Shown here in pieces: positions 1 to 34,035 of a DNA stretch of 34,035 nt. Under the pieces are notes generated by a model that searched no databases, was not told the DNA's origin, and saw only the letters and a list, made by a program, of their open reading frames with translations. Within the stretch, counting starts at the first letter, position 1. Every line of letters starts with the position of its first letter. The stretch covers positions 1 to 34,035 of the forward strand of contig CANLII010000023.1 of NCBI GenBank assembly GCA_947491315.1, written 5' to 3'. This stretch comes from Ignavibacteria bacterium (GTDB taxonomy: Bacteria; Bacteroidota; Ignavibacteria; Kapaibacteriales; UBA961). The translations under genes and the position numbers were made by a program.

Positions 1-2
1 CA

Positions 3-245
3 GGTCTTATCATCATGCCGAATCCAGCGCAATCGATGATATCCATCAATGGCATCATGTCATCAGGAATTGAATCAATTTCACTGTTTTCACTGATGGG
101 CCGCGAGGTATTCACGCAGCAAGGACCATTCACAAATGAGAAGTTTGACTATTCATTGAATGATGTTCCTGCTGGTGTCTATATGCTTCGCCTGCACACA
201 CGGTATGGCAAGCATTTGATGCGACAAGTGATCAAACAAAATTGA
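3..245 (+). CDS. C-terminal end of a T9SS-exported protein (partial, 5' end outside window)
   Basis: The reading frame is open from the first bases of the window (…GLIIMPNPAQS…), so this is the tail of a longer gene and not a 76-residue protein. The visible 81 residues are a type A T9SS sorting domain: an (M/Y)PNP entry motif, a beta-rich core with an L-M-G-R-E turn, the P-A-G-V-Y motif typical of these tails, and a basic C-terminus (R-Q-V-I-K-Q-N). In Bacteroidota such tails direct proteins through the outer membrane and are cleaved by the sortase PorU. The passenger domain is not in the window, so its activity is unknown. A strong terminator follows within six bases. Confidence 0.8.
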   Translation, partial: GLIIMPNPAQSMISINGIMSSGIESISLFSLMGREVFTQQGPFTNEKFDYSLNDVPAGVYMLRLHTRYGKHLMRQVIKQN

Positions 246-250
246 AAATG

Positions 251-279
251 AGGCCTGTTCACAAGACAGGCCTTTTTTT
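251..279 (+). terminator. Rho-independent terminator after the T9SS cargo gene
   Basis: An 8-bp perfect stem AGGCCTGT/ACAGGCCT (251-258 and 266-273) with a 7-base loop is followed directly by a run of seven T. It lies six bases after the stop codon of the partial cargo gene and separates it from the next gene. Confidence 0.88.
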
Positions 280-380
280 ATGGCGTTTTTTGACGAATAA
301 CTTGAGAAAATTCCTGAGCAACTGTGTTTGGCATAATCTTTTGGGGTAAAGTATTGTCATTCTCTACATAAGGAATACTC

Positions 381-965
381 ATGCGTTATTTCATCATACT
401 ATGTGCTTTTGTAGTTCTATCTTCAAACTCACTATTTGCTAATGAACCGGCTAAAAGGCATACTGCTCGTTTTGCAGGCACATATATGTTTGGTTCGGCT
501 ATACATAAAGATGCTGATGAGAAAGATGATGATTATGTCGGTCCGGGTGGGACGGTTCTCATGTATCCCGAATCTGATTCCACGATGCTATTTTACATGG
601 AAGTGGAAAAAGGTGAACCGGCAAATGCAATTGGAAGATTGACCGGCAAAATCTCCTTAAAAAGCAATAAAGGAATATTCACCATGAATAATCCTCAAGG
701 TATTCCCATCTGCAAATTGTCATTCCAAATAGAAAAACGCTTTCTTGACATTCGCACAGTTGATGGTTTGAATGATTGTGGATTTGGTCCTGGTGTTCGC
801 GCCGACAATCGTTTTTTCCGTTATAGTGGAGAGATTCCTGAATGCTATGAAGTTGAAGGAAAGAAAACATGTTTTGAGCAAACACCTGAAAAGAAAAATG
901 GAACTGCTCAAACAACACCCGAGAAAAAACCAGTTCCAACACCGGTCAATGACAATCAATTATGA
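381..965 (+). CDS. Small secreted hypothetical protein
   Basis: 194 residues beginning with a clear signal peptide (MRYFIILCAFVVLSSNSLFA, cleavage expected after the FA-N junction near residue 21). The mature part is hydrophilic with a cluster of acidic residues at about 44-51 (DADEKDDD), four cysteines and a low-complexity Lys/Pro/Thr tail from about 165. AAGGA lies 6-10 bases before the ATG and acts as ribosome binding site. No family was recognised. The reading frame immediately after the stop continues in another frame to 1059 (…SEEYVFIPIAQ), so a late frameshift that removed a natural tail is possible. It converges on the acyl-CoA ligase gene. Confidence 0.65.
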   Translation: MRYFIILCAFVVLSSNSLFANEPAKRHTARFAGTYMFGSAIHKDADEKDDDYVGPGGTVLMYPESDSTMLFYMEVEKGEPANAIGRLTGKISLKSNKGIFTMNNPQGIPICKLSFQIEKRFLDIRTVDGLNDCGFGPGVRADNRFFRYSGEIPECYEVEGKKTCFEQTPEKKNGTAQTTPEKKPVPTPVNDNQL

Positions 966-1052
966 TTCCTCAAGAGCGCAATTTCAAATCATGTCAGCAG
1001 ACTATGTGATGAATGATCCTGAAAGCGAAGAATATGTCTTCATTCCCATTGC

Positions 1053-2918
1053 TCAATAATACATCCCATCAATTGCATCTTTGTATTTGGCTTCGACGAA
1101 TTTTCTCTTGACTTTTTGTGTCATTGTGAATTCGCCTGCTTCTACACTGAATGGTTGACGCTTGACGATGAAATGTCTGACGCGTTCATATTTAGCAAGA
1201 TCCTTTTCGAGTTTCTTCATATCTTGCTCGATCCAATCATGAATCTCTTGATCCGGAATAAATGGATCAGTTTCCTCAAAGAAAGCATCATTTTTCTTGA
1301 ATGTCTCTTTGATATCATCTTTGGAAGGAACGATGATTGCCGTGAGAAATTCTTTTTTGTCTCCGATCAGAAATATCTGTTCAATCTTTGTACTTTTTGA
1401 ATATTGATTTTCAATCGGCGTTGGATACACATTCTTGCCGAAGCTATTCACGATCATGTTTTTGATCCGATCGGTGATCTTCAGATATCCTTTGTGGAAT
1501 GTTCCCACATCACCTGTATGAAACCAACCATCCATATCCATCACTTCTGCGGTGGCTTCGGGTTTATTGAGATAGCCATGCATCACATTCGGACCTTTCA
1601 CAAGGATCTCGCCTTCAGGACATGTGAAATTCTTTTCGAATGATTCATATGTCTGAACCGTATGCAATTCTTTAGTATCGGGATTCTGAATGGCAACGGT
1701 GCATCCGGGAGCTACGCGACCAACTGTTCCATAGACTTGTCTTTCGAATTCATTCACAGAAACAAGTGGTGAAGTTTCGGTTAATCCATATCCTTCCAAG
1801 ACGAGAATATCGAGATTCTTGAAGAAGATTCCGACATGTGGATAGAGCGCCGCCCCACCGGAAACGACGATGCGCATTCTTCCGCCCATGCGTTCGCGGA
1901 TTTTACTGAACACAAGTTTGTCTGCAATCGCCAGTTTGAATGAAAGCAATGCACCGGGTTGTTTGCCATCTTCATTGAGTAAGCGTTTTGCATCACCTTG
2001 ACTGAATGCCCACAAGAAAATCTTGGATTTCAATCCGCCATCTGAAAGCGCCATTTTTTGCACGCGATCATAAATTCTTTCGAGTAAGCGCGGAACCGAT
2101 GCCATCACTGTTGGGCGCACTTCTTTGATATTCGTTGCGATTGTTTCAATGCCCTCGGCAAATGCGATTGTGCCACCGATATATGTTGAGAGATAATAGG
2201 TGGCGAGTCTTTCGAATACATGACAAAGTGGAAGGAATGACAAAAACACATCATCGGGTCCGATATTGCTCACGATGGTCTTTGCCGCTTTGGCATTGCT
2301 CATGAAATTTCCATGACTCAGCATCACGCCTTTGGGTATGCCCGTTGTGCCGGAAGTATAAATCAAAGAAGCAAGATCATGCTCATGAATCGAATTGAAA
2401 ATCTCTTGAATTGCCGATGCATATTCGGATGACTTTGCTTTGCCATGTTCAATCACTTGTTTTGCACTCATCACTTTGTCTTGTGCTTCGGCATCATACA
2501 CCGTGATGATTTTTTGCAAAGATGTTCCGCGAGAATCAATCGTCAAGATTCTGCGAAGAAGAAATGGCGAACCAACCAGAATTACTTTTGCATCACTGTC
2601 TTTCAGGATATATTCGATTTCAGATTCGGACAATGTGGGATAGAGTGATGCATTCACCAAGCCCAATTTCAGACATGCCTGATCGAATAAAATATATTCG
2701 GGAGAATTTTCCAAGATGAATGCCACGCGATCGCCTTTATGCAATCCCATATCATGCAAAGCGGCAGCAATAGCATCGATGGAATGGAGAACTTCGCCAA
2801 AGGTGATATTTGTGTATGTGCCTTGGACTTTCTGCATGAGGAATGGTTGATCCAAACCTCGTAATGTATATGCTGAATTGAGGAAAAATCCGTGTAATGA
2901 TTGAGCTTGCATACGCAT
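1053..2918 (-). CDS. Long-chain-fatty-acid--CoA ligase (AMP-forming)
   Basis: 621 residues, the usual length of bacterial long-chain acyl-CoA synthetases of the ANL superfamily. It activates a fatty acid with ATP to an acyl-adenylate and then forms the CoA thioester; the protein is cytoplasmic or at the inner membrane face. Visible motifs are the P-loop YTSGTTGIPKGVMLSH (about 189-204), the A5-type GYGLTETSPLVS (about 378-389), the A7 block GWFHTGD (about 467), and the A8 hinge region ITDRIKNMIVNSFGKNVYP (about 483-501). No signal peptide is seen. There are two possible starts, residue 1 or residue 3; GGA upstream fits either. It is transcribed divergently from the large BNR-repeat gene and stands alone, so the substrate cannot be narrowed from context. 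Confidence 0.93.
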   Translation of the reverse strand: MRMQAQSLHGFFLNSAYTLRGLDQPFLMQKVQGTYTNITFGEVLHSIDAIAAALHDMGLHKGDRVAFILENSPEYILFDQACLKLGLVNASLYPTLSESEIEYILKDSDAKVILVGSPFLLRRILTIDSRGTSLQKIITVYDAEAQDKVMSAKQVIEHGKAKSSEYASAIQEIFNSIHEHDLASLIYTSGTTGIPKGVMLSHGNFMSNAKAAKTIVSNIGPDDVFLSFLPLCHVFERLATYYLSTYIGGTIAFAEGIETIATNIKEVRPTVMASVPRLLERIYDRVQKMALSDGGLKSKIFLWAFSQGDAKRLLNEDGKQPGALLSFKLAIADKLVFSKIRERMGGRMRIVVSGGAALYPHVGIFFKNLDILVLEGYGLTETSPLVSVNEFERQVYGTVGRVAPGCTVAIQNPDTKELHTVQTYESFEKNFTCPEGEILVKGPNVMHGYLNKPEATAEVMDMDGWFHTGDVGTFHKGYLKITDRIKNMIVNSFGKNVYPTPIENQYSKSTKIEQIFLIGDKKEFLTAIIVPSKDDIKETFKKNDAFFEETDPFIPDQEIHDWIEQDMKKLEKDLAKYERVRHFIVKRQPFSVEAGEFTMTQKVKRKFVEAKYKDAIDGMYY

Positions 2919-3045
2919 ATTCCAAAAATGTGAATGATTGTAAACTACAAAAAATCAATGATTTGAAATAAGATAGGTTTCCACCATTGAATACATCAGA
3001 ATGGTTGCGTATTTTGCGACTGTCAATCATCTTTTATGGATTTAC

Positions 3046-6000
3046 ATGCACACCTTACTACTATTATTAGCGCTACTCTGTAGCTCGTCGCTGCTTGCGC
3101 AGCATATACAACAGTTTACTCCGTATGATGAGGCTTTTCCGGGTATCATCAAAAGTCACAAACCAAGTTTTGACACTTCATATCCCGATTGGGCCAAAGA
3201 ACTCTATGTGTTTCCGGCCAATGCCGATAAAGTACACAATGGATTAAACGATTACCTTCAAAAGAATCCCAATGCACATAGTGCAATCATTCGTTATGCA
3301 AAGCAGTGGTTGAGAGCCACTGCAGATAATGCGGATGCTCAGGGAATGGTTCAGCTTCCATCAAAGGATGTGCAAGTAAATGATTCAAAAGTCGAACAAG
3401 CTCTTGCAGGAAAAGGCAAGTGGACATTTTGGGGTCCGAAAGAAACATTCTGGCTCAATGAATCGGGTTCTACCACAGCACCAAAGTCATGTCCATGGCA
3501 AGTCAATATCTATGCATTCGATGTAGCTGAATCCAATCCATCGATTCTCTATGCAGGAACCGAGACCGGTTTTGTGGCAAAGACCACGGATAAAGGATTG
3601 AATTGGATTCAATCGGGAAGAGACTATTATTTCGGTAGTGGCATCACTGCAGTTGCCATTCATCCCACAAATCCTGCCATTGTCTATGTGAGTGGTGGAA
3701 GACAAATTCATAAAACCACAGATGGTGGTGCAACCTGGAAAGCAATGCTTACCGAGCGCTTTGGTGCTGATCGTTTGAAGATTGATCCCAAAGATCCAAC
3801 TGTGATCATGGCCGCCGCACCCGAAGGAGTGTTTCGCTCTGAAAATCAAGGTTTGTCATGGCTCAAAGTATGGAATGCACCAGCTTATGATATTGAATTC
3901 ACGCCCGGAAAATCGAAAAATGTCTATGCACTCGTAAAAGAGAATGGAAATTTCAGAATGGTGCAGAGTATTGATGGCGGTAGAACATTCACCGTACATT
4001 CTTCCTTTCCATCAGACATCGTTGAGCGCTCAGGCGGTTTGCTTGCAATGACACCTGCCAATCCCGGAATCATCTATGCGATTTTGCTCTCTTCCGATGA
4101 TATTCCACATTTGCTCAAAGGCAGCGTTGGTGGTACAACGCCACAATGGACAACCGTAAGAAAAGGAAAAACAACAGAAATGCCGATGGACAATTGGCAA
4201 GGGTATTTTGATTTGGTATTGGATGTTTCGCCGAAAGATTCCAATATGATTTTTACCGGAACAGCTTCATTATATAAATCAACAGATGGTGGATCAACAT
4301 TCAGCATCATTGGAGGTTATGGCGGGAATATTCCTGTGCATCCCGATCAGCAAGACATGAAGCTCATGCCGAATGGTGATTTCTGGATTTCCACCGATGG
4401 CGGTTTGACTTTGTCCACCGACGCATTTTCAAATCCGAATAATGCATTTGCAAGGAATAATGGAATCGTTGGTTCTGATTTTTGGGGATTTGATCAAGGA
4501 TGGACTGAAGACATCATTATTGGTGGTCGCTATCACAATGGCAATACCGCAATTTCCGACAATTATCAACCCAAGGCATTGCGTATGGGTGGTGCTGAAT
4601 CCCCGACAGGCTGGGTATTGCATCATAAAGAAAGACATGTTGCATTCAATGATTTGGGCAATGGTTGGATTTTGCCGAAAACAGCGACAGGAAAACCTGA
4701 AGGAAGATTTACTTACAGCAAATTCCCCAATATGGAAGAATATGGTGGAAGAAGAGGAAATCTTTTGCATCATCCTGAATATAGTACAACTGTTTTTGTT
4801 GGCGAAGGCAAAGGTTTTTGGATGTCGAAAGATGCAGGTTCCACTTGGGATTTGATGCATGCATTTGAGAATCCCGTTCGATTTATGCAAATCAGTTATG
4901 CTGAAAAAGATCCGATCATCTATGCAGATATCGTGAATGAAGGTATCTATCGCAGTAATGATCTAGGTAAAACTTGGGAAGCAAAACCTTCATTGTATGC
5001 AACACCAAATGGAACAAATGCATGGAAAGGAAGAACGCATATTTCAGTATCGCCGACAAATGGCAATGTGGTCTATGCAACATTTTCCAATGGAACATGG
5101 AGTGCGGATATTGGCAAAGTATTTCGCTCCACTGATGGCGGTGATACATGGTCCGACTTCACCGGTACAATGTCCGAATACTTGAAATGCACTGTTATTC
5201 AGCCTGATAAAGAAGGCAAAGACATTGCATATATGTTTTCGAATGCGAAGAATGAGAAATCAGGCAAAGTGTATTATCGCACTTCGGATATGACGGATTG
5301 GGAATTATTCAATGAAGGATATCCTGCCGGCATGAGTGTGAATCTGGCATTGCCATTTTTCCGTGATGGGAAAATTCGCGTTGCGGGAATTGGAAGCATT
5401 TGGGAATCACCAATGATTGATACGAGTTTTGCGCCTATTGCAAAAGCATGGGTCGGACCACAAGTAGTTTCATGCGGTGAGGACACCGTTTTCATGACAG
5501 ATCATTCTCTCTTTATTAATCGCAATGCAAAGCACACATGGAAGATAGAGCCAGAGCCGATGTGGATCAGTGATAAAAATGCGATGAATCCAAAAGTAGT
5601 CTATGGAGAAAAAGGAACATATTCCGTGTCGCTGATTTTGGAGCAGGAAGGCAAGACATATGCTTCATCCATAGTACCTGTCACCGTCAGACCATGTCCT
5701 TCGATTGAGACATGTGATAATCCAGATTTGCTTCCCAAAGGTGATTGGCGCATCATGAAATTTAATAGTCAGGAAGTGAATGATCCCGGACTTGCAATCA
5801 TGGCGATTGATGATGATCCAAATACAGTTTGGCATACCAGATGGAGTACTGGTAATGATACCATTCCACATGAAATACAGATTGACTTAGGTTTTCAGTA
5901 TAAGGTATACAAGTTTGCATATCAAGGCAGAGCCAGTGGCGTGAATGGTCGCGTGAAGGATGCGGAATACTATTTCACGAATGACACATCAAATTGGGGC

Positions 6001-6432
6001 AAGGCATATCCTGTTACATTCGACAATAGCAATGCGATTCAGTGGTTGACATTGGACAGCGCTGGAATCACGGCACGCTATGTGAAGTTTCGATCTTTAT
6101 CCGAAGTAAATGGTAATCCATGGACAACAGTTGCTGAATTCTATGCACAAGGTTGCATTCCGCCATTGCCAAGTTCCGTTACAGAAAGCAGTGAAGCTTT
6201 GTCAATCTATCCGAATCCAACTTCCGGCATGGTGACGATTCCGATCTCAGGTGTGAATATTGGCAACATTGACATCATTGATGCAAGAGGTAGAATAGTT
6301 CGTAGTTTTGCCGGTCAAATCAATCAAAATGATATCATGATTGATTGCTCAGGAATTGGAACCGGGATCTATCAAATTCGGTTAAGTGGCATCAATGGCG
6401 CTAGATATCGTTGTTCAATTGTCATACAGTAA
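3046..6432 (+). CDS. Secreted BNR/Asp-box beta-propeller protein with PKD-like, F5/8-type C and T9SS sorting domains
   Basis: The frame is open from 3001, but the chosen ATG at 3046 gives a standard signal peptide (MHTLLLLLALLCSSSLLAQ). From there the protein has 1128 residues. At about 180-700 there are at least eight Asp-box repeats of form S/T-x-D-x-G-x-T/S-W/F (TTDKGLNW, TTDGGATW, SENQGLSW, SIDGGRTF, STDGGSTF, SKDAGSTW, SNDLGKTW, STDGGDTW), the signature of Vps10/sortilin-like and sialidase-like propellers. A PKD-like beta-sandwich follows at about 805-885 (VVYGEKGTYSVSL), then an F5/8 type C (discoidin) module at about 885-1037 (AIDDDPNTVWHTRW, IQIDLG, ARYVKFR), which usually binds carbohydrate. 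The end is a T9SS type A tail (IYPNPTSG … GTGIYQIRLSG). No hydrolase active site was recognised; surface binding or polymer capture is likely. The next gene starts 12 bases later. Confidence 0.88.
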   Translation: MHTLLLLLALLCSSSLLAQHIQQFTPYDEAFPGIIKSHKPSFDTSYPDWAKELYVFPANADKVHNGLNDYLQKNPNAHSAIIRYAKQWLRATADNADAQGMVQLPSKDVQVNDSKVEQALAGKGKWTFWGPKETFWLNESGSTTAPKSCPWQVNIYAFDVAESNPSILYAGTETGFVAKTTDKGLNWIQSGRDYYFGSGITAVAIHPTNPAIVYVSGGRQIHKTTDGGATWKAMLTERFGADRLKIDPKDPTVIMAAAPEGVFRSENQGLSWLKVWNAPAYDIEFTPGKSKNVYALVKENGNFRMVQSIDGGRTFTVHSSFPSDIVERSGGLLAMTPANPGIIYAILLSSDDIPHLLKGSVGGTTPQWTTVRKGKTTEMPMDNWQGYFDLVLDVSPKDSNMIFTGTASLYKSTDGGSTFSIIGGYGGNIPVHPDQQDMKLMPNGDFWISTDGGLTLSTDAFSNPNNAFARNNGIVGSDFWGFDQGWTEDIIIGGRYHNGNTAISDNYQPKALRMGGAESPTGWVLHHKERHVAFNDLGNGWILPKTATGKPEGRFTYSKFPNMEEYGGRRGNLLHHPEYSTTVFVGEGKGFWMSKDAGSTWDLMHAFENPVRFMQISYAEKDPIIYADIVNEGIYRSNDLGKTWEAKPSLYATPNGTNAWKGRTHISVSPTNGNVVYATFSNGTWSADIGKVFRSTDGGDTWSDFTGTMSEYLKCTVIQPDKEGKDIAYMFSNAKNEKSGKVYYRTSDMTDWELFNEGYPAGMSVNLALPFFRDGKIRVAGIGSIWESPMIDTSFAPIAKAWVGPQVVSCGEDTVFMTDHSLFINRNAKHTWKIEPEPMWISDKNAMNPKVVYGEKGTYSVSLILEQEGKTYASSIVPVTVRPCPSIETCDNPDLLPKGDWRIMKFNSQEVNDPGLAIMAIDDDPNTVWHTRWSTGNDTIPHEIQIDLGFQYKVYKFAYQGRASGVNGRVKDAEYYFTNDTSNWGKAYPVTFDNSNAIQWLTLDSAGITARYVKFRSLSEVNGNPWTTVAEFYAQGCIPPLPSSVTESSEALSIYPNPTSGMVTIPISGVNIGNIDIIDARGRIVRSFAGQINQNDIMIDCSGIGTGIYQIRLSGINGARYRCSIVIQ

Positions 6433-6444
6433 GGATTATACATA

Positions 6445-7563
6445 ATGAAAGCCATCATACATATTTGCATTGCACTTGTCGCAATTTTACATGTCGATCT
6501 CAATGCGCAGGGCTGTGTGGCCACTCGTGGCATGAGTTCATGCGGCGGTGGAACAGGCATGGGTATGGGAATCAATTTATCACCCGGCGAATGGAATTTC
6601 GTGACGGGTTATCGATATTTTGAATCATTCAGACATTTCCGCGGAGATCATGAGGAAGCTGAAAGAGTTGCTAATGGAACGGAAGTGTGGAATTGGTCAA
6701 GCTTTTTGGATATCACTCTGAATTATGGTATCACTGATCAGCTCTATGCAACCGCAACTTTGCCATATATGCAGCATAATCGTTCATCGATGTATGAGCA
6801 TGGCGGAAATCCACCGAGTGGTCTTGGACAAAGACATTCCACAGCATCTTCAGGATTATCAGATATTCGATTTGGTGTGGGTTATTGGTTATTCGAACCA
6901 TTTGAACATGAATTCAATTATGCGATTGGTCTTGGCGTGAAGCTTCCGACAGGACAATATGATTGTCAGGATCTGTTTTATAATCAAGGTGTGAAGCGTG
7001 ATACCAATATGCTTCAATTCGTGGATCAATCCATTCAATTGGGTGATGGTGGAACGGGGATTTCAATTGATATGCAAGGATATCATCCCATCACACATGA
7101 AATTGCAATCGCAACAAATGCATTCTATTTGTTCAATTCGCGTGAAACCAATGGTATTCCAACTTTGAGAAAAGATGCATTCGGTAACATTTTGGAATAT
7201 TCCGTTCCCGATCAATTTGGCGCTCGCATTGGAGCATTTTACAATTCAGAATCAGGTGTGAGCGGATATTTCGGCGGTCGTATTGAAGGCGTTCCTTCAC
7301 ATGATGCATTTGGTGGAAGTCGTGGATTCAGAAGACCCGGCTACTCAGTGGCAATCGAACCCGGAATGTCTTATGCCTTCAATTCTATGTCCGTATTTGT
7401 CAGTGTTCCATTGGCAGTCTATCGCAACCGCGTTCAGAGTTATGATGATCTCGAAAAGACCAGAGTGAATGGAACATTCACCAATGGCGATGCCGCATTT
7501 GCCGATTATGTCATCAATCTCGGATTCTCATGGAGATTTGGTGGCAAAGAACATGCAATGTAA
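6445..7563 (+). CDS. Outer-membrane beta-barrel protein (MetA-pathway/porin-like)
   Basis: 372 residues with a signal peptide (MKAIIHICIALVAILHVDLNAQ). After a glycine-rich segment (GGGTGMGMGINL, about 34-45) come many alternating hydrophobic/aromatic strands (TGYRYFES, LDITLNYGI, LYATATLPYMQ, DIRFGVGYWLF, GLGVKLPTGQYD) and a last strand ending in a Trp-Arg-Phe (YVINLGFSWRF), as in outer-membrane barrels of the COG4313 'putative MetA-pathway' type. The final seven residues follow that strand. The family tends to be a passive channel or a protein of unknown function. It is 12 bases behind the propeller gene, so the two are probably co-transcribed and may act together at the cell surface; substrate unknown. 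Confidence 0.72.
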   Translation: MKAIIHICIALVAILHVDLNAQGCVATRGMSSCGGGTGMGMGINLSPGEWNFVTGYRYFESFRHFRGDHEEAERVANGTEVWNWSSFLDITLNYGITDQLYATATLPYMQHNRSSMYEHGGNPPSGLGQRHSTASSGLSDIRFGVGYWLFEPFEHEFNYAIGLGVKLPTGQYDCQDLFYNQGVKRDTNMLQFVDQSIQLGDGGTGISIDMQGYHPITHEIAIATNAFYLFNSRETNGIPTLRKDAFGNILEYSVPDQFGARIGAFYNSESGVSGYFGGRIEGVPSHDAFGGSRGFRRPGYSVAIEPGMSYAFNSMSVFVSVPLAVYRNRVQSYDDLEKTRVNGTFTNGDAAFADYVINLGFSWRFGGKEHAM

Positions 7564-7578
7564 ACTCACTCAAATATT

Positions 7579-8313
7579 ATGAATCTTCACATCATTTATC
7601 GCATTTCTGATGCCGGGTATTCCAAAGTGAAACCCGCATATATCACCAATGACCATTGTTTGAGAAATGCTGTGAAAGTATTTCCCGATGCAATGTTTCA
7701 TGTGATTGCCGACAATGTGTCCGAGGATACATATGCGATGATTTGCAAATATGTACACCCTGAAAGGATTATGCGTGTATCTGTTGGACATGGCGCAGGA
7801 ACATTCAATCTGGGTCTTGATGTGGCTTTGACATTACCTGATGAAGACATCGTTTATCATCTTGAAAATGATTATTTGCATCGTCCGGGTTCATCTTTGC
7901 TGATTCAAGAAGTACTGAATCATGGTGCATCATATTGTAGTCTGTATGATCATCCGGATAAATACAGAGCACCAGCTTTGGGAGGTAATCCATTTGTGGA
8001 TATTGATGGTGGTGAATCAACCAAAATCTATTGCATAGGTTCATCCCATTGGAAGATTACAAATAGCACAACGATGACCTTTGCATCCACAGTGAAAACG
8101 CTTAAAGATGATATCAAGATTTTGAGAAAATGGACAAATAAGGGACAGTGTCCAAATGATTTCAAGATGTTTCTTGAACTTCGCAAAAAGGGGCGTGCAT
8201 TGATGACACCAATACCGGGATATTCCACACATGGCGAAACATTGTATTTATCCCCGTTTACTGATTGGGAATCCATAGCTTTATCAGAAAGAAAGGCGTG
8301 CATTTCCTCATAA
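7579..8313 (+). CDS. Putative GT-A-like glycosyltransferase, conserved hypothetical
   Basis: 244 residues, no signal peptide or membrane segment. The N-terminus (LHIIYRISD…) reads like the first beta-strand of a nucleotide-diphospho-sugar transferase fold. A central HLENDYLHRPGS block (about 94-105) has acidic residues where GT-A enzymes carry the metal-binding DxD-type motif, after a segment IVYHLEND that resembles their fourth strand. The second half has H-W-K and P-G-Y-S-T-H-G segments that could form the acceptor side. It starts 15 bases after the barrel gene and is probably in the same transcript. A link to sugars on the cell surface is inference; the family was not identified with confidence. 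Confidence 0.55.
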   Translation: MNLHIIYRISDAGYSKVKPAYITNDHCLRNAVKVFPDAMFHVIADNVSEDTYAMICKYVHPERIMRVSVGHGAGTFNLGLDVALTLPDEDIVYHLENDYLHRPGSSLLIQEVLNHGASYCSLYDHPDKYRAPALGGNPFVDIDGGESTKIYCIGSSHWKITNSTTMTFASTVKTLKDDIKILRKWTNKGQCPNDFKMFLELRKKGRALMTPIPGYSTHGETLYLSPFTDWESIALSERKACISS

Positions 8314-8332
8314 ATCATTATCTTCGTGGCAA

Positions 8333-8368
8333 TTATTTCATCAGTTATTTCATCAATTATTTTATACT
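8333..8368. repeat. Three-copy 12-bp tandem repeat
   Basis: TTATTTCATCAG (8333-8344), TTATTTCATCAA (8345-8356) and a decayed third copy TTATTTTATACT (8357-8368) sit head to tail in the 66-base gap between the glycosyltransferase-like gene and the FKBP gene, ending just before its ribosome binding site. This could be slipped-strand variation in the promoter/leader region. Confidence 0.55.
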
Positions 8369-8379
8369 AAGGATATTTC

Positions 8380-9090
8380 ATGATCCGTTCAGCAATCATT
8401 GCAGTGGCATGCTTTGGACTATTCTCCGTTCAGGCATGTTCACAATCACCCGAAAAAGGAGCACCGATGGAACTCAAGACTCAACAAGACAAAGCAAGTT
8501 ATAGTATCGGTGTGAGCATCGGTAAAAACTTGAAAGATCAGAAAGTTGAAATTAAAACTGATATTCTTGTCAAGGGCTTGCTTGATGCATATACTGGTGC
8601 AAAAACACAACTCACTGAAAAAGAAATGGGTGATGTGTTAACTCAATTTCAACAAGAAATCATGGCAAAAACTCAAGAAGAAGCAGCCAAAAAAGGTGGT
8701 GAGAATAAATCAAAAGGCGAAAAATTCCTTGTAGATAATAAGAATAAACCTGGTGTAAAAACAACTCCAAGTGGTCTTCAGTATACTGTCATCAGCGAAG
8801 GAACAGGTCCAAAGCCAACAGCATCTTCCACCGTGAAAGTACACTATACCGGTAAGCTTATCGATGGTACAACATTCGATTCTTCAGTGGATCGTGGTGA
8901 GCCTATTGAATTCCCACTTAATGGTGTTATCAAAGGTTGGACAGAAGGCGTTCAGCTCATGAGCAAAGGTTCGAAGTATAAATTCTTTATTCCTGCAGAT
9001 CTTGCATATGGCGATCGTGGTGCAGGTAATGCAATTGGACCTAATGAAACTTTGGTTTTCGAAGTGGAATTGCTCGATATCGTAAAATAA
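8380..9090 (+). CDS. FKBP-type peptidyl-prolyl cis-trans isomerase, Mip/FkpA-like lipoprotein
   Basis: 236 residues. The N-terminus MIRSAIIAVACFGLFSVQAC ends in a lipobox-like V-Q-A-C, so lipidation at Cys20 and anchoring in the cell envelope is likely. Residues about 38-115 match the FKBP N-terminal dimerisation domain (KASYSIGVSIGKNLKDQ, then helices rich in Gln/Glu/Lys). Residues about 140-236 are a complete FKBP catalytic domain: VKVHYTGKLIDGTTFDSS, GVIKGWTEGVQLM, FIPADLAYGDRG and the terminal NETLVFEVELLDI. It should speed up Pro isomerisation during folding of exported proteins, fitting the many secreted proteins nearby. AAGGA lies 7-11 bases before the ATG. A strong terminator follows 21 bases after the stop. 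Confidence 0.93.
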   Translation: MIRSAIIAVACFGLFSVQACSQSPEKGAPMELKTQQDKASYSIGVSIGKNLKDQKVEIKTDILVKGLLDAYTGAKTQLTEKEMGDVLTQFQQEIMAKTQEEAAKKGGENKSKGEKFLVDNKNKPGVKTTPSGLQYTVISEGTGPKPTASSTVKVHYTGKLIDGTTFDSSVDRGEPIEFPLNGVIKGWTEGVQLMSKGSKYKFFIPADLAYGDRGAGNAIGPNETLVFEVELLDIVK

Positions 9091-9111
9091 TGTGATATCA
9101 TGAATATGTGA

Positions 9112-9147
9112 AGCCCGACCGTGAAATTCATAGTCGGGCTTTTTTTA
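9112..9147 (+). terminator. Rho-independent terminator of the FKBP gene
   Basis: Perfect 8-bp stem AGCCCGAC/GTCGGGCT (9112-9119, 9133-9140) with a 13-base loop, then seven T. It also decides the start of the next gene: a reading frame open from 9108 would have to be translated through this hairpin, so the downstream ATG at 9165 is preferred. Confidence 0.88.
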
Positions 9148-9164
9148 TCGATGGAATTGAACCT

Positions 9165-12100
9165 ATGAAAGAGACTAGAGAACAAATTCTGGGTAAAGCA
9201 TTTGACAGACATCTATCTGTTTCAGCAGGGGCAGGAAGCGGAAAAACAAGAGTATTGGTTCAAAGATTCATACATATTCTTGAACATCATCCGGGGATTG
9301 ATTTATCATCGATTGTGGCCATCACATTCACAAGAAAAGCCGCCGCCGAAATGATGAAACGCGTCATGGATGCGGTCGAAGTGCGTTTGCAAGATGCAAT
9401 CGACAATGAGCGTATATTGGATGTTCAGATGTGGTCACGCATCAGACAACATATAAGCTCCGCCAGAATCTCCACGATTGATTCTTTTTGCAGTCAAATC
9501 GTACGGAACTTTCCGCTCGAAGCACATGTACCTCATACGCTTATCCCACTCCCAAAAAGTAAAGCCGCAGTGATGCGGAAACAATGTATAGAAGATGCAT
9601 TGATTCATTTTCTCAATGGAGAACATCCAGAATCTGAACTTATTCGCAGAATGTTTCACGCACATCATCATTCCACCATTACAAATGCATTAGAATATCT
9701 AATGATGAAGGGTAAATTGGCTCTTGCAACATTGGAAGAGATAGTGAAAAATGAAGATGATATCATCATACAGAAATCATGGAATTTCATTCGAGATGAG
9801 ATTGGTGAATCATTCACTATCATTTTCCAAGCTATTGATCAATTGCCGGGATATCGCAATGCGGATTTCATAGCACAAGAATTGGTGAATAAGTGGGAAG
9901 AATTGAGGGTATTGAAAGATGACTTTACACTTGGTCAATTCGATGAAAAGACATTGCACTTTCTTCAATTGTTTGAATTGGTCAATAAGGAATTGATTAG
10001 CAAATACATGACACAAAAGGGTGAAACAGCCTCTCAATTCAAGAAATATTCAGATCAATCGATTGATGAATGGATCGATGAATATTTCCCGATCATTAGC
10101 TCTTTACGCAAGCAAGTTGAGGGATTATGCATTATCGGTACAATAGGCTTGAAACATGGGAACTCCGTAGTATCTGCTGAAAAAGAAGCATTGCAATTTG
10201 CCCGCTTGATACTCGATATAGCGCAGCATGCCACATCATCGTTTGAATCACAGAAAAGAAATGAGGGGACGCTTGAATTCAGTGATATTCAAACATTAGC
10301 AATGGAACTCTTGGAACATCCTGAAGCTGGTCCAAAAATCAGATCTTCTATACAATTTTTGATGATTGATGAGTTTCAAGACACAAATGCAATGCAATAT
10401 GAATTGGCATCACGAATAGTACGATCATTGAAAGAAGAAGATGAAGATCACAAAGTGAATCTCTATATCGTTGGTGATCCGAAGCAAAGCATTTATGGGT
10501 TTCGATCTGCCGATGTGAGAGTATTTGGGATGGCTACGAAAGATATTCAGAAAGCGAATGTCAATAATGGGAAAATGAACACTAGTGAAGAATTAACCGA
10601 AGATGAACAAAAAGGAATGCTTTCTTTACGAGTATCATTTCGCTTATTGCCCGGGATTATTGCATTCGTGAATGATCTCTTTTCAACATTGATGGGGAAT
10701 GTATCCATCGATTATGAAGTGGCCTATGAACCAATGATAGCAGGAAGAAATGTCTCACAAGAATTATTGGAATCAGGAGAAATAGGTAGTATCACATTTC
10801 TCATTCATGAAGTGCCAAAAGAAGATGAAAAAGGGATGGTCGATGAAGCAGGACTGATTGCATCAGCAATAAAAGACATAGTACAAAACAAGAGTAGATT
10901 GATATGGGATTCACAAAAAGATGTGGACGGAAAAGATAGTTCCTATCTGCGTGATGCAATGTATAAAGATTGCACTGTGCTCTATGAAAGAAGAACCATG
11001 GTGAATATCCTCATGGCCGCTTTGAGAGCAGAAGGTATACCATATTTCACATCAGGAAATAAAGGTTTCTATACTTCGCCAGCAATTGTTGATATCAGAA
11101 ATTATCTCACTTTTCTCAGTAATCCAAATGATGATCTAGCACTAGCTTCTATCTTGATATCTCCCTTTTTTAGTGTGGGGGATGATGCTTTGTTTGCAAT
11201 GAGAATGAAATACTCTGATGGAAGTCTTTGGCAAAACATGGTTGACTATATTTATGAACATGATGCTGCGAATGATATAAAAAAGGCATATGAAATTTTG
11301 CTGGGATTTCGTGATAAAGCACAAACCATGTCTTTACCCATCTTGATTCATTCTATGCTTGAAGCATCCCATTGGAGAAATATCGTCAAGCGAATGGATG
11401 ATGGAGAACAATGGATTGTCAATGCAGAAAAGTTGATTGGAATCGCAAGAGAATTTGAACAAAGAGGATTTAGGCATATTCATGCATTTGTTGATGAATT
11501 GGAATTGTCCGCCGAATATGATGATGAACCCGAAGCACCAATTATCAATTCTGAAAATGCAGTGAATCTGATGACGATACATGCATCGAAAGGACTCGAA
11601 TTTCCGATCGTGTTTCTGTATGATACAAATGCTAAAGAAAGAAGCACACAACCTGCATTATATGAGTCAGAACAGTTTGGCATCGGCCTTCCACTCATCA
11701 AGGAATACAGAGTTGCAGGATCGCATGAAACTGAGCCATCCCTTCTTTCATTAGCGATTACGATGGAGAGAAGGTCACGACTAATCTCTGAAAAGAAACG
11801 CTTATTGTATGTGGCATTGACCAGGGCAAAAGATCATGTGTATATTTCGACCTCGTATAAACAAGGCAAGTCATTTGCGGAAAGAAGCATGATACATATG
11901 ATTAGTCAATACTCATCGGCCTTTGCATCATTGCCAAGTCTCGATCAAGGTATTTATACTTTTCAAACCAAGTTGATTGTCCAAGCTGATGAACCAGAGA
12001 AAGAAATATCAATCCCGATTTATATGCAAAGAACTCTGAATGAAGTACAATCCATACAAGAAGTGGAAAAGAAGTTATATCAAACTGATCTGCATTTGTT

Positions 12101-12875
12101 TGATAAAACCAAACAAGAATATAAAGATGAATGGTATTCCATATCCCAATTCATGATGCTGGAAGCAGATGAACAGGAATTTAGAAAGAAATATGTGTTT
12201 GGATTTCCAAATGCAACAATTGAACATCATGCAGGTTTTGTAAATGATGAACATCATGAAGATATAACTTCCGCACAATTCGGAATAATGATGCATCAAG
12301 CATTGGAGCATATTCAGAAATGGGTGAATGAAGACGATGTGAATGAAGGCATGATTGATTCGATCATCGATACTATCATACAAAATCATATGTCGCATTC
12401 TGTGGAAAAAGAAGAAGTAAAACAAAGAATGCGAAGACTATGTCATGCAATCGGTACATCGAATCTCATCCAAAGACATCATTCTTCACTCATCAATGTA
12501 AAAACAGAGTATTCTCTCACCATTCCAATTGAAGATGATTTTTTCTGTGTGATCTATGATCTCATGATAGAAAATCAGAATGGCGAATGGGAGATATGGG
12601 ATTGGAAGACAAATGGATGTTCCACACAAGAGCAAGTGGACATACTTACGGAACGATATACTCTTCAAATGAGATACTATGCCTATGTGCTTTCACTTCT
12701 GAAACCGGGTCAGTTTTCTTATACAGCCAGATTACTTTTCACAAATATGATTGCAACATCAACAGATGAGTCAGAGTGGACAAGAATCATCAAAGTTGAT
12801 TTGGTGGATATGCCACAGATCTCTGAAGAAATCAAAAGTCATATCTCACAAGCAAAGCAATCGGTACTTCTATAA
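9165..12875 (+). CDS. addA: UvrD/RecB-family helicase-nuclease, AddA-like
   Basis: 1236 residues from the ATG at 9165. Superfamily 1A helicase motifs are complete: Walker A SAGAGSGKTRVLVQRF (about 18-33), Ia ITFTRKAAAEMM, II LMIDEFQDTN (about 400-408), III VGDPKQSIYGFRSADVRVF (about 436), IV-V with MTIHASKGLEFPIVFLYD (about 804) and VI LLYVALTRAKDH (about 879). The C-terminal ~200 residues contain a RecB-type nuclease: FGIMMHQALEH (about 1043) supplies the early His, and IWDWKTNG (about 1145) the D-x-K core. This is the domain order of AddA/RexA, which resects DNA double-strand breaks for homologous recombination. AddA normally pairs with AddB; no addB lies on either side here, so the partner must be elsewhere or the enzyme acts alone. 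The symbol rests on domain order, not on a search. Confidence 0.88.
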   Translation: MKETREQILGKAFDRHLSVSAGAGSGKTRVLVQRFIHILEHHPGIDLSSIVAITFTRKAAAEMMKRVMDAVEVRLQDAIDNERILDVQMWSRIRQHISSARISTIDSFCSQIVRNFPLEAHVPHTLIPLPKSKAAVMRKQCIEDALIHFLNGEHPESELIRRMFHAHHHSTITNALEYLMMKGKLALATLEEIVKNEDDIIIQKSWNFIRDEIGESFTIIFQAIDQLPGYRNADFIAQELVNKWEELRVLKDDFTLGQFDEKTLHFLQLFELVNKELISKYMTQKGETASQFKKYSDQSIDEWIDEYFPIISSLRKQVEGLCIIGTIGLKHGNSVVSAEKEALQFARLILDIAQHATSSFESQKRNEGTLEFSDIQTLAMELLEHPEAGPKIRSSIQFLMIDEFQDTNAMQYELASRIVRSLKEEDEDHKVNLYIVGDPKQSIYGFRSADVRVFGMATKDIQKANVNNGKMNTSEELTEDEQKGMLSLRVSFRLLPGIIAFVNDLFSTLMGNVSIDYEVAYEPMIAGRNVSQELLESGEIGSITFLIHEVPKEDEKGMVDEAGLIASAIKDIVQNKSRLIWDSQKDVDGKDSSYLRDAMYKDCTVLYERRTMVNILMAALRAEGIPYFTSGNKGFYTSPAIVDIRNYLTFLSNPNDDLALASILISPFFSVGDDALFAMRMKYSDGSLWQNMVDYIYEHDAANDIKKAYEILLGFRDKAQTMSLPILIHSMLEASHWRNIVKRMDDGEQWIVNAEKLIGIAREFEQRGFRHIHAFVDELELSAEYDDEPEAPIINSENAVNLMTIHASKGLEFPIVFLYDTNAKERSTQPALYESEQFGIGLPLIKEYRVAGSHETEPSLLSLAITMERRSRLISEKKRLLYVALTRAKDHVYISTSYKQGKSFAERSMIHMISQYSSAFASLPSLDQGIYTFQTKLIVQADEPEKEISIPIYMQRTLNEVQSIQEVEKKLYQTDLHLFDKTKQEYKDEWYSISQFMMLEADEQEFRKKYVFGFPNATIEHHAGFVNDEHHEDITSAQFGIMMHQALEHIQKWVNEDDVNEGMIDSIIDTIIQNHMSHSVEKEEVKQRMRRLCHAIGTSNLIQRHHSSLINVKTEYSLTIPIEDDFFCVIYDLMIENQNGEWEIWDWKTNGCSTQEQVDILTERYTLQMRYYAYVLSLLKPGQFSYTARLLFTNMIATSTDESEWTRIIKVDLVDMPQISEEIKSHISQAKQSVLL

Positions 12876-12900
12876 AAAAAGCCCTGCTAATGGCAGGGCT
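12872..12900 (-). terminator. Intrinsic terminator for the minus-strand surface-protein unit
   Basis: Perfect 8-bp stem AGCCCTGC/GCAGGGCT (12880-12887, 12893-12900) with a 5-base loop. Read on the minus strand it ends in a run of seven T, so it terminates the unit coming from 14539-12945. It overlaps the stop region of the convergent helicase gene, which lacks a T-run on its own side. Confidence 0.82.
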
Positions 12901-12944
12901 TATCGAACGAAATCCTTGATTCGAATGTGGCACAATGTGCCGAG

Positions 12945-14048
12945 TTATTTTGTTGACATCAAATGCCATCCATTGGCATAGATATATGTGAACTTCTTCT
13001 CGGTAATGAAAATCGTACCATCTATTGATAAAAAGTCATTACCAATATGAATGACATACATAATTTGTCCATCTACACCTGTTGGAAGAGAAATCGCATC
13101 AATAGTAGTATTGTTATTACTTGTGATAAGTGCAACAGTAATCTGTTCCGATATGCTGTAAGAATCTCCAACCATTAAATGTTTTAGAGTACTAGGACTA
13201 TATGATATTGTGTATGCACTATCTATTTTCCCATTTCCTGAAATAGAGATATTTCGACCTGCCTGAATTTTAGTTTCAGATCCATCTGTTATTGGCTTAT
13301 TGATAAGATCACTATAATCTTTGTCCCATGCTATAAATAATGGATCTTTTTCTACTACAATTGAAGAGTCCCATCTTTTGACCATTGTATCAGTAATAGT
13401 GGAAGCAGGTGAAGCTTTAAAAATCGGATCTGCTTCTTCTACGATTGCAGTGTCCCATCTAAACATCATGTCTTCCGTCAACATAAATGCAGGTGAAGCC
13501 TCAAAATTGGGATCCAATTCTCTATCCAATTTTGCATTCCATTTTACCGTGTCTTGACTTGTTATTCCCGATGCAATTGAAGAAGAAAATAGTGGATCCA
13601 ATTCATGCATAACAGAATCAGCATGAACTGCTTTCAGAGAATATAAAGCATAAGGAATGCTGAGAATCTGGCTAACAGAAGTTATGCCATATTCTGTTCC
13701 ACCGAGGGGGTCAGTTTCAGTTCTCAGGAAATATGGTCCGCTAGACCAATTGATACTGTCATATACTCCAAACAATGATGTTCCTCCACCGATTTGCAGA
13801 GTCACCAAACCATTGCCATTTGTTCTGGCATTATGTGCTTCCACATATACGGGATTGCCAAATTCCGATCCTTTGATGATGCTGATTCGCACGCTAATTG
13901 TACCATTTACGACAAGACCTTGACTACCATTGCGAATAATTGCTTGATAAGACATTGTCTTGGGAATTTCATCCAATTGGGGAATTTGTGCGAATGCATT
14001 GAATATTCCTAAACAGAATAAACATAGAGTAAGTACATACTTTTTCAT
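12945..14048 (-). CDS. Secreted stalk-like protein with 28-residue repeats
   Basis: 367 residues with a signal peptide (MKKYVLTLCLFCLGIFNAFAQ). Residues about 29-140 are a beta-rich module common in Bacteroidota surface proteins: MSYQAIIRNGSQG, VYVEAHNARTNGNGLVTLQI, YFLRTETDPLGGTEYGI and QILSIPYALYSLKA. Then the motif D-P-x-F returns at residues 151, 179, 207 and 235, exactly every 28 residues, each repeat with an Ala/Ser stretch and a Trp near its end. This looks like a fibrous stalk similar to tail-fibre proteins. The C-terminus is a beta-rich head with no T9SS tail seen. AGAGG precedes the ATG, and the gene starts 20 bases after its partner at 14069-14539. Function unknown; adhesion or a surface filament is inference. 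Confidence 0.75.
   Translation of the reverse strand: MKKYVLTLCLFCLGIFNAFAQIPQLDEIPKTMSYQAIIRNGSQGLVVNGTISVRISIIKGSEFGNPVYVEAHNARTNGNGLVTLQIGGGTSLFGVYDSINWSSGPYFLRTETDPLGGTEYGITSVSQILSIPYALYSLKAVHADSVMHELDPLFSSSIASGITSQDTVKWNAKLDRELDPNFEASPAFMLTEDMMFRWDTAIVEEADPIFKASPASTITDTMVKRWDSSIVVEKDPLFIAWDKDYSDLINKPITDGSETKIQAGRNISISGNGKIDSAYTISYSPSTLKHLMVGDSYSISEQITVALITSNNNTTIDAISLPTGVDGQIMYVIHIGNDFLSIDGTIFITEKKFTYIYANGWHLMSTK
13347..13598 (-). repeat. Three in-frame 84-bp (28-residue) repeats plus a partial fourth
   Basis: Units run 13515-13598, 13431-13514 and 13347-13430 on the minus strand, each starting with the codons for Asp-Pro-x-Phe, and a partial fourth unit begins at 13346. Protein consensus, roughly: DPxFxASPAxxIT, then about eight residues, then W-(D/N). 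The copies have diverged in nucleotide sequence while keeping the exact period. Confidence 0.75.
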
Positions 14049-14068
14049 GTGTAATCCTCTTTATTACT

Positions 14069-14539
14069 TTAATGCTTGATAATCGAAAATGAAGAAACTG
14101 TTTTTGATTGCTGACTGATCACTACTGTATAAGTACCAATAGAATGCTGCATCAATGAAAGCAACATTTCATGTGAATTCAACTGATGCTTTTCCAATAT
14201 TCCGCCTTTGATGTCCATGAGTGTGAGAGTGAAAGGACCTTGATACTTTTCAGGTATGATGATCTTCACATGATCGAATGTTGGATTTGGAAATGCCTCG
14301 GCATGTATTTCAGAAATTTCATCAATACCAACCGGGATTTTGAATAATTCTATCGGTATTTGAATTCCATGTCTCATCGAACCATTCTTAGTGGAATCAG
14401 ATTTTACAATCAATTGTCCAACAGAATAATTGACTGTCCCAAAACCTGTTGATAGGTCATCGCCTGTCACAACAAAAGCTTCTTGAGCGGAAAGTTGTAC
14501 CGAAACAAAGAGGAAACCAATAAGGAATAACCATTTCAT
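14069..14539 (-). CDS. Small secreted protein with T9SS sorting domain
   Basis: 156 residues. Signal peptide MKWLFLIGFLFVSVQLSAQ, then a short module GFGTVNYSVGQL and GIQIPIEL, a pattern common in Bacteroidota surface proteins that accompany fibre-like neighbours. Residues about 80-156 are a type A T9SS tail (AFPNPTFDHVKIIIP, GPFTLTLMDIKG, IGTYTVVI, and a basic end SIIKH). It is the first gene of a two-gene unit with the 28-residue-repeat protein. The sequence TACTTTTG at 14571-14578 (minus strand) fits the Bacteroidota -7 element TAnnTTTG, 32 bases before the start codon. Confidence 0.8.
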   Translation of the reverse strand: MKWLFLIGFLFVSVQLSAQEAFVVTGDDLSTGFGTVNYSVGQLIVKSDSTKNGSMRHGIQIPIELFKIPVGIDEISEIHAEAFPNPTFDHVKIIIPEKYQGPFTLTLMDIKGGILEKHQLNSHEMLLSLMQHSIGTYTVVISQQSKTVSSFSIIKH

Positions 14540-14570
14540 AGTATGTTCCTGCCACCTGTTTTGTAAATAT

Positions 14571-14578
14571 CAAAAGTA
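14571..14578 (-). promoter_or_regulatory. Possible Bacteroidota-type -7 promoter element
   Basis: TACTTTTG on the minus strand matches the TAnnTTTG consensus of the Bacteroidota primary sigma factor and lies 32 bases upstream of the 14539 start. A clear -33 TTTG partner was not found, so support is weak. Confidence 0.3.
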
Positions 14579-14658
14579 ATTCCACAATTTTTGTGCCTAT
14601 TTCTTAGATTACGAATTCCAATTGTATGTATATCCAATTATGAAATGGAATTATTCTC

Positions 14659-15090
14659 ATGAAATCAGTAATCTTGCTATTGTTTGGCTTTGTTGTCATC
14701 ATGAATTCTGTCAATGCCGGCATATCTACCGAATTACCGTCTAGCTATCTTGGGGAATATTCCGGTGAACCGTTGAATGTGAGGAAGGAATCAAAAGCAC
14801 GAAATGCAAAAATTCTGCATTATGCCGATAATGTGATTATTCTCGGATCAAAACAGTCACTGCGATGGAAAATGACTGAACCGGTTACTTCAGAAAAGTA
14901 TCAATACAAAGGGAATTATGGCATTGTCGATGAGAATGCTGATTCATATACGCTATTGTGTACAGCATCTTTTTCGCAGAAAAATACCACAACGACTGCA
15001 CAATTTTATTTGATTGTCATGAAGAAGGGTGCTGAAATGAAGTTTCTTGAAATGTCAAAAGTGCGTTCATTCATGCTGAAGAAGAAGTGA
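14659..15090 (+). CDS. Small secreted hypothetical protein
   Basis: 143 residues with a signal peptide (MKSVILLLFGFVVIMNSVNAG, cleavage near 20). The mature protein is basic and beta-rich, without cysteine pairs or membrane segments, and ends in Lys-Lys-Lys. No family was recognised. It diverges from the T9SS pair and converges on the transhydrogenase operon; no operon partner. Confidence 0.6.
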   Translation: MKSVILLLFGFVVIMNSVNAGISTELPSSYLGEYSGEPLNVRKESKARNAKILHYADNVIILGSKQSLRWKMTEPVTSEKYQYKGNYGIVDENADSYTLLCTASFSQKNTTTTAQFYLIVMKKGAEMKFLEMSKVRSFMLKKK

Positions 15091-15124
15091 TCAATTGAGG
15101 GATAATTCTCAATTTCTGAAAAGT

Positions 15125-15155
15125 ACACTATTATTTCTGTGAAATAGTGTCTTTT
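15125..15155 (+). terminator. Probable terminator between convergent genes
   Basis: Perfect 8-bp stem ACACTATT/AATAGTGT (15125-15132, 15143-15150) with a 10-base loop, followed by CTTTTA. The stem is AT-rich, so it is weaker than the other terminators in the window. It lies 35 bases after the 15090 stop. Confidence 0.45.
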
Positions 15156-15238
15156 ACATTTATGGTATGAATTGGAAATATTGTAATAAACAAAGAATGT
15201 ACTCAGTAAATTATTGGACCCTATAGACCCTGTCCCGA

Positions 15239-15502
15239 TTACCCTTTGAGAAATATTCTCAAATATTCTAATACTGCCTGAGCCACCGTAACAATTATCG
15301 ATTCAATAAAGGCTGTGACTTCTTTGACTTGTTCAAATGAAATGAATTTGTGCAAATCAGCCCGACTGAAGTTTTCGCCTTGTACATGAAGATCATATAA
15401 CACCGCACAAAAACTCATACATATCATTCCCAGTATCAAAGACATTGCTATGATGGTGATATTCTTATGAAATGGCGTCCTGAACTTCATGATTTTCTTC
15501 AC
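15239..15502 (-). CDS. Small membrane protein downstream of pntB (hypothetical)
   Basis: 87 residues; the start lies 16 bases after the pntB stop on the same strand, so it is probably the last gene of the transhydrogenase operon. After a basic N-terminus (MKKIMKFRTPFHKN) comes one strong membrane segment (about 15-36, ITIIAMSLILGMICMSFCAV), then an acidic stretch and an amphipathic C-terminal helix (about 60-85). No family was recognised. It could be a small accessory subunit, but no such subunit is known to me for this enzyme. Confidence 0.5.
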   Translation of the reverse strand: MKKIMKFRTPFHKNITIIAMSLILGMICMSFCAVLYDLHVQGENFSRADLHKFISFEQVKEVTAFIESIIVTVAQAVLEYLRIFLKG

Positions 15503-15518
15503 AAAATGATATTCAAAT

Positions 15519-16967
15519 TTACAAGTTTTTTATTTCCGCAATGAGATCTTGTAATACTTTTTTGGAGTCTCCGAATAACATCGAAGTTTTGGGTCGGAAA
15601 AAGAGCTCATTCTCAATACCTGCATAACCGGGTTTCATGCTTCGTTTATTTACAATGACATGCTTTGCTGACTCTACCTCTAAAATGGGCATGCCATAAA
15701 TTGGCGAACTAGGATCTGTTTTTGCTGCTGGATTCACCACATCATTTGCGCCCAATACAAGCACTGCATCTACGGAAGGAAATTCATCATTGATTTCTTC
15801 CATTTCTTTGAGCTTCTCATAAGGAACATCGGCTTCGGCTAGCAATACATTCATATGACCGGGCATGCGACCTGCAACTGGATGAATTGCATATGTGACT
15901 TCTACGCCTTTTTCGGTAAGCAATTTTTCCAATTCATGACACACATGTTGGGCTTGCGCAACGGCAAGACCATAACCGGGGACAATAACGACCTTAGAAG
16001 AATAGGACATCAATACTGCTACATCGGAAATGGACATTTCTTTATGTGCACCTTGTACTCCCGTTGATTGACCGGATTGCGCACTTACACCGAATGAACC
16101 GATGAGTACATTCAACAGTGATCTATTCATTGCATTGCACATAAGAATCGTAAGAAGGGTTCCTGCCGCGCCCACCAAAATTCCACCTGTGAGCATTGCT
16201 GTATTGTCATATAAAAATCCACCGCATGCCGCAGCAATTCCGGTGAATGAATTGAGAAGTGATATCACGACTGGCATATCCGCGCCACCAATCGGCAAGA
16301 CGAAGAGAATGCCATAGACAGCTGATAGAACCAAAGCCGCATAGAAAAATTCGATGGTTTCTTCGGGTCTTAGAAAGATGATCATAGTAGTCAAACCAAC
16401 CGTGACAAGCAGAAGTAAAATATTCACGATATGCTGTCCGGAAAAGGCAAAGTCATTCAATCGACCATCCAATTTCGCCCATGCAATCATAGATCCCGTA
16501 AAACTCACCGAACCGATAATCAATCCTGCCATGATAACCAGCAGTGATACACCGTCAAGCGTAGAGAAATAGGTATAACCACCTCCAGCATAGAGTTCAG
16601 GTTGAAAATCGTGCACGAGATGTTTGAATTCAATGATTGAAATGAGTGCGGCACAAGCTCCACCCATTCCATTGAATAAACTTACCATTTGAGGCATGTC
16701 TGTCATCTTGACTTTTTTTGCTGACATAGTTCCCACGATTCCGCCAATCGCCAATCCGCCAAGAATCCATAGATGATTTCCGAGATGTTCACCGGATGAA
16801 TCTGTATAGAATGCAATTGTTCCTATAATCGCGAGAGCCATGCCAGCTGCAGCGATTAAATTACCATTGCGGGCAGTTTTTGGATTGGAGAGCATCTTTA
16901 AACCAAGAATGAAGGTTATGGATGCAATCAGATAGATAAGTAGAAGGAGAGATTCCATGAGATTCAT
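15519..16967 (-). CDS. pntB: NAD(P) transhydrogenase subunit beta
   Basis: 482 residues, normal for PntB. The N-terminal ~270 residues carry about nine membrane helices of the proton channel domain II, including the conserved G-G-x-G-A block GMGGACAALISIIE (about 100-113). The C-terminal ~180 residues are the NADP(H)-binding domain III: VIVPGYGLAVAQAQH (about 334), VAGRMPGHMNVLLAEA, LVLGANDVVNPAA (about 400) and NKRSMKPGYAGIENELFF. With PntAA/PntAB it transfers hydride from NADH to NADP+, driven by protons entering the cell. Its ATG overlaps the pntAB stop by 4 bases, so translation is coupled. Confidence 0.96.
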   Translation of the reverse strand: MNLMESLLLLIYLIASITFILGLKMLSNPKTARNGNLIAAAGMALAIIGTIAFYTDSSGEHLGNHLWILGGLAIGGIVGTMSAKKVKMTDMPQMVSLFNGMGGACAALISIIEFKHLVHDFQPELYAGGGYTYFSTLDGVSLLVIMAGLIIGSVSFTGSMIAWAKLDGRLNDFAFSGQHIVNILLLLVTVGLTTMIIFLRPEETIEFFYAALVLSAVYGILFVLPIGGADMPVVISLLNSFTGIAAACGGFLYDNTAMLTGGILVGAAGTLLTILMCNAMNRSLLNVLIGSFGVSAQSGQSTGVQGAHKEMSISDVAVLMSYSSKVVIVPGYGLAVAQAQHVCHELEKLLTEKGVEVTYAIHPVAGRMPGHMNVLLAEADVPYEKLKEMEEINDEFPSVDAVLVLGANDVVNPAAKTDPSSPIYGMPILEVESAKHVIVNKRSMKPGYAGIENELFFRPKTSMLFGDSKKVLQDLIAEIKNL

Positions 16968-17272
16968 TTTTTCTTGTTAAACATTTCCAGCATTCTATCA
17001 GTGACGACAAATCCACCAACAACATTCAATGTACCAAGTATCACCGCAAGAAATCCAAGAATCAATGCAGTAATATCAGTGGTATCGGCATTGCCCATCA
17101 CGATGATTGCACCGATGATTACAACACCATGAATGGCATTGGCACCACTCATGAGAGGTGTGTGCAATACGCTGGGCACGCGACCAATGATTTCTATTCC
17201 CACAAAAATCATCAGTATGACTATGTATATCATATCCTGATGCTGAGTAAACCAATTGAGGAGCTGGTCCAT
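16964..17272 (-). CDS. pntAB: NAD(P) transhydrogenase subunit alpha part 2 (membrane part)
   Basis: 102 residues with three hydrophobic helices (about 14-33, 46-62 and 66-92), including the typical LHTPLMSGANAIHGVVIIGA stretch (about 36-55). This is the membrane part of the alpha subunit made as a separate chain, as in Rhodospirillum rubrum-type three-gene enzymes. It lies 11 bases behind pntAA and overlaps pntB by 4 bases. Confidence 0.95.
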   Translation of the reverse strand: MDQLLNWFTQHQDMIYIVILMIFVGIEIIGRVPSVLHTPLMSGANAIHGVVIIGAIIVMGNADTTDITALILGFLAVILGTLNVVGGFVVTDRMLEMFNKKK

Positions 17273-17283
17273 ATTTGTTCTCT

Positions 17284-18387
17284 TTAAGATTTTAATCGTT
17301 CATGGATGATATTGCCGTCTTTCATGATGCATGTACCTTTCACGAGATCATCTTCAAAATTGAGATGATATATCGCCTGCTCACCGGTGATCAATTGCAG
17401 AAAATTGATGATGTTTTTTCCATATAATTTACTGGCATCAGCAGGCATCATACGAGCGAGATTACTATTTCCGATGATCTTGATCCCATTATGCATGATG
17501 GATTCATCATTTTTCGTGAGCGGTGTATTTCCACCGGTGGAAGCCGCCAAATCAATGATGATGCTTCCTTTGCGCATGGAATCCAGCATTTCTTGTGTGA
17601 TCAAGATTGGTGCTTTCATTCCGGGAATCTGAGCGGTTGTGATGATGATGTCAGCTTTCGCTGCACTTTCAGCAATCCTTACATTTTGTCTTGCTTTAAA
17701 ATCTTCTGTTTGTTCCACGGCATAACCACCTGCTTGGCTGGCATCGCCCGCGCCTTCCACTTCGATGAACTTTGCGCCAAGACTCATTACTTCTTCTTTT
17801 ACTGCGGGTCTTGTGTCAAACACTTCAACAACTGCACCTAATCTTCTGGAAGTTGCGATGGCTTGAAGTCCTGCCACACCTGCTCCAAGAATCAGAATTT
17901 TTGCCGGAGCAATGCTGCCCGCTGCTGTCATTAACATGGGAAAATATCGTGAGTATTCTGCGGCTGCCAATAATACGGCTTTATATCCTGCGATATTTGC
18001 CTGCGAACTCAAGATGTCCATGCTCTGCGCGCGCGTGGTTCTCGGGAGCATATCCAGTGAAAACACCGTATTTCCATGAGAGGAAAATTGTTGATTCGAT
18101 TCGGTATTGACCAATGGATAATATACTCCGATTAGCGTTTTGGAGCGTGCATTTGAGACCGGTTCAGGATGGATGGAAAGGAGGATTTCGCTTGATTGAA
18201 TCACGGATTCAGCATTGGTGACCATTGCTCCCGCTTTTGCATATTCATCATCGGAAGCAAAAGCCAAAATGCCTGCGCCTGTTTCAACACTAACCGTATG
18301 ACCTTTTCCGATGAGTGAAGCAACCGCTTCGGGTAAGAGAGAAACTCTTGTTTCACCGGAAGATTCTTTCATGATACCAATGTGCAT
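17284..18387 (-). CDS. pntAA: NAD(P) transhydrogenase subunit alpha part 1 (NAD-binding)
   Basis: 367 residues, soluble, matching domain I of transhydrogenase (alanine dehydrogenase-like fold). Visible are the N-terminal motif KESSGETRVSLLPEAV (about 8-23), the NAD-binding loop LILGAGVAGLQAIATSRRLG (about 165-184) with the acidic residue VFDTRP after the next strand, the mobile-loop region, and DIIITTAQIPGMKAPILIT (about 249-267). It binds NADH and passes hydride to domain III of PntB. AGGA sits about 9 bases before the ATG. It is first of the pnt operon, and the rhodopsin gene lies 131 bases upstream on the same strand with a terminator between. Confidence 0.96.
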   Translation of the reverse strand: MHIGIMKESSGETRVSLLPEAVASLIGKGHTVSVETGAGILAFASDDEYAKAGAMVTNAESVIQSSEILLSIHPEPVSNARSKTLIGVYYPLVNTESNQQFSSHGNTVFSLDMLPRTTRAQSMDILSSQANIAGYKAVLLAAAEYSRYFPMLMTAAGSIAPAKILILGAGVAGLQAIATSRRLGAVVEVFDTRPAVKEEVMSLGAKFIEVEGAGDASQAGGYAVEQTEDFKARQNVRIAESAAKADIIITTAQIPGMKAPILITQEMLDSMRKGSIIIDLAASTGGNTPLTKNDESIMHNGIKIIGNSNLARMMPADASKLYGKNIINFLQLITGEQAIYHLNFEDDLVKGTCIMKDGNIIHERLKS

Positions 18388-18460
18388 TGTTCGATTCCTG
18401 CTTTGACGAATATTCTTAACTTAGGAAACACAATCAAATTTAACAAAGAAGTACATCATT

Positions 18461-18497
18461 AAAAAAACCCCAATACCTTTCAGTATCAGGGTTTTAT
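18461..18497 (-). terminator. Terminator between rhodopsin and pntAA
   Basis: On the minus strand, AACCCTGATAC and GTATTGGGGTT pair over 11 positions (nine Watson-Crick, two G-T) around a 6-base loop, followed by a T-run. It lies just after the rhodopsin stop, so most rhodopsin transcripts should end here; some read-through into pntAA is possible. Confidence 0.8.
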
Positions 18498-18518
18498 TAG
18501 ATTACAATAGAGATGTTC

Positions 18519-19247
18519 TTAATCTTCTTTTCTACTCAACATGTAAATCACAAGACCAAATCCGATCTTATTAACGGCATCACCGATATTATACACGATG
18601 TCCATTGAATATTGAGCCGCTTTTGGATCTGCAACCATTTGATTGCCAAACAATCCACCTGTTGTACCAAGGATATATCCCAATGGATAGATCGCCCAAC
18701 CAACAAGCACGAACCAACCAAGATAGCGATTTGCTTGTGCAACTGCTGGTGAAGATGATTTTGCCAATTTGGCAATGTCACCCGCCCATACCAACCATAC
18801 GATATATCCATATCCCACGGATGAAATTGTGCCCCAAATCCAGCTTGATGCGTCTTGTCCATGCAATGCTTCGCCGATATAACCAGTCACCAACATGAAA
18901 ACCGAAGCAATGATCAATTTCCATAAAAGACCAATCGTCGCGCCCGCCTTCTTTGTGATGAGATAAAACTCAACGCACATCAGGGGCACTGTCAATAACC
19001 AATCCACATAACGGAAGAAAGTCGGTGATTCACCGGTTTCCAAATTATAACTGCGCATATAATAATAATGCACGGCAGCTATAAATGTGATAATACCGGA
19101 AACGAGAACAGATGTTCTCCAACGAGCAGGCGTGGTATTTAACTCTAAGAAGAAAAATACCGAAGCAGCCATCATTGCCATTGTGCCGATAAAAAATGTA
19201 AAGGCCACATAATTACCGGGAGCAATCGTAGCTAATTCATGTCCCAT
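18519..19247 (-). CDS. Proteorhodopsin-type light-driven proton pump with antenna-site glycine
   Basis: 242 residues, seven membrane helices. Helix C RYVDWLLTVPLMCVEFYLI (79-97) gives D82 (proton acceptor), T86 and E93 (proton donor), the DTE pattern of outward H+ pumps; H60 (AAVHYYYMR) matches the His paired with the acceptor in green proteorhodopsin. K227 (DAVNKIGFG) is the retinal Schiff-base lysine. Met90 is at the spectral tuning position 105 of proteorhodopsin; Leu/Met there usually gives green absorption, Gln blue. In helix E, SSWIWGTISSVGYGY aligns G139 with Gly156 of xanthorhodopsin (and Phe152 of green proteorhodopsin), the residue that opens a window for a carotenoid antenna. AGAGG lies 6 bases before the ATG. 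Retinal could come from the CrtY-Blh fusion at 22226-24238. Confidence 0.96.
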   Translation of the reverse strand: MGHELATIAPGNYVAFTFFIGTMAMMAASVFFFLELNTTPARWRTSVLVSGIITFIAAVHYYYMRSYNLETGESPTFFRYVDWLLTVPLMCVEFYLITKKAGATIGLLWKLIIASVFMLVTGYIGEALHGQDASSWIWGTISSVGYGYIVWLVWAGDIAKLAKSSSPAVAQANRYLGWFVLVGWAIYPLGYILGTTGGLFGNQMVADPKAAQYSMDIVYNIGDAVNKIGFGLVIYMLSRKED

Positions 19248-19299
19248 ACAATACCTCTTGACAATTTGAAAAAAATTCTCCCAAATGAGGAGCGATATA

Positions 19300-19329
19300 T
19301 CTATAATATGTAAGGATATTTGGTGTTAA
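19300..19329 (-). promoter_or_regulatory. Possible rhodopsin promoter
   Basis: On the minus strand TTAACA (19324-19329) is followed 15 bases later by TATTAT (19303-19308), or 18 bases later by TATAGA (19300-19305), about 55 bases before the rhodopsin start codon. These resemble -35/-10 boxes; the region is AT-rich, so chance matches are likely. Confidence 0.35.
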
Positions 19330-19330
19330 G

Positions 19331-19979
19331 CCAGTATCAGAGAGCGATATCAAATCGTTTGTAACTTACTGAGAAAAATTGATTTCCACAACGCGAAATA
19401 ACTCGAATATTTTATACTTTGTTCCCAAGAAGAACGCTAATTTTAACATGGCGATATTAGCTAAAAATGTCCAATAATAAAAATGACTCAACTCATAAAA
19501 TCTACTTATGTGCTGTAATCTGTGGTACTGATATCTTCATGTACTGAAAAAAGATACTTGGGACTCATTATTTCAGTTGAATGAAACAGTTGTGTTCATT
19601 GTGAGATATGGAGATCATCCAAGATACAAGATTGATATTCATCCAGAAGAATGTAAAGTAGTGCGTGGATTAGGGATTTTAAGGTCCAAGTAATATGAGA
19701 GATTTGGATTAATTTTCGAGGTATTATGTATTTCTTAGAAGCATAATCCGAGATCTTTTTGGATAATTTCCTCAATCAATGCTCCGACAATCACATTTCA
19801 TGGTAGTTTGATTACGATTGTACCTATATAGAAAAGCAGATTTTTCATGATAAAATGCAATCGCTTGGTATTTAAACCGAATACAGTGAATATCCGCATT
19901 TCATGGCTTTGATATCAGACAATCCGAAGATGTGATTATGAAGATGATTATATTTATAAAGCAATATTTGGAATAAGAG
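19331..19979. other. Intergenic, AT-rich, apparently degenerate stretch
   Basis: About 650 bases between the divergent rhodopsin and beta-helix genes with no intact gene on either strand. It contains stop codons in all frames, one start-less open stretch that reads like protein (19532-19693, listed separately) and no hairpin of terminator quality. It may hold promoters for both flanking genes and the remains of a decayed gene. Confidence 0.5.
19532..19693 (+). pseudogene. Possible gene remnant
   Basis: 53 codons are open without an ATG start. The conceptual product contains KKDTWDSLFQLNE, VVFIVRYGDHPRYKIDIH and GLGILRSK, and its amino-acid make-up is that of a normal soluble protein. A stop codon lies just upstream in frame and no ribosome binding site is visible. 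This may be the 3' end of a decayed gene. No family recognised; chance is not excluded. Confidence 0.25.
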
Positions 19980-21407
19980 ATGAAATACTTGTGTATCTAC
20001 ATAATGCTGACTCTTAGCATTGTTATCAATGCTCGTACTCTCGATGTCGGAATCGGCAAGACCTATTCCAATCCTCGTTTGGCATGCTTGGATGCAAAGC
20101 CAGGTGATACGGTGCTCATTCATCCGGGTATGTATCAAGGTGCTTTTTTCATTGAGGATATTGCAGGCACTGCGAATGCTCCAATCGTGATTCGAGGTGT
20201 CCATCGTGATTCCGTTATTTTTCAGGGTGGATCCGAATCCATGCACTTTTCGGAGTGTTCTCATATGATCATTGAGAACTTCACGGTGAATGGTCAGACA
20301 AGCAATGGAATGAATTGCGATGATGGTGGAACATTTGATACCCCAACGCATCATATGGTTTTTAGATATCTGACATTCTCCGGAATGGGAGCAAGCGGTA
20401 ACAATGATCAATTGAAATTATCGGGTCTTGATGACTTCGTGATTGAACATTGCATCTTCGAAAATGGCTCACCAGGCGGAAGTGGTGCGGATATGGTGGG
20501 ATGTCATAAAGGAATATTCAGAAATAATATATTCAGAAAATCAGGTTCGAATTGCATACAGGCAAAAGGTGGAACGCGGTATATCCGCATCGAACAGAAT
20601 TCATTCATCGATGGTGGTCAGCGCGCTTTGAATTTGGGTGGTTCTACTGGACTTGAATTTTTCAGACCGCTCAATGCAACGCATGAAGCGGCTGATTTGA
20701 TGGTCACGGGAAATGTGTTCGTCCGTTCCGTGACACCGATGGCTTATGTGGGTTCCGTGCGTGTGTCCGTCACAAATAATACGATCATCGATCCCGAACG
20801 ATGGGTATTCCGCATCCTACAAGAAACCGTTGATCCCAATCGTTTTGAACCATGTGGAAATAATATCTTTCAGAATAATCTGGTGGTATTTCGTTCGACA
20901 ATTTCCCGCCATGTGAATATCGGCGGTAATACCGCTCCCCAAACATTTCTCCTGAGAAATAATCTATGGTATAATGTCGATAATCCATCTGCATCCAAGC
21001 CACAAGAAGCGCAATTAACGGAATCAAATTCTCTCTATGGAATTGACCCTGAATTGGAATCGTATCAAAATGGTGATTATCGACTGAAGTCCACGAGCCC
21101 GGCAATTGGTAAAGGGTACTCCACGGGTGAAGGAATCAAAGATCATGAAGGAAAACCATTTGCCAATCCTCCTTCCATCGGTGCTTATCAAGCACAAAGC
21201 ATTTCAGGAATAGATGAATTACTCACACAAAAGAACATAGAATATACTCGAACAACCGATGGGATCTGGCTGAATATTTCACACAATCAACTCCCGATGC
21301 AATTTGATGTATTTGATATTCGCGGTGCTTTTGTCAAAACGATTTCAGCTACCGAAACGCGCACATTTATTCCATTGGGGAGATATGAGTTTGTGATGGG
21401 AAGATGA
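19980..21407 (+). CDS. Secreted right-handed parallel beta-helix protein
   Basis: 475 residues with a signal peptide (MKYLCIYIMLTLSIVINA). The opening KPGDTVLIHPGMYQG and APIVIRGVHRDSVIF is typical of PL6/pectate-lyase-like beta-helices. Repeating coils follow with N-x-(I/F) ladders (IIENFTVNG, FVIEHCIFENG, GIFRNNIFRKSG, IRIEQNSFIDGG, LMVTGNVFV, VSVTNNTII, NIFQNNLVVF, FLLRNNLWY) at about 85-345. The stretch DYRLKSTSPAIGKG … PSIGAYQ closes the domain (about 364-400). The last ~70 residues resemble a weak, shortened T9SS tail (DVFDIRGAFVKTIS, RYEFVMGR). A polysaccharide lyase or surface-binding role is possible, but no catalytic residues were assigned. It diverges from rhodopsin. Confidence 0.78.
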   Translation: MKYLCIYIMLTLSIVINARTLDVGIGKTYSNPRLACLDAKPGDTVLIHPGMYQGAFFIEDIAGTANAPIVIRGVHRDSVIFQGGSESMHFSECSHMIIENFTVNGQTSNGMNCDDGGTFDTPTHHMVFRYLTFSGMGASGNNDQLKLSGLDDFVIEHCIFENGSPGGSGADMVGCHKGIFRNNIFRKSGSNCIQAKGGTRYIRIEQNSFIDGGQRALNLGGSTGLEFFRPLNATHEAADLMVTGNVFVRSVTPMAYVGSVRVSVTNNTIIDPERWVFRILQETVDPNRFEPCGNNIFQNNLVVFRSTISRHVNIGGNTAPQTFLLRNNLWYNVDNPSASKPQEAQLTESNSLYGIDPELESYQNGDYRLKSTSPAIGKGYSTGEGIKDHEGKPFANPPSIGAYQAQSISGIDELLTQKNIEYTRTTDGIWLNISHNQLPMQFDVFDIRGAFVKTISATETRTFIPLGRYEFVMGR

Positions 21408-21498
21408 GAAATTACATATGGAATATCAAGTCATTTGCCACTGAAATTCATACCGAATCTAAACATCATCTATACAATCATCTACAAAGTCAATAATT

Positions 21499-21512
21499 TC
21501 TCAGTATTGAGA
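21499..21512. promoter_or_regulatory. Possible operator palindrome before higB
   Basis: TCTCA-GTAT-TGAGA, an inverted repeat with 5-base arms and a 4-base spacer, lies 28 bases before the first possible start of the toxin gene. HigA-type antitoxins repress their own operons through such palindromes; the arms are short, so support is limited. Confidence 0.3.
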
Positions 21513-21582
21513 GAAGGGGGCTTGATTTACTTTTAGGAAAATGTTGTCTGATAATGTAACTTTGTTTTGGGGTTGTATGGCT

Positions 21583-21933
21583 ATGTTCAAGCAACGCGTA
21601 TTGTTTTTCTACGAGGATTACTTTTGGGATGTATTTGAAACTTTAAATCAAGAGTCACAGGAAAAGTTCAATAGAATTTTACGACTAATTTCTACAACTG
21701 AAAATATTTCTAAATCTATATTCAAACATGTGACAGATAGTAGAGGACTATTTGAAATCAGAATTGAGACACTGACTGGTAGATACAGAGTATTTTGCTT
21801 CTTTGATAGGAATAACCGTTTGATTATCATAAATGGATTTTTAAAGAAAAGTGCCAATACACCAAAGAAAGAGTTACAAAAAGCAATGAGAATTAGAAAA
21901 GAGTACTTTACAAATGTTATTGATTCAAACTAA
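21583..21933 (+). CDS. higB: Type II toxin, RelE/HigB (Gp49-like) family
   Basis: The frame is open with an ATG at 21541, but the family normally begins near the internal ATG at 21583 (MFKQRVLFFY), giving 116 residues. The body matches RelE/HigB toxins of the phage-derived Gp49-like type: FKHVTDSRGLFEIRIE (about 47-62), TGRYRVFCFFDRNNRLIIINGFLKKS (long basic beta-hairpin split over about 65-90) and a Lys/Arg-rich C-terminal helix ELQKAMRIRKEYF. Such toxins cleave mRNA on the ribosome. The start of the likely antitoxin gene lies 14 bases downstream, the toxin-first order typical of higBA. Alternative start: 21541, with AGGAAA only four bases upstream. Confidence 0.82.
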   Translation: MFKQRVLFFYEDYFWDVFETLNQESQEKFNRILRLISTTENISKSIFKHVTDSRGLFEIRIETLTGRYRVFCFFDRNNRLIIINGFLKKSANTPKKELQKAMRIRKEYFTNVIDSN

Positions 21934-21947
21934 TCAGGAATTGTACT

Positions 21948-22253
21948 ATGAAAAAGAATCAGAATAAAATGGTTTCCTTTACAGATCATCTCGATAAGTA
22001 TTATGGAAAAAGAGGAGAAAAAAAGAGAGAGGAATTTGAACAAGGTTTTGAAACCTTCAAACTTGGAATCATGATGAAGGATTTGAGAAAGAGCAGGGGA
22101 TTGACTCAAGAACAATTAGCTAGTAAATGCGGTACGACTAAACACTATATCTCAAGAATCGAAAATAATGCAAGCGATATAAGAATTTCAACATTGATCA
22201 GAATTCTGCATGATGGACTTGGTGCTCACTTGCGTTTGAATATCGACCCATAG
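21948..22253 (+). CDS. higA: HigA-like antitoxin, XRE-family helix-turn-helix protein
   Basis: 101 residues. An N-terminal charged, probably helical part (about 1-42, KKREEFEQGFETFKLG) binds the toxin in this family; an XRE helix-turn-helix follows at about 43-95: LRKSRGLTQEQLASKCG, TTKHYISRIEN and ISTLIRILHDGLG. It should neutralise HigB and repress the pair. AGGA precedes the ATG by nine bases. Its 3' end overlaps the 3' end of the convergent crtY-blh gene by 28 bases. Confidence 0.85.
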   Translation: MKKNQNKMVSFTDHLDKYYGKRGEKKREEFEQGFETFKLGIMMKDLRKSRGLTQEQLASKCGTTKHYISRIENNASDIRISTLIRILHDGLGAHLRLNIDP

Positions 22254-24238
22254 AAAGAGTGCATTTCAAGAACATGAGGGAAGCTCAGACATGAAAGAAA
22301 GACAAAGAATAATGGGGCGAATTCATGGATGGCGAGATTCCCGCTAAAGAAGAACAAGGAGAGAATTGCAAATGCTCCTAGAGAAAATGGAGCGGATAAT
22401 TCTAATAATTCCAAGTGTGTTTTGTTCAGCCCTTTCTTTAAATGATTCCATCCGAGAAAACTATGATGAAACACAAAATACACTCCGAATGCCTGTAAGA
22501 GCGGTAAGAATATTCCCATTAATAATGAAGCAGTTGACAATATCGTGCTCTTTCGTGGTTGTATGAACACAGTCAGAATTAGCAACACAATTGATGATTC
22601 CGATAGCAAAGATGATGTCAAAAATCCGGCTGTATCGGGTATTGAGGGAATCGACAAAGCATTGATAATTACATTTGTCTCAGGAATATGCGTGGCAAGT
22701 ATGAATGACAATACGGCAAAACCTCGGAGAAATAGAAGCCATGGATTATGGATATTTTCTTGTTCATATTCCGCCTGACCAAAATGCCACATGGAATAGA
22801 GCAAGAAGATGATGAGTCCAATCAGAGGAGACATAATCCAAATCGCCAACATGATCATTCCCTTCGCCACATAGCCGAGTATAAATAATGCAAGTGATTG
22901 TATAGATCTTTCGCCGATAGACAATACATGATCCATTGCTCCATGCGGAATGCCGATTAATATCATGCCAATGGCAAGTACACTCCAATTGATCCATTCT
23001 AGTTCATACTGCTTGGAAAGAAGAAAAAAGAGAGAAACAATCAATGGAAGAAATCCAAATGCATGTCGGGCAATTCCTGAGAATATATCCTTCACCGCAT
23101 ACTTCATGAATAGTAACTTGGGCAATGCTATGAATATGGAGATATCTTCAAGAAATGGAGTTTTTTCCTCGAGGAATTGTAGCACTATCTTTCTATCAAC
23201 ATATTGAAACAATCGTTCAAATATTTCTTTACCTCGGTGAGGATGTGATTCCAAAATCTTTAATAAGAGTCTATCATAGAAAGAAAACTTTCCGGAGCGA
23301 AGAATCACTCTCTGTTTGAAGTGCTGGGAATGTATTGAATCAACAATATGAATGGCATCCCGCGCCATTTCCTTGAAAGCATATCCTGTACTCGGTTTAA
23401 CTTTTCCGGCACCACTCCCTGTTCTATAGAAAGTTTGTGATATACTTTCCTCTTGTAATGTGCAAGAAGACATCGGGATTATGCCTTGTTCTTCATGTTC
23501 AATAACATATAAACCAAGTTGTTTCTGCTGACAATATCTCGTTAATTGTTCTTGTGCATAGGTATGATCAATTGGACTGGATCCAAAGCGTGTCAATTCG
23601 ATGAGTGCATGAGTTGGAGAGAAAGGAAGTACATAGACAAATTGCGTTGCATTCGATTGATCAACTGAAAAGTCCATCATCGTGAATGTTTCAATATCAA
23701 ATTGTGGCTCTTCAGTTGTGATTCTCCAGCCGAAGAAGGATTGCAATAAAAATGTTTGATGTGATTGCGGAGGATTCCATCGAGGAGGCCTTGAATCAAA
23801 CACATACTTTGTAGTGATTGTATGATTCTGTGTTGTGATGGTCAGGAGAGAATTGGCAGGATTATTTGACACAGTCTCTGCCCGCTCGCGGATGAATTGT
23901 ACATTGCATGTAGAGAGAATGGACCGAAGTTCATCATACAATGTTATGCTAGAAATATGATGATAACTGTATGGCGAGACTGCTCGTGGAGCATCTGCAT
24001 TTATTCCCAATAATTCCCATGAGTGATTAATGAGTGATGCAATACCCAACTCTTCAATTTCTTTTTTCTTTGCCCAAAAGCAGAATGTTTTGTCATTCAA
24101 TAACTTTTCATCCGGATCAATGATCACAAATGAAGCATTATATAACATATCTTGAGCATGCATTTGGCGGATGATGAGGGAATTTGCGGCTCCCAAACCA
24201 ATAAAGACATAATCTACTATGTGTTCAGATTCTTGCAT
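22226..24238 (-). CDS. Lycopene beta-cyclase / beta-carotene 15,15'-dioxygenase fusion (CrtY-Blh)
   Basis: 670 residues, two enzymes in one chain. Residues about 1-385 are a CrtY-type lycopene cyclase: dinucleotide-binding start YVFIGLGAANSL (10-21), LNDKTFCFW, VFDSRPP (about 146), FVYVLPFSPTHALIELTRF (about 200-218), EEQGIIPMS and GSGAGKVKPSTGYAFKEM (about 275-292). Residues about 390-670 are a Brp/Blh-type membrane dioxygenase with about seven helices and all the His motifs expected for iron: GIPHGAMDH (about 428), WHFGQAE (about 482), FHHSFLGWNH (about 590) and FPHVLEMH (about 650). Together they convert lycopene to beta-carotene and cleave it to two retinals for the rhodopsin at 18519-19247. 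Separate crtY and blh genes are the usual state. Frame is open throughout with no internal stop. No crtE, crtB or crtI is in the window. Confidence 0.95.
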   Translation of the reverse strand: MQESEHIVDYVFIGLGAANSLIIRQMHAQDMLYNASFVIIDPDEKLLNDKTFCFWAKKKEIEELGIASLINHSWELLGINADAPRAVSPYSYHHISSITLYDELRSILSTCNVQFIRERAETVSNNPANSLLTITTQNHTITTKYVFDSRPPRWNPPQSHQTFLLQSFFGWRITTEEPQFDIETFTMMDFSVDQSNATQFVYVLPFSPTHALIELTRFGSSPIDHTYAQEQLTRYCQQKQLGLYVIEHEEQGIIPMSSCTLQEESISQTFYRTGSGAGKVKPSTGYAFKEMARDAIHIVDSIHSQHFKQRVILRSGKFSFYDRLLLKILESHPHRGKEIFERLFQYVDRKIVLQFLEEKTPFLEDISIFIALPKLLFMKYAVKDIFSGIARHAFGFLPLIVSLFFLLSKQYELEWINWSVLAIGMILIGIPHGAMDHVLSIGERSIQSLALFILGYVAKGMIMLAIWIMSPLIGLIIFLLYSMWHFGQAEYEQENIHNPWLLFLRGFAVLSFILATHIPETNVIINALSIPSIPDTAGFLTSSLLSESSIVLLILTVFIQPRKSTILSTASLLMGIFLPLLQAFGVYFVFHHSFLGWNHLKKGLNKTHLELLELSAPFSLGAFAILSLFFFSGNLAIHEFAPLFFVFLSCLSFPHVLEMHSFYGSIFKRK

Positions 24239-24321
24239 ACTAAAATTACATAGAAATGTGATAATAACAGAGTGATTTCACTATTTTTACTTATTGTTTA
24301 TTAGGATAATTATCAGTACAA

Positions 24322-25617
24322 ATGCAAAAACAACAACTCCGGTTCTTTGATATTACCATGATGGTCATTTCACTTGTGATTGGCATGGGTATATTTCGTG
24401 CTCCTTCTACCGTTGCTCAAAGAGCTGGTAGTGAGTTAATCTATTATGTCGCATGGATCACCGGTGGATTGATCGCTCTTTGTGGTGCCATTGGTTTTGC
24501 TGAAATCGGTAAGCGGATGCCTGTAAGCGGTGCATATTATTCGATTTTCTCAAAAGCATATTCTCCGACATTGGCTTTTGCGATCAATATCATCGTTCTT
24601 GTTTCTCATTCGGCATCAATTGCGGGCGTTGCAATCATTGGTGCGGAATATGTAATGCCATATGCAATGGGTATGCCAAGCACTATTATTGCATCGGTAT
24701 TCATTATTGTATTATATGGACTCAATCTTCTTGGTCTGCGGACAAGTGCCACTGTACAAAATATCTTGATGGGTATCAAATTACTCATGCTTGGTGCAAT
24801 TATTTCGGCATTGGGAATTTTGCCACCCACAGAAACAGTGACTGCCATACAATCACATTCTGGCGGAATATGGGAATCCTTCGGTCTTGCACTTATCGCT
24901 GTTTCATTCACCTATGGCGGATATCAACAAACAATCAATTTTGGTGGTGAGGTAAAAGACAATGGAAAGATGTTACCAAGAGCAATCATACTGGGAGTCT
25001 TGATCATTGTTGGAATATATCTTCTTGCAAATCTTGCTTATGTGCAAGTGATTGGTTTCAATGAATTGGCACAATCCAAATTCATTGCCGCAATGATGAT
25101 GGATAAATTATTCGGAAGCACCGCTGCAATGATCGTGAGTATGGTCATCGTGATTTCGGTATTCGGCTATGTGAATATATCCATGCTGTCAAACCCACGA
25201 GTGATATCTGCAATGGGAAAGGATGGAGTATTGCCAAAAGTCTTTGCTCAAGCAGATGAGAGAAAAGGTGTGAGTGTTTCTGCATTGACTGTTTTCACTG
25301 CCATCAGTTTGATCAGCGTATATGCGGGAGAATCATTTGAGAAAATTCTGAATTATACAATCTTCATAGATAGCATAGGGCTCGGCGTGGGTATGGCCAC
25401 TTTGTATAGACTCAAAGGCGAGAAATTATCTTTGTTCAGTCATATAGCTGCATTGATATTCATTTCAGCATGTTTGTTTACCGGAGTCAATATTTTTCTC
25501 TTTGACACAAATGCCGGGATTTATGGAAGCATGCTCTTTGCATGTGTTTTATTGTTGGGATATTTCATCACAAAAAAGAAGAAATCTCAACATGATTCAT
25601 CTTCGAATGACGAATAA
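24322..25617 (+). CDS. APC-family amino acid permease
   Basis: 431 residues with about 12 membrane helices and a basic tail (KKKKSQHD). The first helix carries the APC substrate-binding signature G-M-G-I-F (MMVISLVIGMGIFRAPSTVA, about 12-31), followed by GFAEIGKRMPVSGAYYSIF (about 59-77), a conserved block of the L-type/basic amino acid transporter branch. Helix 6 contains FTYGGYQQTINFGGEVKD, the second substrate-contact segment. It probably moves amino acids across the inner membrane; the exact substrate cannot be read. It diverges from crtY-blh over 83 bases, and its 3' end overlaps the convergent sulfatase gene by 21 bases. Confidence 0.92.
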   Translation: MQKQQLRFFDITMMVISLVIGMGIFRAPSTVAQRAGSELIYYVAWITGGLIALCGAIGFAEIGKRMPVSGAYYSIFSKAYSPTLAFAINIIVLVSHSASIAGVAIIGAEYVMPYAMGMPSTIIASVFIIVLYGLNLLGLRTSATVQNILMGIKLLMLGAIISALGILPPTETVTAIQSHSGGIWESFGLALIAVSFTYGGYQQTINFGGEVKDNGKMLPRAIILGVLIIVGIYLLANLAYVQVIGFNELAQSKFIAAMMMDKLFGSTAAMIVSMVIVISVFGYVNISMLSNPRVISAMGKDGVLPKVFAQADERKGVSVSALTVFTAISLISVYAGESFEKILNYTIFIDSIGLGVGMATLYRLKGEKLSLFSHIAALIFISACLFTGVNIFLFDTNAGIYGSMLFACVLLLGYFITKKKKSQHDSSSNDE

Positions 25618-27195
25618 ATTATCAAATATCTTTCCATTGCAAGTATAGTGTAATGTATAGATTCCTGAAGATACATTAGCTGTGCTGATTGCTAATTCTG
25701 ATGAAGGCATATTATGATGCTCGAATATTAATCTTCCATCAGATGAATAACAGAAGATCGATGAATTGCCTCCACAGTCAATATTCAATCGGATGAGATT
25801 ATTCTGTGAATCATATGTGAAAAGAGGGTTTTCATTTGTGGTTTCATTGATCCCGGTTGTCATGCAAAATCCACCCTTTCCAATGAGTTTGGTCATTTCT
25901 TGACAGAGATATGCATAATTATCTTGTTCAATTGGTGTAAGAACCTTTAACAACAAATCATTCTTCTCTTCCGGATCATTGATGAGATTAAAGAACTTCT
26001 GCGAGCCATTGTCGAAATCAATCAGCTTAAACTCTTCATTTCGCATTGTCTTTCCATCAAATTGCGCAGGCGTATTTTTAAATACTTCGCTAAAAGACCA
26101 TTCTCTTATGGATGTATCCGAATATAAAATGATTGGTAAAAGACTTTTTGAATCAACCGGTTTCTCATTTGGAATCGCTTTCTTCCAGTCCATAAAACCA
26201 AAGAGCTCAAGTACTGTAGCAAAGATGTCTTGAGTATTGACCAAAGCATTGGAAATTCTTCCGGGATTGTTAACCGATGGACCCGATATGATGAATGGTA
26301 CGCTAATTCCATCTTGGTACACACTCCCTTTGGCTCTTGTTGTCCCTTGATATACGCGAGGATCACTTCCATTGTCACCAATGAAAATGAAATCGGTACT
26401 ATCAAAACGATTGATTGCTTTCAATGAATCAAAAAGTCGACCAATCTCTCGATCCAATGCCTCGCACATGGCTTTGTAATACGGTACAACACTTGTTGCA
26501 GTATCTTGTGCATTACCTTTTAGACTGGAATATGAGTGAAGATTGCTTGGTGGGAGATCAAATGGTGAATGTGGCGCATTATATGCCACCCATAAAAACA
26601 CCTGCTTATTCGAAGGAATTGTTTTGAGCCAATCAATTGCATTATTGGTGGTTTCGATTGTTGCATAGGTGCTACATATCGCCACACTTCCATTCTTGAT
26701 TTTATTCCACGCATAATAATTGGGCAATGTTCCGCCAAAACTACCCTCATAATAATCATATCCCATTTTGGTAGGAATGGTGAAATTACTTTGTGGCATT
26801 TGAGTATGAAGATGCCATTTTCCAATATTTGCTTTTGAAATTCCTTGGGGATTATAGGTATTCAGTAATCGGGGAATGGTAATCTCAGATGTGTCCAAGG
26901 TGTTTGAATTTTGCCCTCCAACTGCATCCCCAATACCCGTTCTGAAACTATGTCTTCCTGTTAGAATTCCCGCTCTTGTTGGTGAGCACAGTGGATTCGA
27001 CCAAGCACGAGTGAATCGAATTCCTTTTGTAAGCAGTGATCTCACATTTGGCATGATGACAGTATCGCCATGCTGTTCATAAAAGCCACAGTATTCAAGT
27101 CCCAAATCATCGGCAATGATGAGAACTACATTTCTTTGTGCATATGCGGTTGAAATGCTCAGACAGAATGTGAGCAGAATAATATATAGTTTCAT
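25597..27195 (-). CDS. T9SS-exported sulfatase (arylsulfatase family)
   Basis: 532 residues. Signal peptide MKLYIILLTFCLSISTAYAQ, then VVLIIADDLG (D29/D30 metal ligands) and the sulfatase signature LCSPTRAGILTGR (69-81), in which Cys70 is the residue converted to formylglycine. A second metal-binding site is FIGDNGSDPR (about 273), and GKWHLH (about 126) supplies active-site Lys/His. Residues about 450-532 form a T9SS type A tail (LFTYDSQNNLIRLN, SSDGRLIFEH, VSSGIYTLHYT, VIRR). It should release sulfate from an external sulfated sugar or aryl ester, pointing to use of algal-type polysaccharide. Maturation needs a sulfatase-maturating enzyme, not in the window. It lies 29 bases after the ion-channel gene. 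Confidence 0.93.
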   Translation of the reverse strand: MKLYIILLTFCLSISTAYAQRNVVLIIADDLGLEYCGFYEQHGDTVIMPNVRSLLTKGIRFTRAWSNPLCSPTRAGILTGRHSFRTGIGDAVGGQNSNTLDTSEITIPRLLNTYNPQGISKANIGKWHLHTQMPQSNFTIPTKMGYDYYEGSFGGTLPNYYAWNKIKNGSVAICSTYATIETTNNAIDWLKTIPSNKQVFLWVAYNAPHSPFDLPPSNLHSYSSLKGNAQDTATSVVPYYKAMCEALDREIGRLFDSLKAINRFDSTDFIFIGDNGSDPRVYQGTTRAKGSVYQDGISVPFIISGPSVNNPGRISNALVNTQDIFATVLELFGFMDWKKAIPNEKPVDSKSLLPIILYSDTSIREWSFSEVFKNTPAQFDGKTMRNEEFKLIDFDNGSQKFFNLINDPEEKNDLLLKVLTPIEQDNYAYLCQEMTKLIGKGGFCMTTGINETTNENPLFTYDSQNNLIRLNIDCGGNSSIFCYSSDGRLIFEHHNMPSSELAISTANVSSGIYTLHYTCNGKIFDNLFVIRR

Positions 27196-27224
27196 TATTA
27201 TTGAAATATTTTATGAAATATGAA

Positions 27225-28187
27225 TCAATCCATATGACTCATGATGATGCCGATCAATATACTGGTATAAGACAATGCGAATGCATAGAATGAAAACTTA
27301 TCCAATACTTTGGAAAGATGAATAGACTTTGGGGTACCTTTCTCATAAAGATGTAGTGATATCACCGAAATAGTGATGATGAGAAAGATGTATACGAGTG
27401 TCACATTATGTATATCATCCAGCATTGTTACTTGATTTGTTGAGGGCACCATTCCTTCGATGATATATTTATTACCGATGGTTGCGAAAAGTCCTCCAAC
27501 GCAGAGTCCGAAACGAGGATCGATATTGAATGGCTTGATGAAAAACACGCAACAGGAAATCACGAATGCAACTAATACACCCGTTATCAATTTGAATAAA
27601 ACGAGAAATGATTCTTTTCGTTCAAGTTCAATCACCATATTGAATGAGGAATTATAACTCGTATTACCAATCATTTCTGAACCAAAATTTGTGGAATATT
27701 TTGATTCGGTGAGTGTAAATTTTGTTTCTTTGATATACCATTCGGGAAGTAATTTCTCAAGTGAATCTTGATATCCTGAATTCTTCCTGTCAGCTATGAA
27801 AATCATTTTGGTTGTATCATGTTTGGATGACTCAACGGAAATAACCAGTGTTTGTTTATCAAACGGATAGTCTTTCGTTATCCATAATTGTCGTACCGTA
27901 GCTTTCGTTTTTGTGGAAAAGAGAATATCCTTCCCAAAATTCTGAAGATAGGGCGATTCAAGTGTTACATCATTTGAATTCATGACTTCGAATTCATTTG
28001 CGAAATCATATATGGGGTTTTGATATCTGCACCAATAATATGCATCATACTTAAATGAATGTGCCGATAAATCCAAATCATGTAGAGAAGTGAGATACAT
28101 TCCAATCAGTACCGTATCTGGCTTGGCATGAACCTGAAATGAGACTATAGAGAATATAAACAGAAAAAGAGTATAGATTGTTTTCAT
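27225..28187 (-). CDS. Pentameric ligand-gated ion channel (Cys-loop receptor) homologue
   Basis: 320 residues with a signal peptide (about 1-21, ending QVHA). Residues 24-190 match the beta-sandwich ligand-binding domain of prokaryotic channels such as GLIC/ELIC: VLIGMYLTSLHDLDL (26-40), an aromatic YDAYYWCRY stretch, VRQLWITKDYPFDKQTL (98-114), where YPFDKQ corresponds to the FPxD motif of the Cys-loop position without the two bracketing cysteines, and FNMVIELERK before the membrane. Four membrane helices follow: M1 194-217, M2 223-245, M3 261-282, M4 299-317, the pLGIC arrangement. The short M3-M4 link is prokaryote-like. Ligand and ion selectivity are unknown. It lies between the YHYH and sulfatase genes on the same strand. 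Confidence 0.85.
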   Translation of the reverse strand: MKTIYTLFLFIFSIVSFQVHAKPDTVLIGMYLTSLHDLDLSAHSFKYDAYYWCRYQNPIYDFANEFEVMNSNDVTLESPYLQNFGKDILFSTKTKATVRQLWITKDYPFDKQTLVISVESSKHDTTKMIFIADRKNSGYQDSLEKLLPEWYIKETKFTLTESKYSTNFGSEMIGNTSYNSSFNMVIELERKESFLVLFKLITGVLVAFVISCCVFFIKPFNIDPRFGLCVGGLFATIGNKYIIEGMVPSTNQVTMLDDIHNVTLVYIFLIITISVISLHLYEKGTPKSIHLSKVLDKFSFYAFALSYTSILIGIIMSHMD

Positions 28188-28235
28188 GAATTACTTTGAA
28201 TAAGTATGAATAATATGATGCAATTTTACGGCGAA

Positions 28236-28253
28236 AAGGAATCCAATATCCTT
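28236..28253 (-). terminator. Weak terminator-like hairpin after the YHYH gene
   Basis: AAGGA/TCCTT stem of 5 bp with an 8-base loop followed by only four T on the minus strand, in the 86-base gap between the YHYH and channel genes. Thermodynamically weak. Confidence 0.25.
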
Positions 28254-28273
28254 CAAGTTTTCCCCAATGGTAT

Positions 28274-29611
28274 TCACTTTCTTTTCATCAATACTTCTTG
28301 CTGAAATGTCTTGTCTCGATTGGAAACTCGCAGTGCATACACGCCATCATAGAGCAAGGAACAATCAATGTGAGAAATGGTGCTTCCTTGTTCAAGTACT
28401 CCATTAGCAATCTCTATTCCTTGAAGATTATACATGGTGATATTCACTCTTTCTGTTATCAGATTATTGGCTTGAATGATGAGAAGATCATTGGATGCAA
28501 AGAAGATGGTAAAAGCATTTGAATTCAACTCTTGCACGGAAGTGGTTCCTGTATAGGTATCGACAGATTCACTTACTTGATTCACTTTTGCTGCAACAAT
28601 GGATCCATAGAATGTGGGACCAATCGCATAGGGAAATGCTGAATTCCATTGCTCATCCACCGTGCAGAAATAGGCATAGGTGCCATTTGGATAGTCCGGA
28701 GTAATGCAGAAACGACCATTATGTATATCCATATAGTCATCTTCACCGGGATGTGAAATAAATTCATAATCCTCATTGAAATATCCCAAAGGATATGTGC
28801 CATTCACCGGAGGACCATCAGTCACATCCGTACCATTTGCATATTGCTTGCGTTCGGTGATTGAGCGCAAACGATATCCTGATTGCATTCTAACGATTCC
28901 ACCGGTTCCATCTATATTTTTGTATCCAAAAGCTCCATAGACTGGAAATCCATCATAAGCGAAACCGATGAGGGGTGAATGTCTTGCCGGATTGATTGCA
29001 TATAAGCCCTCAGCATCATAAAGCGAGCATACATCATATATGACCTTTTTATCTAGTTTGAATGCGGAAGGATTCTGATGATGATGATAATTTCCCATGG
29101 CGGGATGTCCTTTCGAACAGTCAAACCCTATGCGCTCCGCCACGATTGCATCTCGATTCCAAATGCCATCACCTTTGCCCATGATAGGTCCACCAAGAAC
29201 TTTCTGCTGTGCATTATTCCATGACACACCATCACGAGCATCAAACAATGCAACCCCATTTATGAAAAGTCCGATATTGCCCATTGTGGTTTTCACGGGA
29301 GTTCCTTCATTCTTTACGACTTGTAAAGGAAAACGAAAAATTCCATTCTGACTTTGTGCTTGCGATGGATTTCCATCTTGAAATGGTCCTGTTGGATATG
29401 TTGGAATGCCATTACTTGAGACATAGACATTATTTGCTGAATATCTCACCAATTGCACATTGGCTTTGATATTGTTGCTGATTGCCGTGGGATTATTCTT
29501 CATATAATAACTTCCGTTCACAGTAGTATTCTGTAACCAAGAAGTAATAATCGGATTGGTTTGAGAAAATGCAGTACATGCACTCATGAGTAGTAAAAGG
29601 TATTTCATCAT
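28274..29611 (-). CDS. YHYH-domain protein with T9SS sorting domain
   Basis: 445 residues with a signal peptide (about 1-16, ending AFS). The central YHYH domain (about 85-330) shows GVALFDARDGVSW, GNYHHHQNP (173-181), FAYDGFPVYG (217-226) and the late DIHNGRFCITPDYPNGTYAYF block, with His and Asp residues that could hold a metal. From about 365 a T9SS type A tail follows (FASNDLLIIQ, MYNLQGIEIANG, LLYDGVYALRVS, and a basic end MKRK). The biochemical role of YHYH proteins is not settled. Its ATG overlaps the stop of the MbnH-like gene by 4 bases, so it is translated with the MbnP/MbnH-like pair and may take part in the same metal or redox process. Confidence 0.9.
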   Translation of the reverse strand: MMKYLLLLMSACTAFSQTNPIITSWLQNTTVNGSYYMKNNPTAISNNIKANVQLVRYSANNVYVSSNGIPTYPTGPFQDGNPSQAQSQNGIFRFPLQVVKNEGTPVKTTMGNIGLFINGVALFDARDGVSWNNAQQKVLGGPIMGKGDGIWNRDAIVAERIGFDCSKGHPAMGNYHHHQNPSAFKLDKKVIYDVCSLYDAEGLYAINPARHSPLIGFAYDGFPVYGAFGYKNIDGTGGIVRMQSGYRLRSITERKQYANGTDVTDGPPVNGTYPLGYFNEDYEFISHPGEDDYMDIHNGRFCITPDYPNGTYAYFCTVDEQWNSAFPYAIGPTFYGSIVAAKVNQVSESVDTYTGTTSVQELNSNAFTIFFASNDLLIIQANNLITERVNITMYNLQGIEIANGVLEQGSTISHIDCSLLYDGVYALRVSNRDKTFQQEVLMKRK

Positions 29612-30603
29612 TGATTCCTTTGAGGATACTGTTTTGTTGAAAATGCAGGATTAAAAATAAAAGTGCGATCTGTCAATGCATGAAGGAATGACATCAAGTC
29701 CGTGATATCATGTGAGCTTAGTGGAATGAGATGTTTGATACTTCTTGTTTCATCATGCATATTGATTCCTTCAGCATAATGGTTGAGTACTTCTCTCAAT
29801 CTTTTGAAACGACCATCATGCATATAGGGAAATGAATAGAGAAGATTTCTCAAAGTTGGGATTTTAAAATGTCTGATCTGGGCACTATCCTGCGTGATCG
29901 CATATCTTCCCAGATCATTTAGAGTCGTATCAACTGGCAATGCATTATTGGCAAATTGTCCATTCGTGAACAATGGCTCTGCATGACATCGATTGCAGTA
30001 TTGTTTAAATAATACATATCCTTTTTTCTCTTGCTCTGTGAATTCCACCAAATGCATTCTCATGGAATCATAGCGAGAATTCCTTGAAATCAATGTGGAT
30101 TCATAATCCGCAATCGCTTTGAGTACATGCTTTGTTTGAATCGGTGATTCACCGAATGCCTTTTGTACCAAGTTTGAATACTTGGTTTGATTTCTTAATC
30201 TGTGAAGGATCGTATCGAGAGAATTATCCATTTCATGATGCGCTGTGAGAGGCGTCAACACTTGCGCCTCGAGTGAAAAACTTGCTCCGTCCCACATGAA
30301 TGATTCCGACCAAGCCAAATTGATCAATGACGGTGCATTGCGTCTGCCGATGCGATCTGCACTGCCATGACTCAGCGCATGATCGGAATGTGCAAATGCA
30401 TTGTATTGTGAATGACAGGATGCGCAAGAAACTGTGCTGTCTTTGGAGAGAATAGGATCATGAAACAATTCGCGACCAAGTGATACAATCGGTGAATCAG
30501 GATCCGCGATTGGATATTTCGGTTTCGGGAAATACTCATCGTTCACTGAAATGAATGACATCAGCAAAAACATTGAACAAGATATGAGTATGATATGTCT
30601 CAT
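29608..30603 (-). CDS. Diheme cytochrome c peroxidase/MauG-family protein (MbnH-like)
   Basis: 331 residues with a signal peptide (MRHIILISCSMFLLMSFISV). Two c-type haem sites are present: CASCH (60-64) with the block VSLGRELFHDPILSKD before it, and CNRCH (203-207). FPYMHDGRFKRLREVLNHYAEG (split over about 258-279) is the conserved C-terminal region of the cytochrome c peroxidase/MauG superfamily. In methanobactin systems MbnH is a member of this family that oxidises a tryptophan on its partner MbnP. The gene upstream in the transcript is MbnP-like, which makes an MbnH-type role more likely than peroxide detoxification. Start codon overlaps the MbnP-like stop by 4 bases. Confidence 0.9.
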   Translation of the reverse strand: MRHIILISCSMFLLMSFISVNDEYFPKPKYPIADPDSPIVSLGRELFHDPILSKDSTVSCASCHSQYNAFAHSDHALSHGSADRIGRRNAPSLINLAWSESFMWDGASFSLEAQVLTPLTAHHEMDNSLDTILHRLRNQTKYSNLVQKAFGESPIQTKHVLKAIADYESTLISRNSRYDSMRMHLVEFTEQEKKGYVLFKQYCNRCHAEPLFTNGQFANNALPVDTTLNDLGRYAITQDSAQIRHFKIPTLRNLLYSFPYMHDGRFKRLREVLNHYAEGINMHDETRSIKHLIPLSSHDITDLMSFLHALTDRTFIFNPAFSTKQYPQRNQ

Positions 30604-31256
30604 TGTTCAATGGTTATTGATCGTTGAAGAATACGCATGAGTTCATGAGCATGCTTTCCGGGTGACATCACAGTGCCTTGATAATTACTCAAAACCGCAT
30701 CTATGCAAGGAGCAATATCAATGGATAACTTGATTGGTGTATTTCGTGGAATTCTTAGTGGTATAGATACTTGATGAGGAGCTGTAAATCCCCCCAGATG
30801 CATTTGAAATATGTGATTTCTTTGCATTGATCTTTGAGAAATCCCCTCGATTTTCACATTGATATATCCTGAATTCCATGTCCAAAACATTCCATGAATG
30901 GGATCAAGCGCTCCCGAGAAATTCGTTTTCACCGTTTGCATGCTGTCGATTCCAATAATCACGCTCTCAGCATCATCTGGTATCGAACATATAAGATTAT
31001 CCTCTATGTCCAAGAGATGAACAAAAGTATCTGTCAAAGTTGGTATAACTATATATGCTTTGAAACTCGTGATGATGATACTGTCATTATTGTGAACTAT
31101 CGATGAGTGGAGTACGACAGGCGTATTGGCAATCATTGGCTTGAGAGATAACTCTCGGCCAAATATGAATGTGGAATAGAGAATGGATACTATCAAAAGG
31201 AGTAGATTCAAGTGTTTCGGAGACAATGAGAAAATATCCCAATAATGACACATCAT
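30600..31256 (-). CDS. MbnP-like periplasmic protein
   Basis: 218 residues; hydrophobic signal segment at about 15-33. The mature part has the MbnP pattern: IIGIDSMQTVKTNFSG (100-115), ALDPIHGMFWTWNSGYINVK (116-135), where W125 and W127 lie in the conserved aromatic motif, FQMHLGGF (150-157) and the hydrophobic VSIPLRIPRN (163-172). In Methylosinus trichosporium MbnP binds copper and has a tryptophan turned into kynurenine by its MauG-like partner MbnH. The MbnH-like gene overlaps by 4 bases, supporting the same pair. Which Trp would be modified cannot be read from sequence. No methanobactin peptide gene was found here, so the pair is likely a general copper or redox unit. Confidence 0.82.
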   Translation of the reverse strand: MMCHYWDIFSLSPKHLNLLLLIVSILYSTFIFGRELSLKPMIANTPVVLHSSIVHNNDSIIITSFKAYIVIPTLTDTFVHLLDIEDNLICSIPDDAESVIIGIDSMQTVKTNFSGALDPIHGMFWTWNSGYINVKIEGISQRSMQRNHIFQMHLGGFTAPHQVSIPLRIPRNTPIKLSIDIAPCIDAVLSNYQGTVMSPGKHAHELMRILQRSITIEQ

Positions 31257-31294
31257 TGTGACATCAGGTTACCACTTTGAAGAGAAAGATAGTC

Positions 31295-31705
31295 CTAGCG
31301 CAAAAAAGGGATATGTTTTTTCATGATGTATATTACCGCTGCCGCAACGACTATATGCATGATATTGAGTGAAATAGCATATCCAACCGGCACTTCGGGT
31401 ATGAAGAGAAAAGGACTGAAAAATGAAAGAAGAAGCATGATCCATGCAATTCTTTGAAATATACGAAATGCATCACGGGCGAAGAGTGCAATCACGAAAT
31501 AGACAGCACTTGCTATCACGGAAGAGATAATTGAGGAAATGATTGCATTGTGTACACCCAATGGTTCACCCGGCATAATCTGTACCGTGTCATTAATTGC
31601 ACCAAGATTCTTGAATGCATAAAATAAGGCACTATTCATGATTGATGCTGCCAAACCCGCCAACAAGCCTTTGATGAGGGAGGACTTTAGAGTAATGGAT
31701 GCCAT
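31295..31705 (-). CDS. Four-helix membrane protein (DUF6069-like)
   Basis: 136 residues, no cleavable signal. Four hydrophobic helices: about 9-30 (LIKGLLAGLAASIMNSALFYAF), 53-75 (AIISSIISSVIASAVYFVIALF), 84-105 and 107-129 (YAISLNIMHIVVAAAVIYIM). This matches small DUF6069-type proteins of unknown function. It lies 38 bases upstream of the MbnP-like gene on the same strand and could be the first gene of that transcript. Confidence 0.68.
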   Translation of the reverse strand: MASITLKSSLIKGLLAGLAASIMNSALFYAFKNLGAINDTVQIMPGEPLGVHNAIISSIISSVIASAVYFVIALFARDAFRIFQRIAWIMLLLSFFSPFLFIPEVPVGYAISLNIMHIVVAAAVIYIMKKHIPFLR

Positions 31706-31799
31706 GCCTGTATCTCAAATTGTCCCAAAAATTCACGAACTTCGTAAGTCGTGTAAATTAAACCCATTATTTTAATAAGACAATCAAAAATACATAATT

Positions 31800-33029
31800 A
31801 TGATACAGTTGCAAGACGGAGCATATGCCATAGGTGGAATTCAGATTACAGAACTCGTGAATTCTTTTGATACACCACTTTATGTCTATGATATAGACAT
31901 CATCGACAGGCAATATTCACGCTTGAAACAGGCATTTTCATCATGTAAAACACGCATAAACTTTGCCTGTAAAGCGCTGAATAATGTAAAAGTCATGCGA
32001 CATTTATATGATTTGGGTGCTTGTCTGGACACCGTATCAATTCAAGAAGTGTGGCTGGGACTCAAAGCAGGATTTACACCAGAAGAAATCATCTATACAC
32101 CGAATTGTGTGTCAATGGAAGAAATTGATCTCGCAGTCAAAGAAGGCGTGATGATCAATATCGATAATATCTCCATTCTTGAACAATTCGGCTTGAAATA
32201 TGGGAATACCGTTCCAATTTGCATTCGGATCAATCCACATGTGATGGCCGGTGGGAATATCAATATCTCAACAGGACATATTGATTCAAAATTTGGCATC
32301 TCTATCTATCAAATGCGACATGTGGACCGAGTGGTGAAAAATACCGGACTGAATGTCATTGGTCTTCACATGCACACGGGAAGTGATATCGTGGATGTTG
32401 ATATTTTCCTTCGTGCAGCAGATATTTTATTTGAACAAGCCGAGCATTTCCCCGATCTCACATTCATTGATTTCGGCAGTGGTTTCAAAGTGCCGTATAA
32501 GCCGGATGATCACTCCACGGACATCGAAGAATTGGGCGAAAAGCTTACTGCAAGATTCAAAGAATTCTGCACTGAATATGGTCGCGAATTGGAATTATGG
32601 TTCGAACCCGGAAAATTTCTCGTGAGTCAAGCAGGTACTTTTCTCGTGAAAGTAAATGTACTCAAGCAAACCACAGCCGCGATGTTCGTGGGAGTGGATA
32701 GTGGATTGAATCATCTCATCAGACCAATGCTGTATAATGGTTATCATCATATCACAAATGTGAGCAACCCTAATGGTGCTCTGAGATTATATGCTGTGGT
32801 TGGTTATATCTGTGAAACAGACACATTCGGCTGGGATAGAAAATTGAATGAAGTACGCGAAGGCGATATTCTCGCATTCAATAATGCCGGTGCTTATGGA
32901 ATGACAATGGCAAGCAATTATAATAGTCGATTTCGACCTGCGGAAGTGATGGTCAACAATGGCAAAGCTGAATTGATCAGAAGAAGGGAAACTTTGGACG
33001 ATATCTTGAGAAATCAAGTGCTCGATTAA
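31800..33029 (+). CDS. lysA: Diaminopimelate decarboxylase
   Basis: 409 residues, a PLP-dependent fold III (alanine-racemase-like barrel) decarboxylase converting meso-diaminopimelate to L-lysine in the cytoplasm. The PLP lysine is in NFACKALNN (K58). Further motifs are INPHVMAGGNINISTGHIDSKFG (split, about 139-161), GLHMHTGSD (about 187-195), IDFGSGFKVPY (about 222), WFEPGKFLVSQAG, and CETDTFGWDR (about 339), the substrate-recognition Cys block. NNAGAYGMTMASNYN closes the active site. Genes of Bacteroidota commonly have this CETDTFG form. The next gene starts 17 bases later. Confidence 0.94.
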   Translation: MIQLQDGAYAIGGIQITELVNSFDTPLYVYDIDIIDRQYSRLKQAFSSCKTRINFACKALNNVKVMRHLYDLGACLDTVSIQEVWLGLKAGFTPEEIIYTPNCVSMEEIDLAVKEGVMINIDNISILEQFGLKYGNTVPICIRINPHVMAGGNINISTGHIDSKFGISIYQMRHVDRVVKNTGLNVIGLHMHTGSDIVDVDIFLRAADILFEQAEHFPDLTFIDFGSGFKVPYKPDDHSTDIEELGEKLTARFKEFCTEYGRELELWFEPGKFLVSQAGTFLVKVNVLKQTTAAMFVGVDSGLNHLIRPMLYNGYHHITNVSNPNGALRLYAVVGYICETDTFGWDRKLNEVREGDILAFNNAGAYGMTMASNYNSRFRPAEVMVNNGKAELIRRRETLDDILRNQVLD

Positions 33030-33046
33030 CTATAGAGGGAGCAAAA

Positions 33047-34035
33047 ATGCGATTATACACATCCATCATCATGATGAGCATGATGATGTTTCACTCCTGC
33101 ACAGGGGATGAATCAAAACCAGATGAAGTCACTGATTCAATCAAAGTGGATTCAATTACATTAGTCTTTGCGGGCGATATGATGTCCCATATGCCTCAAG
33201 TGAAAGCGGCATATAATCCGCAAAGCAAAAGACATGAATATGAACATTGGTTTCAATTTCTGAAAGACACCATCGCATCGGCTGATTATGCAATCGCAAA
33301 TCTTGAAACACCTCTCGGAGGTGAGCCATATTCGGGTTATCCAATGTTTTCTGCGCCGGATGCATTCGCCGAAGATTTAAAAAAAGTCGGATTTGATATT
33401 CTTGTCACAGCGAATAATCATACTGTGGACAAAGGAAGAAAAGGACTTGAACGCACCGTAAGTATCCTTGATTCATTAAAGATTCTCCATACGGGTTCTT
33501 TCCGAAATAAGCAAGAACATGACTCCACAAACCCACTCATGATCGAAACAAAAGGAGTGAAGATTGCGCTCCTCAGTTATACCTATGGAACAAATGGCAT
33601 TCCGGTACCCAAGCCAAATGTGGTGAATCTGATTGATCATGCACAGATGGAAAAAGATATTGTAAAAGCTCGATCACTTGGCGCGCAAATCGTGATTCCA
33701 ATCATTCACTGGGGATCGGAATATCAAACCTATGAACATCCCTCACAAGTAAAGACCGCAGAATTTCTTGCCGGAAAAGGTGTCGATGCCATCATAGGCA
33801 TGCATCCACATGTGGTGCAACCAATCAAATATGTAAAACGCAATGGTGATTCAATTCCAGTGGCATATAGTCTCGGAAATGCTGTCGCAAATATGCGTGA
33901 CAGATATAAAGATGGTGGTCTATTTGTACAACTCACCATCAAAATGGAAAATGACACTCCTCGCATAACTTCTTTCAAGGATATTCCTTTCTGGGTTTGG
34001 AAGGGATCATCAAAAGAAGTGAAAGGCATTCATGG
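33047..34035 (+). CDS. CapA-family lipoprotein (partial, 3' end outside window)
   Basis: The frame opens at ATG 33047 after a strong GAGGGA ribosome binding site and stays open for 329 codons to the window edge. The N-terminus MRLYTSIIMMSMMMFHSCTG has a lipobox-like F-H-S-C (Cys18), so it is probably an outer- or inner-membrane lipoprotein. The metallophosphoesterase-like CapA fold is clear: LVFAGDMMSHMPQ (about 44), ADYAIANLETPLGG (about 86), VTANNHTVDKG (about 126), IPIIHWGSEY (about 218), IGMHPHVVQP (about 250) and AYSLGNAV (about 275). CapA proteins take part in poly-gamma-glutamate capsule synthesis in Bacillus, but many relatives have unknown roles. It is 17 bases behind lysA and probably co-transcribed. 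Confidence 0.88.
   Translation, partial: MRLYTSIIMMSMMMFHSCTGDESKPDEVTDSIKVDSITLVFAGDMMSHMPQVKAAYNPQSKRHEYEHWFQFLKDTIASADYAIANLETPLGGEPYSGYPMFSAPDAFAEDLKKVGFDILVTANNHTVDKGRKGLERTVSILDSLKILHTGSFRNKQEHDSTNPLMIETKGVKIALLSYTYGTNGIPVPKPNVVNLIDHAQMEKDIVKARSLGAQIVIPIIHWGSEYQTYEHPSQVKTAEFLAGKGVDAIIGMHPHVVQPIKYVKRNGDSIPVAYSLGNAVANMRDRYKDGGLFVQLTIKMENDTPRITSFKDIPFWVWKGSSKEVKGIH

Follow-up and report, generated by a model that had tools for sequence, protein, structure and literature searches.

The window analysed here, a stretch of 34,035 nucleotides from a bacterial genome, encodes a proteorhodopsin whose helix E carries a glycine at the position that opens xanthorhodopsin (XR) to its carotenoid antenna. 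The locus thereby raises the question whether a pump of the proteorhodopsin type may use such an antenna, and whether its host has the genes to make a fitting pigment.

The rhodopsin and its predicted fold

The gene coordinates given in the initial annotation (18519..19247) are retained, with the correction that the gene lies on the minus strand. Its product of 242 aa matches PF01036 (Bac_rhodopsin) over the full length (E 7e-42) and is the one rhodopsin found in the host genome (2.3 Mb, 49 contigs). Alignment identifies the conserved His of helix B (H60) together with the motif ETGESPTFFRYVDWLLTVP, the proton-pump residues D82 (counterion), T86 and E93 (proton donor), and the retinal lysine K227. 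M90 occupies the spectral-tuning position, where we take Met or Leu to accompany green absorption, and the protein probably absorbs in the green.

Identity amounts to about 58-59% with NM-R1, 44% with green proteorhodopsin (GPR) and 28% with XR; the XR sequence used agreed with 3ddl across all 258 residues submitted. In a quick tree the sequence stands on the proteorhodopsin side (80 rows) and not on the XR side (14 rows), with a support of 100. Together with H60 and ETGESPTFFRYVDWLLTVP these values bear out the earlier impression that the protein is, outside the glycine position, nearer to proteorhodopsin than to XR. Membership in the xanthorhodopsin family was rejected on its tree placement with the proteorhodopsins and its identity of 27-33% to XR, Gloeobacter rhodopsin (GR) and Kin4B8.

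Structure prediction, which had been proposed as a check, returned a seven-helix bundle (mean pLDDT 87.9) with zeaxanthin-bound NM-R1 (9jou) as the best PDB match (Z 30.2; other structures 29.2 and below). NM-R1, from a marine flavobacterium, belongs to the same clade and shares the glycine and the pump motif, but has G146 in the place of S143 and a shorter F-G loop. Judged from these sequence features, the product is a member of the Bacteroidota proteorhodopsin clade and very likely pumps protons outward when illuminated.

The fenestration glycine

An alignment of helix E by eye had put G139 (codon GGC, 18831..18833, minus strand, located by reading frame and alignment) opposite XR Gly156, where proteorhodopsins without an antenna were said to have Phe. 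This placement is correct. In the multiple alignment G139 shares one column with XR G156, Kin4B8 G153, GR G178 and NM-R1 (9jov) G142. Against GPR, helix E aligns without gaps in phmmer and G139 lies over the Phe of WPAFIIG; the GPR comparison rests on this ungapped alignment, as MAFFT places a two-residue gap beside the G139 point in the single GPR row. The blue proteorhodopsin 4knf likewise bears Phe in its PAFIIG motif. The green and blue proteorhodopsins compared (2l6x, 7b03, 4kly, 4knf) are proton pumps with the same conserved His, but have Phe in place of the glycine.

The surprise that the initial annotation implied in an antenna glycine did not survive wider sampling. All 110 non-duplicate homologues keep Gly in the G139 column while most neighbouring columns vary, which argues against its occurrence by chance; the adjoining W138 is equally fixed across these 110 rows. 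Sampling one genome per species yielded 80 loci, and all 82 aligned hits, that of the host genome among them, have Gly. Rhodopsins occur in 37 of 296 genomes of the phylum, and all that were aligned, from close proteorhodopsins through xanthorhodopsins, have Gly, as does a homologue of 25% identity (L115). We consequently reject the notion of G139 as an exception among proteorhodopsins: among the sequences compared, this clade consistently has Gly, and the green and blue proteorhodopsins have Phe. A published survey found this glycine in all its Bacteroidota proteorhodopsins (PMC13043013). The fenestration glycine is real, but is a standard and published trait of this pump family.

The carotenoid pocket

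The pocket residues named for Kin4B8 (Gly153, Thr157, Tyr204, Ser208 and Tyr209) correspond in the alignment to G139, S143, Y191, T195 and T196. The Thr in the place of Tyr209 counts against an antenna. The Tyr at the XR 207 position is conserved as Y191, but is not diagnostic of antenna-capable rhodopsins because GPR has Tyr there as well. XR (3ddl), Kin4B8 (7ytb, 8i2z) and GR (6nwd), all of the xanthorhodopsin family, share both the glycine position and this Tyr with the present protein. Glycine has been described as the primary criterion for carotenoid binding, and a polar pocket floor as accompanying 3-hydroxy carotenoids (PMC12308411). The same study reports binding of lutein and zeaxanthin by the proteorhodopsins KR1 (from Dokdonia eikasta) and EINA29G6, to which the present protein is likened by description. 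Its putative pocket floor matches the polar pattern.

The glycine on its own is no proof of binding, because the distant L115 homologue has it too. Nevertheless, homology supports the carotenoid-binding capacity that had been predicted for this proteorhodopsin-like pump: zeaxanthin-bound NM-R1 is the closest solved structure in both sequence and fold, the pocket has Gly, Tyr, Ser and Thr, and the genome encodes a CrtZ-type hydroxylase. A capacity to bind a hydroxylated carotenoid is thus well supported as a prediction. Such a capacity is not new, since carotenoid binding by proteorhodopsins of this kind (KR1, EINA29G6 and NM-R1) is already known.

Carotenoid genes of the host

The carotenoid genes of the host genome were searched one family at a time. 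The search for crtZ that had been recommended was successful: a CrtZ-type protein of 149 aa (L083) is encoded on a different contig, unlinked to the rhodopsin locus. It was assigned through comparison with plasmid records, being 46% identical to the hydroxylase that adjoins crtB in the crtB-crtI-crtY carotenoid cluster of Pantoea ananatis; an NCBIfam search with this candidate gave no match. An FA_hydroxylase protein of 203 aa (L082) was not accepted as CrtZ, as CrtZ-like motifs were absent by eye.

A CrtB candidate has phytoene synthase as its best NCBIfam model, with a score below the cut-off, CrtI (L117) scores above its family cut-off, and a CrtD-like desaturase (L118) is also present; L116 was discarded as CrtI and identified as HpnE. 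It is plausible that CrtZ, CrtB, CrtI and the CrtY-Blh protein described below would together yield zeaxanthin and retinal. The genome further encodes a CrtW-like beta-carotene ketolase (L123, 1216-1881, minus strand; score below the curated cut-off), which would make a ketocarotenoid a possible alternative to zeaxanthin as the bound pigment.

Across the 391 genomes of the class, a CrtZ homologue occurs in 10 of 13 genomes with rhodopsin and in 52 of 378 without. This co-occurrence (Fisher p 1e-6, or 1.4e-4 by genus) is uncorrected for relatedness and suggestive only. The presence of CrtZ in genomes without rhodopsin, and its lack of linkage to the rhodopsin locus here, count against an antenna.

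The CrtY-Blh fusion and the neighbourhood of the rhodopsin gene

A gene at 22226..24238 (minus strand) encodes a CrtY-Blh fusion of 670 aa (PF05834, E 1.8e-52; PF15461, E 2.1e-32), with lycopene cyclase CrtY at residues 9-374 and beta-carotene 15,15'-dioxygenase Blh at residues 424-657; the protein also exceeds the cut-off of TIGR03753. By its domains the fusion is predicted to supply beta-carotene and retinal. It lies 3 kb from the rhodopsin gene on the same strand, with a beta-helix gene and a RelE/XRE-like pair between them. Of the 80 related rhodopsin loci, 40 have a similar fusion, which in 36 cases begins 69-178 bp downstream of rhodopsin; CrtY-Blh is therefore the usual partner of rhodopsin in the clade. 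A limited literature search found no discussion of a bacterial CrtY-Blh fusion; a CrtI-CrtB-CrtYcd-Blh fusion has been described in a protist (PMC10016063).

Two genomes of the same genus differ in this region. In G391, the counterpart of 19980-22253 holds only the tails of the beta-helix and XRE-like genes between rhodopsin and CrtY-Blh. Either G391 has therefore lost the RelE/XRE-like pair and the bulk of the beta-helix gene, or the present genome has gained them. In G204, CrtY-Blh is only 37% identical, yet rhodopsin is 85% identical, which indicates that the two genes differ in history or rate.

Just downstream of the rhodopsin gene, a hairpin followed by a T run (18460..18497, minus strand; 14-pair stem, MFE -17.8 kcal/mol) forms a probable terminator, which the consensus scan did not list. 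An Rfam search of the window gave no match, and promoter-like sites in the window were no more frequent than in shuffles. The pntA-pntB transhydrogenase genes (15519-18387, minus strand) lie directly downstream of rhodopsin, and a proton-driven enzyme thus adjoins the proton pump. pntA is next to rhodopsin in G391 as well; the arrangement was not seen in L002.

Host lineage and gene history

The host belongs to the Kapabacteria/Chlorobiota group and comes from a lake; its designation as Kapabacteria is our reading of the OPB56 name. The closest rhodopsins belong to two congeneric genomes, at 97% and 85%; one of these is recorded as 'Chlorobiota bacterium LBMAG_Chlorobi_hypo.bin1_OPB56'. Mostly freshwater Bacteroidota, including Chitinophagaceae, follow at 72-78%. 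The three sequences of the genus nest within this Bacteroidota group in a quick tree with modest support for the exact sister. No rhodopsin was found in the other sampled members of the host family, and a different family of the same order has a distinct proteorhodopsin (53-57% identical). The nesting and the lack of rhodopsin elsewhere in the sampled family make a transfer likely, and the Kapabacteria/OPB56 lineage probably gained the gene from freshwater Bacteroidota.

A fuller scenario is tentative, and we consider it rather doubtful as a whole: the lineage would have acquired an antenna proteorhodopsin from freshwater Bacteroidota that was later split from CrtY-Blh, and would serve it with self-made zeaxanthin or ketocarotenoid, the fusion channelling lycopene straight to retinal and free beta-carotene going to the antenna.

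Four contigs with Bacteroidota-type rhodopsins (L020, L060, L051 and L067) occur in MAGs named Polynucleobacter, Methylotenera, Myxococcales and Proteobacteria, as a result of either mis-binning or misnaming, or of transfer.

Proposed function and alternative explanations

The reading that we prefer, and hold to be probable on sequence grounds, is a proton pump with retinal from the nearby CrtY-Blh fusion protein and a hydroxylated carotenoid that aids light use. With glycine at 139, the side of helix E would stay open beside the ring of retinal. This opening is where a hydroxylated carotenoid, zeaxanthin for instance, would most likely rest against the protein, with the CrtZ of the genome contributing to its synthesis. 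The bound carotenoid would then hand blue-light energy to retinal, speed the photocycle, or both, effects that have been reported with KR1, Kin4B8 and NM-R1. Alternatively, the protein may be a plain proteorhodopsin pump that kept its glycine by descent, with the carotenoid unused in this organism. The fixation of Gly throughout the clade and in deep homologues would agree with its retention for packing, and crtZ sits on a different contig from rhodopsin; against this, zeaxanthin is bound in the closest relative of solved structure and the genome has the hydroxylase, and we regard this alternative as unlikely.

We give a similarly small probability to the binding of a ketocarotenoid as in XR and GR, with the CrtW-like enzyme taking part in its synthesis. 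This is a variant of the preferred reading, with which its probability overlaps. The ketolase candidate in the genome speaks for it, whereas the floor is polar (S143, T195 and T196) where XR and GR have M211/M233, in the pattern tied to 3-hydroxy carotenoids. A sensory or otherwise non-pumping rhodopsin is very improbable: the D-T-E pump motif is complete, the retinal lysine is present and the tree position is within the proteorhodopsin clade, while no transducer gene adjoins the rhodopsin gene and nothing was found in favour of such a function.

Implications

That Bacteroidota proteorhodopsins carry a carotenoid fenestration is already established, and what the present case contributes is chiefly one more host lineage and the occurrence of the needed hydroxylase in the same genome. 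The Kapabacteria/OPB56 host and the fused lycopene cyclase/beta-carotene-cleavage gene 3 kb from rhodopsin are mild additions. If the antenna works, it would extend the use of blue light to one more freshwater lineage.
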